DNA of 64,000 nucleotides from NCBI RefSeq assembly GCF_000214375.1, contig NC_015578.1, positions 3,348,001 to 3,412,000 on the forward strand, written 5' to 3'. Source of the stretch: Treponema primitia ZAS-2. Lineage in GTDB: Bacteria > Spirochaetota > Spirochaetia > Treponematales > Breznakiellaceae. The notes under the pieces were generated by a model. It searched no databases, was not told the origin of the DNA, and saw only the letters and a program-made list of their open reading frames with translations. The translations under genes and the position numbers were made by a program. Of the stretch, positions 1 to 64,000 are shown piece after piece; position 1 is the first letter of the stretch, and the number at the start of each line of letters is the position of its first letter.

Positions 1-791
1 AGGCGGCCTGCCCCCTGAAGGACGAAGTCCTCATTGCAAGCAACAGCGAAGGGAGGCCTGACTTTGACCTGCTCATCGTGCGGGAACTTACCGGGGGGCT
101 CTACTTTGGGGAACGGGGCCGGAGCGCCGACGGCAATTCTGCCTTTGACACCGAGACCTATTCTAAAACGGAAATAGAGCGGGTGCTCCGGGTGGGATAC
201 GCCGCAGCAAAACTGCGCCGGAAAAAGCTCTGCATGGTGGATAAGGCAAATGTGCTAGAATCATCCCGGCTCTGGCGGGAAGTAGCAAAGGAAATCGCCA
301 AAGAATACCCTGACATTGAAACCAGCTATCTCTACGTGGACAACTGCGCCATGCAGCTAATCCGTGCCCCGGGTCAGTTTGATGTGATAGTCACATCAAA
401 CCTCTTCGGGGATATACTCTCCGACGAGGCCTCGGTACTCACGGGCTCCATCGGTATGCTGGCCTCCGCAAGCCTTGCCGGCGCCGGGGGCCTCCCAGGT
501 GGAGAACCGGTAATGGGTATCTACGAGCCCATCCACGGCTCAGCCCCGGATATAGCCGGCCAGGACATTGCCAACCCCCTGGCAGCGATACTTTCCGCAG
601 CAATGCTGCTGCGCTATTCCTTCGGCCTGGAAAAAGAAGCCGCCGCAGTGGAAAAGGCGGTCAATGTCATACTGGACCAGGGGCTCCGTACCAAGGATAT
701 AGCCGGCAGAAGCGGAACCGGTGCCAGTGAAAAAATTGTGGGGACCGCGGAAATGGGAAAGGCGGTACTGAAAGCCCTGGAAAACATATAG
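1..791 (+). CDS. leuB: 3-isopropylmalate dehydrogenase, C-terminal part
   Basis: This gene is cut by the left edge of the window; the frame is open from base 3, with no start inside. LeuB oxidises and decarboxylates 3-isopropylmalate with NAD+ in leucine synthesis in the cytoplasm. The visible part includes the ELTGGLYFG motif, the [18 protein letters not shown] stretch that binds metal and substrate, and the [14 protein letters not shown] motif of the NAD site, all typical of this family. The frame ends normally at about the usual C-terminus. ilvD and ilvB follow on the same strand, so this is a branched-chain amino acid locus, but a terminator-like hairpin separates leuB from ilvD. Isocitrate or tartrate dehydrogenases are relatives; the motif set and neighbours favour LeuB. 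Confidence 0.95.
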
Positions 792-829
792 GGTACTTCT
801 AAAAACTCGGTTAGTTTTTAGAAGTACCC
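791..829. repeat. Perfect 17-bp inverted repeat after leuB
   Basis: Arms 791-807 and 813-829 are exact reverse complements with a 5-base loop. No T run follows on the + strand. The arms contain the string CTAAAAACT, which recurs in the next inverted repeat (876-905) and partly around 933-941. The element starts on the last base of the leuB stop codon. Confidence 0.85.
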
Positions 830-830
830 C

Positions 831-867
831 GCATTTGCTCATTTAAAGAATGCGCAAATGCTTTTTT
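831..867 (+). terminator. Rho-independent terminator of leuB
   Basis: Arm 831-838 pairs exactly with 854-861. The stem continues after one mismatch as 840-843 with 849-852, leaving a 5-base loop. Six T follow at 862-867. This is a classic intrinsic terminator and suggests that ilvD is at least partly transcribed from its own promoter. Confidence 0.75.
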
Positions 868-875
868 AAGCGGTA

Positions 876-905
876 AATCTCTAAAAACTGAAGTTTTTAG
901 AGATT
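876..905. repeat. Perfect 14-bp inverted repeat upstream of ilvD
   Basis: Arms 876-889 and 892-905 are exact reverse complements around two bases. The core CTAAAAACT/AGTTTTTAG is shared with the repeat at 791-829. It lies about 80 bases before the ilvD start and could be a genomic intergenic repeat or a leader structure; the sequence alone does not decide. Confidence 0.75.
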
Positions 906-984
906 CCCTATAGGCAAATCTTTGAAAACCGACCGAGTTTTTAGAGGCGCCCTGTAAGTATCCCGGTTTCGTAAGGAGAAGAAG

Positions 985-2646
985 ATGCACAGTGATATTG
1001 TTAACAAGGGTGTGGCTAAGGCCCCCCACAGGTCTCTTTTTAAGGCCATGGGCTTTATTGATGAGGAATTCGAGCGCCCCCTGATTGGCATTGTGTCCGC
1101 CAAGAGCGAGATTGTGCCGGGGCATATGCACCTGGACACTATTTCTAAGGCCGCTTCCGACGGAGTACGGGAAGCTGGGGGCATCCCCATCAACTTTCCC
1201 TCTATCGGGGTATGCGACGGCATCGCCATGGGCCACGAGGGTATGCGCTATTCCCTGGTAACCCGGGAACTTATCGCCGACTCTATCGAATGTATGGCCA
1301 TGGCCCACGGCTTTGACGCCATGATCTACATCCCCAACTGCGACAAAATAGTCCCTGGTATGCTTATGGCTGCGGCCCGGCTCAACCTGCCCGGAGTCTT
1401 TATCTCCGGGGGGCCCATGCTTGCGGGGAAGAAGGACGGAAAGACCCTCACCCTTACTACCATGTTTGAAGCAGTGGGCGCCGTGGGGGCAGGGACCATG
1501 AGCGAGGAAGAACTCTACGATCTGGAGGAAGCGGCCTGTCCGGGCTGCGGTTCCTGTTCGGGGATGTTCACCGCCAATTCCATGAACTGCGTTGTTGAGG
1601 CCCTTGGTATGGCCCTGCCTGGCAACGGCACTATTCCTGCAGTGATGGCAGAACGGCTGCGGCTGGCCAAAAAAACAGGCTTTCTGATCATGGATATGCT
1701 AAAAAAGGATATACGCCCCCGGTCCATCATGACCGAACGGGCTTTTATGAATGCCCTGGCCATGGATATGGCCCTGGGCTGCTCCACCAATACTGCGCTG
1801 CACCTTCCCGCCATCGCCCACGAGGCGGGGTTTAAGCTGGACCTGGACCTGATCAACAAAGTCAGCGCCGTTACTCCCAACCTCTGCAAGCTGGCCCCGG
1901 CGGGTTCCACCGCCATTGAGGACCTCCACGCCGCCGGGGGCATACCCGGAGTTTACAAGGAACTGGCAAAGAAAAACCTGGTAGACCTCAAGGTACCCAC
2001 GGTGTACGGCATACTGGAAGATGCGGTTAAGAATGCAAAGAACAGAAACACTGATATTATCCGCCCCCTGGAGGATCCATACTCGGCCACCGGCGGCCTG
2101 GCGATCCTGCGGGGCAACCTGGCCCCTGACGGATCGGTGGTAAAACGCAGCGCAGTTGCCCCCTCAATGCTCAAACATTCCGGGCCTGCCCGGATCTTTG
2201 ATGCCGAGGAAGACGCCTTTGACGCTATCATGGAAGGCAACATAAAACCTGGGGACGTAATCGTCATCCGCTATGAAGGCCCCCGGGGAGGCCCAGGAAT
2301 GAAGGAGATGCTCGGTCCCACCGGGGCACTGGCCGGCATGGGCCTGGACGATAAGGTGGCCCTGATCACCGACGGTCGCTTCTCCGGGGCAACCCGGGGC
2401 GCCGCCATCGGCCACGTCTCCCCGGAAGCCGCTGACGGCGGCATCATCGGCCTGCTCCGGGAAGGGGATATCATCGACATTGATATTGACAGCCGCAGTA
2501 TTTCTGTGCGACTTAGTGACAGTGAGCTTTCAGAACGCCGAAAAACCTGGACGCCTCTGCCTCCCAAGGTAAAGACAGGCTACTTGGCCAGGTATGCAAA
2601 AATGGTGAGTTCCGCCGCCTCAGGAGCGGTGTTTAAGGAGGAATAG
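985..2646 (+). CDS. ilvD: Dihydroxy-acid dehydratase
   Basis: This 553-residue cytoplasmic enzyme dehydrates 2,3-dihydroxy-isovalerate and 2,3-dihydroxy-3-methylvalerate to the 2-keto acids before valine and isoleucine. Family motifs are clear: [13 protein letters not shown] around residue 113, the [19 protein letters not shown] iron-sulphur and substrate region around 182, and [20 protein letters not shown] near 460. Length matches the family. The ATG at 985 follows a good ribosome site (AAGGAG at about 975). The stop is three bases before the ilvB start, and a strong AAGGAGG lies inside the end of ilvD, so the two genes are one operon. Confidence 0.97.
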
Positions 2647-2649
2647 GAT

Positions 2650-4449
2650 ATGCAATACACAGGCGCCAGGATTCTTATTGAAGCGCTTATAGAGCAGGGG
2701 GTTGATACGGTTTTTGGTTACCCCGGCGGAGCAGTTCTGTTCATATACGATGAGCTGTACAAGCACCAGGACCGGATACGGCATATACTGGTGAGCCATG
2801 AACAGCATGCTGCCCATGCCGCAGATGGTTACGCCCGGTCCACCGGAAAAGTGGGGGTATGCCTTGCAACCTCCGGGCCCGGAGCCACTAATCTGATAAC
2901 CGGCATTGCCACCGCCCACATGGATTCTGTGCCCATGGTTGCCATCACCGGTAACGTTGCTACCAACCTTTTGGGGAAGGACAGTTTTCAGGAAGTTGAT
3001 ATCACCGGGATCAGTATGCCTGTGGTCAAGCATAACTGGATAGTCAAGGATGTTAATGCCCTGGCGGAAACGGTACGGGAAGCGTTTATCGTTGCCCAGT
3101 CAGGCAGGCCCGGCCCGGTACTCATCGATATTCCCAAGGACATTACTGCCATTCCCGGGGAATGGATTCCCCTCAGATCAGGGGCCAAGGTGAAAAATAT
3201 CCAGTCCATTTCGGCAAACAAACTGGTGGCGGGGATCATCCCCGAAGGGGCCGACCAATCAGAAATAACTGCGGAGGAAGAAATACTCAGCGCCCGGGCC
3301 CGCCGGCTTACAGAACGGAACCGGCGCACTACCTTTACTGATGAAGACCTGGACAGGGCAGTGAAATTTTTCCGGGAAGCCAAGCGGCCGGTGATCTACG
3401 CAGGGGGCGGGGTGATCAGCTCCGATGCCTGCGGGGAACTGACTGAGTTCGCGGAACGGCTCAATGCGCCTGTTGCATTAAGCCTCATGGGCATCGGTGC
3501 CTTCCCCCGGGAACACCGCCTCTACACAGGACTCATCGGTATGCACGGCACCGTGGCTTCCAACAAGGCGGTCCAGAAGGCGGACCTCCTGATCACCCTG
3601 GGGGCCCGCTTCTCAGACCGGGTCACCAGCAGGGCCGACAAATTTGCTCAAAGCGCCCGTATTCTTCACATCGACATCGATCCTGCGGAGGTGAACAAAA
3701 ATGTGGGGGCCCACGCATGGATAATCGGGGACATCAAACTGATATTAACAAAACTGCTGAAGAAGATACCCCAGCATTTGAAGACCGACTGGCAGGGGGA
3801 CATTGAGAAATGGAAAGAAAAGATACCCAAGGCTCACCACCCCGGAGGCAGCAAACTCCACCCCCGGCTCATCATTGAGGAAACCGCCAAACGCCTGGGT
3901 TATGACGCTATTGTTGCTACCGATGTGGGGCAGCACCAGATATGGACCGCCCAGTTCTACCCCTTTACCCGCCCCCGCTCCTTTATTACCTCCGGGGGAC
4001 TGGGGACCATGGGCTTCGGCCTCGGGGCCATCATGGGCGCTAAAGTTGCAAATCCCAAACGGCCCGCAGTTTTGTTCACCGGAGACGGCTCTTTCAGGAT
4101 GAACTGCGGTGAAATGGGCACCATCAGTAACTACAAAATCCCTATACTCATCGTTATTATCAATAACCAGGTGCTGGGTATGGTCCGCCAATGGCAGTCC
4201 CTGTTCTACGAAGAACGGTATTCCGAGACTATCCTGGACCGCCCTCCGGATTTTGTAAAACTCGCTGAAGCCTACGGCCTCAAAGGCTACCGGGCTGAGA
4301 ACGAGAAGACCTTCATTGAAGCTCTGGATAACGCCATGAAGGATATCGCCTCCGGGCTTACTGCACTGATTGACGCTCAAATTAACAGGGACGAACAGGT
4401 GCTGCCCATGGTTCCCGGAGGCAAGCCTATTGATGAACAGATACTCTGA
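2650..4449 (+). CDS. ilvB: Acetolactate synthase large subunit
   Basis: This 599-residue thiamine diphosphate enzyme condenses two pyruvates, or pyruvate with 2-ketobutyrate. The N-terminal TPP-binding domain shows VFGYPGGAVL and the catalytic Glu in SHEQHAAH. The middle domain carries YAGGGV. The C-terminal TPP domain has the GDGSFRMN...N metal-binding motif near 480. It is slightly longer than the usual 560-580 residues because a charged linker around residues 185-240 is expanded. No small regulatory subunit (ilvN) follows; an apbE-type gene overlaps the end instead. The start at 2650 is set by the AAGGAGG just upstream. Related carboligases exist, but the ilvD neighbour makes acetolactate synthase the best call. 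Confidence 0.94.
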   Translation: MQYTGARILIEALIEQGVDTVFGYPGGAVLFIYDELYKHQDRIRHILVSHEQHAAHAADGYARSTGKVGVCLATSGPGATNLITGIATAHMDSVPMVAITGNVATNLLGKDSFQEVDITGISMPVVKHNWIVKDVNALAETVREAFIVAQSGRPGPVLIDIPKDITAIPGEWIPLRSGAKVKNIQSISANKLVAGIIPEGADQSEITAEEEILSARARRLTERNRRTTFTDEDLDRAVKFFREAKRPVIYAGGGVISSDACGELTEFAERLNAPVALSLMGIGAFPREHRLYTGLIGMHGTVASNKAVQKADLLITLGARFSDRVTSRADKFAQSARILHIDIDPAEVNKNVGAHAWIIGDIKLILTKLLKKIPQHLKTDWQGDIEKWKEKIPKAHHPGGSKLHPRLIIEETAKRLGYDAIVATDVGQHQIWTAQFYPFTRPRSFITSGGLGTMGFGLGAIMGAKVANPKRPAVLFTGDGSFRMNCGEMGTISNYKIPILIVIINNQVLGMVRQWQSLFYEERYSETILDRPPDFVKLAEAYGLKGYRAENEKTFIEALDNAMKDIASGLTALIDAQINRDEQVLPMVPGGKPIDEQIL

Positions 4450-5461
4450 GATAATTGCCACCCTGGCGCTAACCCTTATCATAGCCACCCTTCCAGGCTG
4501 CGCCAAGACCCTTCCTTCTCAGTCGGAATTTGTTTTGGGTACTATTTGTACCGTCAATCTCTATGACCAGGGATCCCCCGAAGTATATCATCAAATTTTT
4601 GACCGTCTCCGGGAAATCGAGAACCGCATGAGCGCCAACCTTGAGGATTCGGAACTGGATCAAATCAACCGAATGGCCGGTATCCGGCCGGTCGTGGTAC
4701 ACCCGGACCTCATCGATGTTATCCAACGGGCCCTATACTTTGCAGAAAAAGCCGATGGCGCCTTCGACCCCACTGTGGGACCATTAGTAAAACTGTGGAG
4801 TATCGGTTCCGATGATGAGCGCCTCCCCGGTGAAGATGAAATCGCCGCCGCTCTCTCCCTGATCAATTGGAGGGATATTGTGGTTGACCGGGAACAGGGA
4901 ACCGTTTTCCTGGAACGCCCCCTCATGCGCCTTGACCTGGGGGCCATTGCCAAGGGCTATGCCGCAGATGAGGCAGGGCGAATAATCCGGGCCGCCGGGA
5001 TAAAGCGGGCCCTCATCGACTTGGGGGGAAACATCCTAGCCCTGGGGGAGAAAAAAGGCGGCGCTCCCTGGCGGGTGGGGATACAGAACCCCCTGGATAA
5101 CCGGGGCGCCTATTTTGGCATCGCCGAAGTGCGGGACAAAACCCTGGTCACCTCCGGCATCTACGAGCGGTTTTTTGAGTATGACGGAAAGCGGTATCAC
5201 CACATCCTCTCCACTCAGGATGGCTACCCTGTAGACAACGGCCTCCTTTCGATAACGGTTATCAGCGGCAATTCCATTGATGCCGATGCCCTCTCAACAT
5301 CCCTGTTTGTCCTAGGCTATGAACAAGGCAAGATTCTGGCAGAATCCCTGGACGACACAGAGGCCATTTTTGTTTTTACGGATATGAGCGTCCACTGCAC
5401 ATCCGGGGCGCTTGAATATTTCACCCTCACGGATACTACGTTTAGTCTAATTCAGGACTGA
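4433..5461 (+). CDS. apbE: FAD:protein FMN transferase (ApbE family), lipoprotein
   Basis: ApbE proteins attach FMN covalently to threonine of exported redox subunits such as RnfG or FMN-binding-domain proteins. This 342-residue product begins with a hydrophobic leader ending in TLPGC, a lipobox-like site, so it is probably a lipoprotein on the outer face of the inner membrane. Family motifs include the LGTICTVNLYD start of the fold, LDLGAIAKGYAADEA, RALIDLGGNILALG and DADALSTSLFVLG. The frame is open further upstream (to 4370), but ATG 4433 preceded by GGAGG gives the leader directly. It overlaps the ilvB end by 17 bases, suggesting co-transcription despite the unrelated function. Its flavinylated target is not visible nearby. 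Confidence 0.9.
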   Translation: MNRYSEIIATLALTLIIATLPGCAKTLPSQSEFVLGTICTVNLYDQGSPEVYHQIFDRLREIENRMSANLEDSELDQINRMAGIRPVVVHPDLIDVIQRALYFAEKADGAFDPTVGPLVKLWSIGSDDERLPGEDEIAAALSLINWRDIVVDREQGTVFLERPLMRLDLGAIAKGYAADEAGRIIRAAGIKRALIDLGGNILALGEKKGGAPWRVGIQNPLDNRGAYFGIAEVRDKTLVTSGIYERFFEYDGKRYHHILSTQDGYPVDNGLLSITVISGNSIDADALSTSLFVLGYEQGKILAESLDDTEAIFVFTDMSVHCTSGALEYFTLTDTTFSLIQD

Positions 5462-5534
5462 AAATATTTTTACAAAGAAAAGGAAATTAAAAGGTATAAA
5501 ACAACTCAGGCATAAAACCATCCCCTGTAAACCA

Positions 5535-6383
5535 CTACCCCCTGACAAATAGCCGCGCAATTTTCTCATTTGCCCCCGCCATATCTATACCGAGTTCGTG
5601 CAAATAGGCATATTCATCCCCGGTACCGCGTCCATGGGGCACGCCATAGGCGCCGCTGTCACTCCCTGAGGCGACCAGGGCCCCGGTCTTCCCTGCGTAA
5701 CTGAGCATTTCTGCGTGGTGGGCCAGTATCCTACGCATGGTTTTCTCAGGATAGCGCCCTTCAGAGAGGACATTTTTTACCGGAGCACAGGTTGGCACCC
5801 AAACAGTGCCGGTATCGCGCAGCATTTCTACCCCTTCCTTGTCAATCCAATATCCGTGCTCAAGGCTTGCTATCCCCGCCTCCAAGGCATTTTTTATATT
5901 TTCTGCGCCGTTACAGTGGGCCATGACACGGAAACCTTCGCCCTCCGCAATGTTCACCAGCTCATGGATTTCATCCCTCCCGATGGCATCGTACAAAACA
6001 CTGCCGTCGGTATCAAAATCAAGCATACCAGAGACTGTTATCTTCACAAAATCTGCGCCCATGGTTTTTGCATCCGCGATAAGCCCCCGAGCTTCGCGCA
6101 TATCCCGGTACGCCCTGCCATAAAGATGCCCGTAATATCCCTCCCGGTGGATGATAAAAACCGGGGTACGGTAATCAATGGCATATTCCGCCGCCAGGGT
6201 TTTCGTAAATCGTGAGACCCCGTATTTGTCCCCCCCATCCCGGAAATACCCAATCCCCCAGGACCGTAGTTCCCCAAGGGCCGCACGGACAAAACCTTCA
6301 TCAGGAGCGGCTCGGTGGCGTTCCACGGCCGCCTGATAACTCACCCCGTCGGCCATAAGGTGGCCGTGGCATTCGTATTTCAT
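5535..6383 (-). CDS. Amidohydrolase-superfamily metal-dependent hydrolase
   Basis: The 282-residue protein has the amidohydrolase layout: HGH near the N-terminus (metal ligands), HCNG in the middle, EHGYWID, and an SGSDSGAYG stretch with the late metal-binding Asp. The closest general resemblance is to the imidazolonepropionase-like branch; the substrate is unknown. ATG 6383 gives the start MKYECHGH and overlaps the upstream stop as ATGA, so it is translationally coupled to the Gx/EcfT-like gene. It is the last gene of a three-gene minus-strand unit and runs convergently towards apbE. It is short for the superfamily, lacking the usual N-terminal beta-sandwich part. Confidence 0.8.
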   Translation of the reverse strand: MKYECHGHLMADGVSYQAAVERHRAAPDEGFVRAALGELRSWGIGYFRDGGDKYGVSRFTKTLAAEYAIDYRTPVFIIHREGYYGHLYGRAYRDMREARGLIADAKTMGADFVKITVSGMLDFDTDGSVLYDAIGRDEIHELVNIAEGEGFRVMAHCNGAENIKNALEAGIASLEHGYWIDKEGVEMLRDTGTVWVPTCAPVKNVLSEGRYPEKTMRRILAHHAEMLSYAGKTGALVASGSDSGAYGVPHGRGTGDEYAYLHELGIDMAGANEKIARLFVRG

Positions 6384-7693
6384 AACTTTACTACTATGGT
6401 GAAAAACCAAGGCAGCCAAGCTAACAGCACCGCCACCACCAGGATTATACGCCCCGGAATAGCGGATACCCGCCGACCATCTGATAACAGAAACTCTGTT
6501 TTTTGCACATCCATTTCTTCATGTTGCCCAGCTTCAGCAGTCGGATCCTCAGCCTTGCTCACTGCAATCATTAGCGCATCAATACTGCCGATAATGTCTT
6601 TCCTGGTAATGATATGGCCTTGTTCCTGTATTAAGGCAAGGATGCGGAAGGATTCACCTACCATTTCCCCGAAAGCGCCGGGAAGCTGCAGATCCCGCCG
6701 TATCGCTGTGCGGGACAGCATGATCAGGGCTTCCAGGGTAACTCCCCGCTGGATCCCCGCCAGCAGGGCCCCCTCTGTGATCCTGAATGCTCCGACAGAA
6801 AACAGGACCCGCCCGTAGGGGACCAGAAGGTTGAACATCACTATACCCAAAATGATAAGTATGGTAATCAAGGGATTGTTCTTCTTTCCCGATAGCCAGG
6901 CCAGGAACCAGAAAAACAAAAACTGAAGTACCCTGAAATAGGGATTCGGATTGAAAACCAGGGCGGGAACCATGAGCATCCCGACCAGGCAAAGTTCCCG
7001 CCCGCTAAAAAGCCCCTCATAGATACGCCGCCGGCTTTCCCGTGCTCGTTCCCGGTATCCTCTGCGCTTCTTCACTTTTGAAGCATCGCTTCGATCCGGC
7101 CTTGCAGTTTTTCTCTCCTCCGCGATTTCTCTGCTATTTACAAAAACTACGGGTTCAGGCCTATCAGAGTATGCTGCGTACCAGTGGGAACGGCGGATAA
7201 AGTATTCGCAGAAGAGCCCCAAGGCAAGGCCGGTGATAAGCCCCATGGCCAGGAAGGGAGGGGTAATGTACCGGGCGCCTTCCCCAAAGATGAAAACCCG
7301 GGCCAGGGCAAGCTGGGCGCCGTTGGAAAGCAGTGCCCCGAGAACGCTTATACCGGCCAGACTCATCTGCTTAGGCCCCAGGAGCCTTCGGAGGCCGAAC
7401 ATGGAAAGGGCGGAAACACCGGTGCCCACCAGAGAAAAGAGAAAAATATACGAAAAGAGGGTTCCCGTGATAAGGGCCTGGCCAATAACCTTAATTCCCA
7501 AAAGCAACAGAAAAGCTCCAAAGGGGAGTATGTCCAGAGCCAGCATAAGGGGGAGGTTGGCTATACCGAGCCGCATAAAAGGTACTGGTTTGGGGATCAG
7601 GTATTCAATAGTAGAAAGGAACAGACAGAAAGCCCCCAGGACGGTGACAGTCACCTTTTTACCAGCTTGTGCTGTCCGGGAGGGTATTTTCAT
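6380..7693 (-). CDS. Fusion of Gx (HepS_I-type) transporter domain and EcfT/CbiQ-like membrane domain
   Basis: Residues about 12-175 are a hydrophobic domain with the pattern of the Gx/HepS_I family (once called heptaprenyl diphosphate synthase component I), including PVPFMRLGIANLPLMLAL. A charged, Arg/Lys-rich linker follows (about 190-235). The second membrane part (about 240-380) resembles ECF transporter T components, with ITEGALLAGIQRGVTLEALIMLSRTAIR; a final hydrophobic helix ends the protein. So an S-like and a T-like subunit appear joined in one chain. Two ATGs are possible; 7693 has AAGGAG at a proper distance, while 7699 is too close. It overlaps the NusG-II gene by 35 bases. Gx genes are often found beside NusG-II and flavinylation genes. 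Function and substrate are inferred only. Confidence 0.75.
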   Translation of the reverse strand: MKIPSRTAQAGKKVTVTVLGAFCLFLSTIEYLIPKPVPFMRLGIANLPLMLALDILPFGAFLLLLGIKVIGQALITGTLFSYIFLFSLVGTGVSALSMFGLRRLLGPKQMSLAGISVLGALLSNGAQLALARVFIFGEGARYITPPFLAMGLITGLALGLFCEYFIRRSHWYAAYSDRPEPVVFVNSREIAEERKTARPDRSDASKVKKRRGYRERARESRRRIYEGLFSGRELCLVGMLMVPALVFNPNPYFRVLQFLFFWFLAWLSGKKNNPLITILIILGIVMFNLLVPYGRVLFSVGAFRITEGALLAGIQRGVTLEALIMLSRTAIRRDLQLPGAFGEMVGESFRILALIQEQGHIITRKDIIGSIDALMIAVSKAEDPTAEAGQHEEMDVQKTEFLLSDGRRVSAIPGRIILVVAVLLAWLPWFFTIVVKL

Positions 7694-8042
7694 CCCCATC
7701 TCCTTCTATATAAATAAACACTTTATTGGGAAGGCAGGCTGACCACTGGCCCTGGCGGTGTATACGGCCAGCGGCTACACAGGTCTGGTTAGCGCAGGGA
7801 GATGAAAGCACCCGGCTCCCCTGGCCGCGGATCTCCACCACCGTATCCCCTATGGGGCCCGGTATGGATAGGGTCTCTTCTGCGTCCAGGGGGAAAACCC
7901 AGATCCGCCCTTCGCCCTGAACCCTCACCCAGGCGGCTTCCTGAGGGCGGCCATAGACCAGGAATGTGGAAAGTATCGTTAAAGCTGCGGCAAAACCGAG
8001 GGCAAGAAAATCCAGTGGTTTTAAGGGAATCATCCCCTTCAT
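7659..8042 (-). CDS. NusG domain II-containing small membrane-anchored protein
   Basis: This 127-residue protein has one N-terminal membrane helix (about residues 9-28) and an outside domain with the NusG-II signature: CANQTC, then GRI, then ACLPNKVFIYIEG. This family is not a transcription factor; it is a small surface or periplasmic domain often encoded beside Gx transporters, Rnf-type or flavin-based electron transfer genes. The start ATG 8042 has GGGAG five bases upstream; an internal ATG at 8033 is an alternative. It is the first gene of the three-gene minus-strand unit, and its end overlaps the next gene. The two cysteines could form a disulphide or bind a cofactor. Confidence 0.85.
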   Translation of the reverse strand: MKGMIPLKPLDFLALGFAAALTILSTFLVYGRPQEAAWVRVQGEGRIWVFPLDAEETLSIPGPIGDTVVEIRGQGSRVLSSPCANQTCVAAGRIHRQGQWSACLPNKVFIYIEGDGDENTLPDSTSW

Positions 8043-8106
8043 GTAGGCTCCCTTTGCCCATACTAGCGGGGTTCCGGATTTTACTCAACTTGATCAATGC
8101 GATCCT

Positions 8107-8135
8107 TTGCATTATTCAAAGATTTATTGTATAGT
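8107..8135 (+). promoter_or_regulatory. Sigma-70-type promoter of cstA
   Basis: TTGCAT (8107-8112) and TATAGT (8130-8135) are separated by exactly 17 bases, about 33 bases before the cstA start. No other feature explains the sequence. Confidence 0.65.
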
Positions 8136-8168
8136 ATTTTAACTGAGATTACCATTAAAGGGGTTTAG

Positions 8169-9893
8169 ATGAACGGGCTTGTTCTGCTTATAATTTCCGT
8201 CCTGGTTCTGGCACTTGCCTACCTGCTCTACGGCCGGTATCTGGCCCGTACTTGGGGAATAGACCCCTCAAAAAAGACCCCTGCCCAAGAATTAGAGGAT
8301 GGGGAAGAGTATGTGCCCACCTCCCCGGCGGTAGTTTTCGGCCACGAATTCGCCTCCATAGCCGGGGCGGGGCCTATCAATGGGCCGATTATCGCCGCCA
8401 TGTTCGGCTGGCTGCCGGTAACTCTCTGGCTCCTGGCAGGGTCCGTCTTTTTCGGGGCAGTCCACGACTTTGCGGCCCTCTACACCTCGGTCCATAACAA
8501 GGGAAAATCCATAGGCTACGTGATTGAACTCTATGTGGGCAAGGCGGGGAAACGGCTTTTTCTGATCTTTGTCTGGCTTTTTTCCATACTTATTGCCGCC
8601 GCCTTTGCGGATATTGTGGCGGGAACCTTTACGGGCATTGACGCCCAGGGCCTCGAGAATTCCACCAACGCCTCGGTGGCCACCGCCTCCTTCCTCTTTA
8701 TCGCCGCCGCCATAGGCCTGGGGTTCCTCATCCGGAAACGGAAAGCCTCGGATCTTGCCAGCGGCATTATCGCCGTGGACCTTCTCATCGCCTGCATTGC
8801 CCTGGGCATTTTCTTCCCCATCTTCCTGCCCCACAATATCTGGCTGTACCTGGTGTTCGGCTATATATTCGTCGCCTCCATTGCGCCGGTCTGGCTTTTG
8901 GGGCAGCCCCGGAACTACCTCAGTTCCTTCCTGCTCCTGGCAATGATCGCCGCGGCTTTTATTGGGGTAGTGTTTACCGCTCCGACGCTTTCCATACCCG
9001 CCTTTACGGGCTTTGAAGTCGATGGCAATTTCCTGTTCCCCTCGCTTTTTGTAACTATTGCCTGCGGGGCCATATCGGGGTTCCACAGCCTGGTGGCTAC
9101 CGGGGCCGCTTCCAAGCAGATCAACAATGAGCGGCACATGCTGCCCATTTCCTACGGGGCCATGCTGGTGGAGACCCTGGTAGCGATACTGGCCCTTATC
9201 GCCGTGGGTTCCCTGTCCAACGGGGGCAAGCTTCCTTCGGGAACCCCGGTGGTTATCTTCGCTACCGGGGTTTCAACCTTTCTGTTCAAGATAGGGCTCC
9301 CCATAAAAATGTCCTTTACCCTGGTTTCCCTGGCGGTTTCCTCCTTTGTGCTTACCACCCTAGACACGGTGGCCCGGCTCGGACGCCTGTCCTTTCAGGA
9401 ACTGTTCAGTTCCGGATCCGAAAGCCGGTCAAAAAAAACCGCCTGGCTGGGCAAGGTGCTGACAAGCAAGGGCGCAGCATCGGTGTTTACCCTGCTGCCC
9501 GCATATATACTGGCGGTCCTAGGCTATCAGAATATCTGGGTTCTCTTTGGCGCGGCGAACCAGCTCTTGGCAGCCCTTACCCTTATCGCCTGCGCCCTGT
9601 TCCTTAAAAAGACCAAACGCCGGGGTTTCATGCTCTTTATCCCTACGGTAATCATGCTGTTGGTTACCTTTAGCTCTCTTGTCCTCACCGCCAGAGCCAG
9701 GATACTCAGGTTTCTGAACGGCAATTTCCACTGGGCCTCTGATGGCCTCCAGTTGCTTATCGCCTGCCTGCTCTTTATTCTGGGAATTCTGGTGGTAATT
9801 TCCTGCGCACTAAAACTGTGGCAAAAAAAGCCGGATCCGGACAGAGATGGAAATGTTCCCTCAAATACTCCTAAAACAGAGGCGGGGATCTAG
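8169..9893 (+). CDS. cstA: CstA-family carbon starvation transporter
   Basis: This 574-residue, multi-helix inner-membrane protein has the CstA signatures: [11 protein letters not shown] at the N-terminus, [27 protein letters not shown] and [12 protein letters not shown]. Family members take up pyruvate and/or peptides and are induced at carbon limitation. It is somewhat shorter than E. coli CstA (about 700 residues), as in many anaerobes. The start ATG 8169 follows AAAGGGG. The next gene, a hybrid histidine kinase, starts three bases after the stop. By analogy with BtsS/BtsT, the kinase may sense the substrate of this transporter, but that is inference. Confidence 0.92.
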
Positions 9894-9895
9894 GC

Positions 9896-12127
9896 ATGGC
9901 ATCCATAAAAACAAAGGACCGGCTTTTTCTGATCCTGACCAGCGGCAAATACTCGGGAATGCAGGACAGGGCGGATATAGACCGGATCATCCGGCTTATC
10001 GTTATCAATATTATCTACACCATCATGTCGATCCTCATCCTTGCCCTGGGCGTCTCGGATATGCGAAACGGGATGACCGACCAGGGGCTGCTCCAGATAA
10101 TCATCGGCTTTATGATCTTCACCAATCTCCTCCTCCTGCGGACCGAATTCTCCTTTACCCTGGGTGGCCTCATCGTAACCACCATATTCGGCGTATTCTG
10201 CGGGCTTTCGGTTTTTGCCCAGAACAACCTCAATGGTTTCGGCAGCCTCTGGATCTATTCCTACCCCCTGATGTCTATCTTTACCCTGGGTATGCCCCTG
10301 GGGCTGATCCCCGCACTAATACTGTTTGTGGTCACCATCTTCGGAACCTTTATACCGGGGCTCGGGGCGATTGATTATACTTTTTCCGAAGCCATCCTCA
10401 TTTGCGGGGTCTACTTCTTTGTCCTGGCCCTGACGATTATCTACGAAATGGTCCGCTCCATCAAAGACCAGTGGCTGATGAAACAGGACAGCTACATGAA
10501 CATGGTTTTTGCCAACAGCCCTGATATTATCATCATCCTGGATGATGAAAGCCGGTTTGTTTACTGCGCGGATATATTTCTCCGAAGGACCCATATAAAG
10601 AATTTTGAAACCATCAAGAAGCGCCCCTACCGGGAAGTTTTTGCCCGTTTCGCCGGGGAAAAACTTCTGGACGAAATAGCATCGGTGTTCCAGCTTTCCA
10701 TGGAGGAAAAAAGTCCCTCGGTGACCGAGGAAATCATCGACATGGGCGGGGACGGTAACAACAGGAATTATGAAATACACTTCACCCCTATGTTCAATAG
10801 CGCAGAAAACTACCAGGGAGCTTTTGTCCTTTTCCACGACATGACCGATATCATCAACGCCAAAGAGCGGGCGGAACAGGCCAATGTGGCCAAGTCGAGC
10901 TTCCTGGCCAACATGTCCCACGAGATACGCACCCCCCTGAACGCCATCATAGGCATGGCCACCATCGCCAAGGGGACCCAGGAAAATGAGCGCCGGGATT
11001 ACTGCCTGGAAAAAATTGAGGGCGCCTCCACTCACCTGCTGGGGGTTATCAACGATATTCTGGATATGTCCAAAATTGAAGCGGACAAATTTGAACTTTC
11101 TTCAACTGAATTTGAATTTTCAAAGATGCTGCGCCGGGTGATGAATGTCCTTGAATTCCGGGTCGCCGAAAAAAAACAGACCCTTGGGGTAAATCTGGAC
11201 CCAGACATACCGCCCCTGCTTATTGCGGATGAACAGCGGCTTGCCCAGGTTATCACCAACCTGCTCACCAATGCGGTAAAGTTTACCCCCGAAGAGGGCT
11301 CCATAACCATAGCAGCCCGCAAGCTGACGAATCAAAACGCTTTCCATGAAGGTGTCCCTGCCAAGTACCTGGTGGCTGCCTTTCCGGACCGCCTCCCCGG
11401 GGAGGAACTTGAAGAAGACCTAAGTCCCCGCTGCACCCTGGAAGTACGGGTGACCGATACGGGCATAGGCATCTCAAAGGACCAGCAGGACAAGCTCTTC
11501 CAGTCCTTTCAGCAGGTTGATTCCAGCATTTCCCGCAAATTCGGCGGCACCGGTCTGGGGCTTGCCATTTCTAAAAGAATCGTAGAGATGATGAACGGTT
11601 CTATCTGGGTAGAGTCCGAGCCGGATAAGGGCTCCACCTTCATTTTCACCATCCAGGCGGAGCTTCCGGAATCTGTGCCAGGACAAGATTCCCCCATACC
11701 GGCAGCCGAACAGGAGGACTCCGCAGAACCCCGGGAGAATGAATTTGCCGGGCGGCGCATACTCCTGGCGGAGGATGTGGATATTAACCGGGAAATTGTG
11801 GTTACCATCCTGGAGCCCACCGCCCTGACCATAGATGAAGCGGAAAACGGGCAGATCGCCCTGGATACCTTCTGCGCTAACCCGGAAGCCTATGATTTGA
11901 TATTTATGGACATCCATATGCCCGGCATGGACGGGTATGAGGCAACTCGCCGGATCAGGGCTTCGGATCACCCCAGGGCAAAATTGGTCCCCATCATCGC
12001 CATGACCGCAAATGTGTTCAAGGAAGATATTGAACGGTGTCTTGCCGCGGGCATGAATAGCCACATAGGAAAACCCATTGATTTCAGCGAAGTATTGGCG
12101 ATTTTGAGGAAGTACTTAGCCGCCTAA
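9896..12127 (+). CDS. Hybrid sensor histidine kinase with PAS-like and receiver domains
   Basis: The 743-residue protein starts with about six membrane helices (residues 30-185) followed by a PAS-like segment (about 200-320). The HisKA box [16 protein letters not shown] has the phospho-accepting His near residue 342. The HATPase domain has N ([11 protein letters not shown]), G1 (VTDTGIGIS) and G2 ([10 protein letters not shown]) boxes. A C-terminal receiver carries Asp at about 672 in [14 protein letters not shown]. No Hpt domain or output domain is present, so phosphate must pass to a separate protein. It shares its layout with the kinase at the right edge of the window. Directly behind cstA, it probably responds to nutrients. 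Confidence 0.93.
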
Positions 12128-12134
12128 AAACCTG

Positions 12135-12488
12135 CTAGGGTTTATCCTGCATATCCAAAAGCAGATCGATCTGCTTTAAGATATATTCCTGGTATTTAGG
12201 AGCAAGTTCCTTATACAGGGCGACCAATTTGGTAAATTCCTTTGCAGGATCATGGTTGAACATTTCACCTTGACCATCCCTGAGCCATTTTTCATTTACC
12301 CCAAAGGAAGCACAAATCAGCTTAATGATCCGATCATTGACCTTCCGCTTTTCTACTTCCACCCCTGCGAGATACCCGCTGGACAGAGATATAACCTTGG
12401 AAAATTTCATCTGGGAAAGACTCAGAGCTTCCCGAACCTGTTTTATACGGCGATTAACAGTTACCGCTATATCACTTTTCATTTCCAT
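12135..12488 (-). CDS. XRE-family DNA-binding protein
   Basis: This 117-residue protein has an N-terminal lambda-repressor-like helix-turn-helix (RIKQVREALSLSQMKFSKVISLSSGYLAGVE, about residues 14-44) with a recognition helix in SSGYLAG. The C-terminal half is helical (KELAPKYQEYILKQIDLL), probably for dimerisation. The GVNEKWLRDG phrase is common in phage-type repressors. ATG 12488 and ATG 12482 are both possible; no strong ribosome site distinguishes them. It ends seven bases after the stop of the kinase gene, on the opposite strand, and has its own good promoter. Targets unknown. Confidence 0.85.
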   Translation of the reverse strand: MEMKSDIAVTVNRRIKQVREALSLSQMKFSKVISLSSGYLAGVEVEKRKVNDRIIKLICASFGVNEKWLRDGQGEMFNHDPAKEFTKLVALYKELAPKYQEYILKQIDLLLDMQDKP

Positions 12489-12555
12489 TCGATACTACCA
12501 TAAATTCCGTGAGTGTTACAAGTGAAACTACAAAAAAACTACTTATTTCACCATA

Positions 12556-12584
12556 ATTATACAATATGCTTGCTGAGAAATCAA
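12556..12584 (-). promoter_or_regulatory. Promoter of the XRE gene
   Basis: On the minus strand TTGATT (12584-12579) and a perfect TATAAT (12561-12556) are spaced by 17 bases, about 68 bases before the XRE start codon. Confidence 0.65.
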
Positions 12585-12613
12585 TATTATCCATATAAAT
12601 TATGTCCCTCCAA

Positions 12614-14572
12614 CTACAAGCTAGCCCTGTACTCTCCAAGGAAATAAAAGTTTTCTGTCCGGGTTCTCAGCTCTTCCACCGCCCCGGCAAAGGTATCCTC
12701 TGTGGAGGGAATGGTAACATCCACGTAGAACTGGTACTCCCAGGGTTGGCCCTGTATGGGCCGGGATTCAAGTTTGGAAAGGTTAAGCCCACGGTCGCTT
12801 ATTATTTTCAGACAGCTGAAGAGGGCCCCGGACTCATCGGGGACGGAAAACACCAGGGACGCCTTATTCGGCTTATCTGAACCAAGGCTGGGGGGTATGG
12901 GCGCCAAGTTGCTGCCATTGCGCCGGGAGATAATCACAAAGCGGGTATAGTTCAGGGGGTTGGTCTCAATACCCGCCTTGAGTACCCGCAGGCCATGGGC
13001 TTTGGCAGCCGCTTCCCCGGCAATGGCGGCTACCTTGGTGGCCCCTTCCCGGGCAATGGAGGCCACCGCAGTTGCGGTATCGTTGCAGGCCTCTAGCTGC
13101 CAGGCGGGGTACTTATCCAGGAAGTCCCGGCACTGGGCAAAGCCCTGGGGGTGACTGCGGACTATGCTGATGTTTTCGATTGACGCCTTTTCATCGGCGA
13201 TCAGGCAATGGACAATCCGCAGCTTCAGTTCCCCCACCATGGCGATATCCGGGTAACGGAGGAAAAGATCGTAGTTTTCATGGACCGATCCGGCCAAGCT
13301 GTTTTCTACAGGTACCACCCCAAAGCCGGCAGCGCCTTCCAGGACCGCATCAAAAACCCCGCGAAAAGAGGCTGCCTGCAGCCGGGGCGCCTCTTCCCCG
13401 AAGGCTCGCATCAGGGCCTGTTCGGCATAGGCGCCGCTTTCCCCGGAAAAGGCTATGGGCAGATTGCTTGGGCTTACCGCTTCGGTGGCCGAAGCCCCAC
13501 TTTTGCCGGAAACCTTAAGCACATTCCCCGCAGACGGCCGGGGAGTACGGAGCAGTTCCTTCCCCACCACCGGGGCCAGGGCTTCAATATCCCGCATGAG
13601 TCGCTCAAACTGTTCGGGGTACAGGGACTGGGGTCCGTCGGAAAGGGCTTCATCCGGCCGAGGGTGTACTTCAACCGTAAGCCCGTCAGCTCCGGCCGCA
13701 ACCGCCGCCAGGGCTGCGGAACTGATCATAGCCCGGATCCCCACGGCGTGGCTGGGATCAACGATGACCGGCAAATGGGAAAGGCCCTTCACCACCGAAA
13801 TGGCGGAAATATCCAGGGTATTCCGGGTATAGGTCTCAAAGGTGCGTATCCCCCGCTCGCAGAGCACCACATCCCGGGTCCCCGCCGCCAGGAGGTACTC
13901 CGCGGAAAGGAGCCATTCCTCAATAGTCGCCGAGGGGCCTCGCTTCAATAAAACCGGCTTACCCAGGGAACCGACCTTCTTTAACAATTCAAAGTTCTGC
14001 ATATTCCGGGCGCCGATCTGGAACATATCCGTAAGATCCTTCATCTGCCCGGCAAATTCCGGGGACACCACCTCGGTAACGATGGGCATACCGTTGGCTT
14101 CACCTGCTGCCTTCATAAATTCCAGGCCCTGCATACCCAGGCCTTGGAACGCGTAGGGACTGGACCGGGGTTTATAAGCCCCACCCCGGAGCATCACCGC
14201 CCCGGACTCCCGGACCCGGGCTGCGGTTTCCATGATCTGATCCCGGCTTTCCACTGCGCAGGGCCCGGCAATCACCGAAATCCGGGACCCCCCAATCTTA
14301 ACCTGGGAAGTGCCTGTCCCCACGGTGACAATAGTATTCCCAGGCTTGCTCTCCCGGGAGGCCAGTTCGTAGGGCTTGGAAGTTGCCGCTACCCGCTCCA
14401 CCCCAGGCAGCAAGCCCAGTTCCCGGAGATCTACCACCCCCTTACCGGTTCCGCCGATAACTTCATCGTCCCCCAGGACCTGATCCCGTACCGCAAAGCC
14501 CCGATCTTTCAGATAGATCCGGACCATTTCTTTATCATGCTGGGAGACGCCTTTGGACAAAACGACAATCAT
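12614..14572 (-). CDS. Fused DAHP synthase / prephenate dehydratase
   Basis: One 652-residue chain joins the first step of the shikimate pathway to the phenylalanine branch. Residues 1-70 form a ferredoxin-like regulatory domain; 75-345 are a class I-beta DAHP synthase with VIAGPCAVESRDQI, RGGAYKPRSSPYAFQGLG, CERGIRTFE, VDPSHAVG and ADGLTVEVHPRPDEALSDG. Residues about 372-560 are prephenate dehydratase with IAFSGESGAYAEQAL, GVVPVENSLAGSV and the catalytic TRF motif in NYTRFVIIS. A C-terminal ACT domain has the ESRP motif that binds phenylalanine. No chorismate mutase domain is seen. The short linker (345-371) suggests a real fusion. Start ATG 14572 has a weak GAGG upstream. Confidence 0.92.
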   Translation of the reverse strand: MIVVLSKGVSQHDKEMVRIYLKDRGFAVRDQVLGDDEVIGGTGKGVVDLRELGLLPGVERVAATSKPYELASRESKPGNTIVTVGTGTSQVKIGGSRISVIAGPCAVESRDQIMETAARVRESGAVMLRGGAYKPRSSPYAFQGLGMQGLEFMKAAGEANGMPIVTEVVSPEFAGQMKDLTDMFQIGARNMQNFELLKKVGSLGKPVLLKRGPSATIEEWLLSAEYLLAAGTRDVVLCERGIRTFETYTRNTLDISAISVVKGLSHLPVIVDPSHAVGIRAMISSAALAAVAAGADGLTVEVHPRPDEALSDGPQSLYPEQFERLMRDIEALAPVVGKELLRTPRPSAGNVLKVSGKSGASATEAVSPSNLPIAFSGESGAYAEQALMRAFGEEAPRLQAASFRGVFDAVLEGAAGFGVVPVENSLAGSVHENYDLFLRYPDIAMVGELKLRIVHCLIADEKASIENISIVRSHPQGFAQCRDFLDKYPAWQLEACNDTATAVASIAREGATKVAAIAGEAAAKAHGLRVLKAGIETNPLNYTRFVIISRRNGSNLAPIPPSLGSDKPNKASLVFSVPDESGALFSCLKIISDRGLNLSKLESRPIQGQPWEYQFYVDVTIPSTEDTFAGAVEELRTRTENFYFLGEYRASL

Positions 14573-14676
14573 GGGAAACCTCGATTAGGAAAAATTGGTA
14601 AAAGAATAGGAATATACTACAAAGTTTGGGGGGAATTTACAATAGCCGCCGCAGTTTTAGGTAAAAGAAGAAGCCC

Positions 14677-15369
14677 CTACTGTTCCGGGTGCAAGGACAG
14701 CCCCTGTTCGTTTTTAGCAAGCTTCCGCACGATACAGGAAAGGGAAAAGTTGATCACAAAGTACACCAGGGCGATGAAACAGTAAAGCACAAAAATATGG
14801 GCGCTGCTAACCACGGTATTTTTGGAAAGTATACCCATGAGGTTCTTGCTGTTGAAGAAAAATTCCGCAATGGCGAACTGGGCAAAAAAGGATGTGTCCT
14901 TAACGGTGGTGATGATCTGGCTCATCAAGGAAGGGACTATACGCATGAAGCACTGGGGCAGCACGATGTACCTGAGGGTCTGCAGAAAACTGAAACCCTG
15001 GGACCGGGCAGCCTCGAACTGTCCTTTGTCAATGGAGTTAAGCCCGCCCCGCACAATTTCTGCGATCACCGAGGAAGTGTAGAGGGTCAGGGCCAGGCCG
15101 CCCCGGAACAGATAGGTACCAAAGGGCAGCATGAACACACAGATCAGTATCCACAATAAGAGAGGGGTACTGCGAAACACTTCAATGTATATAGAAGCTA
15201 TCCTACTGAAAAAACGGCGTCCGTAATTTCTGCATAGGGCCAGCACGGAGCCTAAGGCAACGCTGGCCGCCACGGTGGCAAGGGAAATGAGCAAAGTAGT
15301 CCGGAGGCCGATCAGGATATACCGGACATTAGGGGGGGTAAAGATATCCGCAAAAACCTGGGTGTTCAC
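14677..15369 (-). CDS. Polar amino acid ABC transporter permease (HisM/GlnP type)
   Basis: This 230-residue inner-membrane permease has about five helices and the cytoplasmic EAA loop IDKGQFEAARSQGFSFLQTLRYIVLPQ that docks on the ATPase. It is the last gene of a minus-strand operon (ATPase, binding protein, two permeases) and starts within the stop of the preceding permease (ATGA overlap at 15366-15369). The two permeases are paralogues and probably form a heterodimer. Substrate class, polar amino acids, follows from the family; the exact amino acid is unknown. Confidence 0.92.
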   Translation of the reverse strand: MNTQVFADIFTPPNVRYILIGLRTTLLISLATVAASVALGSVLALCRNYGRRFFSRIASIYIEVFRSTPLLLWILICVFMLPFGTYLFRGGLALTLYTSSVIAEIVRGGLNSIDKGQFEAARSQGFSFLQTLRYIVLPQCFMRIVPSLMSQIITTVKDTSFFAQFAIAEFFFNSKNLMGILSKNTVVSSAHIFVLYCFIALVYFVINFSLSCIVRKLAKNEQGLSLHPEQ

Positions 15370-16127
15370 AGCGCCGCCCCCTGATGAATATGGTCCGTAG
15401 TTCCGGCTTTAGCCGGAACTACAAGGCCAGGGCCGCCAGGTCCTGACCCGGTCCCCCGGTTTTTGATCCGCAGCTCATGGCGGCGGGCCCAGCTTACCAG
15501 GGGGAAGCAGAGGATGAAGTACATGACACCGGTAATAATATAGGCTGGGCCGTAGCTCAGGGTCCCGTTGGAGGCCCAGGAATCAGCCCGGTACATCAGG
15601 TCCCCCCCGGCGACAAGGGCCATCACCGAAGTATTTTTGATGAGGTTTACCGCCTGGTTTGCCAGAGGGGGCAGCACGATGGTGAGGGTCTGGGGGAGGA
15701 TGATCCAGCGCATAGCCTGGAGATAGGAAAAGCCCTGGGACTTAGCGGCCTCCATCTGCCCCCTTGCAATGGAACTAATCCCAGCCCGGACCACCTCGGA
15801 CACATAAGCCCCGTGATAGATACCCACGCAGAGCATCCCTATGGAGAACACATCCAGGGTGACCCCCACATAGGGCAGGGCGTTATATACAAAGAACACC
15901 TGGACCACCAGGGGTGTATTCTGGAAAATTTCCACATACACCCTGGCAATAGCCCGCAGTATCTTTTTATTGGAGGTAGAAAAAAGGCCAAAGATGATTC
16001 CAAGGATCAGGGCTAAGAGCAGGGCCAGGATCGACACCAGCAGGGTGATCTTAAAGCCCTCCAAAAAGCCCGGGAAATCCTTAAATAAACGCCCCCAACG
16101 CCACAGGGCAAACGGTCCGCTACTCAC
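15366..16127 (-). CDS. Polar amino acid ABC transporter permease
   Basis: This 253-residue membrane protein has the EAA loop IARGQMEAAKSQGFSYLQAMRWIILPQ. The frame stays open upstream into the binding-protein gene (to 16178), but GTG 16127 has AGGA at good distance and lies just after the binding-protein stop, so it is preferred. A short hydrophilic C-terminal tail, rich in Gly and Pro, is specific to this copy. Coupled to the downstream permease by a four-base overlap. Confidence 0.9.
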   Translation of the reverse strand: MSSGPFALWRWGRLFKDFPGFLEGFKITLLVSILALLLALILGIIFGLFSTSNKKILRAIARVYVEIFQNTPLVVQVFFVYNALPYVGVTLDVFSIGMLCVGIYHGAYVSEVVRAGISSIARGQMEAAKSQGFSYLQAMRWIILPQTLTIVLPPLANQAVNLIKNTSVMALVAGGDLMYRADSWASNGTLSYGPAYIITGVMYFILCFPLVSWARRHELRIKNRGTGSGPGGPGLVVPAKAGTTDHIHQGAAL

Positions 16128-16134
16128 TCTTTTC

Positions 16135-16932
16135 CTAGAGTTTAAACTGGCTAACCAAGCCGGCAATGGTTCCGTCACTGAGCCACTTTTTAATCAGGCC
16201 GTCTATATAAGAGGTTAATTCGGTGTTTGACTTTTTGCTGGCAATGCCGTACTCCTGGGGAGAAAAGGCTTCCGGCAGGATTACTGTTTCATTGTCCAGG
16301 TAACCGGCCAGAATGGACTTATCCACGGAGAACACATCAACCCGGCCGGAATCCAGGGCCGCCTTGATCTCAGGATAGGTGGCAAATTCCGCAAAGCCAA
16401 AACTTACCCCGATCTTGTCCCCCGCTTCCTTAATCGCCACCCGGCTAGTAGCGGACTGGGCAACCCCGATGGTCTTACCCCCCAGGTCCTTAAGCCCGGA
16501 GATCCCCGCAGCTTTCTTAACCAGCATACCCACCGCATCGGTGTAGTAGGTGGTAGAAAAGTTGTAGGTCAGCTTCCGTTCCTCAGTAACCGTAAAGGTA
16601 GCGATAACCAGATCGATATCCCCGTTATCCAGCAGGGGACCCCGGGTCTTGGCGGTTACCGGAGTAAAGGCCACCTTGGAAGGATCCCCAAAGATCTCCT
16701 GGGCGATGAGCTTGGCAAGCTCAATCTCCAAGCCCTCATAGAGCCCGGTTGCCGGGTTCTGGAGCCCGAATCCCGGCACATCCGATTTAACCCCTACCCG
16801 CAGCACCCCGTGGCCCTTAATCCGGTCCACATCCCCGGAACCACCGCTTTCCTGTTTTCCCCCGGCAAATACAGTGCCGGCCACAGCCGCAAGAATCAAA
16901 GCTACACACACCACTTTTTTCGCAAACTTCAT
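16135..16932 (-). CDS. Amino acid ABC transporter substrate-binding protein
   Basis: This 265-residue periplasmic protein of the SBP_bac_3 family starts with a signal peptide ending GTVFA before GGKQES. Core motifs include GVLRVGVKSDVPGFG, the EGLEIELAKLIAQ helix and DLVIATFTVTEERK. ATG 16932 is chosen because AAGGAGG lies six bases before it; the TTG at 16953 is upstream of that ribosome site. The binding protein is in the middle of its operon. There is no lipobox Cys, so it is likely soluble in the periplasm. Confidence 0.92.
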   Translation of the reverse strand: MKFAKKVVCVALILAAVAGTVFAGGKQESGGSGDVDRIKGHGVLRVGVKSDVPGFGLQNPATGLYEGLEIELAKLIAQEIFGDPSKVAFTPVTAKTRGPLLDNGDIDLVIATFTVTEERKLTYNFSTTYYTDAVGMLVKKAAGISGLKDLGGKTIGVAQSATSRVAIKEAGDKIGVSFGFAEFATYPEIKAALDSGRVDVFSVDKSILAGYLDNETVILPEAFSPQEYGIASKKSNTELTSYIDGLIKKWLSDGTIAGLVSQFKL

Positions 16933-16949
16933 TCTCTTCCTCCTTAGAT

Positions 16950-17672
16950 TCAACGCAAAATTTTACTTAAGAACGCACTGGTGCGCTCATTTTTTGGATG
17001 TTCAAAAAATTCTTCCGGCTTCCCTTCCTCCACCAGAACCCCGTTGTCCATGAAAATGATCCGGTCCGCCACCTGCCTGGCAAAGCCCATCTCGTGGGTC
17101 ACCACCACCATGGTGATGGACTCCCGGGAAAGGCGAATGATCACGTCCAGCACCTCCTGAACCATCTCCGGGTCCAGAGCCGAGGTGGGCTCATCAAAAA
17201 GCAGTATCTTCTGTTTGGTCGCCAGGGCCCGGGCAATGGCGATACGCTGCTGCTGCCCCCCGGACAGATTGGAGGGATAGGCTGTCGCCTTGTCCCGGAG
17301 CCCCACCACATCCAGGTAGTGGTAGGCAATTTCCTCCGCCTCGGCCTTGCTCTTCTTTTGCAGCTTGATGGGCGCCAGGGTAATGTTCTGCAAGGCAGTC
17401 ATGTGGGGGTAGAGGTTGAACTGCTGGAACACCATGGCGCAGTAGGATCGCACCAGATGGGTCCGGGTAGTCCGCAAAAGGGGTTCCCCATTGAGAAAAA
17501 CCTCCCCATCGTCAGGCTCCTCCAGGGCGTTGATACAGCGGATAAGGGTGCTCTTGCCGGACCCCGAGGGGCCGATGATCACCAGCTTTTCCCCTTCCCG
17601 AACATGGAAATAGATATCCTTCAGAACCTTCAAATGCCCAAAGGATTTACAGACCCCCTTTAGTTCGATCAC
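16950..17672 (-). CDS. Amino acid ABC transporter ATPase (GlnQ/HisP type)
   Basis: This 240-residue ATPase has Walker [11 protein letters not shown]-loop [10 protein letters not shown], signature [15 protein letters not shown], Walker [15 protein letters not shown] and the switch His in VVTHEMGF. It energises the two downstream permeases. GTG 17672 has GGAGGG six bases before; TTG 17675 is one codon longer. First gene of the operon; a palindromic promoter region lies just upstream. Confidence 0.93.
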
Positions 17673-17697
17673 CAAAACCCTCCATGAGCTCTAATTG

Positions 17698-17711
17698 TGT
17701 ATAATTATACA
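17698..17711. promoter_or_regulatory. Palindromic divergent -10 region (TGTATAATTATACA)
   Basis: The 14-base sequence is a perfect palindrome containing TATAAT on both strands (17700-17705 on +, 17709-17704 on -). It lies between the ABC ATPase gene on the minus strand and a small ORF on the plus strand, so it can serve as overlapping back-to-back -10 elements, possibly with an operator role. Confidence 0.5.
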
Positions 17712-17726
17712 TTAAGGTGAAAATTT

Positions 17727-17951
17727 ATGCAAGAGGGCGAATTGCCTCATCGGAGGTTTTACATTTACTCCGAGGATACGTATGGGGAAATTTGCGAGAA
17801 GCTGCTGGCATTTGCCTTAATGAAGGCCAAGCCCTTCACAGGCCGTGGGCAATTTGCTATTCTTGACTCAACGGACACTGAAACGCCCTTTGAGCCTGAA
17901 CGGCCCCGTAGGGGTAAAAAAAGGAGAACGACCTATGAAAATCACTCTTGA
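17727..17951 (+). CDS. Small hypothetical protein, 74 residues
   Basis: Not recognised. ATG 17727 has AAGGTGA seven bases upstream and a -10-like TATAAT at 17700, which supports expression. The product is charged, has no membrane segment, and ends in a basic stretch (PERPRRGKKRRTTYENHS). It may form the first cistron upstream of the C-tract and the leucine-rich repeat gene. Could be a short regulatory or leader protein. Confidence 0.45.
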   Translation: MQEGELPHRRFYIYSEDTYGEICEKLLAFALMKAKPFTGRGQFAILDSTDTETPFEPERPRRGKKRRTTYENHS

Positions 17952-18003
17952 CAGGTTGATAGGTAATACAGTATCGTTACCCCCCCCCCCCCCCCCCCGA
18001 TAG
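17935..18003 (+). CDS. Short leader ORF running into the poly-C tract (22 residues)
   Basis: ATG 17935 has a strong AAGGAG about eight bases upstream and overlaps the end of the preceding small ORF. The frame reads MKITLDRLIGNTVSL then six Pro codons from the C-tract, then stops at 18001-18003. With one base fewer it would stop at 18017-18019; in the third frame at 18024-18026. No tract length fuses it to the lipoprotein frame. It may be a translated leader whose stop position changes with tract length. Confidence 0.4.
   Translation: MKITLDRLIGNTVSLPPPPPPR
17980..17998. repeat. Homopolymeric C tract, 19 bases
   Basis: Nineteen C in a row, about 45-75 bases upstream of the leucine-rich repeat lipoprotein. 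Such long homopolymers are unstable by slipped-strand mispairing. In T. pallidum, poly-G tracts upstream of tpr genes are known to alter transcription. A TATAAC -10-like element lies 16 bases downstream (18015-18020), so the tract would occupy the -35 region or spacer. Confidence 0.9.
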
Positions 18004-18071
18004 GTTTACTAGGATATAACAAGTAGAACCCTTCCGCCCACCTGTTCCGTTCTATCCTTATCCTTGGTTTA

Positions 18072-19730
18072 GTGTTCCTGCTGGCATTCGGTTTAATAGG
18101 CTGTGAAAACCCTGAGGAGAATACCCCCACGCTACCGCTGCTGCTGCTGCCGGACACCACCGCCCCCGTGTTAAGCGCAGGAATAGTGATGAGTTATCAG
18201 CCTACCCCGGCAGGAATCACTGCTATCCTGCTATTTACTTCCGACGGATTAGGAACCTGCTACTATGTAGTACAGGGCGCAAGCGAAGACGAACCTGCTA
18301 AGGAAGTGATAGCAAGTACCGACGCCTATTACACCGACTACGTTATTGCACCAGGGCCAAGGCAATTCAAGATTTATATAACCGGCCTTACCCCAGGCAA
18401 CCAGTACAAAGCTTACATCGTCGTAAAAGATCCGGCAGGCAATATTTCGGATGTATTGACCATTGCCATTACCGGAAATCCCATTACCGAAGCCATCGCA
18501 GGCAAAACCGGATTGGGAAACTCGGTAGACCCCTATGTGGTCACCGTAACCGGGATGGATCTTTCCACCGATCTGGACGATATCTTATCCGGCATCACCG
18601 CCGGCATATCCTGGGGACCCATCATGCTGGACCTTTCGGCCTGCAGCGGCGAAAGCATCCCCAAGCCACATATATCGAATGAGGACCTAGCCCGCTTTGT
18701 CTCCATTACCCTGCCCGCCACGGTAACTACCATTACTTATAAAGACGGTTATTTAGGGGGTGCGTTTGCCTACTTTACCAGCCTCAAAAACATCAGCGCC
18801 CCTGGTGTAACTACGGTGAACCACTCTGCATTCGCCAAGTGCACCAGCCTTGTAACGGTGGACCTCCCCGCAGCGAAAACTTTCGGCAATAATGTATTCT
18901 ATGGCTGTACCAGCCTTAAAACGGTGACCCTCCCCGCAGCGAAAACCTTCAGCGATGACGTATTCTACGGCTGCACTAGCCTTGAAACGGTGAACCTCCC
19001 CACAGCGGAGACCTTCGGCAATAATGTACTCTACGGCTGCACTAGCCTTGAAACGGTGAACCTCCTCACAGCGGAGACCTTCGGCGATGACGTATTCTAC
19101 GGCTGCACTAGCCTTGAAACGGTGAACCTCCCCACAGCGGAGACCTTCGGCAATTATGTATTCATTGGCTGCACTAGCCTTGAAACGGTGAACCTCCCCG
19201 CAGCGGAGACCTTCGGCGGCGGGACATTCAGCGGATGCCACAGCCTTGTAACGGTGAACCGCCCCGCAGCGGAGACCTTCGGCGGCGGGACATTCTACTG
19301 GTGCACCAGCCTTGCAACAGTAAACCTCCCCGCAGCGAAAACCTTCGGCAGCGGGACATTCAGCGGATACGACATCCTTGTAACGGTGAACCTCCCCGCA
19401 GCGAAAACCTTCGGCGACCAGACATTCTACAACTGCGACAGCCTTGCAACGGCGAACCTCCCCGCAGCGAAAACTTTCGGCGACCAGACATTCCGCCACT
19501 GCACCAGCCTTGAAACGGTGACCCTGGGCGCTACCCCAACCCCTTCTTTTGGGCTGGATACTTTCTCTGACGTACTCATAAGTCCACCCAACATCGTCAC
19601 GGTGAAGGTCCCCGGCGGAAGTACCAATACCAGCTATAACGATGCTTGGAAGGATGCCTTTAGGGGCAAGGGCACATTCGACAGCGGGGAAGTTAATGAC
19701 TGCATTATAGTAATCGTAGCCGCGCTGTAG
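18072..19730 (+). CDS. BspA-type leucine-rich repeat surface lipoprotein
   Basis: The product has a lipobox LIGC close to its N-terminus, a beta-rich region (about residues 30-140) with a fibronectin-like feel (LTPGNQYKAYIVVKDPAGN), and then ten 22-residue repeats of the type CTSLETVNLPAAKTFGxxxFyG plus degenerate ones at each end, i.e. LRR_5/BspA repeats. These proteins are surface-exposed and often bind host or bacterial ligands. The true start is unclear: the frame is open from 18027, GTG 18072 is the first usual start codon but leaves only ten residues before the Cys, while CTG 18042 would give a complete lipoprotein signal (MFRSILILG...). No ATG or clear ribosome site exists here. Probably phase-variable through the upstream C tract. 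Confidence 0.8.
   Translation: MFLLAFGLIGCENPEENTPTLPLLLLPDTTAPVLSAGIVMSYQPTPAGITAILLFTSDGLGTCYYVVQGASEDEPAKEVIASTDAYYTDYVIAPGPRQFKIYITGLTPGNQYKAYIVVKDPAGNISDVLTIAITGNPITEAIAGKTGLGNSVDPYVVTVTGMDLSTDLDDILSGITAGISWGPIMLDLSACSGESIPKPHISNEDLARFVSITLPATVTTITYKDGYLGGAFAYFTSLKNISAPGVTTVNHSAFAKCTSLVTVDLPAAKTFGNNVFYGCTSLKTVTLPAAKTFSDDVFYGCTSLETVNLPTAETFGNNVLYGCTSLETVNLLTAETFGDDVFYGCTSLETVNLPTAETFGNYVFIGCTSLETVNLPAAETFGGGTFSGCHSLVTVNRPAAETFGGGTFYWCTSLATVNLPAAKTFGSGTFSGYDILVTVNLPAAKTFGDQTFYNCDSLATANLPAAKTFGDQTFRHCTSLETVTLGATPTPSFGLDTFSDVLISPPNIVTVKVPGGSTNTSYNDAWKDAFRGKGTFDSGEVNDCIIVIVAAL
18840..19499 (+). repeat. Ten tandem 66-bp repeats encoding LRR units
   Basis: Units of exactly 66 bases run from 18840 to 19499 with no indels, each coding one 22-residue LRR starting at the Cys-Thr-Ser-Leu position. 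Adjacent units are very similar at DNA level (several share nearly all bases), so copy number can change by recombination. The high similarity also keeps other frames open, producing spurious antisense ORFs. Confidence 0.93.
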
Positions 19731-19805
19731 GCGGCCCCTCGCAGGAAAAATAACTTACCGCAAAAGGTGACTGTCACCTTGCCGGTCACGGGAGGAGCGC
19801 TCCCA

Positions 19806-20381
19806 TCACCAAGCCCTGACTTTAGTTTCCTCAGGGCTAATGACCGTAACCGTATCGCCGGATTGTTCAATTACATAGAGACCCTGTTTAAGGGCGTAGT
19901 CCCGCACATTGTCGGGAAATATGGCCCCCGCAATGCCGCCGTAGAGCTTCCGCGTATCCCCGTGCAAATCCGCCCATTGGCGTAATTTTTCCATCCGTTC
20001 TACATGGTCAAGAATATCGCGAATATTAGGCTGAGTTTTAATTTCCACCGCCATCGCGCAGTCTCCATTTTCCAGGAACACATCAACTTCGGTAAAAATT
20101 TGATGGGTACGTCCCTGAATAAGCAAATCGGTCGAGGATTTTTCAAAGGTATAGCCGAACTGACGAAATTTTGCGTGCAAGTTGGGGATGAACATGTGTT
20201 CAACCACACTGCCGAATTTCCGCCCCAGATCACCGACAATTTTTTGGGTTGCCTTCTGGGATTCTTTAATCTCCCGGGCCATTTCCTCTCTGGCTTCCTG
20301 AAATTTCCGGTCAGATTCCTGAAACAGAGCCCAGACCTTTTCAAAGCTTAATTCCGGATCATGCTGATATTGTGATTCCAT
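19806..20381 (-). CDS. PD-(D/E)XK-fold protein with coiled-coil N-terminus (DUF3782-like)
   Basis: The 191-residue protein starts with a charged helical segment (about residues 10-55, KFQEAREEMAREIKESQKATQK) and continues as a nuclease-like fold with VDVFLENG then AVEIKT, the D and ExK of a PD-(D/E)XK core. Similar stand-alone proteins are common in spirochaetes and cyanobacteria; their role is unknown. ATG 20381 follows AGGAG; the frame is open to 20450 without a better site. It is flanked on both sides by similar palindromic strings (19766-19778 and 20518-20530). Confidence 0.75.
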   Translation of the reverse strand: MESQYQHDPELSFEKVWALFQESDRKFQEAREEMAREIKESQKATQKIVGDLGRKFGSVVEHMFIPNLHAKFRQFGYTFEKSSTDLLIQGRTHQIFTEVDVFLENGDCAMAVEIKTQPNIRDILDHVERMEKLRQWADLHGDTRKLYGGIAGAIFPDNVRDYALKQGLYVIEQSGDTVTVISPEETKVRAW

Positions 20382-20578
20382 CTCCGCTCTCCTGATCAAA
20401 GTATACCCTACCAGGGGGTCACAGGCCAACGGCCGGACTTCCCCCTGCACCCCCTATAAGGGCACGATCCTGCAAAATGCTTTAATCCCTGGGGAAAAAT
20501 CTTTGAAAAAGGTCCACGGTGTCAGTCACCACCGCAAAAAGCCAGCTTACTAAATACGGCTACTTAAAAGGGCGCCCC

Positions 20579-21064
20579 TCAGCCCCACCCCTGCTCCGCC
20601 TCTTCGATAGCCCGGATAAAATCATCCCGGGACACCCGGTTCGTGAGCAGTTCCCGGAAGGACTCCTGGTGGCAGAAAAAGTTGATCCGCGAAAGGGTAT
20701 GGAGGTGCAGTTTTGCGGAGGCGGAAACCATGAGGATCACCGTATGCACAGGTTTCCCATCCAGGGCGTTCCAGTCCAGGTCCTGCCCGGTATAGGCGAT
20801 GGTTACAAACTGTTCCCCGGGCACGGAAATCAGGGGGTTCCGGGGATGGGGCAGGGCTATGCCGTGACCGATGGCGGTTGGCATCAGGGCTTCCCGCTCA
20901 AGCACCGCCTCCAACAGGGTCGGCGCATCCACCGACCGGGGAAGGGTAAGCCCCCGGATAAGATTGGTCAGCAGTTCCTGGGGATTGCTCCCCGGCACCG
21001 GGGAAAAGCCCCCCCCCCGCTTTATGAGGGCGCTCAGCCCCGGTTCTTCCGTAGTTTCAATCAT
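20579..21064 (-). CDS. PTS EIIA domain protein, PtsN/fructose type
   Basis: This 161-residue cytoplasmic protein has the EIIA(fru/mtl/ntr) core with the phospho-accepting His in GHGIALPHPR. Such proteins take phosphate from HPr-like proteins and usually regulate rather than transport when they stand alone. The start ATG 21064 overlaps the upstream stop as ATGA. A run of ten G in the coding strand (21018-21009) near residue 18 encodes Gly-Gly-Gly and could slip. Stand-alone location beside a pRiA4b ORF-3-like gene suggests a regulatory use. Confidence 0.88.
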   Translation of the reverse strand: MIETTEEPGLSALIKRGGGFSPVPGSNPQELLTNLIRGLTLPRSVDAPTLLEAVLEREALMPTAIGHGIALPHPRNPLISVPGEQFVTIAYTGQDLDWNALDGKPVHTVILMVSASAKLHLHTLSRINFFCHQESFRELLTNRVSRDDFIRAIEEAEQGWG

Positions 21065-23127
21065 AGTTCTATTTTTCCTATTACCGCCGCCAGGCTGCGG
21101 TTACAGCTATTGATATCAAAGGCCTCACTGTCAAAGTCCTTGCCCAATTCCCGGAGCGCCATCTGTCGTTCGGTCTCCGCCCCCTGTTCCAGGGCGGCCA
21201 AATAGCGCCGGAACCGCATGGGCCCGTCGATATATTCAGGGGGCGCCGCTTCCGCCCCGGCAACGCAGCGTATCTGTTCCCCCGGCCCTGGTTCATGCCG
21301 GGAAAGGAGCAGTATCTTCACGGTCCACTTGCCCCCGTATTCGTAGATCAGGGCATTGCCCCCCCGGAGATTCAGTTCCCCCAGGGTCAGCTCCGATGCC
21401 AGCCGCTTTGCCGGAACATGCCGCCTGGGACCGTAGGGGGGCGTCGGTTCTTCAACCGACGGGGGTGGGTCCTGCTCTTCCAGAAAATAGTGGTACCCGG
21501 AGCCGCTGCTCCAGCCGAACAGGGCCTGGATCAGAGCGTGAAGTTCCCCCAACCGACAACTTTCCGGTAGGGCAAGCCGGCGCCACACATCGGTACCTCC
21601 CAGGCTTACTTGGAAGATACGCCACTCGGCGCCACCAGCGGGGGGAAACTTCACCTCGGAAATATTGCTCTGTCGGTAACTGTCCAGGGCATCCTCGATC
21701 AGGTCCTTCATATCCTCATAGGTCTCGATCATGCTGTCCAGGGAATTGTCCATGGCGTCCAGCTCGTCCTCAGGGGGGGATTCATCGGTATCCAGGTCCT
21801 CCATAACCCCGGAAGCATGGCCCTGGATCTGGGAAAGGATGATAAAGGTATGCTTGGGCAGCCAGGATGGGTCCAGATCGCCCTTGCAGAGCCGGGCCGC
21901 CAAATCAATAACCGCAGTATGCAGCTCCCCCATGCGCTGCCGAATGGCCCCTATGGGCGCATCCTTAAAGGGGGAATAGTAATGCCCGATATGCTTCACC
22001 ATACCCACAAGGTATTCTTCAAGGGAGTCCCGGTCCCCTTTGCCCAGGGCTACCGAAGGGGGCACAATCCGTTCAAGAAGAGCGGAAATATCCTTATCCC
22101 GCCGGAACAGGGCGTCCAGTATATAGGACTTCACCACATCTTCCGATACCGGAATCCCGTTCCGGTTCAGGGTTTTCTCTACCAGGTTCAGCTCAAAGGG
22201 GTCCGGGCTGCGATCCGGGGGGTCCATTATCCCTTCCAGGCGCTTCAAATCCGGAATCTCCCGGCCCGCAAACCAGAACCGGGTCTCTATCCCGTAAGGG
22301 GTGGTTTCGATACGGTCCGTCTGCTCATAGAGAAAATCCTCCATAGAGTAAGCGGGCACATCCCGCATCCGCTTGCCCCCGTACCAATAGGCATAGGCAA
22401 TCTGCTCCTCCGTGGACGACCCAGGCCCCAGAAAGTTGAAGGAGTCCTCAAAGCCCCCCTCAGCCGCCTCAAGCCAGGCGTAGAGATCCACCTTGGACCA
22501 CTCGTCCTTCCCCACCCGCTCCAGCTCAAAGGAACCCTCTTTCCAGTCCCGGGTTTTCACCACGAACCGGTCCCCAGGCACAAAGGACAGCTCCCGGTAC
22601 AGGTTCCGCATATCCAGGGTCTGGATGGAAACATCCGGCGGGTCCTCGTAGGGGTCGCTGTTAAAGGCGCTCTCATTGCTCGGATTATCCCTGGCCACAT
22701 ACTGGGGGGCATACTCCTCCCCGAAAATAGTGTAATAAGGGTAAAATTCCTCAGGCTCCCCCTCCAGGGTAGTAAAGGGAATCTGCCGCCCCTTATAAAA
22801 GAAGCTGTACTCCTGGGGCATCAGCATGGGATTGGCAAAGGGTACGCAGCGGTGTCCGGGGATCAGGGTTCCGTTCAGCAGTTCCGACCGGGTCGGGCTG
22901 ATCACAAAGCGCAGGGGCTCAAAGCACCCCCGCCGAGACACCCACCGTTCCGGTCCCAGCTTAAAGGCAATGTTCTGGGAATCAATAAAGGAGGCAATCT
23001 CCTCCCCCAAATGGTCATGCTTGTAAAAAGCAAGCAGCCGGACAAAGCCCGTCACTTCCTCAAGAGTGAAAGGGTCCCGGTTATTTTCGAGAAAATCGTA
23101 GAGCGCATCTTCCTGTTTTTCATTCAT
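21061..23127 (-). CDS. Large protein with C-terminal pRiA4b ORF-3 (PRiA4_ORF3) domain
   Basis: The 688-residue cytoplasmic protein is acidic, with a long N-terminal part I cannot assign (residues 1-500; includes a very acidic helix about 460-500) and a PRiA4_ORF3-like domain at about 515-640 (AEWRIFQVSLGGTDVWRRLALPESCRLGELHALIQALFGW). That domain is often found in mobile-element and uncharacterised proteins. No ribosome site precedes ATG 23127; TATAC-like elements lie close to it, so a very short leader is possible. Coupled to the PtsN gene by a four-base overlap. Confidence 0.75.
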   Translation of the reverse strand: MNEKQEDALYDFLENNRDPFTLEEVTGFVRLLAFYKHDHLGEEIASFIDSQNIAFKLGPERWVSRRGCFEPLRFVISPTRSELLNGTLIPGHRCVPFANPMLMPQEYSFFYKGRQIPFTTLEGEPEEFYPYYTIFGEEYAPQYVARDNPSNESAFNSDPYEDPPDVSIQTLDMRNLYRELSFVPGDRFVVKTRDWKEGSFELERVGKDEWSKVDLYAWLEAAEGGFEDSFNFLGPGSSTEEQIAYAYWYGGKRMRDVPAYSMEDFLYEQTDRIETTPYGIETRFWFAGREIPDLKRLEGIMDPPDRSPDPFELNLVEKTLNRNGIPVSEDVVKSYILDALFRRDKDISALLERIVPPSVALGKGDRDSLEEYLVGMVKHIGHYYSPFKDAPIGAIRQRMGELHTAVIDLAARLCKGDLDPSWLPKHTFIILSQIQGHASGVMEDLDTDESPPEDELDAMDNSLDSMIETYEDMKDLIEDALDSYRQSNISEVKFPPAGGAEWRIFQVSLGGTDVWRRLALPESCRLGELHALIQALFGWSSGSGYHYFLEEQDPPPSVEEPTPPYGPRRHVPAKRLASELTLGELNLRGGNALIYEYGGKWTVKILLLSRHEPGPGEQIRCVAGAEAAPPEYIDGPMRFRRYLAALEQGAETERQMALRELGKDFDSEAFDINSCNRSLAAVIGKIEL

Positions 23128-23170
23128 CTATATGTATACTATGAACCAGAAGGGGCATAATTGGCAAGTC

Positions 23171-26083
23171 TTACAGCCCCCGGATATTCACCAGGTTTGA
23201 GTGCTGGGGGTTTCCTTTAGCCAGGGGCGAAGGGGCCAGGGTGGTAATGGCGTTGATATTCCCCCGTATGTCCGCCCCATCTGCGGCAGGGGTAAACCAG
23301 GCGCCCTGGGACATGGCCAGCACACCCTTCATAATTCCATCCCTGACAGCGGCGCGGATGCGGATGGTTCCCCGGCTGTTCCAAACTTCTACCAGTGCAT
23401 TATCCTCTATGTGCAGTTTTTCTGCGTCCTCAGGGCTGATATACACCGCCGGGGATTCTACTCGGTCCATCAGAATATTATTGTCATGGATAGAATGGGT
23501 CCGCCTTTTGGTATGCCAGCCGGTCAACTGGAAGGGGTATTCCGCAGTCAGGTGATCCTCCGGGCCTTCAAAGCCCGGTATATACCGGGGCAGGGCGGGG
23601 ATCGCCGGATCATGGAAATCCTGGAGCCGCTTTGAGAATATCTCTATCTTTCCCGAAGGCGTCGGAAAGGGGTTTCTTTCAAAATCCTCTCTCTGTTCCC
23701 GGAAGGCGATGAAGTTTGTTTTTTGCTTGTAGAAATACCCGCCCTCTTTTGCAAATTCCGCAAAGGGAGGCAGCTCCTCCTCATAGTTTCTGCACTCTTC
23801 GTACAGCGACTCAAGCCACCCCTCAGCCCTTGTATGGCCTTCGGTAAATTCATCGTAAAGGCCCAACCGTTCCGCAATTTCCGTAAGCCAGTCATACTCA
23901 AAGCGGCTTTCAAAAAGCGGCTTTACTGCGGGGTTACAATAGAGCAGGTAATCACCCTCCCGCCAGGGCCTGGCGATATTCGGGCTTTCCAGGAATGATG
24001 TACCGGGCAGAAGTATATCGGCGAATCGGGCGCTGGGGGTTAAAAAAAGGTCGGACACCACAATAAATTCACATTTTTCAGTATCCCGCAGTATTTCTAC
24101 GGTAGCATTGATGTCCGAATGCTGGTTGATAAGGGTGTTTCCCGCCAGATTCAGTATCATTTTTATGGGCGACTCCAGGAAATCCCTGCCCCGGATATGG
24201 TCCTGCCGGGCGCTCATTTCCCGGCCCCGGCTGACGGCGTCCGTCCATAAAAACGATGGGATGGAAACGCCGCAGGGGTTGACCGGCAGGGGGAAGGACG
24301 GGATATGGAAGCCCGGAATATGCCCGGTCCCTACGGCGCCGCCCCCTTCTACGCCCACGTTTCCGGTCAGGCAGCTCAGCATAGCCAGTGCCCGGACGCC
24401 CTGCTCACCATTACTGTGTCGTTGCATCCCGTACCCGGCTATCAGCGCCGCAGGCTTGCTCAGGGCATAACGGCGTGCCAGGCCTGTGATAAGCGCCTGG
24501 GGAATGCCGATGATTCGCTCCGCCCATTCAGGGGTCTTTTCAAGGCCGTCCTGTTTCCCGAATAGGTAGGATTCGTAACTTTCTCCGGCTGCCGTGCCCG
24601 GAGGCAGGTGGGCCTCGTCAAAGCCCAGGCAGTACCGGTCCATAAACTCCCGGTCCTCAAGTTTTTCAGAAAGTATCACATAGGCCATGGCATCCGCCAG
24701 GGCCCCGTCCGTACCGGGCCTGATGGGTATCCACTCACCATCCAGCAGTTTTATTGTTTCATTATGCCGGGGGTCCACCGCGACAACCGGGATACCTTGT
24801 TTCTTAGCCCGCACCAAATCATCGGTCAGATAGGCGCCGAAACCGCTTTCCTTAGGATTGTGACCCCAGAGTATGATCAGTTTTGATGAACCGAGGAAAT
24901 GGCTGCTGCTGCCGGTAAAGTTGGTGCCGTACACATAGGGGGTAGCGATCGCCGTACAGGCGGTACTGTAGAAATTGTAATGACCCAGGTAGCCCCCATC
25001 CAGGGCAAGGAGCCGTTTCGCCAAATTCTCCGGGTTGGCGGTTCCCTCGGCGCCGCTGCCGGGCATCACATAGCGGGAAGCGGGGCCGTATTCATCCCTG
25101 ATACGCTTCCATTCACCGGTAATGGCGTCTATCGCCTCCTCCCAGCTTATGCGGCGAAATTTACCCTCCCCCCGTTCACCAATACGCTTCATGGGGTAGC
25201 GGATACGCCGGTGGGAAAGAAAAGTTTCATGGTAATGGTGGCCCCGGATGCAGTACTTTATAAAGGGCGTCCTTTCCGAATCAAAGCGGAAGCCCAGTAT
25301 GTTCCCCGCCCTGGTACGGGCCAGAAAACGGCACCTGCTGCCGCAGTTATTGTTCCCGCTGCTGGGGATAAGCCGCTCAGGAAAGGGCAGACTCTTAACC
25401 GCTTCCCTGAAAAAAAGCGCCGCGAATTTATCCGAGTAGGAACGCAGTGATGCTATGCGTTCTCCGGAAGGCGCTTCAATTTCCACACCTATACCGGATT
25501 CCTTCTCAATAACACCGATACCGCTGAGAAATTCCGTCATTGCCCGAAACAGCTCTGTTACCTTAAACCGTTCCCCGTCTGCTCTCTCCAGGGAATCCAG
25601 GGTCTCGACAATATTCCTAAGTAAAAAAACTGTATGCCTGGAAAGAAATTCCCCGCAGTATTCCTCTGCTTCCCTGAGACCGGAACCCGCAAGGCAGGCG
25701 CAGAAGGCAAATTCGACGCCTATATGGTCGCAGACCTGATGAAGTTCGGGCCTTAGTTCAAGGCCCCATGCGGCGTAACATTCCTGCACGGCAAGGGTAT
25801 TCTTATCCAACAGTGTCTGACCGGGGGACCGGAAACTCGATTCCCAGAGCGGTATGTCATACCCCCTGGTATTCTCTACAATGTACCCGTACTCTTCCCG
25901 GTAGTTCTCCCAGGCTCCAGGACCCAATCCGGAAATGTCTTCCAGAAACGAAAGAAGCTGCCGGTGATGCGCCCTATCCCTATAAGATTCCAGCCTTCTC
26001 TTATTGAAGGAATAAGCCTGCTGATCCTGGGAGAACAGCAACAGTTCCGCTGCCATTCTGAACACTTCCGCACGGTAGCGCAT
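23171..26083 (-). CDS. Molybdopterin oxidoreductase fused to N-terminal TorD-like chaperone domain
   Basis: Residues 1-195 match the TorD/DmsD/NarJ chaperone family (YGYIVENTRGYDIPLWESSFRS, then CDHIGVEFAFCACL). Residues 240-970 are a DMSO reductase-type catalytic subunit: CGSRC (C247, C251) and C278 for a 4Fe-4S cluster, HRRIRYPMKRIGERGEGKFRRISWEEAI, a Ser in YSTAC as likely Mo ligand, and a C-terminal molydopterin-binding domain (LTGWHTKRRTHS..., ALVEVWNSRG). The usual first Cys of the cluster motif (position 243) is Gly. No Tat signal exists, so it should be cytoplasmic. No iron-sulphur or membrane subunit gene lies next to it. It follows the DapF-like gene by 11 bases. Confidence 0.88.
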   Translation of the reverse strand: MRYRAEVFRMAAELLLFSQDQQAYSFNKRRLESYRDRAHHRQLLSFLEDISGLGPGAWENYREEYGYIVENTRGYDIPLWESSFRSPGQTLLDKNTLAVQECYAAWGLELRPELHQVCDHIGVEFAFCACLAGSGLREAEEYCGEFLSRHTVFLLRNIVETLDSLERADGERFKVTELFRAMTEFLSGIGVIEKESGIGVEIEAPSGERIASLRSYSDKFAALFFREAVKSLPFPERLIPSSGNNNCGSRCRFLARTRAGNILGFRFDSERTPFIKYCIRGHHYHETFLSHRRIRYPMKRIGERGEGKFRRISWEEAIDAITGEWKRIRDEYGPASRYVMPGSGAEGTANPENLAKRLLALDGGYLGHYNFYSTACTAIATPYVYGTNFTGSSSHFLGSSKLIILWGHNPKESGFGAYLTDDLVRAKKQGIPVVAVDPRHNETIKLLDGEWIPIRPGTDGALADAMAYVILSEKLEDREFMDRYCLGFDEAHLPPGTAAGESYESYLFGKQDGLEKTPEWAERIIGIPQALITGLARRYALSKPAALIAGYGMQRHSNGEQGVRALAMLSCLTGNVGVEGGGAVGTGHIPGFHIPSFPLPVNPCGVSIPSFLWTDAVSRGREMSARQDHIRGRDFLESPIKMILNLAGNTLINQHSDINATVEILRDTEKCEFIVVSDLFLTPSARFADILLPGTSFLESPNIARPWREGDYLLYCNPAVKPLFESRFEYDWLTEIAERLGLYDEFTEGHTRAEGWLESLYEECRNYEEELPPFAEFAKEGGYFYKQKTNFIAFREQREDFERNPFPTPSGKIEIFSKRLQDFHDPAIPALPRYIPGFEGPEDHLTAEYPFQLTGWHTKRRTHSIHDNNILMDRVESPAVYISPEDAEKLHIEDNALVEVWNSRGTIRIRAAVRDGIMKGVLAMSQGAWFTPAADGADIRGNINAITTLAPSPLAKGNPQHSNLVNIRGL

Positions 26084-26094
26084 TGAACCATTCC

Positions 26095-26886
26095 TTAATC
26101 GGGGTAGTACAGTTTTACTGTTCCACCTATAGAGATACCGATCACTGCCCCGCCCTTTCTGATAACCCTGGCCTCAATGATACCCCCAGGCTGGACGATG
26201 GGGATCGCCTCATCGTCTTCCGGTTTTTCCCGGCTCAGCCAGCAGCCCATAGCCGCCGTACCGGACCCGCAGCTTGACTCAAACATCAGGGTGCGGGAGC
26301 CGTAGACATACACCGCAGGCCGCATAAGAGCCGCCGCAGAATCCCAAAACAGCACCCCCAGGGCGCTTTCCCTCTGCCTCTGTCCGGCGAATTTTCGTTC
26401 CACCAGTTCCTTGATGGTATAAAAAACATCCTCGTCCGGTGCAATATCCGGGGCGATAACATGGGTAATCCCTTCAAAAAGATAGATCGGCAAATCTGCC
26501 CCGTTAAACTCCAGGGTTTCCTCTGCCACAGGAGCGGGAATGGTCACCTCCGCCAACCCCGCCCCCGGGTCAACCTGGACAGCCAGGGGGCCGGCGGCCC
26601 CGGAAATCTCAATAAGTACCCGCTGTTTTCCCGTAAGCCCGGTCCTCCGGGCCACATAGAGGCCGAAGCTGCGGGCCGCATTGCCGCAAAATTCGCCCCC
26701 CATCATTTCCAGCCGCCAGGGACGATCGCTCCCCCCGGGCGGAGGAATGACAAAGCCTACCTGTTCGGCGGCCAGAGAAGGGTCGGCCATCAGGGCCTTC
26801 ACCGCTGCCGCCCGGTCCTGCACCTGGTCCAGCACAAAGACGGTGATGTTTTTTGCGGGATCCGCAATTACGATGTCATACTTCAT
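26095..26886 (-). CDS. Diaminopimelate epimerase-like racemase
   Basis: This 263-residue protein has the two-domain DapF fold pattern with both catalytic Cys in context: GGEFCGNAARS (about residue 67) and ESSCGSGTAAMG (about residue 213). The substrate-binding NxDGS segment of true DapF is absent, and the first motif differs from CGNGxRC, so another amino acid may be the substrate; histidine racemases of the CntK type are relatives. It is divergent from an amino acid ABC transporter and upstream of the molybdoenzyme. Start ATG 26886 is the only good choice. Confidence 0.75.
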   Translation of the reverse strand: MKYDIVIADPAKNITVFVLDQVQDRAAAVKALMADPSLAAEQVGFVIPPPGGSDRPWRLEMMGGEFCGNAARSFGLYVARRTGLTGKQRVLIEISGAAGPLAVQVDPGAGLAEVTIPAPVAEETLEFNGADLPIYLFEGITHVIAPDIAPDEDVFYTIKELVERKFAGQRQRESALGVLFWDSAAALMRPAVYVYGSRTLMFESSCGSGTAAMGCWLSREKPEDDEAIPIVQPGGIIEARVIRKGGAVIGISIGGTVKLYYPD

Positions 26887-26959
26887 AGAGACTTTAGTTT
26901 ACATTTTTCCGGAAATAGGGTAAAGTCCGGTAGAACAATCTGTTATTATGGAGGAAACA

Positions 26960-27775
26960 ATGAAAAGGATTGGAATTTCCCTGCTCTGCCTGATAATGGC
27001 GGCGGGGGCAGTATTTGCAGGGGGCAAAAAGGACGCAGCCCCGGCGGGTGATACTTCATTGGAAAATATCCTGAACAAGAAGCGCTTTGTCCTGGGCCTA
27101 GATGATTCCTTCCCGCCCATGGGCTTCCGGGACGAGAACAACCAAATCGTAGGCTACGACATCGACCTGGCAAAGGAAGTCGCTTCCCGCCTGGGAGTGA
27201 CCCTGGTTACCCAGCCCATCGACTGGAACGCCAAGGAGCAGGAACTGGCCACCGGGGAAATCGACTGTATCTGGAACGGCTTCACCATCACCGAGGAGCG
27301 GAAACAGGTCCTGACCTATATCGGCCCCTACCTAAAAAACGCCCAGGTGGTAATAGTCAAATCCGCTTCCCCGGTAAACACCCTCTCTGACCTGCAAGGA
27401 AAAATCGCCGGGCTCCAGGCAGGCTCCTCCTCAGTGGACGCCCTGGACGAAGCGCCGGCCTTCAAAGCCAGCCTAAAGGAAGTTATCGAATACAAAGACT
27501 ACCTCACCGCCCTGATGGACCTGGATGTGGGCGGCGCCGATGCCATTATCATCGACCTGGTGGTTGCCAATGACAATATCCAGCGTTCCGGCAAATCCTT
27601 CCGCATCCTGGAGGAAACCCTTGGCGCCGAAGAATTCGGCATCGGCTTCCGGAAAAACGACCATGCCCTGTCGAACAAAGTCTGGGAAACCCTGGAAGCC
27701 ATGGCAAAGGACGGAACCGTGGCGAAGATAACCGCCAAATGGTTCGGCTCAGACATTTCCATTATCGGTAAATAG
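26960..27775 (+). CDS. Amino acid ABC transporter substrate-binding protein
   Basis: This 271-residue SBP_bac_3 protein has a signal peptide ending VFA before GGKKDAA. Motifs: FVLGLDDSFPPMGFRDENNQIVGYDIDLAKEVA and DCIWNGFTITEERK. ATG 26960 follows GGAGG; the ATG at 26948 contains that ribosome site and is rejected. First gene of a three-gene operon with permease and ATPase. The exact ligand is unknown; cystine or glutamine-type binders look alike. Confidence 0.93.
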   Translation: MKRIGISLLCLIMAAGAVFAGGKKDAAPAGDTSLENILNKKRFVLGLDDSFPPMGFRDENNQIVGYDIDLAKEVASRLGVTLVTQPIDWNAKEQELATGEIDCIWNGFTITEERKQVLTYIGPYLKNAQVVIVKSASPVNTLSDLQGKIAGLQAGSSSVDALDEAPAFKASLKEVIEYKDYLTALMDLDVGGADAIIIDLVVANDNIQRSGKSFRILEETLGAEEFGIGFRKNDHALSNKVWETLEAMAKDGTVAKITAKWFGSDISIIGK

Positions 27776-27777
27776 CA

Positions 27778-28479
27778 ATGCTGCGGCTGATCGGCATCAT
27801 GCTCACCGGGGCGGGGATCTCCCTGGAAATATTTTTCCTGACATTGATATTTTCCCTGCCCCTGGCACTGCCGATCTCCTTTGGCCGTATGTCGAAAAAC
27901 CGGGCTGTCCGCAGCATCATTAACCTGTACCTGCTGATCATGCGCGGCACCCCTCTGATACTCCAGCTGATCTTCATCTACTTCGGCCCAAAGTACTTTT
28001 ACAAATTTCTATACGAAACTTTTTCTGCAACCCTGGGCTCAGCGGGCTTCTGGGAGGGCCTGCGGTCCATCCTTTCCTACAACCGCTTTACTGCGGTGGT
28101 CATCGCCTTTGTGCTGAACTACGCCGCCTACTTCGCGGAAATCTACCGTGGCGGCATCGAGTCCATGCCCAAAGGCCAATACGAGGCATCAAAAGTGCTG
28201 GGCTTCACCCGCTTCCAGACCTTCACCCGCATAGTGATGCCCCAGGTGATCAAGCGCATACTCCCCGCCACAGGCAACGAAGTTATCACCCTGGTAAAGG
28301 ACACCGCCCTGGCCCAGGTCATCGGAGTAGCGGAACTATTCCACGCCGCCCAGAACGCCTCGGCCCGGGAGTTCTCCACCACCCCAATCTTCGTGGCGGG
28401 CCTCTTCTACCTTTTTATGAACTGGGTAGTATCCCTAGCCTTTGCCAAATACGAGAAAAAGCTTTCCTATTATTCGTAG
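27778..28479 (+). CDS. Amino acid ABC transporter permease
   Basis: This 233-residue inner-membrane permease starts two bases after the binding-protein stop. It has the EAA loop ESMPKGQYEASKVLGFTRFQTFTRIVMPQ and about five helices. A single permease gene here implies a homodimer, unlike the two-permease system at 14.7-16.1 kb. Confidence 0.93.
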   Translation: MLRLIGIMLTGAGISLEIFFLTLIFSLPLALPISFGRMSKNRAVRSIINLYLLIMRGTPLILQLIFIYFGPKYFYKFLYETFSATLGSAGFWEGLRSILSYNRFTAVVIAFVLNYAAYFAEIYRGGIESMPKGQYEASKVLGFTRFQTFTRIVMPQVIKRILPATGNEVITLVKDTALAQVIGVAELFHAAQNASAREFSTTPIFVAGLFYLFMNWVVSLAFAKYEKKLSYYS

Positions 28480-28498
28480 AAAAGCGAAAAGGGAACCC

Positions 28499-29248
28499 AT
28501 GGAAATTATCAAAGTTGAGGGGCTGTCAAAATCATTCGGCAAACTGCAGGTTTTAGAAAACGTCTCCTTCAACGTAAACCAGGGCGAAGTGATCGCCATC
28601 CTGGGCCCTTCCGGTTCCGGGAAGTCCACCCTGCTGCGCTGCGTCACCCACCTGGAACTGGTAGACAAAGGCAGCATAAGCCTCACCGGAATGAACATGG
28701 TAAAGGACGGGGTCTACGCCCATGCAGAAGAACTGCGGAAGATCTGCCTCAAAGTAGGATTAGTGTTCCAGAACTTCAACCTCTTCCCCCACTTTTCCGT
28801 AATGCGAAACATCACCGAAGCCCAGGTCCACGTCCTGGGCCGCAAAAAAGAAGACGCCGCCGAACGGGCCCGGATCCTGCTGGAAAAGACCGGCCTCTCC
28901 GACAAGGCCCAAAGCTACCCCTGCGAACTGTCCGGCGGCCAGCAGCAGCGGGTGTCCATAGCCCGGGCCCTGGCCCTGGACCCGGAGGTGCTTTTCTTTG
29001 ACGAACCCACCAGCGCCCTGGACCCGGAACTGACCGGGGACATCCTCAAGGTCATTCGGGACCTGGCCTCAGAAATGATGACCATGGTCATCGTAACCCA
29101 CGAAATCCCCTTTGCCCGGGAAGTGGCGGACCGGGTGCTCTTCATGGATGGCGGCTCGTTTATCGAAGAGGGCCCCGCAGCGGAACTAATCGACGCCCCT
29201 CGGCTGGAACGCACTAAGGCTTTTCTGGCGAGGCTTAAGAGGGGATAG
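28499..29248 (+). CDS. Amino acid ABC transporter ATPase
   Basis: This 249-residue ATPase shows Walker [11 protein letters not shown]-loop VFQNFNLFPH, signature [15 protein letters not shown] and Walker [18 protein letters not shown] 28499 begins MEIIKVEGLSKSFG; the open frame upstream to 28442 overlaps the permease and is not used. Weak ribosome site (AAAAGGGA). Last gene of the operon. Confidence 0.93.
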   Translation: MEIIKVEGLSKSFGKLQVLENVSFNVNQGEVIAILGPSGSGKSTLLRCVTHLELVDKGSISLTGMNMVKDGVYAHAEELRKICLKVGLVFQNFNLFPHFSVMRNITEAQVHVLGRKKEDAAERARILLEKTGLSDKAQSYPCELSGGQQQRVSIARALALDPEVLFFDEPTSALDPELTGDILKVIRDLASEMMTMVIVTHEIPFAREVADRVLFMDGGSFIEEGPAAELIDAPRLERTKAFLARLKRG

Positions 29249-29260
29249 GAGAAAAACCCA

Positions 29261-29289
29261 TTGCAAAAAATATAAAAAACTGGTATACT
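29261..29289 (+). promoter_or_regulatory. Promoter of the MntA/HepT module
   Basis: TTGCAA (29261-29266) and TATACT (29284-29289) with exactly 17 bases between, 21 bases before the mntA start codon. The A-rich spacer marks the beginning of the A+T-rich island. Confidence 0.65.
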
Positions 29290-29310
29290 AATAATTACAG
29301 GAAATATACA

Positions 29311-29634
29311 ATGGATACAATCGAAAAGTTGCAAAAAAATGGCATTTCTCTTGATTATAATGATATTGCCGCTATATGCAAGAAATATTTTATAATTGAA
29401 TTGTCAATATTTGGATCGTCGCTCCGCGATGATTTTAACAGTGATAGCGATATAGATATTCTTGTATCATTTAATACTAATTCAGGGATAAATTTATTTG
29501 ACATAATGGATTTGGAAAAAGAATTTTCTCAATTATTGAAAAGAGAAGTTGATATTGTGGAAAAAGAATCCCTAAAGAATCCAATCCGGAAGAATAGAAT
29601 ATTATCAAGCCGGGAAATAATATATGCCGCTTAA
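29311..29634 (+). CDS. mntA: MntA-type minimal nucleotidyltransferase antitoxin
   Basis: This 107-residue protein has the minimal nucleotidyltransferase motif GSSLRDDFNSDSDIDILV (about residues 36-53), with a further Asp in VDIVEKE. In MntA/HepT modules this enzyme inactivates the HEPN RNase toxin by AMP transfer. Its stop overlaps the start of the next frame (29624), as usual for the module. Low-GC codon use compared with the ABC operon before it indicates acquisition. Confidence 0.88.
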   Translation: MDTIEKLQKNGISLDYNDIAAICKKYFIIELSIFGSSLRDDFNSDSDIDILVSFNTNSGINLFDIMDLEKEFSQLLKREVDIVEKESLKNPIRKNRILSSREIIYAA

Positions 29635-29975
29635 TGAAAATGATCTGTCCTATTTAATTGATATTGTAGATTGTATTCAGGACATAACTGAATTTACAAA
29701 ATCCATATTTTACAATGGGAAATATAATAGGATTAAGAAACAAACTGGCCCATGATTATGGAGAAATATTGGCAGAACGGATTTGGAATATTTCAAAAAC
29801 ATCCGTACCATCATTGTTAATTGAAATTGAAAAGATAGAAGAACTAAAAGAATATATTAAAAAAGTATCAGTCATTTATAATAACCTCTCTTTGAAAAAA
29901 TTCTATTGGATTTACAACAGATATTTGTGTTATCTGTTTTATAGGTTTATTGAGCATTTTTCTATCGGTCGTTAA
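29624..29975 (+). pseudogene. hepT: HepT (HEPN) toxin remnant with internal deletion and frameshift
   Basis: ATG 29624 opens a frame resembling the HepT N-terminus (LSYLIDIVDCIQDITEFTKSIF) that stops at 29755. Another frame from about 29715 carries the conserved HEPN active motif as GLRNKLAHDYG followed by ERIWNISKTSVPSLL. Compared with an intact HepT of about 135 residues, the central 50-60 residues are missing and the halves are out of frame. The 3' frame runs on into the end of the PIN gene, so its true end is also lost. Probably a broken toxin with the antitoxin left intact. Confidence 0.75.
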
Positions 29976-30356
29976 AACATAATCACATTGCATAAAATCT
30001 GCACACGCAACATGAAGTGAATCAACAACTTTCAAGCCTATTTTCTGTAGCTTCTCTGCCTCAAGTAAAATAGCCTCATTCTCAACGCAATGCAAACGTG
30101 CAATATTTTCCCATTGCATTATCCGGTCTTTGCGTTCAGAAAATGGGCTATTTCCTATTTCATAATCCAAAACATATGACCATGCAAGTTTATAATTCTT
30201 CGAAACAATTTGCTGCTGAATAAAAAGCTTTGCTTCTGTTTCAAACAGGATTTTTACCTGTGTTTGGTCATCATAAGGACGATTAAAACTACTATTATCA
30301 AGAAGGGAACCTTCGACCTGTTCGGTCTCGGTTGAGTGTTCAAGATATATTCTCAT
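29868..30356 (-). CDS. PIN-domain protein (VapC-like toxin)
   Basis: This 162-residue protein has a PIN fold with acidic residues in DNSSFNRPYDDQ, DYEIGNSPF, VDSLHVACAD and TTDRKML, the usual metal-binding set of RNases. Typical members start MRIYLDNSSFNRP; here about 14 residues (EHSTETEQVEGSLL) sit between MRIYL and DNSSF, an apparent in-frame insertion. No antitoxin gene is evident upstream. The 3' end overlaps the HepT remnant. ATG 30356 has GGAGGG at good distance. Confidence 0.83.
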   Translation of the reverse strand: MRIYLEHSTETEQVEGSLLDNSSFNRPYDDQTQVKILFETEAKLFIQQQIVSKNYKLAWSYVLDYEIGNSPFSERKDRIMQWENIARLHCVENEAILLEAEKLQKIGLKVVDSLHVACADFMQCDYVLTTDRKMLNKPIKQITQISVVNPIEFFQREVIIND

Positions 30357-30453
30357 TGTCTCCCTCCAACGTCTCTGCTTCTCCTTCCACTTAAATTATA
30401 TACCTGATATGTCGCAGTATCTAACCGATAGCAAGAATTGTATCTGACACATT

Positions 30454-31335
30454 TCATTTTGTTATATCACTTTTCATATATGCGTTTAAACAATCGCTGT
30501 TTGCTGCATATACTTGTGAAACACTATCGTCACAAATAAAATTATTATAATAATGAATATTATCACCATCTTTGATTATTAATTCTGTTGCTGTAAATGT
30601 TTCTGATAGCAATATCGCCAACTTCGGCGAAAATGGATAGTAAATTTCTGTTGAAGTTGTAGGGATTCCTGATTCTAATGATGTCGCCTTTAAATTTATT
30701 ACCGGTTGATCTCCAGTAATAAAATCAGAATTGGATTGATTAATTATAAGCAGGATTTTTGCATTTGATGACACCCAATTACCGATTATATCGGAGAAGA
30801 GAAAATTAAGAACATTCGCAAGTATATCAGGTCTTATTTCCGGAGAAACAAGCCGTGTAAAATTCTGAAAAGTAAATAGCTTTTTTATATTTTCTCTCAT
30901 TTTTTTGGTTCTACTATATTGAAAACCAATAAAAGCACTAAAATCATTTTTCTCTTTCTCATTATCAAAAAAGCTTAAATCATGTTTATAAATTTTTTTT
31001 ATTATTGGTATTCCTAAAGCCTCAATAAGAGAATGGTAATCTTCGAGACCTTCTTTCCTTAATAATTCTTCCGATGAATTGGCACAAAAGTTATAGTTAT
31101 CGAAATTGCTCCACATTAGTGCATGTGCTGTTTTGTCTAAGGAATTAATAAATTTTGCAATGAATTCAAATTCCGCCCGATTTAATGGCACTGCCTCGTA
31201 GAAATATTTTTCTTGAGCAATATTCATTAAATCAGTTTTAAACACTTGAGTCCTATTGCGTAAACACCATATTTTATCGCTTTCCGTCCATGGCTTTAAA
31301 TAATTTCTCCATACATAATGCTGCCGTTTTGTCAT
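30454..31335 (-). CDS. DUF4238 domain protein
   Basis: This 293-residue protein has the DUF4238 start (KRQHYVWRNYLKPW) and the SDFITGDQPVINL motif near residue 205. The function of the family is unknown; members occur in variable, defence-rich regions. The start ATG 31335 overlaps the stop of the restriction-modification gene (ATGA), so the two are translationally coupled. A+T-rich like its neighbours. No signal peptide or membrane segment. Confidence 0.82.
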   Translation of the reverse strand: MTKRQHYVWRNYLKPWTESDKIWCLRNRTQVFKTDLMNIAQEKYFYEAVPLNRAEFEFIAKFINSLDKTAHALMWSNFDNYNFCANSSEELLRKEGLEDYHSLIEALGIPIIKKIYKHDLSFFDNEKEKNDFSAFIGFQYSRTKKMRENIKKLFTFQNFTRLVSPEIRPDILANVLNFLFSDIIGNWVSSNAKILLIINQSNSDFITGDQPVINLKATSLESGIPTTSTEIYYPFSPKLAILLSETFTATELIIKDGDNIHYYNNFICDDSVSQVYAANSDCLNAYMKSDITK

Positions 31336-34187
31336 CCTTCCACCACCCCAATCTCCTCCTCCGTCAGCCCATACAACCGATATACCGCCTCGTTAATTTG
31401 CCCATCCACCGCTCCAATCTGCCTCTGAATCATCGTCTTTGCCTTTGGGTTCGGCTCTGCATGTTCCTGAAGTTTTAACTCAAGCATTTTGTCTACAAGT
31501 GCGACAAAATTGTCGTGGGCGGTTTTATCGCTTTTTTTTGAAAGATTAATGACGGGGATGGGGAGCTGCTCGACATGTGATTTCTTAACCTGTGCTAACG
31601 CTTCGCCTTTTTCGGGATTGATTATTTCGTAAATAAAGTTAAGTAATTTTGAATTTACCAATGCTAAATAAAACAATAGGCTCAAATCAGAATTATTGAT
31701 AATAATATGTAGGTTATCACGGCAAATAACACCAGGCCCTATAACCGTTGCAATCAATGAATCACCGGTTTGTCTGACAACAATTTTTTGTAAAGCAGTG
31801 AAAATAGCAGGATCTCGTGGAGCCGCCAGCCATTCACCATATTGTATCCAATAATCACTGTTCCATCTATTAGTATACCGATGGATTAAACTTCCTCGCA
31901 AAAGTGGAGACCATTCTTTTCCGGTTCTTTCCCCTTCCAACACATAGGGCTTTTCTTTCATCACACGATCTGATTGTGGCGGTTTCCCCTTCCCTTTTTC
32001 AAAGGGTTTCACACCATTATAAATATTACAGTAGTCGCTTAACGGGCGGCATTGTTGAATAATTTTGTTAAAAAGAATACGTCCCTTGGGATTCACGGTA
32101 ACATTTATAGGCGAACCGTCTTTTGGTATATCCGAAAATTGTACGGTATGCATTTGCGTTACTGCTTTATTTCTACAGACTTCGACATCAAAATAATCAT
32201 TTTCTTTTGGCACATTATAGTCAAATATTAAAACATGCGTATCAACAACCGCTTCACTAAAAACCTTTTCAGGCAAATACAGAATTTTACGCCAGCGGTA
32301 ACTTAAAGTCAAATACTGCCGTATTTTTCGATATGTTACCGATAAAAGCCATGTGTTTGAAACAATAACGCCAAATGTGCCGCTTTGTTTCAACAGTTTT
32401 GAATACTTTTCCAGAAATATCAAATACAAATCTTTCTGATAATCCTGATATTTATACATCCACTGAAAATAACGCTGAATTTCATCAGAAATCAAATATG
32501 TGTACGGCGGATTCCCAATCACCGCATCAAACCCACCAGCCTTGAACACCCCCGCAAACTCTTTATCCCAGTCAAAGCAATTCACTTTAAACTGCTCTTC
32601 GTCGCTCAAACCCAGATCGCCCTGAGCATAAAAATCAGTGCTGATTAAGCTATTGCCGCACTTGATATTATTTTCGAGCGAAGGCAGCAGCGCCATGTCG
32701 GAAAACCTGAACAGTTGTCCGCTGGCTTCGTTGCCTTCGTTTTCCAGCAGCTTGAGATAGAGCGAAAGCTTTGTAACTTCCACCGCCTGACTGTCGATAT
32801 CCACACCGTAAATATTGTTCTGTAAAATCTGCTGTTTTTCTGCAATGGTCAGCTTGTAAGCATCATGCGCTGCCTCATATATCTTTTCTTTTTTGATAGC
32901 AGCCTTTTTGTTTTTTCCGTTCGTGTAATAGTCAAGATGATAGTTAAGCAAATACTGATATGCACCTACCAAAAACGACCCCGAACCACAGGCAGGGTCA
33001 ACAAACCGCAGGGCGGCGATTTCATCCGGCGTCTTATCTTTTATAAGCATCCCAACCGTATTTTGCACAATATAATCAACGATGTACTGCGGTGTATAAT
33101 AAACACCGCCCGCTTTCCGTACTTCCGGTTTTTCTTCAATGACGGCGGAATGGCCGCCTTTTACACCCTTGAATCGTATGGTTTTGCCCAAAAACTTTTC
33201 GTAAATATTTCCGAGGATTTCCACCGGCAGTACTGCGAATTCATAGGGGCAATCGGGATAATACAGATTGACGATGATATTTGACAAAATCTTATTGTCA
33301 ATTCTAACTTGTTCTATCCAACTTTCCGGCTTGAATAACCCTGAATTGTATTTGATATTTGCCCTGATAAAAAGCTGGTTTAGATGTTCATATACGTTTA
33401 TGCTTTGCGACACCGTTTTAAGCAAATCAGCGTCCTCAATTCCTTTGGATTCGGCTATCCGCAAAAATAATATCCTGTCAATTGTTTTCTGAACAACCGT
33501 ATTGAGGTTATAAATTGAAATATCAGGATTCCGCAATGCAATGTTTTTGGCTAATTCTATGCGCCAATCTTCAACAAAAAACAACAGGTCTTCATCTATC
33601 GGCGTGGTACCTTTCTTGTTTTTATTTTCTTCGACATACCGATCAAAACTGCCTTTCAAGATGGCATTTTTTGAAAAGGTATTGCAGATAAAGTCAAACT
33701 GCTGCTCATACTCTTGGAAGGTACAGTAAAAAATCCGCGCTACACTTGCTTTGTCGCTTTTATCTGGTTTAATACGGGTATCATAAACAGCGAATTCGTC
33801 AAAATCGGTAAGTATTGAGAGGGGCAGTTTGGCGGTATAGGCATAGCGCCGTATTTGAAACGCGGGTTCGGGGTTGTCTTTGATATTGACTCCGGGCTTT
33901 TTGGCTTCTACGAAGAATTTCCGCATCCCACCTATTCTGAAACAATAGTCAGGGGCCTTTTGCTGGCCGTCAATTTTTACCTTGTCTTCCCGTATGACTT
34001 CACGATAATTTTCAGAAAACCCCTGTTCGTTCCGCACATCCCAATCAAGCATCTCAAAGAACTTGTCAATAAAGTCGGTACGGGCGTTGGATTCATCGTA
34101 GCCGCTGCTCTTGTATTGGGCATAGTTAGTCGAAAAAAGGGCGGTGAGGCGGGCTAACGCTTTCAGTTTCGGTGTTTCGTCGTTCAT
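31332..34187 (-). CDS. Type IIG restriction-modification enzyme (Eco57I-like)
   Basis: This 951-residue single-chain enzyme joins cleavage, methylation and target recognition. N-terminal nuclease: PDYCFRIGG then FFVEAKKPG (PD-ExK) at about residues 80-100. Methyltransferase: AGGVYYTPQYIVDYIV, motif I FVDPACGSGSFLVGAYQYL, GVDIDSQAVE and motif IV DAVIGNPPYTYL (N6-adenine type). The C-terminal 300 residues (LERTGKEWSPLLRGSLIHRY...) form the target recognition part ending in helices. It has its own promoter with almost no leader. The recognition sequence cannot be read from the protein. Confidence 0.92.
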   Translation of the reverse strand: MNDETPKLKALARLTALFSTNYAQYKSSGYDESNARTDFIDKFFEMLDWDVRNEQGFSENYREVIREDKVKIDGQQKAPDYCFRIGGMRKFFVEAKKPGVNIKDNPEPAFQIRRYAYTAKLPLSILTDFDEFAVYDTRIKPDKSDKASVARIFYCTFQEYEQQFDFICNTFSKNAILKGSFDRYVEENKNKKGTTPIDEDLLFFVEDWRIELAKNIALRNPDISIYNLNTVVQKTIDRILFLRIAESKGIEDADLLKTVSQSINVYEHLNQLFIRANIKYNSGLFKPESWIEQVRIDNKILSNIIVNLYYPDCPYEFAVLPVEILGNIYEKFLGKTIRFKGVKGGHSAVIEEKPEVRKAGGVYYTPQYIVDYIVQNTVGMLIKDKTPDEIAALRFVDPACGSGSFLVGAYQYLLNYHLDYYTNGKNKKAAIKKEKIYEAAHDAYKLTIAEKQQILQNNIYGVDIDSQAVEVTKLSLYLKLLENEGNEASGQLFRFSDMALLPSLENNIKCGNSLISTDFYAQGDLGLSDEEQFKVNCFDWDKEFAGVFKAGGFDAVIGNPPYTYLISDEIQRYFQWMYKYQDYQKDLYLIFLEKYSKLLKQSGTFGVIVSNTWLLSVTYRKIRQYLTLSYRWRKILYLPEKVFSEAVVDTHVLIFDYNVPKENDYFDVEVCRNKAVTQMHTVQFSDIPKDGSPINVTVNPKGRILFNKIIQQCRPLSDYCNIYNGVKPFEKGKGKPPQSDRVMKEKPYVLEGERTGKEWSPLLRGSLIHRYTNRWNSDYWIQYGEWLAAPRDPAIFTALQKIVVRQTGDSLIATVIGPGVICRDNLHIIINNSDLSLLFYLALVNSKLLNFIYEIINPEKGEALAQVKKSHVEQLPIPVINLSKKSDKTAHDNFVALVDKMLELKLQEHAEPNPKAKTMIQRQIGAVDGQINEAVYRLYGLTEEEIGVVEG

Positions 34188-34195
34188 ACTGCACT

Positions 34196-34232
34196 ATTAT
34201 AGGGCTTATTTTCCAAAGATTCAATAATCTTT
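34196..34232 (-). promoter_or_regulatory. Promoter of the type IIG gene with overlapping inverted repeat
   Basis: On the minus strand TTGAAT (34224-34219) and perfect TATAAT (34201-34196) are 17 bases apart; the -10 ends 8 bases before the start codon, giving a near-leaderless mRNA. A perfect 7-bp inverted repeat (34215-34221 with 34226-34232, loop CAAT) covers the -35 box and is a candidate operator. Confidence 0.65.
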
Positions 34233-34392
34233 AGCAGCAGACGACCGTAATCCCCTTACCAGGCAGCCACTTAATCCGCTCCTTCCAGGAGGGTTTGTCA
34301 GGCCAGCGGCCAAGAATGCGCAGATAACATTTTGCCGGCAGCCCGTTATTGGTGCAAAGGGCGTGGGGAAAACTATCCCGGTACTCCCCCAT
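34231..34392 (-). CDS. Short ORF of 53 residues, possible gene remnant
   Basis: ATG 34392 to TAA 34231. The translation (MGEYRDSFPHALCTNNG...WPDKPSWKERIKWLPGKG) looks protein-like and has codon use similar to the GC-richer host genes rather than to the island. I do not recognise it. The ribosome site is weak. It may be the remains of a gene cut by island insertion. Confidence 0.3.
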   Translation of the reverse strand: MGEYRDSFPHALCTNNGLPAKCYLRILGRWPDKPSWKERIKWLPGKGITVVCC

Positions 34393-34423
34393 TCCACAAT
34401 TTTAAAAAACATCATTTTTTAAC

Positions 34424-34448
34424 TGGTCTGGCAGTATTTGACAGACCA
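34424..34448 (+). promoter_or_regulatory. Candidate operator at the WYL regulator promoter
   Basis: Perfect inverted repeat TGGTCTG (34424-34430) / CAGACCA (34442-34448) with an 11-base spacer. The right half includes the shared motif RGC-N5-WTGACAGAYCA (34430-34448). A TATATT -10 element lies six bases downstream (34455-34460), so the site is in the promoter of the WYL gene. Confidence 0.6.
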
Positions 34449-34466
34449 ATATGCTATATTCATAGC

Positions 34467-35468
34467 ATGAAAGCAAGAAAAGCCATTCCAAAAACAGCCC
34501 TGCCCAGGCTGTATCGTATTGACGAGATGATCGCCTCCGGCAGGTACCCCAGCACCCGCCAGATGGCGGAAGACTATGGGACCAGTATGTCCAGCATAAG
34601 CCGAGACATTGAGTTTATGAAGTATAGCTTGGAAGCGCCCATAAAATACGATGCCCGGCGCCGGGGCTATTATTATTCAAAAAAAACCTTTCGCCTGCCC
34701 GGCAGCTTTACCACCACGGAAAATATACAGGCCCTGGGCATGGCCAAGACACTGCTTTCCCTGTACCGGGACACCCCGCTCTACGATGCCGCCCGGAACC
34801 TTTTGGAGAGCATTACCGCCCCTCTGGTTGACCGGAACAACCCCGGCCTGTATGAAAACAGGATTGTGGTGCCCCCGGTAGCCGCTTCCAATGTAGAAAC
34901 CGAAACCTGGAACACCATCACCGCGGGCCTCAAGGAGAACAAGGTCCTCGCCTTTACCTACCGGGGCGCCTGGGATGATGATTTTAAACCCCGCCGGGTG
35001 CGGCCCTATCAGCTCCTTTTTGACAACGGCGCCTGGTTTCTTTACGGCTATGCGGAAAAACGCCGGGCTATCAGGATGTTTAACCTTTCCCGAATAAAAA
35101 ATACAGCCCTCACAAAATATACCTTTACCCTTCCCCCGGATTACGATTACTGTTCCCGCGCCGATGGCAGCAACTTTGGCGTTTTCGCGGGGAATACAAA
35201 ATACCGTTTTTCTATTGTCTTTTATGAAGATTCAAAACTCTGGGTAAAGGAGCGGAAATGGGCGGCGGATCAGGTAATTGAGGAAACCGAAGAAGGAACG
35301 GTCATCATCTTTACCAGCACCCAATACGATAAAGTCCTGGAGTGGGTATTATCCCGGGGCTGTACTGCGGAACCCCTTGAGCCGGAGAACTTGGTAAAGG
35401 ACTGGAAATGGAACGCCGCAAGGATGCGGAAGATGGCTGGAGGAAAAAAGAGGGAGGGGGAAAATTAA
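34467..35468 (+). CDS. WYL-domain transcriptional regulator
   Basis: This 333-residue protein has an N-terminal winged helix-turn-helix (RLYRIDEMIASGRYPSTRQMAEDYGTSMSSISRDIEFM) and a central WYL domain (VLAFTYRGAWDDDFKPRRVRPYQLLFDNGAWFLYGY, then RMFNLSRI) with a C-terminal WCX-like part. WYL regulators control many defence islands (for example BrxR and CapW). ATG 34467 is chosen over the open frame to 34332 because the -10 box lies at 34455. No ribosome site is clear, so a short leader is likely. It overlaps the exonuclease start. Confidence 0.88.
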   Translation: MKARKAIPKTALPRLYRIDEMIASGRYPSTRQMAEDYGTSMSSISRDIEFMKYSLEAPIKYDARRRGYYYSKKTFRLPGSFTTTENIQALGMAKTLLSLYRDTPLYDAARNLLESITAPLVDRNNPGLYENRIVVPPVAASNVETETWNTITAGLKENKVLAFTYRGAWDDDFKPRRVRPYQLLFDNGAWFLYGYAEKRRAIRMFNLSRIKNTALTKYTFTLPPDYDYCSRADGSNFGVFAGNTKYRFSIVFYEDSKLWVKERKWAADQVIEETEEGTVIIFTSTQYDKVLEWVLSRGCTAEPLEPENLVKDWKWNAARMRKMAGGKKREGEN

Positions 35469-36018
35469 CTTTGTAACCATTGATTTTGAAACAGCGAAAT
35501 ACTCACGGGAAAGCGCCTGTTCGGTAGGCTTAGTCAAGTACAGAAAAGGCAAACCTGTTGATTCGTGGTATTCCCTGATCCGCCCACCATCGCTGTATAT
35601 ACGCCCGGATTTCACAGAGATCCACGGCCTTACGGTTGATGATGTCCGGGATGCCCCGACATTCGCCGATCTCTGGGACAGCAGCATCCGCCCCTTTGTC
35701 GGCAGCCTCCCCTTAGGCGCCCACAATGCCCCCTTCGACATGGGCGTACTCCGGGCTGTCCTTGAGTGGTATGATTTGCCGGTCCCGCAGCTCAGCTATT
35801 TTTGTACCCTTGCCCTGGCCCGCCGCGTATGGCCGGAACTGGAATCCCACGCACTTACCAGGCTGGGAGAAACCTTCGGCATTGTCTACGAAGCCCACAA
35901 CGCGCTTGATGATGCCAGGACCTGCGGGGCTATTGCGTGTTTGGCGGCGGAGAAGTTTGGCAGGAAAACTCTCAAGGGGCTGATTGGCGCTGCTGGACTT
36001 GGGTTAAGAGAAATATAA
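35464..36018 (+). CDS. DEDDh 3'-5' exonuclease, DnaQ-like, apparent ATT start
   Basis: The 184-residue product has all DEDDh motifs: Exo I DFET at residues 7-10, Exo II HNAPFDMGVL, Exo III HNALDDARTCG. The only in-frame ATG (35740) would remove Exo I and II. ATT 35464, directly after GGGAGGGGG, gives the typical family start (M)NFVTIDFET and overlaps the WYL stop (35466-35468), implying coupling. Stand-alone DnaQ-like exonucleases act in DNA repair or degrade foreign nucleic acid. The rare start codon would keep expression low and sensitive to IF3. Confidence 0.8.
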   Translation: MNFVTIDFETAKYSRESACSVGLVKYRKGKPVDSWYSLIRPPSLYIRPDFTEIHGLTVDDVRDAPTFADLWDSSIRPFVGSLPLGAHNAPFDMGVLRAVLEWYDLPVPQLSYFCTLALARRVWPELESHALTRLGETFGIVYEAHNALDDARTCGAIACLAAEKFGRKTLKGLIGAAGLGLREI

Positions 36019-36035
36019 TGGCGCTAAAATGGGAT

Positions 36036-36368
36036 TTATTTTTTATACCGTTTAGACATGGCGTCCGCCAAAGCGTTTACAGCGTCCAGATCAATTTGGT
36101 CAAAGGAAATAATGGACTTTACAATTTCTTCCAATGATGGATTGGAAGCATGACTGGTCCCTTCCCTGCCACTAAGGAGGTATTCCACTGACACCCCCAA
36201 AGCTTCCGCAATCAGGTAAGCCTCATCAGCCCGGGGGATGATATTCCGGGTTTTCCAGGAAGAGAAGGTGCCCTTGGGAATGCCCGTCTTCCGGTACAGC
36301 CATTCAAAACTGGTCTTTTGCCGGTCCACCTCCCCTTTAACCATCTTCCAGAAAAAATCAGCATTCAT
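36036..36368 (-). CDS. XRE-family regulator
   Basis: This 110-residue protein has an N-terminal helix-turn-helix (TSFEWLYRKTGIPKGTFSSWKTRNIIPRADEAYLIAEALGVSVEYLLSGRE) and a helical tail, similar in build to phage repressors and to the XRE protein at 12.1 kb. ATG 36368 lies three bases from the shared 19-bp motif at 36371-36389, which overlaps its promoter. It is a candidate reader of that motif, together with the WYL protein. Confidence 0.85.
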   Translation of the reverse strand: MNADFFWKMVKGEVDRQKTSFEWLYRKTGIPKGTFSSWKTRNIIPRADEAYLIAEALGVSVEYLLSGREGTSHASNPSLEEIVKSIISFDQIDLDAVNALADAMSKRYKK

Positions 36369-36370
36369 AT

Positions 36371-36389
36371 AGCAAATTATGACAGATCA
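36371..36389 (+). promoter_or_regulatory. Shared 19-bp motif, copy 2
   Basis: AGC-AAATT-ATGACAGATCA, fits RGC-N5-WTGACAGAYCA. It lies between the XRE start codon (36368) and the promoter of the opposite strand, so it may control both directions. Confidence 0.6.
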
Positions 36390-36414
36390 GTCTGCATAAG
36401 GGGATTATTATGGG

Positions 36415-36443
36415 TTGACAAATGTATGCATTTGAGGTATTAT
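36415..36443 (+). promoter_or_regulatory. Promoter of the zinc-module/nuclease operon
   Basis: Perfect TTGACA (36415-36420) and TATTAT (36438-36443) with 17 bases between. TATGCAT occurs in the spacer and again just after the -10. It gives a leader of nearly 300 bases before the gene at 36741. Confidence 0.65.
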
Positions 36444-36740
36444 ATGCATTATATTATTATTTTGCAGATATTTTTATTAGAAATTGACAAGGGTTAAGCA
36501 ATAGATGACAGATCAAGTGGGATAAGCTAAGTGAAGAATATGCGCTAGCATGAAAGTAAAGAAAATAGGAGGGTGTTATGATAGAAGCCTATCGTAGCAA
36601 TTGCACGTATACTTGGACGGCGGGCCGCATATTGGTTTGCTCATGGTCAGATTCAGGAGAAAGAAGAAGTTTATATTCCAATAATTAAATCCCTGGAAAT
36701 TTATCTTGGAAACCTGAAAAATTAAAGCAAGGAGATCTTT
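36444..36740 (+). other. Long leader region with a small ORF and shared motif copy 3
   Basis: Copy 3 of the shared motif is at 36497-36515 (AGC-AATAG-ATGACAGATCA), about 55 bases downstream of the -10. ATG 36578 after AGGAGGG opens a 36-residue frame ending at 36688; another frame over the same bases (ending near 36725 with SLEIYLGNLKN) looks more protein-like but has no start. This may be a frameshifted small gene or a leader peptide. No other gene is seen. Confidence 0.4.
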
Positions 36741-36980
36741 ATGGCAAATTACTATTGCAAATGGTGTGGGGTAAAACATTCAAGTGTTGCAAGTTTGACT
36801 GCAGGTCCGTGTCTAAGAAACCCTGTGAAAGGTGCAAAGCATGAATTGTACGAAGGTTCAGAAAAAAAGCAATATATCTGCAAATATTGCGGAATAAAAC
36901 ATTCATCCATAGCCAGCTTAACTTCAGCTCCTTGTTTAAAAAATCCAAGAAAAGGCGCAAAACATGAACCAGCCTTATAG
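36741..36980 (+). CDS. Small protein of two tandem C3H zinc-type modules
   Basis: This 79-residue protein is two copies of one module with spacing C-x2-C-x14-C-x9-H (C6, C9, C24, H34 and C47, C50, C65, H75), each with the phrase KHSSxASLT. The repeat period is 41 residues. Function unknown; the ligand pattern predicts two zinc sites and possibly nucleic acid or protein binding. Strong AAGGAG before ATG 36741. Its end overlaps the nuclease start by 17 bases, so the products are likely made together. Confidence 0.8.
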   Translation: MANYYCKWCGVKHSSVASLTAGPCLRNPVKGAKHELYEGSEKKQYICKYCGIKHSSIASLTSAPCLKNPRKGAKHEPAL

Positions 36981-38223
36981 TGGATTGACAATAAAAGAAA
37001 TTGATGCCTTTTTATCCCAAATTGGCATTCGTTTAGAAGAATTCAAAAACATTCGGAAAGCATATAGCCTTGAATGCGAAAAAGGTTTTAATATCTTTAA
37101 ATCCATTTCGGACACCTATTGGTATGAAAATCTGCATAGTGAAGTTTTGACTAGTATTCTAAAACCGCCATCGGAAAAAGGTATCGGTAATCCTGAATAT
37201 TTTAATATTTTCCTTGCCCTAATCAAGGAAAAAGCGAAAGAACAGGGCAAGAAAGTTGATATATCCTTTTTTAAAGACTATGGAGCTTTGAGGTTTAAAA
37301 CTCAATTCCCTGAAGGCGAAGAGCAGAAATATGGTAAAATGGATATTTTTATTTACAATGACGCTATGCTGAAAGATGGTAAGGTGCATGGAATTATAAT
37401 CGAAAATAAAATTAATTGGGCTAAAGATCAGCCAAATCAGCTTGTTAAGTATTTTCAGTTTGCTTCTGAAAAGGGAATAGTAATTGATTCTGTCATTTAT
37501 CTCCCAATGGAACATTACGAGCCGGATATGACTGTTACGGAAAGTGAATATTCTGCAATGATACCTGAGTTGAAAAAGAAGCTTTTAATTATCCCAGTGA
37601 TAGATAAGTTTAAAAAAAATATTATTCATGATTTTCTGGAAATCTGTTTAAATATCACAAAAAGATCGACCAAGGAGTATTTTTATTTAAATGACTACTG
37701 TAATTTAGTCAAAGAACTAGGAGGCATTGTTATGGAGAACAGTGAGCGAAAAAATATTCTCGCCCAGATATTAAAGGACAAATCAAAGTTTGATACCGTT
37801 TTACAAGTAAATGAAATACTTGATGATGCTGATCTGTTGGGCGAAATTATTTGTGATGAATTAGTGAATTCCAAAACAACGGGTAGAAAAAAATGGAAAA
37901 GAAATAATGACAAGGACGTTTATAAAGATTTTGATAATTTGGATGGGATAATATTGTCTTTTTGTCTTGGAAAATACAGCAAATGGGCATTTGGCGTTTG
38001 GTTCGAACCTGATTTTAAAAAATATGCGAAACGCATTGAAAAAAATCTTAATAAGGAATTTACTGAACACTTTTGTAGTGAAGCAAAAATTGATGATGGT
38101 TGGGTATATAAAAACTTTGATATTGATTTTTTTAAAAAGAGATCAATTAGCGAAGCTATTAATTTTCTAAAAATCCAATTTGATTTATTGGAAGAAAAAG
38201 TGGAGGAAATTATAAAATCTTAA
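36964..38223 (+). CDS. PD-(D/E)XK nuclease family protein (PDDEXK_4-like)
   Basis: This 419-residue protein has ENLHSEVLTSILKP near the N-terminus, then KMDIFIYND and IIIENKINWAKDQPNQLVKYFQF (about residues 122-165), which form the D...ExK core and the QxxxY helix of this family. The C-terminal half (from 250) is unassigned, with WAFGVWFEPDF suggestive of a folded domain. Very A+T-rich. Coupled to the zinc-module gene upstream; convergent with the VWA gene 13 bases downstream. Nucleases of this type are frequent in defence loci. Confidence 0.82.
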   Translation: MNQPYSGLTIKEIDAFLSQIGIRLEEFKNIRKAYSLECEKGFNIFKSISDTYWYENLHSEVLTSILKPPSEKGIGNPEYFNIFLALIKEKAKEQGKKVDISFFKDYGALRFKTQFPEGEEQKYGKMDIFIYNDAMLKDGKVHGIIIENKINWAKDQPNQLVKYFQFASEKGIVIDSVIYLPMEHYEPDMTVTESEYSAMIPELKKKLLIIPVIDKFKKNIIHDFLEICLNITKRSTKEYFYLNDYCNLVKELGGIVMENSERKNILAQILKDKSKFDTVLQVNEILDDADLLGEIICDELVNSKTTGRKKWKRNNDKDVYKDFDNLDGIILSFCLGKYSKWAFGVWFEPDFKKYAKRIEKNLNKEFTEHFCSEAKIDDGWVYKNFDIDFFKKRSISEAINFLKIQFDLLEEKVEEIIKS

Positions 38224-38236
38224 CTGCGTGTACACT

Positions 38237-39379
38237 TTATTCTACCCAACAACAACTTCCACGTTCACTCATCCATTTATAGTGTTGCTCGTAATTCTCT
38301 TTATTATTACATATCCAAAGTGTTTTCTTTGCGATATTTTTTGTTAGTTCAGGAATACTGGCATAGCCATCGGTAAAGATTATTAAGCCATCATAGTCCT
38401 TTATTTTCGATGAAAAATAATCAATGACAGGCTGAAAACAGGTGCCGCCCCGACCGGTTATTTTTATGGTTTTACGGGCTTTCTTCATTATTACTGGTAT
38501 GCCCTTAATGTCGGCATCAAATTGCAGTACGTCAAGAGATTGTATACCGTAATGAAAAAAGCGGGTTATAACGGAGTAGAAAAGATTGATATCCTCATCT
38601 GAAATTGAACCGCTCACATCAACCCCTATTAGAAGGCTGGTGGTAAATTCATATTTTTTGCCCATATACAAATAACCATAACGCCGACTCGATTTCAAAC
38701 GGGTAGGCATTTTTTTACTGGATAATACTGAGGCATGAAATCCTTGAAGAACTTTCCGGTAATCTATTACCGGATTCAGACTGGCAATTAAAGTTGTGAC
38801 CAGGTGATTTGGAAGACTTCCCCAAGATTGGTTCTGAATGGCAAAAGAAATTATTTCGACAATTTTTTGATCTATGTAGAGGTCTTCTTCCCATAGGGTG
38901 ACATTTTCAGAGAGGTTTTGGTTATTATCATCCTTTTCATTTTCATTTCCTTGAAAACTTGTTTTTTGTAATTCTGTGTAATAAAATTCAAAATTCCGCT
39001 GGTAAAATGACGGGTTATTCCAGAAATTAACAGCCCTGTAAGGCAAGCGTTTAAATTGGTAGTATTCATTCAAGGTTATATTACTGGCTATATATGATAT
39101 GGTGAGATCATTTTGAGATGGCTGCCGGTAGGGATGGCGCAGCAATATGCGGATAACTTCGATTTTTATAATCTCTTCAAATTGATCGTCAGACAAATGT
39201 GAAATATATTCCGGGTTATATTCGATACGACCCTTACCGCTCCGGATTGATTTTATATTTGCGGCAGGAACTAAATCATGGGATAACAAAGTCATTAACA
39301 AAACCGGGTCACGCAATAACCATTTATCGGTAATATTCGATATGCGCTTTTCAGTCATAAGTTGTGGCGTATTGTTCAT
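38237..39379 (-). CDS. VWA-like protein (DUF2201 type)
   Basis: This 380-residue protein has an N-terminal metallopeptidase-like helical part (LLMTLLSHDLVPAANIKS...) as in DUF2201 proteins and a C-terminal VWA domain with a MIDAS: DVSGSIS (about 250), GGTCFQP and FTDGYA. Such proteins work with MoxR-type ATPases. Its start overlaps the ATPase stop (ATGA), and it is the last gene of the three-gene operon. Ends in an odd SERGSCCWVE tail. Confidence 0.87.
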   Translation of the reverse strand: MNNTPQLMTEKRISNITDKWLLRDPVLLMTLLSHDLVPAANIKSIRSGKGRIEYNPEYISHLSDDQFEEIIKIEVIRILLRHPYRQPSQNDLTISYIASNITLNEYYQFKRLPYRAVNFWNNPSFYQRNFEFYYTELQKTSFQGNENEKDDNNQNLSENVTLWEEDLYIDQKIVEIISFAIQNQSWGSLPNHLVTTLIASLNPVIDYRKVLQGFHASVLSSKKMPTRLKSSRRYGYLYMGKKYEFTTSLLIGVDVSGSISDEDINLFYSVITRFFHYGIQSLDVLQFDADIKGIPVIMKKARKTIKITGRGGTCFQPVIDYFSSKIKDYDGLIIFTDGYASIPELTKNIAKKTLWICNNKENYEQHYKWMSERGSCCWVE

Positions 39380-40443
39380 AATTTTATATTTTTAATAAAA
39401 TCAACAATATGTTGATAAATGAACGGCGACCCTGAAAGAATGGCAATTTTTGTTTTAGGATAAGTTACGCTGTCGTAGAGTGTAGTCCAATGGGCAAGCG
39501 CCTCGTTCCGTTTATTTTCATACATCCACTTGGTATACAGCTCAAGGTTTTCAATGTACTTCTTGATTGTTTTCTGATCCCCTTCTGTCTCTATTGTACG
39601 GAACATACCTTCATTTAAAGAAGTTAATTCGTGAATATCCAGAGTGTTCAAATATTTTTTACTGGCAGTAAATCCGGATAAAATAGTTTTTGCATTAATA
39701 CGGGAATTATTTTTGACAAACTGGGAGAATTTAAGGGCTGCGCTTATGCCAACAATACCGGCAATGGCTTTCTCAATTATTTTATTGATTTCCTTGATGC
39801 CAGAAATTATTTCCGATACCCGCCGCCAGGAACGTCGATCAGGACTTTTTTCCAGCCCCGCATCAATATTGGTATTGCTGTCAAGACAATCAGGATTTTC
39901 TTCGATAAATCCAATTACCCGACCGTCAACCTTGTTCTCTGCAACCCAAAGCAGCCACTCAGCGGGGCTGGGTGAAAAATAATATATGTTAAAGCGGGAA
40001 ATTAATGCGGGATCCAATTCCGTTAATTGGTATTCTTCCCCTTCGTTAACCGCCGATATAATTCGGCTTCCCGCTGGCAATTTTTTACCTGCCAGGGTTT
40101 TATTGAGGGTCAAGTCCATAACGGTTTGTAAAATTTCAGGGCGGGCATGATTCAGTTCATCCAAAAAGAGAACTATAGGTTTACCGTCAGTAGGAAACCA
40201 CCATGGCGGTCGAAACTCGGTCTTCCCCAAATCCGCATCCAGTACAGGCAACCCGATAAGATCCCCGGGGTCGCTCATCTGCCCCAGAAAAAGAGAAACC
40301 ACCTGGCTGGAATGGCTTTTAAAATAATGCTCAATAATTTCAGATTTACCAATACCATGCCTGCCAACCAGCATGATGTTATGTTGGGATGGCGTAATTT
40401 CCAAAATTTTTAGCAGTTCGACGGCGTTTATTTTTATCCCCAT
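39376..40443 (-). CDS. MoxR-type AAA+ ATPase
   Basis: This 355-residue ATPase has Walker A GRHGIGKSE (about 27-35), GDLIGLPV, Walker B PIVLFLDELNHARPEI, sensor region RIISAVNEG and an arginine-finger-like ALISRFNIYYF. MoxR ATPases act as chaperones that load or remodel partner complexes, usually with a VWA protein, here encoded directly downstream. Starts three bases after the unknown 234-residue gene. Confidence 0.9.
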   Translation of the reverse strand: MGIKINAVELLKILEITPSQHNIMLVGRHGIGKSEIIEHYFKSHSSQVVSLFLGQMSDPGDLIGLPVLDADLGKTEFRPPWWFPTDGKPIVLFLDELNHARPEILQTVMDLTLNKTLAGKKLPAGSRIISAVNEGEEYQLTELDPALISRFNIYYFSPSPAEWLLWVAENKVDGRVIGFIEENPDCLDSNTNIDAGLEKSPDRRSWRRVSEIISGIKEINKIIEKAIAGIVGISAALKFSQFVKNNSRINAKTILSGFTASKKYLNTLDIHELTSLNEGMFRTIETEGDQKTIKKYIENLELYTKWMYENKRNEALAHWTTLYDSVTYPKTKIAILSGSPFIYQHIVDFIKNIKL

Positions 40444-40446
40444 AGT

Positions 40447-41151
40447 TTACCCCTTTGGTTTTATCCAACATGCAGAACGTGAACTATTTTCTATCAGAAC
40501 TTTTATTTTCGTATTATTTATGGTATTTTCATATTGTTGAATGGCAGTAAGAGTCTCAGGCATTATTTTTTGAAATGATTTATAGTAAATGGGGATATTC
40601 AACTGCAAACTGTTTTTAAGCCTGATGCTTAATATCATTTTATGATTATCCTTTGCTTCGGTATAATAAGCGTAGGAAGTATCGTCCAAAATAGCCTTAA
40701 TCCACGTATAAATACTATTTTGCGTTATACTAAAAATTTTTTCCTTTTTTTCTTCTTCTGCTATATAAATACGGTATTCATTTTCAATACTTTCCAATTG
40801 GTTAAGAAAAGCATAGACTATATTTGCTGTAAGATTACCCCAATCTACTATACGAATAGCCCATAAAGAACTGTAATCATCAACTCTAAATGTTACACTT
40901 GCTTCTTTAATGGCCTTGGCTTTAATTTTAAATTCTACACTACATCCATTCCCTGAGGCATTCTCTATTTTAAATACAGGATCTTTCATTACAGAATCTG
41001 AGTTAAGTTTAGTGACCAAAAATCCTGGAATTCCTAATCCCTTTAATTGCGTATATAAATCATCTACTGTTTTATTATCCACATCTCCATTCATTATTTC
41101 TTTAATTTTATTTACAAGAAATATACTTTTCTTTTCATACAATGATCTCAT
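40447..41151 (-). CDS. Unrecognised 234-residue protein, first gene of the MoxR/VWA operon
   Basis: Not recognised. No signal peptide or membrane segment. The N-terminal 50 residues are helical and charged; the centre has beta-type patterns (CSVEFKIKAKAIKEASVTFRVDD). In ternary MoxR-VWA conflict systems a third protein is the variable effector or adaptor; this gene occupies that place, but nothing in the sequence proves it. Promoter with the shared 19-bp motif 20 bases upstream. A+T-rich. Confidence 0.7.
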   Translation of the reverse strand: MRSLYEKKSIFLVNKIKEIMNGDVDNKTVDDLYTQLKGLGIPGFLVTKLNSDSVMKDPVFKIENASGNGCSVEFKIKAKAIKEASVTFRVDDYSSLWAIRIVDWGNLTANIVYAFLNQLESIENEYRIYIAEEEKKEKIFSITQNSIYTWIKAILDDTSYAYYTEAKDNHKMILSIRLKNSLQLNIPIYYKSFQKIMPETLTAIQQYENTINNTKIKVLIENSSRSACWIKPKG

Positions 41152-41171
41152 AAACTTTAATATACAGCCTC

Positions 41172-41190
41172 TGGTCTGTCATATAACGCT
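41172..41190 (-). promoter_or_regulatory. Shared 19-bp motif, copy 4, in the MoxR/VWA operon promoter
   Basis: On the minus strand AGC-GTTAT-ATGACAGACCA, followed after seven bases by TATATT and after seven more by the start codon at 41151. The geometry (motif, 6-7 bases, TATATT, 6-7 bases, ATG) is the same as at the WYL gene. Confidence 0.65.
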
Positions 41191-41379
41191 ATGCCAAAAA
41201 ATATTTGTCACCGGAAAAGAAAAATTTTAATCATTTACAAACCTGACATTCTATGATAAACCATACAGAGGCCCCTCTCTGACAGCGAAAGTAGTGATGC
41301 TGTCTTACCGGAGAAATACAGAATTGCTGGATAGCGGAGCCTATTACAAATAGGCCAAGAACAGAGTGTCACTTTTTCA

Positions 41380-41419
41380 ATACTGCTGGGAAAGAGATTG
41401 TCCACTTTCCCAGCAGTAT
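41380..41419. repeat. Perfect 15-bp inverted repeat after the Xaa-Pro peptidase gene
   Basis: Arms 41380-41394 and 41405-41419 are exact reverse complements with a 10-base loop, starting 20 bases beyond the stop of the peptidase gene on the minus strand. No T run follows in either direction, so it is a strong hairpin but not a standard terminator; mRNA 3'-end protection is possible. It marks the right border of the island. The rest of 41191-41379 shows no gene. Confidence 0.75.
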
Positions 41420-41439
41420 AGCAATAAAACTGTTGAAAT

Positions 41440-42564
41440 CTACTTGATAAGCAGCAGTCCGGGGTTGAAGTTATCCGGTTCGGTCAGAATTATCGGGCCC
41501 TTTGCGCTTATTAAAACCAGATCTTCCAGATGGTACCGGTATCCGTCAAGGTGCAGGGCGTGTTCCACACAGACCACCATGTTTTCTTCCAGAGGCGCTC
41601 CATTGCCTGGGGCAAGCATAGGATATTCGTGAACCGTTAAGCCCAGGCCGTGGCCCTCGTGGACCCGTGCAAAGGGGAGACCCAGTTTCTCACAGCAGTC
41701 CTTAGCAGTAAAGAAGGGAGTATTAGCCGGGACTCCCACCTTACAGGATTCAATGGCCGCTATATAGGCCTTGCACATCCTGGAATACACGTCCTGATGT
41801 TTAGCGTTAGGAGCCCCAATAGTAAAGGTGCGGGCAAGATCCGAATTATAGTGTTTCAGAAGCCCACCGAAATCTATGCGGCCCAGTTCGCCGGCTTCTA
41901 GGGGCAGGTCCTGGGGAAGCCCATGGACCAGGATGGAACGTTTGCCGGTACCCATAACTAAAAATTCAATGGAGGAAAATCCTGCATCAATGAGGCCTCT
42001 GGCGGCCCGTTTGCTCAGATCAGTTTCCAAATCCCCGGGAGAGCTTTCCGCCAGGGCCTTCTCAAAGGCCTTGCGGGTGGCGATTCCCGCATTCTGGAGT
42101 TTCGTGATTTCTTCCGGTTCCTTGATAGAACGGATGGCCCCGAACAAATCTGTGCAGGGCTGGATATTAGCATCTGGGAGTAGGCGCTTAAGCTCAATAT
42201 AGTACTGGGCGGAAAGGTAGTCCAGTTCGATGCCTATCCTTTTTTCCGCAAGGCCTCGTTCTTTCAGGGCGTCTACCAAAAATTGAATGGGAGATTCCTT
42301 GAATTCAAAGTAATAGCGTTTGTCCTTGATCCATACTTCATCCTCCACCGTATTTTCTTCGATAATACAGGCAATCATCACCGGGTCCTGGGCCAGGGGC
42401 AGTACGGCAATGGCCAGTCTGTCCCGCAGGGACTTTTGCGTCTCAATGAAGGTTTCTCCAAAATAAAGTACATTCTCCGGAGAGAGGGCAACCACCACAT
42501 CGAATTTATCCGCCATTTTCTGTTTGATCTTATCATATCTTTTTGATACGCCGGAATTCCGCAT
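41440..42564 (-). CDS. M24 family Xaa-Pro aminopeptidase-like protein
   Basis: This 374-residue protein has an N-terminal creatinase-like domain and a C-terminal pita-bread domain with two-metal ligands: Asp in RIDFGG and in NSDLARTF, His in HEGHGLGLTVHEYP, Glu in VCVEHAL and HLEDLVLIS. It removes N-terminal residues before proline in peptides, in the cytoplasm. ATG 42564 has AAGGAG before it; the longer frame overlaps the upstream gene. Last gene of the peptide-use operon. Confidence 0.87.
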   Translation of the reverse strand: MRNSGVSKRYDKIKQKMADKFDVVVALSPENVLYFGETFIETQKSLRDRLAIAVLPLAQDPVMIACIIEENTVEDEVWIKDKRYYFEFKESPIQFLVDALKERGLAEKRIGIELDYLSAQYYIELKRLLPDANIQPCTDLFGAIRSIKEPEEITKLQNAGIATRKAFEKALAESSPGDLETDLSKRAARGLIDAGFSSIEFLVMGTGKRSILVHGLPQDLPLEAGELGRIDFGGLLKHYNSDLARTFTIGAPNAKHQDVYSRMCKAYIAAIESCKVGVPANTPFFTAKDCCEKLGLPFARVHEGHGLGLTVHEYPMLAPGNGAPLEENMVVCVEHALHLDGYRYHLEDLVLISAKGPIILTEPDNFNPGLLLIK

Positions 42565-42580
42565 TTTGCTTCTCCTTCTT

Positions 42581-43402
42581 TTAATACCCAAGTTTTATTG
42601 GGGATGTATATTTTTTCAACGCCGCGATGGCGCCCAGCAGGGCAAGATAGGAACTGCGCTTGTTCGGGCTAGGCAGCAGTTTCAGTTCGCACTTCATTTC
42701 GCCGAATTTACCTTTGAGCCATATTTCCTGCTGAATAACTGTGGCCTTTGGATCGGCGATCATTTCCACCATGGTTTTTTCCGGGCCGAATCCGGAGAGA
42801 GCCATGGCTGCAGCGATATTAACGTTTTGGGGGAAATGTTTCACCGCATCAAACACATTGCCCCGAAAGACCAGTGTCGGTTCAGTGAGAGCATCCAGCG
42901 CAATGTTGTTGTTTTTAATATAGGGCGCGTCTTTTAAACCAGTGGGGTTTTTAGTACTCCGGATTACCGCTTCTTCCAGCCCCGCAATAACGCCAGCGGC
43001 GGCAATATTCAGCCCCGTAACGGCTCCCGCAGGAATGTATATGACCGCTCCGGTTTTTTCCGCCTCCTGAGCCAGAGCGTCCAGAAAACCCGGATCGATA
43101 AGGCCTCCGACGCTCATCATCATAAAGTCCCGTCCGGCGGAGAGTATTTTTTTCCCGTAGGCCCGAACCGCCGCCGGGTTAGCGGCTTCCACCACTAGGT
43201 CTATATCTGCGGTAATAAATTTTTCAAAGTCATCGTAATAGTCTATAGGATTCGCCGAACTTTGCCTGAGGGCTGCTAAGCCCGGAGGCTCCGTTCTGCC
43301 CAATACGGCCCTAAGCTGAGCATTGGGTATGGCGCCCTCAAGGATGGCCGTCGCAATCCCACCACCGATATTTCCGAGGCCGATGATGCCGATTTTTTTC
43401 AT
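42581..43402 (-). CDS. L-aspartate dehydrogenase-like protein
   Basis: This 273-residue protein has an N-terminal Rossmann fold (GIIGLGNIGGGIA) and the aspartate dehydrogenase domain (YIPAGAVTGLNIAAAGVIAGL, NVNIAAAMALSGFGPEKT) with a likely catalytic His in KHFPQN. The family interconverts aspartate and oxaloacetate, or supplies iminoaspartate for NAD. Here, in a peptide-degradation operon, a catabolic role is more likely. Its ATG shares a base with the stop of the peptidase gene upstream (TAATG). Confidence 0.82.
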   Translation of the reverse strand: MKKIGIIGLGNIGGGIATAILEGAIPNAQLRAVLGRTEPPGLAALRQSSANPIDYYDDFEKFITADIDLVVEAANPAAVRAYGKKILSAGRDFMMMSVGGLIDPGFLDALAQEAEKTGAVIYIPAGAVTGLNIAAAGVIAGLEEAVIRSTKNPTGLKDAPYIKNNNIALDALTEPTLVFRGNVFDAVKHFPQNVNIAAAMALSGFGPEKTMVEMIADPKATVIQQEIWLKGKFGEMKCELKLLPSPNKRSSYLALLGAIAALKKYTSPIKLGY

Positions 43403-44007
43403 TATTCCCCCAGAACCTTTAGGGCTGTTTCCACGCCACGGGCAAGATATTCCACATCAAAGGACTTAACCAGTCGCCGAGGATGCTGATGATGGGAAGG
43501 CACATGAATGAAGCCCCCCATCATTTTTGGATACTTGGTATTAATGAGATGCATGATGCAATAGAGGGCGTTATTGCAACCGATGGCTCCGGCGGTCAAG
43601 GATATTTCGCTGGGATACTCTTCTTTTTTCAGAGCCTCCAACATTTTTAAAATAGGCAGATTGGTAAAATACCCATCCGCCCCACGCTCCACAATGGTTC
43701 GGTGTTTGGGCAGAAAGCCATCGTCATCCAGGGCCCAATCCCGTTCTTCATTTTGATAATTGATACCGATTTTTTCCAGAGAAATAACTTCCCTGCGCAG
43801 AGCCTGCCCCATACAAATAAAGGCGTCGGGATTATATTTTTCGATTAATTTTTCCATGTAGGGGATAGTAGTATGATAATTGCCTATCATATCTTCCGGG
43901 ATGATCTCCACCTTGCCAACCTTCCGGTTCAGGGCATTTTTTACTTCATAGGAGGTATTGACCGGATGGCTCTTACTAGTCTGAAAGCCTGTAATTAAAA
44001 CACGCAA
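43402..44007 (-). CDS. pcp: Pyroglutamyl-peptidase I (family C15)
   Basis: This 201-residue cysteine peptidase removes N-terminal pyroglutamate from peptides. Catalytic residues are in place: Glu in ISLEKIGIN, Cys in AGAIGCNNALY (about 141) and His in GFIHVPSH. Length is usual. It starts at TTG 44007, with AAGGAG seven bases upstream; no ATG is nearby. It follows the peptide-binding protein gene and a strong hairpin. Confidence 0.88.
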   Translation of the reverse strand: MRVLITGFQTSKSHPVNTSYEVKNALNRKVGKVEIIPEDMIGNYHTTIPYMEKLIEKYNPDAFICMGQALRREVISLEKIGINYQNEERDWALDDDGFLPKHRTIVERGADGYFTNLPILKMLEALKKEEYPSEISLTAGAIGCNNALYCIMHLINTKYPKMMGGFIHVPSHHQHPRRLVKSFDVEYLARGVETALKVLGE

Positions 44008-44033
44008 AATTTTGCTCCTTATTTTTGCGCTCT

Positions 44034-44075
44034 CGCCGGGTAGACACAGAACGGTTGTCCTGTGTCTACCCGGCG
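44034..44075. repeat. Intercistronic 16-bp hairpin behind the peptide-binding protein gene
   Basis: Arms 44034-44049 and 44060-44075 are exact reverse complements with a 10-base loop. There is no T run. Hairpins directly after binding-protein genes commonly protect the upstream mRNA and lower expression of later genes. Confidence 0.8.
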
Positions 44076-44085
44076 GTTAGGGTTA

Positions 44086-45639
44086 CTATTTCCAGCTCAT
44101 GTATTGGGCAAGGACGCCCACGAACCGGTTATACGTAGAATTTTGTAGACCACTGGTAACGGCCCAAACTTTCTGAGGATAATAGAGGGGTACGAAATAG
44201 GCCTGATCCGCCACATAGGTTAGGATCTGGTGATAGAGATTCTTTCTCACCGTAAGATCCTGATCCGAAGCGGCGTCGAGGCACCATTTGTCCAACTGGG
44301 GATCATTAATATTAAAATAATTCAGATAGGTGGTAGACTGGAACATCATGGTGGAATGATGGGCGTCCTGTCCCAGGTTTACGCTGGTAACCGCCAGGGC
44401 ATAATTCTTTTTCTGGTAATCCTGGTTAAAACCGCTGGTTTCCATCACATTCACACTGGTGGTGATGCCGATAGCCTTTAAATCCTCAAGGATTACCTCG
44501 GCGGCCTTTCTGAATTTCCCATCCTTGGTAAGGATGGGAGGAATATCCAGGCCGTTTGCATAGCCCGCATCAGCGAGCAATTGCTTGGCTTTGGCGGGAT
44601 CGTATTCGTAATATTTAGCATCCTCGGTGTACCCGAACATACCCTTGTTGGCCACACTGTTTGCGTGGTTGGCATAGCCTTCTTCGCAGGCCTCAATAAC
44701 AAAATCACGGTCGATGGCATAGTTTAAAGCCTGGCGAACTCGGATATCCTGGAAAGCTGGAAAGGTTTCATTGATCCCCATGTAGTATACATTGCCGCTC
44801 TCCCCGGAGAAAATATCCAACTGGGGATTATCCAGAATGCTTTGGATGTTGTTCATAGGAAAATCCCGGGAAAGGTTCAGTTCCCCGCTTTCCAGGGCAA
44901 TTAACTGGGTGGTGGGATCCGGAATAATTTTAAAGATAAGATTTTTAATCGGCGGCTTAGGGCCGTAGTACTGATCAAAAATGGTAAAGACAGCCTTGTC
45001 TCCGGGGGTATATTCCACCATCTTGTAGGGGCCCGTACCGATCATGGTTTTGGTTAAATCAATGGTACCCCCTGCGGCGGAAGCGGCGGGGAGTATTTTG
45101 AGATTTATCCCCACGAAATACAGAAAGGGACTGTAGTTGCTGATCAATTTTACCTTTACGGTGGTATCGTCAATCACTTCGGTAGTATCGATATAGTTAC
45201 AGCTCAGGGTCATCCTTCCGGTTTTTTTACCCACATCCAAGCTATATTTAACATCTTTTGCGGTCAGTTTTGATCCGTCATGAAAGTAGACATCATTGCG
45301 GAGATGCAGGGTATAGGTGAAGGTGGCGTCATCGTAATCCCAGGAAGTAACGATCAGGGGTTCCACATTTCCCGCAAGGTCAGAGGTGACCAGGGATTCG
45401 TAGGCGTTGCTCTGTACTTCGTTGGTAACGATAGTGGTAGACAATAGAGGGTCCAGGGTCTGGAGATCACTAGCCAGTGAGATGACCACCGTATCTTGCT
45501 TGGTTACCAGTGGATTTTCTCTGGCGCTCAATTTTCCTCTCGTACTCTCACTCCCGGTTGTTTGGGTGGTCTTGGAACCACTACAGGACATTACCAGCAG
45601 CAAAGTAACTGTTAAGAACAGAATGGAAATTTTTTTCAT
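44086..45639 (-). CDS. Peptide ABC transporter binding lipoprotein (SBP family 5)
   Basis: This 517-residue protein has a lipoprotein signal (TLLLVMSC) and the family 5 layout of DppA/OppA: LQTLDPLLSTT, YTLHLRNDVYFHDGSKLTAKDVKYSLD, TGPYKMVEYTPGDKAVF and VRQALNYAIDRDFV. It delivers di- or oligopeptides to the DppBC-type channel encoded upstream. ATG 45639 follows AAAAGGAG. A palindrome lies in the gap to dppC. Confidence 0.92.
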   Translation of the reverse strand: MKKISILFLTVTLLLVMSCSGSKTTQTTGSESTRGKLSARENPLVTKQDTVVISLASDLQTLDPLLSTTIVTNEVQSNAYESLVTSDLAGNVEPLIVTSWDYDDATFTYTLHLRNDVYFHDGSKLTAKDVKYSLDVGKKTGRMTLSCNYIDTTEVIDDTTVKVKLISNYSPFLYFVGINLKILPAASAAGGTIDLTKTMIGTGPYKMVEYTPGDKAVFTIFDQYYGPKPPIKNLIFKIIPDPTTQLIALESGELNLSRDFPMNNIQSILDNPQLDIFSGESGNVYYMGINETFPAFQDIRVRQALNYAIDRDFVIEACEEGYANHANSVANKGMFGYTEDAKYYEYDPAKAKQLLADAGYANGLDIPPILTKDGKFRKAAEVILEDLKAIGITTSVNVMETSGFNQDYQKKNYALAVTSVNLGQDAHHSTMMFQSTTYLNYFNINDPQLDKWCLDAASDQDLTVRKNLYHQILTYVADQAYFVPLYYPQKVWAVTSGLQNSTYNRFVGVLAQYMSWK

Positions 45640-45668
45640 AAAACACTCCTTTTGATTTTCTTAATTAA

Positions 45669-45689
45669 GATTAATTTTTAAAATTAATC
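45669..45689. repeat. A+T-rich palindrome between permease and binding-protein genes
   Basis: GATTAATTTT and AAAATTAATC (45669-45678, 45680-45689) flank one base. It lies in the 61-base gap before the binding-protein gene and could be an operator or an mRNA structure. Confidence 0.5.
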
Positions 45690-45700
45690 AAAAACCACAA

Positions 45701-46597
45701 TTATTGTTTCATCCTGGGATCTAAGGCATCCCGCAGTCCATCACCAATGGTGTTGAACGAAAAAACGGAGAGGGCGATGAACAACCCGGGGATGATAATA
45801 AGATAGGGATTGGTCATCATAAATTCCCGGGCCTCGGAAAGCATGGCCCCCCATTCGGGTATAGGGGGCTGCACCCCGAGGCCGATAAAGCTCAACCCCG
45901 CTGCGGTAAGGATGATCCGTGCCACCGATACGGTGGCCTGGACGATAATGGGACCGATAATGTTGGGAAAAATGTGACGGATAATAATACGCCGGTTGGA
46001 GGCCCCCCCAACCCGGGCGGCTTCCACATATTCATCTTCGGCAGCGCCAATCACCATGGATCGAGTTACCCGGGTAAACCGAGGAATTTCCGCAATGGTC
46101 ATGGCCATCACTAAATTTTGTATACTGGGTCCCAGCGCCGCCACAATGGCAATATTCAGCAACATTGAGGGGATGCTGACGATGACATCAATGATCCGCA
46201 TTACCGCATGATCCAGGGCTCCACCGTAAAAACCGGTGATAGAACCCAGAATACCCCCCAGGACCAGGGACATGGCGGTGGTGCTGAATCCGATTAACAG
46301 GGATACCCGGCTGCCATGGATAATGCGGGCAAACACATCCCGACCCACCGTATCGGTGCCGAACCAATGGGCTGCGCTGGGTTTTTTAAGCCGCTCCGTA
46401 CGATTCTGGTGGATAACCTGCATTTCGTAGTTGGCGATGGTATCTGCAAAGACCACCATCAATATGAGGCAGATGAAAATAGCTAAACCGGTCATGGCAA
46501 GCTTGTTCTTCCGGAACACCTGCCAAAATTCTTTAAACTGTTTTTTTCGCCGTTCCCAGAGGAGTTGTCTATTCTGCCACACCATACGCTCCCCCAT
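45701..46597 (-). CDS. dppC: Peptide ABC transporter permease, DppC type
   Basis: This 298-residue permease begins with a hydrophilic segment then helices, with the OppC-like N-domain (FRKNKLAMTGLAIFICLILMVVF), HWFGTDTVGRDVFARIIHGSRVSL and the EAA loop EYVEAARVGGASNRRIIIRHIFPN. ATG 46597 overlaps the dppB stop as ATGA; the frame is open beyond, inside dppB, and is not used. ATG 46585 is possible. Confidence 0.92.
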   Translation of the reverse strand: MGERMVWQNRQLLWERRKKQFKEFWQVFRKNKLAMTGLAIFICLILMVVFADTIANYEMQVIHQNRTERLKKPSAAHWFGTDTVGRDVFARIIHGSRVSLLIGFSTTAMSLVLGGILGSITGFYGGALDHAVMRIIDVIVSIPSMLLNIAIVAALGPSIQNLVMAMTIAEIPRFTRVTRSMVIGAAEDEYVEAARVGGASNRRIIIRHIFPNIIGPIIVQATVSVARIILTAAGLSFIGLGVQPPIPEWGAMLSEAREFMMTNPYLIIIPGLFIALSVFSFNTIGDGLRDALDPRMKQ

Positions 46598-47544
46598 CAA
46601 TGACCGCCGGTTTGGGGAACTGAATATTTTGTCCTGAGCCGGGGATCTAGGAACGCGTAGAGGATATCCACCAGGAGCATGACCAGACACACCAAGGTAG
46701 CAATAAGCAGGGCCGTCCCCTGTATCTGGGGTACATCCTGATTACGGATGGAGTTGAGCATCAGGGTGCCGATACCAGACATGGAAAAAACGGTTTCTAC
46801 CAGTACAGTGCCCCCTAAAAGATAGCCAAAGTCCATGCCGATGACGGTGATTACCGGCATAAGGGCGTTTTTTAATCCATGTTTCCAGGTAACCGCCCCC
46901 TTGGAGGCGCCTTTGGCTTTGGCAGTTCTGATGTAGTCTTTCTTCATGGTCTCCAGCATAGTGGAACGCATGAGCCGCATAATTTGGGCGGCAGTGGGCA
47001 GAGACAATACCACTGTGGGCAACACATAGTGCCGCCAGGCGCCAATCCCGTTGGAGGGCAGCCACTTGAGTTTTAAGGCAAAAACGAGCATGAAGATCAT
47101 CCCCAACCAGAACCGGGGCATGGAGGCAAAGATGATAGCCCCGGTGGTACAGCTCACATCAAGGACGCTGTAAGGCCGGGTGGCAGAGATGATACCCAGG
47201 ATTATTCCTAGGGCAGCGGACAGGAAGATGCTGCAGCTTGCCAAACGCAGAGTTACGGGAAACTTCAGGGCAATTTCATTGATTACCGGACGGTTGGTAC
47301 GCCAGGATATGCCTAGATCGCCGTGAACGGCCTTACTGATATATTTGACGTATTTAAGAGCCAGGGGGTCGTAGAACCCGAGCTGCTCATTATAGGCGCG
47401 GATAACCTCCGGGGGGGCTTCCTGTCCTAGAGACATCGTTCCTGGATCGCCGGGAGTGAAGGAAAGGATTACAAAAATGATAAAGGATACGCCAAACAGG
47501 GTCGGTATCATCATGAGCAACCTCTTTTGAATATACCTGAACAT
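46597..47544 (-). CDS. dppB: Peptide ABC transporter permease, DppB type
   Basis: This 315-residue permease has the typical start MFRYIQKRLLMMIPTLFGVSFIIFV, six helices and an EAA loop (DYIRTAKAKGASKGAVTWKHGLKNALMPV). First gene of the minus-strand peptide operon dppB, dppC, binding protein, pcp, aspartate dehydrogenase-like, M24 peptidase. AGGGG lies before ATG 47544. Confidence 0.93.
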   Translation of the reverse strand: MFRYIQKRLLMMIPTLFGVSFIIFVILSFTPGDPGTMSLGQEAPPEVIRAYNEQLGFYDPLALKYVKYISKAVHGDLGISWRTNRPVINEIALKFPVTLRLASCSIFLSAALGIILGIISATRPYSVLDVSCTTGAIIFASMPRFWLGMIFMLVFALKLKWLPSNGIGAWRHYVLPTVVLSLPTAAQIMRLMRSTMLETMKKDYIRTAKAKGASKGAVTWKHGLKNALMPVITVIGMDFGYLLGGTVLVETVFSMSGIGTLMLNSIRNQDVPQIQGTALLIATLVCLVMLLVDILYAFLDPRLRTKYSVPQTGGH

Positions 47545-47569
47545 GCTTATCCCCTAAAAATGTTTACAA

Positions 47570-47598
47570 ATGATAGCCTCCACCGGCTTTTCTGTCAA
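47570..47598 (-). promoter_or_regulatory. Promoter of the dppBC operon
   Basis: Minus strand: perfect TTGACA (47598-47593) and TATCAT (47575-47570), spacing 17, 26 bases before the dppB start. It lies back to back with dppD, allowing joint control of both halves of the transporter. Confidence 0.7.
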
Positions 47599-47665
47599 TA
47601 GAAGGTATCCCCCCTGGATTTTACCCAAGAACCGTATTATACTCCTATTCCTATAGGAAAAATGG

Positions 47666-48646
47666 ATGAGCATTCTGGAAATCAAGAATTTAGCTGTATC
47701 TTTTTCTGTCAACGGAAACCGTTTCCGTACGGTCAACGGCGTTGATCTTTCGGTGGATTCCGGGAAAATCCTGGGTATCGTAGGAGAAAGCGGCTGCGGC
47801 AAAACTCTGACATCCCTGTCCATCATGGGCTTGATTCCCTTCCCAGGGAAAATAGACCAGGGAGCAATTCTCTTTGAGGGGGATGATCTTCTGCAATACA
47901 ACGAGGCCGCCCTGCGAAAACTGCGGGGCAGTCGTATTTCCATGATTTTCCAGGAACCCATGACCTCTCTGAACCCAGTATTTACCGTTGGTCACCAGAT
48001 TACCGAGGTTTTTCATATTCACCAAAGGGACATCCCAAAAATGGAGGTCAAAAAAGCCGCCATGGAGATGCTGCGGGTGGTGGGCATTACCGCCCCTGAA
48101 AAAACCTTTCATACGTATCCCCACCAGCTTTCCGGGGGTATGCGGCAACGGGTGATGATTGCCATGGCCCTGGCCTGCAGGCCCCGTCTGCTGATTGCCG
48201 ATGAACCTACTACCGCCTTGGATGTTACCATTCAGGCACAGGTATTGGAATTGATCAAGGAACTCCGGAGAAAATTCGACACTGCAATTTTGTTTATCAC
48301 CCATGATCTGGGAGTTATTGCGGAAGTCTGCGATCAGGTGGCGGTGATGTACGCCGGGTATGTGGTTGAGGAAGCCCCGGTGAAAGAACTCTTCGCCACG
48401 CCTCTCCACCCCTATACCCAGGGGCTTATAGCGTCCATCCCCAATTTGAATGAAGAAAAGGAATTGCTCTACACCATTAAAGGGACCATTCCTTCTCCCA
48501 CAGATATGCCCGAGGGTTGTCGATTCCATCCCCGGTGTCCCCGGGCCTGTGAAGTCTGCCGCCGGGAAACTCCGGAACTGCGGGAATATGTGGCGAGCCA
48601 CCACCTTCGCTGCTGGCTGGTTCCGGAGAGTACCATATTAAGCTGA
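47666..48646 (+). CDS. dppD: Peptide ABC transporter ATPase, DppD type
   Basis: This 326-residue ATPase has Walker [11 protein letters not shown]-loop [11 protein letters not shown], signature [15 protein letters not shown], Walker [15 protein letters not shown] and the C-terminal oligopeptide motif with [14 protein letters not shown] (iron-sulphur type Cys set in many DppD). AGGAAAA lies before ATG 47666. Divergent from dppB, followed by dppF after 14 bases. Confidence 0.94.
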
Positions 48647-48660
48647 GAGAGGAAGGGTAT

Positions 48661-49644
48661 ATGGCCGAGGAAATTCTCAGGGTATCCCATTTATCAAAAC
48701 GATTCCGACAGGCGGGATCTCCTCCAGTTCAGGCAGTTTCGGATGTTTCCTTTTCCGTTAACGCCGGAGAAACTTTTGGCATTGTGGGGGAAAGCGGCTG
48801 CGGAAAATCAACTACCGGACGGCTGCTTCTACGTTTATTTGAACCCTCGGGGGGTGATGTTTTTTTTGAAGGAAAAAATATCCTTACTTATAATAAAAAA
48901 GAAATGCTGGAGTTCCGTAAGAAAACCCAGATGATTTTTCAGGACCCCTTTGCCTCCTTGAACCCCCGGATGACCATTAGGGACATTATTGCGGAGCCCC
49001 TGATCTGCTGTACCGATATGGCCACTGATGAACGCCAGCAGCGAGTAGAAGAACTGTTGAACCTGGTTGGCCTTGATCTCGGTTATGAAAATCGCTATCC
49101 CCACGAATTCTCTGGGGGACAGCGGCAGCGAATTTGTATCGCCCGTGCCTTGGTTCTGAACCCCAAGCTGGTTATCTGCGATGAGGCAGTGTCCGCATTG
49201 GATGTTTCTATTCAATCCCAAATATTGAATTTACTCCGGGAATTGCAGCAACGCATGGGATTGACCTATATTTTTATTTCTCACAACCTTAGTGTGGTCA
49301 AACATATTTCAGACCGTATTGGGGTGATGTATCTGGGGCGGCTGGTGGAATTGGCCGGCAAGCATACCCTCTTTGATAATCCCCTGCATCCCTACTCACA
49401 GGCGCTTTTATCCGCCATACCAGAACCTAATCCCGCGCGGGATAAAAATAGGATTATCTTAACCGGGGATATTTCAAGTTCTTATTATCCCCCTTCTGGC
49501 TGTCCTTTCCATACCCGCTGTTTTAAGAAGCTGCCGGAGGGGTACGGGAACAGCTCCATCTGCGATACTCTGTCGCCCTCATGGAATGCAGTGACTCCTG
49601 AACATACCGTAGCCTGCCATCACTATCAGCCCCCTGAGTCTTAG
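48661..49644 (+). CDS. dppF: Peptide ABC transporter ATPase, DppF type
   Basis: This 327-residue partner ATPase has Walker A GESGCGKST, Q-loop IFQDPFASLNPRMT, signature FSGGQRQRICIARAL, Walker B LVICDEAVSALDVS and GCPFHTRCFKK near the end. With DppD it drives the DppBC channel. GGAAGG lies before ATG 48661. Convergent with rpoC; a shared terminator lies between. Confidence 0.94.
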   Translation: MAEEILRVSHLSKRFRQAGSPPVQAVSDVSFSVNAGETFGIVGESGCGKSTTGRLLLRLFEPSGGDVFFEGKNILTYNKKEMLEFRKKTQMIFQDPFASLNPRMTIRDIIAEPLICCTDMATDERQQRVEELLNLVGLDLGYENRYPHEFSGGQRQRICIARALVLNPKLVICDEAVSALDVSIQSQILNLLRELQQRMGLTYIFISHNLSVVKHISDRIGVMYLGRLVELAGKHTLFDNPLHPYSQALLSAIPEPNPARDKNRIILTGDISSSYYPPSGCPFHTRCFKKLPEGYGNSSICDTLSPSWNAVTPEHTVACHHYQPPES

Positions 49645-49660
49645 AATCCGGGATCCAAAT

Positions 49661-49698
49661 AAAAAACCGGCATTTAACACACCCGTTAAACGCCGGTT
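49661..49698 (-). terminator. Terminator of the rpoBC operon
   Basis: Arms 49665-49678 and 49685-49698 form a 14-bp stem with one mismatch. On the minus strand the stem is followed by six T (49666-49661), making it an intrinsic terminator for the rpoC side. It may also stop dppF transcripts. Confidence 0.8.
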
Positions 49699-49723
49699 CA
49701 TCTTACACTTAAGCTCTCCCTTT

Positions 49724-52700
49724 CTATTCCTCGCTATCCTCAGCATCGGGCGAAAAATCTTCCTCTTCCTCAGGCTCGGCGACCTTTTCCAGCTTCCGCT
49801 GTTCCAGAATCTCCTGCATCTGCACGTCCAGATCCTGCTGCTCTTCGTCGAACAGTTTTACTGCACGATAGCGCTTCATTCCGGTACCGGCTGGTATGGG
49901 GTGGCCGATGATGATGTTTTCCTTGAGGCCCCGGAGGTAGTCGGTCTTTCCCGCAATAGCCGCGTTGGTCAGCACCCGGGTGGTTTCCTGGAAGCTGGCC
50001 GCTGAAAGGAAGGATTCGATGTTCAGGCTGGCCTTGGTGATGCCCTGGAACATGGGCCGGGCTACCGCGGGCTGGCCGCCTTCGGATAGGACCCGGGCGT
50101 TCTCTTCGTGGAACTGGTACTTGTCTACCATGGCCCCGAAGATAAACTTAGTGTCCCCTACCGCTACAATCTCTACCTTCCGCATCATCTGGCGTATGAT
50201 AACGCCGATGTGCTTATCGTTGATGGATACGCCCTGGAGGCGGTACACCTGCTGGATTTCGTCCATCAGGTAGCGCTGGAGGGTGGATTCGCCCAGGATG
50301 TGCAGCACGTCGTGGGGGTTCTTGGCGCCCACGCAGAGGGGTTCGCCGGCTTCCACCGTGTCCCCGTCCCGCACCTGGAGACGCTTGGTCATGGGAATGA
50401 GGTGCTTGTACTCCTTCCCGAAATCGTCCGCAATGGTCACTACCCGCTTGCCCTTAACAATGCCCTTGAAGTACACGGTACCGGAAACTTGTGCCAGAAC
50501 CGTGGGGCTTTTGGGCTTGCGGGCTTCGAAGAGTTCGCTGACCCGGGGAAGGCCGGAGGTGATGTCCATGGCTTTGGCGGATTCTTTCAGGGTCTTGGCG
50601 ATGATACGCCCAGCCTTGATCTTGGTCCGTTCTTCAGGTTTGCCTTCCTGGTTGTCCGGGGGGGTTACCCATTCGTCCACCTGGATATAGGCGCCGCCGG
50701 GGAGGAAGTAGGAGGCCACCTCGTTTCCGTCATCATCGGTGATGAAGATACGGGGCTGCTTGCTTTCCAACTGGTATTCGGTGATCCGCTTTTCAGTGTT
50801 CCCGGTTTCCTCGTCCAGCTCTTCCTTGAGGGTGGTGCCGGGGAGTATGTCCTCGTAGTTTACGTAACCGGAAGCTTCGGCAATGATGGGGTCCGAGAAG
50901 GGGTCGAAGGTGGCGATGGTCTTTTCCGCCTCCACCACTGTACCTTTGGCGACCATGAATTCGGAACCGTTACGGATTTCAATTTTCTGATCCTGCCCGA
51001 TGAGGTAGAGGGTCTTTTCCGCACCCTCACCGAGAACCAATGCATAGGCGATTACCGGGGAGAGTATGTCCTTCCCGCTCCGCTTGATGATGGGCGCATC
51101 CTGGGTAACCCGCTTGCCGTTTTCGGCCAGGAGTTTATCCCCGCTTTCCAGCTTGTATTCCTTCATGACCTTGTTGACCGTGGCGTGTCCCTTACGGGAG
51201 AAGAGCCAGCGGCCGCTTTCAAGTTCTACGTGGACACCCACAACATCCCTGATATAAACCGGGTACTTGAGGAAGGTCCGGTTTTCTTCGCTGATCTTGG
51301 TAGCCGCCCCTCCGATATGGAAGGTACGCATGGTAAGCTGGGTACCGGGCTGGCCGATGGACTGGGCTGCAATGGTTCCCACCGCTTCCCCAATGTCCAC
51401 GGACCTGTTGGTAGCAAGGTTGCGGCCGTAACAACGGCGGCAAACCCCGTGCTTGGCTTCGCAGGTCAGGACCGTCCTGATCCTGACGGATTCCACGCCG
51501 GCTTTTTCAATGGCTTCGGCAATGGCCTCGGTAATTTCTTCGTTCACGTCGATGATCATTTCCCCGGTGATGGGGTGCTTGACCCGTTCCAGGGTATAGC
51601 GGCCCACGATACGATCGCTCAGGGGCTCCACAATATCCTCGCCGTCTTTTATCGCGGAATAGGAAATACCGTTGATGGTACCGCAGTCGTCATCGTTGAC
51701 CACCACGTCCTGGGCGATATCCACCAGCCGCCGGGTCAGGTAGCCCGCCTCGGCGGTTTTCAGGGCCGTATCCGCAAGCCCCTTCCGGGCGCCGTTGGTG
51801 GAGATGAAAAACTCGATAACCGAAAGGCCCTCTTTGAAGTTGGACCGTATGGGCAACTCGATGATCTGCCCCGAAGGTTTGGCCATGAGGCCCCGCATAC
51901 CCGCAAGCTGACGTATCTGGTTGCGGCTACCACGGGCGCCTGAGTTGGCCATCATATAGATTGAGTTGAACCCGTCATGGTCTGCTTCCAGGGTCTTCAT
52001 CATGGTATCGGTCAGATCTTCGTTGGTCTTGTTCCACACATCAACTACGCGGTCGTAGCGTTCCTGCTGGGTAATGTGCCCGGCCTTCCACTGCCTCTGA
52101 ATAGCGTCAACTTCCTTGTTGGCCTTTTCGATCATCTCGGGCTTTTCTTTGGGCACCAGAATGTCATCCACACCAATGGTGGCGCCGAAAACGGTGGCGT
52201 ACTTGTAACCCGTAGCTTTAATAACGTCCAGCATCTTTACGGTGGTCCAGGAACCATTTTCGGCAAAGACATATTCAATAAGGCTGCGGAGTTCCTTATC
52301 CTTGAGTTCGTAATTAATAAAGGGGATCTCCGGGGGCATTTCCTCGTTGAACACCAGGCGCCCGGCGGTGGTCTCAATAAAACGGTCGTCCCCGGCAGGG
52401 GCCAGACGGCCTACCTTGTCCCAGATGGGGAGCTTGGGAGCCTTCACTTTAATGAGCGCTTCCCAGTCCAGGGACTTGGCTTCCACCGCCATGAGTATCT
52501 CTTCAGTAGAAGAGTAGCGCCGGCCCCAGCCCTTGGAGTTGGGCCTGATCCGGGTGAGGAAGTTGATCCCCAGAACCATGTCCTGGGAGGGGAACACGAT
52601 GGTTTTGCCGTTGGCGGGGTTGAGGAGGTTCCGGGCGCTGAGCATCAGGGTCCAGCATTCCATCTGGGCCGCCTGAGTCAGGGGCACGTGAACCGCCATC

Positions 52701-54061
52701 TGGTCTCCGTCAAAGTCGGCGTTAAAAGCATGGCAAACCAGGGGGTGAAGCTTGATGGCCTTCCCCTCAACCAGGACCGGCTCAAAGGCCTGGATGCCCA
52801 ATCGGTGCAGGGTGGGAGCGCGGTTAAGCAGCACCGGATGTTCCTTCACCACCTCGTCCAGGATGGCGAAGACCTCCGGGGTCTCCTGCTCCACCAGCAT
52901 CTTTGCTTTCTTGATATTGTAAACCACGTCTTTATCGACGAGTTTTTTCATGATAAAGGGCTTGAACAGTTCCAGTGCCATTTTAGTGGGAAGCCCGCAC
53001 TGCCACATCTTGAGATCCGGCCCTACGGTAATAACACTGCGGCCCGAATAGTCAACCCGCTTGCCCAGCAGGTTCTGCCGGAACCGACCCTGCTTACCTT
53101 TGAGCATATCGCTGATGGACTTGAGGGGCCGGTTGGAGGCGCCCTTCACCACCCGCTTTTTCTTGGAATTGTCAAACAGGGCGTCCACCGCTTCCTGGAG
53201 CATACGCTTTTCATTCCGGATGATGATGTCCGGCGCATTCAGGGTCTGGAGCCGTTTAAGCCGGTTATTCCGGTTAATAACCCTGCGGTACAGATCGTTC
53301 AGATCGCTGGTGGCGAAGCGGCCGCCGTCGAGCTGCACCATGGGCCGCAGTTCCGGGGGTATCACTGGGATTACGTCCAGGATCATCCACTCAGGTTTAT
53401 TGGTGGAATTGCGGAAGTTCTCCACAATATCTATGCGCTTCAGGAGCCGCTTATCGCTTTTGGCGCCCTTTTCGATCATCTTGGCCCGGAGATCGATGGC
53501 CATCTGATCCAGGTTGAGGTTTTCCAGCAGGGTCCTAACCGCCTCGGCGCCCATACCCGCAGAGAAGCCCTGACCATACCGGTCCTGGGCCTCGTAGTAT
53601 TCCTCTTCGGTGAGGAGCTGGTTCTTCTTTAAGTCAGTGTCCCCGGAATCAATGACCACGTACTTTTCGTAGTAAAGCACCGAGCGCAGGGCAGCTAAGG
53701 GGAGATCCAGGAGCAGCCCCATACGGCTGGGCACGGAGCGGTAGTACCAGATATGGGACACCGGGGCGGCCAGTTCAATGTGGCCCATACGTTCCCGGCG
53801 CACCTTGAAGTGGGTCACTTCAACCCCGCAGCGATCGCAGATAACGCCCTTGTACCGGATGGACTTGAACTTTCCGCAGTAACACTCCCACTCCTTGGTG
53901 GTCCCGAAAATGCGTTCGCAAAAAAGGCCGTCCTTCTCAGGGCGCAGGGTCCGGTAGTTAATCGTCTCCGGCTTCTTCACTTCCCCATAGGACCAGGCCC
54001 GGATCATCTCCGGGCTGGCCAGCTTTATCATAATCGAATCAAAATCCTGTATGTCACGCAT
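49724..54061 (-). CDS. rpoC: RNA polymerase beta' subunit
   Basis: This 1445-residue subunit has the N-terminal zinc site (CYCGK...CDRCG, near residues 60-80), the active-site [12 protein letters not shown] (about 455-466), a bridge-helix and trigger-loop region ([28 protein letters not shown]) and the second zinc site ([15 protein letters not shown]). The C-terminus is a highly acidic tail. It follows rpoB by 29 bases. The length is usual for spirochaetes. Confidence 0.98.
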
Positions 54062-54090
54062 CCTGTTCTCTCCTCATTAAAAATCAACAG

Positions 54091-57000
54091 CTAAAAGTTC
54101 GACCCACTTTTGGTTATCAGTTCCTCATCACGTTCCGTGAGGGGGATCTGTTTTCCCTTGGCGTCGTAGATGGTCATGTCCAGGGCAAGGCCCCGCAGTT
54201 CCTGTACCAGTACGTTGAAGGATTCGGGGATACCCGCCGTGGTGGAAGGTTCGCCCTTTACAATGGCTTCGTAAATCTTGGAGCGGCCCGTCATATCGTC
54301 GGACTTGATGGTCAACAGTTCCTGCAAGGTATTGGCCGCGCCGTAGGCTTCCAGGGCCCAGACTTCCATTTCTCCCAGACGCTGGCCGCCGAACTGGGCC
54401 TTGCCGCCCAGGGGCTGCTGGGTAACCAGTGAGTAGGGGCCCGTGGAACGGGCGTGCATCTTGTCATCCACCAGGTGATGGAGTTTGAGGAAGTAGATTA
54501 TCCCGCAGAAAATCTGATTTACAAAGGCTTCCCCGGTGCGGCCGTCACGGAGTACGGTCTTGGAAGAAACCGGGAGCCCCGCTTCCTTGAGCTTATCTTC
54601 GATCTGCTCAGTGGAGGGGGACTGAAATACCGGTGCTGAATACCACTCGTTCAGGGTGGATCCCGCCCAGCCCAGTTCGGTTTCCAAAAGCTGGCCTATG
54701 TTCATACGGGACGGTACACCCAGGGGGGTCAGGCACAGGTCCAAAGGAGTGCCGTCTTCCATGTAGGGCATATCTTCTTCGGGCAATATCCGGGCCACAA
54801 CGCCCTTGTTGCCGTGGCGGCTTGCCATCTTGTCACCTTCACGGAGTTTCCGCTTGGTGGCGATGAGGGCTTTGACTACTTCGTCCACACCGGGGTTAAG
54901 GTCGTCCCCTTCGGAACGTTTCAGCCGCTGTATGTCGATGATAGTTCCCTCAATACCGTGGGGCACCCGAAGGCTTGAATCCCGCACTTCCTTGGCCTTT
55001 TCGCCGAATATCGAATTGAGGAGCTTGAATTCCGGGGTGGTCTCGGTTTCGCTTTTGGGGGTTACCTTTCCTACCAGGATATCCCCGGATCTGACCTTGG
55101 CGCCCACCCGGATAATGCCTTCCGCATCCAGGTTGTCCAGGCTCTTTTCCGAGGTGTTAGGGATGTCCCGGGTGATCTTCTCAGGCCCCAGCTTGGTCTC
55201 CCGAACCTCGGTGATAAATTCCTTGATATGGATGGAAGTAAACATATCGTCCTTCACCACCCGCTGGGAGATGAGGATCGAGTCTTCGTAATTGTACCCG
55301 TTCCAGGGCATGAAACCCACCAGGATGTTCCGGCCCAGGGCCAATTCCCCAAAACGGGTAGCGGGACCGTCGGCAATGACTTGGCCTGCCACAATTTTCT
55401 CCCCCAGTTTTACTACCGGCCGCTGGTTGTAGCAGGTATCCTGGTTGGTCCGCTGGTACTTCACCAGCCGGTATTCATCCAGACCATCTGCATTGGTTTC
55501 AGGAATTTTGGGGGCATTTTTCCCGGATTCATCGGGTTTAATGATAATTTCATGGGAGGTGACCCGCACCACGGTCCCGTTCCGCCGGGCCTTGGCCAGG
55601 ACACCGGAATCGTAGGCGCACTTCCCTTCCATGCCCGTGCCCACCCGGGGTGCCTCGGGGAACACCAGGGGCACTGCCTGACGCTGCATGTTGGAACCCA
55701 TCAGGGCCCGGTTGGCGTCGTCATGTTCCAGGAAGGGGATCAGGGATGCTGAAACCGAGATGATCTGTTTGGGGGACACGTCCATGTACTGGATTTCTGC
55801 GGGTCCCCTGGTGGTATAGTCCCCCTGGCGACGGCAGGAAATCTGTTCGTCCGCAAAAGAACCGTTATTGTTCAGTTTTGCTGAGGCCTGGGCTATGTAG
55901 TACCGGTCCTCATCCATGGCGGACAGGTACTCAATATCCCTGGTGGCAACCCCGTCAGCTACCTTGCGGTAGGGGGTTTCCAGGAAGCCGTATTCGTTCA
56001 CCCGGGTATAGTTCGCCAGGGACACGATGAGGCCGATATTCGGCCCTTCCGGGGTTTCAATGGGGCACATGCGGCCGTAGTGGGTATAGTGAACATCCCG
56101 GACCTCAAAGCCTGCCCGGTCACGGGAAAGCCCCCCGGGGCCCAGGGCATTGAGCCTCCGCTTATGGGTCAGCTCTGCCAGGGGGTTAACCTGGTCCATG
56201 AACTGGGAGAGCTGGCTGGAGCCGTAGAATTCTTTTATGGCAGCCACCACAGGCTTGATGGAAATCAGGTCCTGGGGCTTGATGGTGTCCGTTTCTTTCA
56301 GGCTCATCCGCTCCTTGGCAATCCGTTCCATGCGGCTGAAGGCGGTCTTCATGGCATTGGCCATAAGCTCCCCAACCGAGCGCACCCGGCGGTTACCCAG
56401 GTGGTCGATATCGTCAAAACTTTCGTCCCCCACATATACCTTGATGAGAAACTTCATGGTCTCAATGATGTCCCGCTTGGTAAGGGTAAAATCTTCCAGG
56501 GGTGGCCGGATATCAAATTTCTTGTTGAGCTTATACCGCCCCACCTTTCCTAAATCGTACCGGCGGGAGGTAAAGAACATCCCTAAGAGGTCCTTCTCCG
56601 CCTGTTCCACGGTGATGGATTCTCCGGGCATGAGCACCTGATAAACCGACGAAAGGGCGTCTTCTCTGGCAAGTTCATCCCGGGTAGGATCTTCTTTGAC
56701 AATTTTGATCTCTTCCCGTTCAAAACAGTTAATCAGCATTGGTGAATTGAGAGACCCTTCGGCCTCAAAATTAATAACCTCCACAGAAGTAACCCCGCTG
56801 CTCAGGAATTCATCAATATTGTGGGGGTGTAGTTTTTCTCCCGCACGGTAGAGTTTCTTTCGTTCTTCACCTTCGGCGCCGTCAATCCACACATTTGCTG
56901 CGAGGATCTTTCCGGAGAACAGTTCCCTGGTTTCCCGGTCATCCTTCACTTCCAGAGTTTCTGTTTTATAGAAGGCGGCGATGATTTCTTCCCGGCTTTC

Positions 57001-57624
57001 ATAGCCCAGGGCCCGGAGAAAAATAGTGCCCAGGATACGTTTCTTCCGGTCGATCTTTGCGTAGATTAGCTCCCGCTTCTGGTCAATCTCAAATTCCAGC
57101 CAGGAACCCCGGTAGGGGATGATCCGGGAAGAGTAGATACCCTTCTCATGGCTGAAGATAACCCCGGGAGAACGGTGTATCTGGGAAACCACTACCCGTT
57201 CCGCTCCGTTTATGATAAAGGTGCCCCGCTCGCTCATGATCGGGATATCACCCATGTAAATGTCCTTCTGACGGATTTCACCGGTTTGCTGGAAGATCAG
57301 GTTGATCCGCGCCTTAAGGGGTACCGCATAGGTCAGGCCCTTCTGTTTGCAATCCTGTTCAGAAAATTTTATATTGTCCTCATCAAGAGTGTAGTATTCG
57401 TATTCCAAGGTCATATCACCGTTGGGACTCTCAATGGGGAAGGTTGCTCTGAATACCTCTTCCAAGCCCTGCTGTTCCGGGGCTTCTTTATTACGCAGCC
57501 GTTCCCGCTGAAGAAACCGTTCGTAGGAATGGAGCTGGATGTCAATGAGATCCGGAAGATCCATCACGTCCTGGATATCCTTTCCGATGTATGTTCGTTT
57601 TGTAATTGCTTTTCCTTTTACCAT
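54091..57624 (-). CDS. rpoB: RNA polymerase beta subunit
   Basis: This 1177-residue subunit has the rifampicin region ([65 protein letters not shown] split over about 490-560), [11 protein letters not shown], the [13 protein letters not shown] active-site segment and the C-terminal [12 protein letters not shown]. The rifampicin cluster reads SQ at QLSQFMDQ and [10 protein letters not shown], i.e. N where E. coli has S531-adjacent context; resistance cannot be stated from this alone. About 140 bases separate it from rplL, with small hairpins. Confidence 0.97.
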
Positions 57625-57764
57625 GTCTTTACCCCCTGCTCCTAAAACAGAACAAGGCCCCGGTCAGAGACCGGAAGCCTCGGGCTGTCAGGGAAGCGGC
57701 CTCAAAAGAACCGCCTCCCAAACAATCCCTTGTTTGAGAAAAAAATGTTAGTTCACCAAATCTC

Positions 57765-58151
57765 TTACTGAATTTCAACCGTACCGCCGGCGGCAGTGAC
57801 CTGTTCCTTAATCTTTGCAGCCTCATCCTTGGAAACATTTTCCTTAAGAGGCTTGGGAGCGCCCTCAACGAGGTCTTTCGCTTCCTTGAGACCAAGACCG
57901 GTAACAGCCCGGACCTCTTTGATGACCGCAATTTTCTTGGTGTCATCATAGGCCTTGAGAATAACATTGAATTCCGTCTTCTCCTCAACTGCTTCAGCAG
58001 CTGCAGGAGCGGCGCCTGCTGCGGCAATAGCCACAGGAGCCGCGGCGGAAACGCCGAATTTTTCTTCCATGGCTTTAACCAGTTCGGAAACCTCCAGAAC
58101 GGTCATGGACGAAATCGCTTCAAGAATCTGATCTGTAGTAAGGGCTGCCAT
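57765..58151 (-). CDS. rplL: Ribosomal protein L7/L12
   Basis: This 128-residue stalk protein has the N-terminal dimerisation part, an Ala-rich hinge and the conserved C-terminal domain ([33 protein letters not shown]). It binds elongation factors to the ribosome. It follows rplJ by a 144-base gap. GGAGAAGA lies before the ATG. Confidence 0.98.
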
Positions 58152-58295
58152 ATTATCTTCTCCTAAATTACTATAACTATGTATTCCATACAGAACACAT
58201 TCCGGAATTACATCCGGTTTAAAAACCCGACAGGAACGGCAGCTTGGGACTTTTCAAATCCCCCCGAAGCCTGACGGTATTAATACAAACGTTTC

Positions 58296-58847
58296 TTAAG
58301 CCGCTCCGCTCTCGGCTTTCTTGTCCCCCACTGCCTTAATGGTCCGTACCAGTCTGGCGTTGACATCGTTCAGGGCGGCAGCAAGATTCCGGGCAGGGCC
58401 GTTCATCACCGACATGAGCATGGAAATGAGCTCCAGCTTGCCGGGCAGTTTGGAGAACGCCTCTACCTGCTTGGCATCATACACCGAGGCGCCCACCAGG
58501 CCGCCCTTGACGTTCAGCGCCGGGGCGTCTTTGACAAAATCTATGAGTATCTTGGCGACCTCATTGGCATCCTTGGGGGCGATAGCCACCGCAGTAGGGC
58601 CGGTCAGGTAAGCCGACACTTCTCCGGGCGCGGAAAGCTGTTCAAAGGCGATCCGGGCAAAGTTGTTTTTGACAACTTTGTATTTAGCGTCCTTGGCGCG
58701 AAGCAGTTTCCGCAGATTCGTTATCTGTTCCACCGTTAGTCCCCGGTAATCGGTAAAGATAAAATCCGGGGCTGCGGAAAAATCTTCTTTTAACTCCGCA
58801 ATAGCCGTAGTTTTAGCATCCTGTATCTTTTTTGCAACAATTGCCAT
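58296..58847 (-). CDS. rplJ: Ribosomal protein L10
   Basis: This 183-residue protein anchors L7/L12 to 23S rRNA; motifs DYRGLTVEQITNLRKLLR, YKVVKNNFARIA and GPTAVAIAPKD are typical. AAGGAG before ATG 58847. L10 usually represses its own mRNA through the leader, here the 76-base gap after rplA. Confidence 0.97.
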   Translation of the reverse strand: MAIVAKKIQDAKTTAIAELKEDFSAAPDFIFTDYRGLTVEQITNLRKLLRAKDAKYKVVKNNFARIAFEQLSAPGEVSAYLTGPTAVAIAPKDANEVAKILIDFVKDAPALNVKGGLVGASVYDAKQVEAFSKLPGKLELISMLMSVMNGPARNLAAALNDVNARLVRTIKAVGDKKAESGAA

Positions 58848-58923
58848 CTATATTCTCCTTCTGAATGTTTGCTGCAACCGTTAGTTGCCCTGCAAACTTC
58901 TTAAATAAAAAAACGAAGTTTTT

Positions 58924-59604
58924 TTATTCCCCGTCTTTTATGGCGACCCATACACCGGGACCCATGGTGGAAGACACCGATACGGTTTCGACAAACTCAC
59001 CTTTGGCATCCGCCGGGCGTTTCCGCTTGATCTCGGCGACCACCACCTGGATGTTTTCAGTAAGTTTTTCGCTGTCCATAGAAACTTTACCAATCGCCAA
59101 GTGCACTACCCCGGTCTTGTCGGCCCGGAATTCCACCCGGCCTTTCTTAAGCTCCGACAGGGCGCTTTTCAGGTCAAAGGTAACGGTCCCGGTCTTGGGA
59201 TTGGGCATCAGGCCCCGACGGCCCAGAACCATACCGAGCTTACCAACGTCCTTCATCATATCCGGGGTGGCCACCGCCACATCAAAGTCCAACCAGCCGC
59301 CTTTGATCTTCTCGATCAAATCCTCGGCACCCACAAAAGTTGCCCCGGCTTCCTGGGCTTCCTTTTCCTTTTCCGCCTTGCAGAACACCAAGACCCGTTT
59401 TTCACCCCGGAATTGGTGGGGAAGTACCACCGTATCCCGGACAGACTGGCTCTTTTTCAAGGCGACCTTAATAGAAAGGTCCACGGTCTCGTCAAATTTG
59501 GCAGTTGCCAGGGATTTCACCTTGTCTACCGCCTCTTTCAGTTCGAAAACCGCAGTGGGATCGTACTTTTTAACGCTTTCGCGGTATTTTTTGCCGTGTT
59601 TCAT
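58924..59604 (-). CDS. rplA: Ribosomal protein L1
   Basis: This 226-residue protein has MKHGKKYRE at the start and the L1 signature ([30 protein letters not shown] over about 128-157). It binds the L1 stalk of 23S rRNA and often autoregulates. It overlaps rplK by ATGA. Confidence 0.98.
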
Positions 59605-60032
59605 TGCTCCACCTCGACACCCATGGACCGGGCAGTCCCGGCGATAATCCGCATGGCGGCATTAACATCGTTGGCCGACAGATCCGGCATCTTCAGTTTG
59701 GCGATTTCCTCGCACTTTGCCTTGGGCAGCTTCCCGACCTTGGTCTTATGGGATTCTGCGGAGCCCTTTTCCAGGCCAATGGCCTTTTTGATCAAAACCG
59801 CCGCAGGGGGGGTCTTGAGAATGAAGGTGAAGGTCTTATCCGCATATACGGTGATGACCACCGGGATGATAAGCCCCGGCTCCATGGTTTTCGTCCGGTC
59901 ATTGAACTGCTGGACGAACTGAGGTGCGCTGACCCCGTGGGGTCCCAAAGCCGGTCCCACAGGCGGGGCTGGTGTAGCCTTTCCCGCCGGGCACTGCAAC
60001 TTGACTAGAGCGGCAATCTTTTTCTTTGCCAT
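59601..60032 (-). CDS. rplK: Ribosomal protein L11
   Basis: This 143-residue protein has [24 protein letters not shown] and the signature [23 protein letters not shown], ending [15 protein letters not shown]. It forms the GTPase-associated centre and is the target region of thiostrepton. It follows nusG after about 80 bases. Confidence 0.98.
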
Positions 60033-60114
60033 GCATTACTCCTTTGTGGTCTACCCGGAGATGCCTCCCCGGGATAACGGATTTCAAACCGCAGTTTGAA
60101 ACTCCTCCCACTGC

Positions 60115-60672
60115 CTATACTTTCTCCACCTGGAGGAGATCAACTTCCACCGGTGTGTTACGGCCGAAAATTCCGACCATAACCTTGAGTTTGTTCTTTT
60201 CCTGATTCACTTCTTCGATGGTCCCTGTGAAAGACTCAAAGGGGCCGTCGATAATCTTAACCTGTTCACCAGTCGCAAAGGACTGCCGGGCCCGGGCAGG
60301 GCGCTCGCCCTTAATCTCCCCGGATTTCTGGAGTATCCCCCGGGCCTCATCCCCGGTCAAAGGCTGGGGCCTCTTATCCGCCGGGGTCCCCACAAAGCCC
60401 GTAACCCCCTGGATCTTCTTGATTTTCGAGCAAGAAGTCTTCCAGTCCAGTTCAGGAAGGTCCATTTCCACCAGGATATACCCAGGCAGAAATTTCCGGG
60501 TCATGGTTCGCTTCTTCCCTTCTTTAACTTCCACTACCTCTTCGGAGGGTACCTTTATATCCCGAACTATTTCCTTATCCAAGTCCCCGGAGGCCGTCAT
60601 CATGCGGATAGTTTTCTCTATTTTATTCTCATATCCGGAATAAGTATGAAGCACGTACCAACCAGTCGCCAT
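60115..60672 (-). CDS. nusG: Transcription factor NusG
   Basis: This 185-residue protein has the NGN domain start ATGWYVLHTYSGYENK, the FLPGYILVEMDL beta segment, and a C-terminal KOW domain (GEQVKIIDGPFESFTGTIEEVNQEKNKLKVMV). ATG 60672 is chosen; the frame open to 60717 runs into secE. It increases processivity and links RNA polymerase to Rho or ribosomes. Confidence 0.97.
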   Translation of the reverse strand: MATGWYVLHTYSGYENKIEKTIRMMTASGDLDKEIVRDIKVPSEEVVEVKEGKKRTMTRKFLPGYILVEMDLPELDWKTSCSKIKKIQGVTGFVGTPADKRPQPLTGDEARGILQKSGEIKGERPARARQSFATGEQVKIIDGPFESFTGTIEEVNQEKNKLKVMVGIFGRNTPVEVDLLQVEKV

Positions 60673-60697
60673 ATTGTACCTTTTTTTGTCCTTTTTG

Positions 60698-60877
60698 TTA
60701 AAATACTGCCTGTACACCCAGGAGCAAAAGTACGTCCACCAATCCCAATACGGCGGCGAATATTATAGTAGAAACAATAACCACCTTAACGGAGCCGATA
60801 ACATCTTCCCGGCTCGGCCAAACGACCTTGCGAAGCTCCGCGTATGATTCTTTTACAAATTGAACTACCTTGCCCAT
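60698..60877 (-). CDS. secE: Preprotein translocase subunit SecE
   Basis: This 59-residue, single-helix membrane protein has the conserved amphipathic part VQFVKESYAELRKVVWPSRED followed by the helix VIVSTIIFAAVLGLVDVLLLLG. It clamps SecY in the translocon. ATG 60877 to TAA 60698, directly before nusG, the usual position. AGAAATAA before the start is a weak ribosome site. Confidence 0.95.
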   Translation of the reverse strand: MGKVVQFVKESYAELRKVVWPSREDVIGSVKVVIVSTIIFAAVLGLVDVLLLLGVQAVF

Positions 60878-60924
60878 GTTATTTCTCCAAATTTAAATCT
60901 CAGTCAGCGGGACAGACTCTTTAT

Positions 60925-61079
60925 TCCAGGCGCAGTAGGCTTCCCTTCCGGCCTTCAACGTCCTGTTTCAGGCCTCCAGGCCGGGGCCTGCCCCTGACGG
61001 GCGCATCCATGCGCCCTTTTCCTCCCCTCTGGTCGGCGGGGCAAGCCCTTCGAAGCCTACTGCACCTTCCATTTCACTC

Positions 61080-61096
<17 letters not shown>
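60925..61096. repeat. Partial copies of the tRNA-Trp 3' end (direct and inverted)
   Basis: The 19-base string at 61078-61096, covering the 3' end of the tRNA-Trp gene, is repeated exactly and in the same direction at 60925-60943. A 15-base inverted copy lies at 61049-61063. Between them is GC-rich DNA including a perfect hairpin GGGCGCAT-CC-ATGCGCCC followed by TTTT. This looks like an attachment-site duplication or a tRNA-derived repeat. Confidence 0.8.
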
Positions 61097-61152
<56 letters not shown>

Positions 61153-61159
61153 CTGAAAA

Positions 61160-61333
61160 CTACTTAACCTTTGTTTCCTTATGCAGGGTATGCTTCCGGT
61201 CAAAGGGGCAATACTTATTGAATTCCAGCTTTTCCTGGGTATTCCGCCGGTTTTTCGTGGTCGTATAGTTCTTCCGTTTGCATTCGGTACATTGCAGGGC
61301 GATAAGCTCTACCGCCGTCTTCTTACTTGCCAT
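61160..61333 (-). CDS. rpmG: Ribosomal protein L33
   Basis: This 57-residue protein has [41 protein letters not shown], split here as a Cys-containing L33 with CxxC at 15-18. ATG 61333 follows GGAGGAAG. It sits between tRNA-Thr and tRNA-Trp in the operon. Confidence 0.96.
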
Positions 61334-61353
61334 CTCTTCCTCCTACCACTCCG

Positions 61354-61426
61354 AGCCCTCGAACAGAATCGAACTGTTGACCTTATCCTTACCATGGATA
61401 TGCTCTGCCAACTGAGCTACAAGGGC
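61354..61426 (-). tRNA. tRNA-Thr (anticodon GGT)
   Basis: 73 bases: acceptor GCCCTTG with CGAGGGC, D-arm AGCTCAGTTGGCAGAGC, anticodon stem TATCC/GGATA with loop ATGGTAA, T-loop TTCGATT, discriminator T. First gene of the rpmG-secE-nusG-rpl-rpoBC transcription unit. Confidence 0.95.
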
Positions 61427-61454
61427 AAATCATCACAATTTGACACGTTCTGAG

Positions 61455-61483
61455 AAGATATCAGGATCATAAACTTGTGTCAA
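61455..61483 (-). promoter_or_regulatory. Promoter P1 of the tRNA/ribosomal/rpoBC operon
   Basis: Minus strand: TTGACA (61483-61478), 17-base spacer, TATCTT (61460-61455), 29 bases before tRNA-Thr. Confidence 0.7.
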
Positions 61484-61508
61484 TAGAGTGTTGTCACAAA
61501 GCTGTCAA
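61480..61508 (-). promoter_or_regulatory. Promoter P2 of the same operon
   Basis: Minus strand: TTGACA (61508-61503), 17-base spacer, TATTGA (61485-61480). Its -10 overlaps the -35 of P1. Confidence 0.5.
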
Positions 61509-61614
61509 CAACGCCTTTTTTGAGTAAACCGGGTTTAGCCCGGCCCTTGATATAAATTCGTCCTTCACCATAGTATATTATAAGTAAGAAAAAAGAAAGA
61601 GCCCAGGAGGAGCC

Positions 61615-62319
61615 ATGTCTATTCATATTGCAGCCAAGCCCGGGGAGATTGCGGAGGCGATTTTACTGCCCGGTGACCCTTTGCGGGCCAAATTTATCGC
61701 GGAAACCTTCCTGGAAAACCCGGTTCAGTACACTGGGGTGCGCAACATCCTGGGCTTTACCGGGACCTACAAGGGCAAGCGGGTGTCTGTCCAGGGCACA
61801 GGCATGGGTATTCCGTCTATTTCTATATATGTAAACGAATTATTTCGGGATTACAATGTGCGCCGGGCAATCCGGGTCGGCACTGCGGGGGCCATACGGC
61901 CTGAGGTAAAGCTCCGGGACCTGGTGATTGCCATGTCCGCGTCCACCGACTCAGGGGCAAATAGCATCCGCTTTGAGGGTAGAAACTACGCCCCCACCGC
62001 CAGTTTCAGCCTCCTCAAGGCGGCCTACGATTCGGCGCTTTCCAAGGGCTGGCAGCCAAAGGTGGGGTCCATTGTTTCGTCGGATATGTTTTACACCGAA
62101 GACCCCGAGGACTGGAAGATCTGGGCAAAATTCGGGGTCCTGGCGGTAGAAATGGAAGCCGCGGAACTCTACACCCTGGCGGCCAAATACGACCGGGAAG
62201 CCCTGGCCCTGGTAACCATCTCGGACAGCCTGGTAACCCATGAGGCAACCACTGCGGAAGAGCGGCAGACCACCTTTACCCGGATGATGGAAGTAGCGCT
62301 GGAGACGGCGATTTCCTGA
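61615..62319 (+). CDS. deoD: Purine nucleoside phosphorylase, DeoD type
   Basis: This 234-residue enzyme splits purine (deoxy)nucleosides with phosphate. Motifs: [41 protein letters not shown], the nucleoside-binding [16 protein letters not shown] and [11 protein letters not shown] with the catalytic Asp. AGGAGG before ATG 61615. Single gene; TATATT-rich DNA upstream likely holds its promoter. Confidence 0.96.
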
Positions 62320-62366
62320 GCGAAGCCCGCAAGTGGGTTCTTCGTGGTTAAATTTGGCCCCCCGGT

Positions 62367-64000
62367 TCAGCCAAGCCGCTGGGACAGTACCTTCATGACT
62401 TCGTTAATATCTATAGGTTTAGCCAGGTGGCCGTTCATACCCGAGGCCAGGGCGCGGTCAATATCTTCCCGGTAGGCATTGGCGGTCATGGCGATAATGG
62501 GCACGGTTTTTGCGTCATCCCGGTCCAGGGCGCGGATTTGGCGGGCGGCTTCGTGGCCGTCCATGTTCGGCATCTGTACATCCATGAAAATCAGGTCGTA
62601 ATAAGCCGCCGGGGAGGCGGCAAAAGCCTTTACCGCTTTGGCACCGTCTTCAGCCTCATCAATTTTCAGCTGGGTATCCGCAAGCAGTTCCTGAATGATC
62701 ATCCGGTTAATTTCAATGTCCTCGGCTAAAAGAATCCGCTTCCCGGAGAAAACCTTTACCCCCGTATCTTTCGGTAACAGCTCTTCCCGGGGCATTTCGG
62801 TGATGGCCATGTCCAGGGTAAACGAAAAGGCAGATCCCTGGTCGGGAACGCTTTCTACCGTAATAAGGCCCCCCATTTGCTTTACCAGGTTCTGGCTGAT
62901 CGCAAGCCCCAGGCCTGTGCCGCCGAAACGTACCGAGATGGAGCTGTCCGCCTGCTCAAAGGCGGTGAATAAATTTTTCATCTGATCCGGCGTCATCCCG
63001 ATCCCTGAATCGGATACCTGGAAAAAAAGCTGTATCCGTTTTTCGTCCCGTTCCACAGCCTGGGCCTTGAAGACGATGGTCCCCTGGTTGGGGGTAAATT
63101 TGACCGCATTCCCCAGGAGGTTTATCAGGATCTGCTTGAGCCTGAGTTTATCCCCCATTACACAAATATCCGTAATGCCCGTAAATTCGTTACCAAAATT
63201 TATTTCCTTCTCCTGGCAGCGCAGGACAATTATCTTGGCCACCTCTTCCATGGCCTGGTTCAGCGCAAAGGGATCGTGGACAATTTCAAATTTGCCGCTT
63301 TCAATCTTTGACATATCCAGCACATCGTTCAGAATGCCCAGCAGGTGATCCGAAGCGGCGGCAATCTCAAAGAGGGAATGATCCTTTTTGCCGATCTCCT
63401 GAGCCCGCCGGGCAATCTCGGTCATCCCGATGATGGCATTCAGGGGGGTACGGATCTCATGGCTCATCCGGGACAGAAATTCCCCCTTGGCCCGGGACGC
63501 CACCTGGGCGGCCTGGGTCTGGACCTCCAGTTCCCCGGTACGTTCCCGCAGTTCATGGGTGCGCTGCTCCACGGTGCGCTCCAACTCGGCGGCCATCTGC
63601 CTGTTGCGCAGCAGTAACACTGTGAGCAGGGCCAATACTACCGCCAGCAGACCCAGGGAGCCGATAAGGTAGGGTTTCTGCGCCCGGGCCATGGCGCCGC
63701 TATAATCAAAGACCCGGCGGGTCCAGTCATCCACCACCCGCCCGGTATTAATCAAACTCTGGGCCTTGCTTATAATGGAGCAGAGCAGCGTTTCTTCCGG
63801 GCCAAAGCCAAAGTACGCCTCGTAGGGCCGATGCAGCACTAAATTTGCCTTATACCCCGTACGTTCCAAATAATTAGTAATATTAAGCAGCAAATTCCGG
63901 GTAGCCATCAGGAGTTCGATATCCCCTTTGGCCAATGCGTTAATTGCAGTCTCCCGATCCGGGTACTCCACAGTATTAGTATGGTGGGGGAAAAACTCCC
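62367..64000 (-). CDS. Hybrid sensor histidine kinase, N-terminus beyond the window
   Basis: The frame is open to the right edge. The visible part begins within a periplasmic binding-protein-like sensor domain ([25 protein letters not shown]), then a membrane helix ([22 protein letters not shown]), a coiled coil, the HisKA box [16 protein letters not shown], HATPase boxes ([28 protein letters not shown]) and a receiver domain with [14 protein letters not shown]. An SBP_bac_3-type sensor suggests detection of amino acids or similar ligands. Same kinase-receiver design as the gene at 9.9-12.1 kb, again without Hpt. Confidence 0.92.

Follow-up and report, generated by a model that had tools for sequence, protein, structure and literature searches.

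A gene in a 64,000-nucleotide stretch of Treponema primitia ZAS-2 DNA (referred to here as the window) encodes a TorD-type chaperone and a DmsA-type molybdoenzyme as a single polypeptide, and the same fusion spans several bacterial phyla, mostly species without Tat export. Chaperones of the TorD/DmsD group are normally separate proteins linked to export, and two jobs are ascribed to the TorD family: loading of the molybdenum cofactor and holding the client back from export until it is loaded. With the chaperone covalently tied to its client and the bacterium devoid of Tat, these two jobs are split, allowing cofactor loading to be studied alone and at a fixed 1:1 ratio. The product is fairly probably a soluble cytoplasmic S-/N-oxide reductase of the DmsA type that carries its own maturation chaperone in cis. 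No description of a TorD-DmsA fusion was found in openly searchable papers, a scope outside which most subscription journals fall, and the arrangement is not mentioned in PMC10609526, PMC4464133 and PMC10100899, which are reviews and phylogenies.

Domain structure of the fusion protein

The gene runs from an ATG start in a single frame without an internal stop (Table 1). Its N-terminal chaperone domain, first described by a sequence-only reading of the window, was recovered both by Pfam (PF02613, Nitrate_red_del/TorD, at residues 39-148, scoring 48.2 bits where the cut-off is 22.2) and by structure prediction. The AlphaFold model of the fusion protein (pLDDT 88.9, pTM 0.90) consists of helices spanning residues 2-188, a loose stretch at about 195-220, and a DMSO-reductase fold.

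Table 1. Features of the fusion gene and its upstream neighbour (positions in the window)
Feature	Position	Strand	Basis or remark
Whole gene, TorD-DmsA fusion protein, 970 aa	23171..26083	-	ORF, Pfam, NCBIfam, structure model
TorD/NarJ-type chaperone domain, residues 1-190	25514..26083	-	PF02613, profile and fold matches
Linker, residues 191-224, low model confidence at about 195-220	25412..25513	-	Structure model
DmsA/YnfE-type molybdopterin catalytic part, residues 225-970 and stop codon	23171..25411	-	Pfam, NCBIfam, phmmer, fold
Gly243, where E. coli DmsA has its first FS0 cysteine	25355..25357	-	Alignment
FS0 loop, residues 243-278, GNNNCGSRC...C; C247, C251 and C278 kept	25250..25357	-	Alignment
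Ser373, predicted molybdenum ligand	24965..24967	-	phmmer alignment with the YST of Rhodobacter DMSO reductase
Upstream gene, weak diaminopimelate epimerase likeness	26095..26886	-	11 bp from the fusion gene

The fused TorD domain is divergent, with about 20-26% identity to other TorDs. A profile built on fused and separate TorDs matched the TorA chaperone (1n1c, 8.6e-21) and DmsD (3u41, 7.9e-18). When the chaperone part was modelled alone and compared by VIA-align 2, the closest structures were NarJ (8jzc, Z 15.4), YcdY (14.6) and DmsD (3efp, 12.8), while the best unrelated fold reached Z 6.7; Foldseek by itself gave a weak result for this domain (best E 2.8e-3). S82 and D119 are invariant in fused and separate TorDs, and the P-x-W-E/A-S and D-H-I-G patches are present in both. 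The domain thus resembles the TorD/DmsD/NarJ family in its all-helical fold, its sequence patches and its profile match, but differs in being covalently joined to its client rather than free-standing, and in residing in a host that has neither a Tat signal peptide nor a translocase to guard.

In the remainder of the protein, Pfam recognizes Molybdopterin (293-739) and Molydop_binding (851-962) domains and, marginally, an Fe4S4 domain, while the NCBIfam model TIGR02166 (dmsA_ynfE) scores 803 bits against a curated cut-off of 777.7. Among solved structures, those most similar to the catalytic fold of the model were Rhodobacter DMSO reductase, MtsZ and TorA. The fold is common to Haemophilus influenzae MtsZ and the Rhodobacter enzyme (TM 0.84-0.86 by target length), but these are periplasmic proteins without FS0 or a chaperone domain. 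With DmsA of DmsABC and with YnfE/YnfF the protein shares the catalytic fold, the TIGR02166 score, the position of the serine ligand and three of the four FS0 cysteines; it differs from them in its predicted cytoplasmic location, the missing Tat signal, the fused TorD and a glycine at the first FS0 cysteine and, from the DmsABC system, in having no adjoining DmsB or DmsC gene. Escherichia coli BisC, the biotin/methionine sulfoxide reductase, also belongs to the DMSO reductase family and reduces S-oxides as a soluble cytoplasmic enzyme, but lacks the entire FS0 cysteine motif and any fused chaperone. The predicted molybdenum ligand, Ser373, is invariant in 32 sequences.

The upstream gene encodes a divergent epimerase-like protein whose score lies below the Pfam cut-off, and it is probably co-transcribed with the fusion gene. 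Two further reading frames of the window drew attention by eye: a 652-aa ORF (12614-14572, minus strand) resembling a DAHP synthase joined to a prephenate dehydratase, and a frame (18072-19730, plus strand) with many near-identical leucine-rich repeats of the BspA type.

Distribution, gene arrangements and protein export

A scan of genome contigs yielded 58 related loci, whose gene maps were drawn by script. The domain order of the window protein recurs in a paralogue within its own genome (949 aa, 47% identical, with the same glycine, its gene overlapping that of an M24 peptidase) and in many unrelated genomes: sixteen more fused loci were found beyond the own genome, in Bacillota, Synergistota and Spirochaetota, and rumen genomes contain second fused copies (L095, L096, L097, L098). 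The window's own family gave a strong match in 10 of 200 genomes; this survey returned six loci outside the own genome that contain a TorD domain (profile E 1e-35 to 1e-57), and unfused loci that all belong to another genus.

Among the mapped loci four arrangements (A-D) can be distinguished. In the first (A; Bacillaceae, Sporomusa, Tissierella, Alkaliphilus, Desulfovibrio), a DmsA with a Tat signal is accompanied by a nearby separate TorD gene, mostly followed by DmsB and often by DmsC. In the second (B; L029, L030, L032, L036, L052, L059), a fused TorD-DmsA without Tat signal is preceded by a gene for an FAD oxidoreductase and mostly also by one for a DmsB-like ferredoxin. The third (C), to which the window gene belongs, comprises fusions without ferredoxin or FAD oxidoreductase neighbours, and the fourth (D) unfused enzymes with neither a Tat signal nor a TorD nearby. 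Two further loci were grouped with arrangement B: one fusion (L014) has the ferredoxin gene alone as neighbour, and a Lachnospiraceae locus (L023:2814-6326) encodes a DmsB-like 2x[4Fe-4S] ferredoxin, a TorD and a DmsA-type reductase as one chain of 1170 aa.

Among relatives that are exported, the gene for DmsA adjoins, and sometimes overlaps, the one for TorD, an arrangement from which a frameshift or a missed stop could produce an apparent fusion by error. This explanation, the one that the sequence-only reading had itself raised against its interpretation, retains practically no probability: independent fused ORFs occur in many unrelated genomes, complete and isolate ones included, and the own genome holds two. 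The artefact is therefore ruled out by the paralogue and the fused orthologues, and the fusion is genuine.

The host genome is complete (4,059,867 bases), and PF02613 occurs in it at two places, both within the fusions; no free-standing TorD was found. Neither was TatC, for which the same search matched in 11 of 14 control genomes, nor DmsC, which among the controls was matched in E. coli only. No DmsB- or DmsC-like gene adjoins the window fusion, as had been noted from the sequence, and there is no RR motif ahead of its catalytic part, in agreement with the earlier statement that the enzyme has no Tat signal. A MobA-like gene, scoring below the curated cut-off, lies near formate-dehydrogenase-like genes.

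The relation between fusion and export was examined in 47 genomes besides the own one, comprising 15 hosts of the exported type (including two Dethiobacter), 16 fusion hosts and 16 hosts of form D. TatC was found in 15/15, 3/16 and 3/16 of these, respectively, and a separate TorD in 14/15, 0/16 and 1/16. For exported-type hosts against the rest, Fisher's test gave p values of 7e-8 (TatC) and 6e-10 (separate TorD), for counts that ignore relatedness and include many incomplete assemblies; two complete sequences, those of the own genome and of the Clostridium asparagiforme chromosome, fit the trend. The proposal that the enzyme is a soluble cytoplasmic reductase is thereby well supported, the own genome being without TatC, DmsC and separate TorD, and fusion hosts being mostly alike. 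In form-D hosts a TorD was present neither in nor beside the enzyme (16/16), and in 15/16 nowhere in the genome; the TorD domain is therefore not indispensable in this clade. This distribution would make cytoplasmic, oxide-reducing relatives of DmsA widespread in gut and rumen anaerobes, and for such relatives the label 'DMSO reductase subunit A' implies a periplasmic respiration that they probably do not perform.

The FS0 site and the electron donor

Alignment with E. coli DmsA, YnfE and YnfF, which have a cysteine where the window protein has G243, bore out the loss of the first position of the four-cysteine FS0 motif (CxxxCxxxC...C); the remaining C247, C251 and C278 are invariant in 32 sequences. 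Within the DmsA sub-clade nearly all members have glycine at this site and some have serine, and the CxxxCxxxC spacing was seen among close relatives in the Dethiobacter sequences only. Exported Bacillus-type proteins (L031, L033, L034, L039, L040, L047, L048) have a cysteine one residue earlier (CxxxxCxxxC), unlike E. coli DmsA, and the second fused copies of rumen Bacillota contain NDCGxKC, with asparagine or serine at the first-cysteine site. Glycine or serine also occupies this site in members that are exported by Tat and have DmsB and DmsC, and in others that have no TorD. The missing cysteine is therefore not a result of the fusion, and a link between the two traits was ruled out; the converse idea, that a weak FS0 site caused the tethering of TorD, is unsupported, the TorD-less unfused relatives sharing the glycine. 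Gly243 marks a variant within the DmsA/YnfE family, to which the protein is assigned by its sequence score. We infer, as did the sequence-only reading, a 3Fe or otherwise altered FS0 cluster: three cysteines may hold either [3Fe-4S] or [4Fe-4S] completed by another ligand. In NarG, the cluster corresponding to FS0 has a histidine (PMC10609526).

Electrons would enter through this three-cysteine FS0 from a soluble ferredoxin. The donor had been called unknown, which holds for the own genome and not for the sister operons, which encode a DmsB-like ferredoxin and an FAD/NAD(P)H oxidoreductase; there, the donor is probably the DmsB-like 2x[4Fe-4S] protein, fed by the oxidoreductase. Searches of the own genome revealed neither a ferredoxin nor a flavoprotein dedicated to the enzyme: an FAD-oxidoreductase query gave a 31% match only, and a ferredoxin query retrieved ferredoxin-like proteins whose genes lie at other sites, those of the two best next to a formate-dehydrogenase-like gene. 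On these grounds a dedicated partner in the own genome was rejected, and a shared ferredoxin may serve as donor. The substrate of the mature enzyme would be a small sulfoxide or N-oxide, with methionine sulfoxide as one candidate; DmsABC accepts methionine sulfoxide and N-oxides among its substrates (PMC12096835). The neighbouring genes (epimerase-like, M24 peptidase, amino-acid permease, methionine gamma-lyase, kinase and others) form no consistent pattern hinting at a substrate.

Role and origin of the tethered chaperone

Covalent attachment of the chaperone where Tat is missing from the host agrees with a role in cofactor loading alone. Reviews report that TorD aids insertion of Mo-bisPGD into apoTorA even without a signal peptide, that signal-less DmsA gives a soluble and active cytoplasmic DmsAB, and that NarJ-type chaperones guide the insertion first of FS0 and then of Moco (PMC10609526, PMC5123574). 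By the mechanism we propose, the tethered domain would keep the newly made catalytic part open for insertion of FS0 and then of Mo-bisMGD, and would remain attached afterwards; the guarding of a Tat signal would have been lost and cofactor loading retained.

Lifelong attachment could also be expected of a domain repurposed for permanent docking or a structural task, for example the binding of a ferredoxin donor or dimerization, with no part in cofactor loading. That unfused relatives manage without any TorD, and that in the Lachnospiraceae protein a ferredoxin is fused directly ahead of the TorD domain, speak for such a change of function; we regard it as rather unlikely, since the fold is intact, the residues common with separate TorDs (S82, D119 and both patches) are kept, and a ferredoxin gene occurs in only some fused operons. 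It might also be supposed that the domain is a relic, fused while the lineage still had Tat and now drifting without a role, as its divergent sequence and its loss in L005 and L015, both closely related to the window gene, could indicate. This is distinctly improbable: the fusion has been kept across several phyla, in both own-genome paralogues and in the second rumen copies, and the models give its fold with good confidence.

Regarding the origin of the tethered domain, the 16 fused TorDs group together to the exclusion of 11 separate ones (support 95/92; the clade appears in 96% of 200 bootstrap trees), which favours a single fusion event. On the catalytic tree, whose deep forks are weak, the fused rows need five changes. 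When this tree is rooted by an outgroup, exported forms, E. coli DmsA among them, branch from within signal-less lineages, and among the deepest of these several are fused. The DmsA lineage might accordingly be imagined as having first been cytoplasmic and self-chaperoned with a three-cysteine FS0, exported DmsABC and free TorD having arisen later by gene splitting and gain of a Tat signal; with the root, too, weakly supported and the outgroup possessing the first cysteine, we hold this order of events to be unlikely. The unfused, TorD-less spirochaete loci L005 and L015 fall next to the window gene within a group of four that has support of 99. Their position suggests that the TorD domain was lost later, and they offer a naturally occurring example of such loss with which the window gene can be compared.

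Follow-up and report, generated by a model that had tools for sequence, protein, structure and literature searches.

The window, i.e., the whole stretch of 64,000 nucleotides analysed here from the genome of the termite-gut spirochaete Treponema primitia ZAS-2 (a single contig of 4,059,867 bases), carries a lower-GC stretch at 29868–40443 that looks like a defence island. Within it lie a gene for a WYL-domain regulator and, directly downstream, a gene for a putative DEDDh exonuclease, both of which match PADLOC models labelled as CRISPR-associated. The features on which the argument draws are as follows (window coordinates, with strand where recorded):

31332–34187, type IIG restriction-methylase-like gene
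34467–35468 (+), WYL-domain regulator gene, 333 amino acids (WYL E = 6.5e-17, WCX E = 4e-05)
35437–35439 (+), CTG in the exonuclease frame, a possible but poorer start (Shine-Dalgarno, SD, −6.3 kcal/mol)
35450–35457 (+), SD helix GAGGGAGG, with a 6-nt spacer to the ATT (−12.8 kcal/mol against the ZAS-2 16S tail)
35464–35466 (+), ATT at the orthologous start codon (canonical codon aligned in 35 of 38 relatives)
35464–36018 (+), putative DEDDh 3'–5' exonuclease gene with an apparent ATT start, 184 codons plus stop (open frame, RNase_T match and alignment of relatives)
35482–35493 (+), Exo I motif DFET, residues 7–10 (D7, E9)
35725–35739 (+), Exo II motif NAPFD, residues 88–92 (D92)
35740–35742 (+), ATG, the first canonical in-frame start, 3' of the Exo I and Exo II residues and without an SD
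35896–35913 (+), Exo III motif HNALDD, residues 145–150 (H145, D150)
36036–36368 (−), CI-type HTH gene
36964–38223, PD-(D/E)XK nuclease gene, matching PDC-S26
38237–40443, VWA-like/AAA gene pair

The product of 35464–36018 is a putative 3'–5' exonuclease of the DEDDh (RNase T/DnaQ-like) type: it matches RNase_T (PF00929) over residues 4–156 with 58 bits against a cut-off of 24 (E = 2.2e-15), and all five catalytic residues, as assigned by motif position, are present (D7, E9, D92, H145 and D150). By sequence, its top match among solved structures is the PolC-type exonuclease domain 2p1j (E = 2.2e-11). It also resembles the 3'–5' exonucleases of the NF004844/PRK06195 type over model positions 1–172 of 309 (E = 4.7e-47), but its 160.9 bits fall below the cut-off of 373 for that family, and the rest of the model is absent both from the ZAS-2 protein and from its relatives.

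In the exonuclease frame the nearest stop 5' of the ATT is TAA 35395–35397, and the frame is open from 35398. A scan from this stop to ATG 35740 found no ATG, GTG or TTG, which bears out the claim of the initial annotation that none precedes the Exo I motif; among CTG, ATT, ATC and ATA codons, those 5' of DFET are CTG 35437, ATT 35464 and ATT 35479. Thus, every canonical in-frame start of the 184-codon frame comes after the conserved N-terminus, as would be expected of a natural AUU start. As ATG 35740 encodes residue 93, a product starting there would be without D7, E9 and D92, and this codon scores +0.9 kcal/mol for an SD. The truncated protein from 35740 that gene callers had been expected to report would hence lose these catalytic residues in every case, and an annotation rule limited to ATG, GTG and TTG would cut off the first 92 residues, including three of the five catalytic ones.

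Relatives were collected from contig and genome searches, giving 69 loci, 68 of which match in a script search and 57 of which are distinct, the window's own included. The comparison set consists of the 38 distinct relatives with at least 55% identity, one of which (L040) is only a 41-residue match, with 79–83% identity over just 41–43 residues; 18 distinct relatives below 55% were left out of the count. The closest full-length relative found (L004/L042) is 76% identical, and the genus is represented by five genomes including ZAS-2, the exonucleases of the four congeners being 69–74% identical. Comparison of orthologues, which the initial annotation had suggested as a check on a start at 35464, places a canonical codon opposite the ATT in 35 of the 38 relatives (ATG in 33, GTG in L018 and TTG in L053), with ATG in all four congeners compared. 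The other three start further upstream, by one codon in L060 (ATG) and L015 (TTG) and by three in L029 (ATG). Since 35 relatives have ATG, GTG or TTG at the aligned codon and the other three begin within one to three codons of it, 35464 is the ancestral start site of the gene. None of the 38 relatives has ATT there, in keeping with the rarity that had been ascribed to such starts; the non-canonical codon is thus not conserved, as it might have been in support of a natural AUU start, and on this comparison it is private to ZAS-2, i.e., to one genome among those compared. Among the 18 relatives below 55%, the aligned codon is ATG in 11 and ATT in none, and one (L062) has CTG inside a longer open frame. 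Viral contigs yielded one distant relative (38% identity), and the ATT junction had no exact counterpart in them. The exonuclease of L012, on a contig labelled Betaproteobacteria, falls inside the Treponema tree, perhaps through a binning error.

The ATT is preceded by a purine-rich tract (GGGAGGGGG, 35452–35460), within and beside which the paired SD bases were read from the duplex output. The resulting −12.8 kcal/mol is lower than at any other of the 39 loci scored, L022 coming second with −12.4 and L029 giving −2.4 at its ATG, with the proviso that all relatives were scored against the ZAS-2 16S tail. A value of −12.8 kcal/mol or lower is reached at 0.63% of 63,978 window positions (every second base, both strands) and by two of the 40 open frames with 250 or more codons, each taken at its best candidate start. 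In the predicted local fold much of the SD is paired, while the ATT is unpaired.

The SD lies in the tail of the WYL gene, which ends in TAA 35466–35468, so that T 35466 serves both as the third base of the ATT and as the first base of the WYL stop, and the two genes have five bases in common. Were this TAA missing, the WYL frame would continue to TGA 35481–35483, with a 20-nt overlap. The initial annotation had noted a strong ribosome site, an overlap of one base with the WYL stop and a shift of that stop if the codon were ATG; each of these holds, no stronger site being present among the 39 loci scored. A WYL gene stands directly 5' of the exonuclease gene also in L005 and L013, and in L009 the match is to the C-terminal part of WYL only. 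The WYL TGA falls within ATGA in L013 and L009, giving the four-base overlap that is common in such pairs, and a 2-nt gap separates stop and start in L005; the close layout is therefore not peculiar to ZAS-2. Compared with those of the relatives, the ZAS-2 WYL tail extends further and is rich in purines, and its end falls in another frame relative to the exonuclease. In L006/L045 the two genes are 926 bases apart, and the intervening DNA (L006:915–1840) has a 275-codon open stretch that is hydrophobic and probably encodes a membrane protein.

The gene appears to be maintained as a coding frame. It aligns end to end with 36 relatives (L015 and L040 being excluded for their short frames), whose frames run to 182–196 codons from the aligned codon, and it keeps 50 of the 51 columns in which their conservation reaches 95% or more. 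Against L004, dN is 0.17 and dS 1.57; in six other pairs with the ZAS-2 gene dS is 1.7 to 3.4, i.e., near saturation, or not computable. In a tree with an unsettled bootstrap, the ZAS-2 end branch measures 0.31, the median being 0.29. These values show an intact frame under purifying selection over the branch as a whole, which need not cover the time after the codon change. Matches with E ≤ 0.001 occur in 105 of 146 related genomes and matches of at least 55% identity in 21 of 146, own genome included in both counts and many genomes being incomplete; because the close orthologue is so patchy, the gene is accessory and dispensable. The close relatives that were examined include no copy that is clearly broken. 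L015/L049 was considered as one and rejected, as its frame just stops sooner, at codon 168, and retains the whole catalytic part.

As for the initiation machinery, ZAS-2 has a gene for IF3 (infC), whose most likely start is TTG, the first canonical codon of the frame, behind GGAGG, with no need for an ATT start; hence there is most likely no sign in ZAS-2 of the AUU–infC loop known from Escherichia coli. An altered initiator tRNA reading AUU was also considered and set aside: a search allowing up to three mismatches found one initiator-like locus, with anticodon CAT, and AUU would therefore pair with the ordinary initiator tRNA, mismatched at the third position. IF3 discriminates against such a mismatch at the start codon in the bacteria studied (PMC5472188, PMC2268962), and by analogy the ZAS-2 exonuclease start would be expected to depend on IF3.

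Natural AUU starts, also under a strong SD, are on record, and the ZAS-2 gene would add one more: AUU opens infC (PMC5472188) and pcnB (by a reference title in PMC13009471) in E. coli and cvfC1 in Staphylococcus aureus (PMC13009471). The two E. coli genes share the AUU start with the ZAS-2 exonuclease but are different genes, and the autoregulation that infC exerts through its AUU is not indicated in ZAS-2. A parallel can be drawn with cvfC1, where an extended, very strong SD likewise carries the AUU; in poor medium, the three non-canonical S. aureus sites that were assayed reached about 10% of the AUG level (PMC13009471). The cvfC1 AUU, however, is conserved among staphylococci and was shown by retapamulin ribosome profiling and reporters, whereas the ZAS-2 ATT, a start predicted from sequence, occurs in one genome with canonical relatives. 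In Streptomyces, IF3 represses the GTC start of sigR, which belongs to a translationally coupled pair (PMC5472188). This gene would share with the ZAS-2 exonuclease a non-canonical start in a coupled gene pair that limits the dose. It differs in its codon, in being the first gene of its coupled pair and in having been shown by experiment. More generally, weakened start codons tend to accompany stronger SDs (PMC5622118). Natural AUU starts are very rare, an ancestral AUG having become AUU in 1 of 61,358 starts in the survey reported there, with near-cognate starts strongly selected against (PMC5622118). Among the papers listed in literature searches on AUU/ATT starts, coupling, IF3 and WYL with DEDDh, nothing was recognised as the ZAS-2 gene, and in a review of coupling (PMC12548453) no mention of AUU or non-AUG starts was found. 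What sets this case apart is that relatives pin down the ancestral start and that, among the genomes compared, ZAS-2 alone has the change.

These observations can probably be best seen as a lineage-specific switch to ATT at 35464, giving a weak AUU start helped by a strong SD and by coupling to WYL, and this is the reading that we adopt as a working one, with moderate confidence. The ancestral start, canonical and most likely ATG, became ATT in the ZAS-2 lineage, a codon change seen by comparison. The 30S subunit would be held by the unusually strong GAGGGAGG helix six bases 5' of the ATT, ribosomes terminating WYL at the overlapping TAA would open the weak structure over the SD, and the ordinary initiator tRNA would bring formyl-Met to the AUU, initiating there at only part of the rate of an AUG, the outcome being a WYL-coupled DEDDh exonuclease at low level. 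The exonuclease is thus probably made at low level only, and its gene is one that gene-finding rules could misread. In favour of the weak AUU start are the canonical aligned codon in relatives and all four congeners, an SD that leads the 39 loci as scored and stands in the top 0.63% of sampled window positions, the want of a canonical in-frame start before Exo I, the conserved columns, catalytic residues and dN/dS described above, the close WYL–exonuclease layout in L013, L009 and L005, and the cvfC1 precedent (PMC13009471). Against it, much of the SD is paired in the predicted fold, the purine-rich tract that supplies the SD could have arisen as the WYL tail drifted by chance, the ATT is seen in one genome only, the close orthologue is patchy, and the relatives' SD scores relied on the ZAS-2 16S tail. 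With the ancestral start placed to the codon, the locus offers a clean test case of whether a strong SD and a stop–start overlap can rescue an AUU.

The same ATT could instead mark a recent loss of the start codon, with little or no functional exonuclease made and the frame still undecayed, i.e., a hypomorph or early pseudogene. The dN/dS values and intact motifs that favour the weak AUU start are compatible with so recent a loss, the gene is patchy and dispensable, and near-cognate starts are as strongly disfavoured as the survey figure above implies (PMC5622118). We nevertheless regard such a loss as unlikely, if deserving of serious thought: frame, length and catalytic residues are kept on a branch that is not faster, close relatives offer no clearly broken copy, and the strongest SD of the 39 as scored is unexpected for a drifting start. 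Conversely, a bolder version of the weak AUU start would make the ATT a selected throttle, in which one base change both weakened the exonuclease start and supplied the WYL TAA 35466 and the SD became very strong, so that output would follow WYL translation and be subject to gating by IF3; this we hold to be distinctly doubtful.

That the true codon is ATG and the assembly in error at 35466 is improbable. ATG stands at that codon in the four congeners, but substitution errors seldom fall on one particular base, and another base at 35466 would carry WYL on to TGA 35481–35483, with a 20-nt overlap unlike the junctions of L005, L009 and L013. The genome is, moreover, a single contig, given as complete under CP001843 in PMC5039349. 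Slightly less probable again is entry elsewhere, at CTG 35437 or by slippage from WYL in the A6 (35444–35449) or G5 (35456–35460) run, into an extended or fused protein: the frame is indeed open back to 35398 and both homopolymer runs are present, but the CTG has the weaker SD (−6.3 against −12.8 kcal/mol), L005, L009 and L013 encode WYL and the exonuclease in separate frames, and an in-frame stop lies within nine codons 5' of the aligned codon in 19 of 38 relatives, so that an N-terminal extension of that length is not conserved. A double −1 slippage from the WYL into the exonuclease frame was rejected on sequence grounds, as the relatives simply start at ATG.

Upstream of the WYL gene itself, an extended −10-like box, TGCTATATT (34452–34460), ends six bases 5' of its ATG 34467. 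This ATG lacks an SD (−0.3 kcal/mol), and WYL may possibly be read from a leaderless mRNA. A consensus promoter scan omitted this site, there being no −35 match at normal spacing, and TGnTATACT followed by 6–7 bases to the ATG recurs in four of five relatives inspected (L005, L013, L071 and L072, the exception being L074). The region 34424–34468 further contains the inverted repeats TGGTCTGGCA/TGACAGACCA (90%) and ATGCTAT/ATAGCAT, the latter extending into the WYL start codon. As TGACAGA also stands 5' of the CI-type HTH gene at 36036–36368 (−), an operator common to this gene and WYL is possible.
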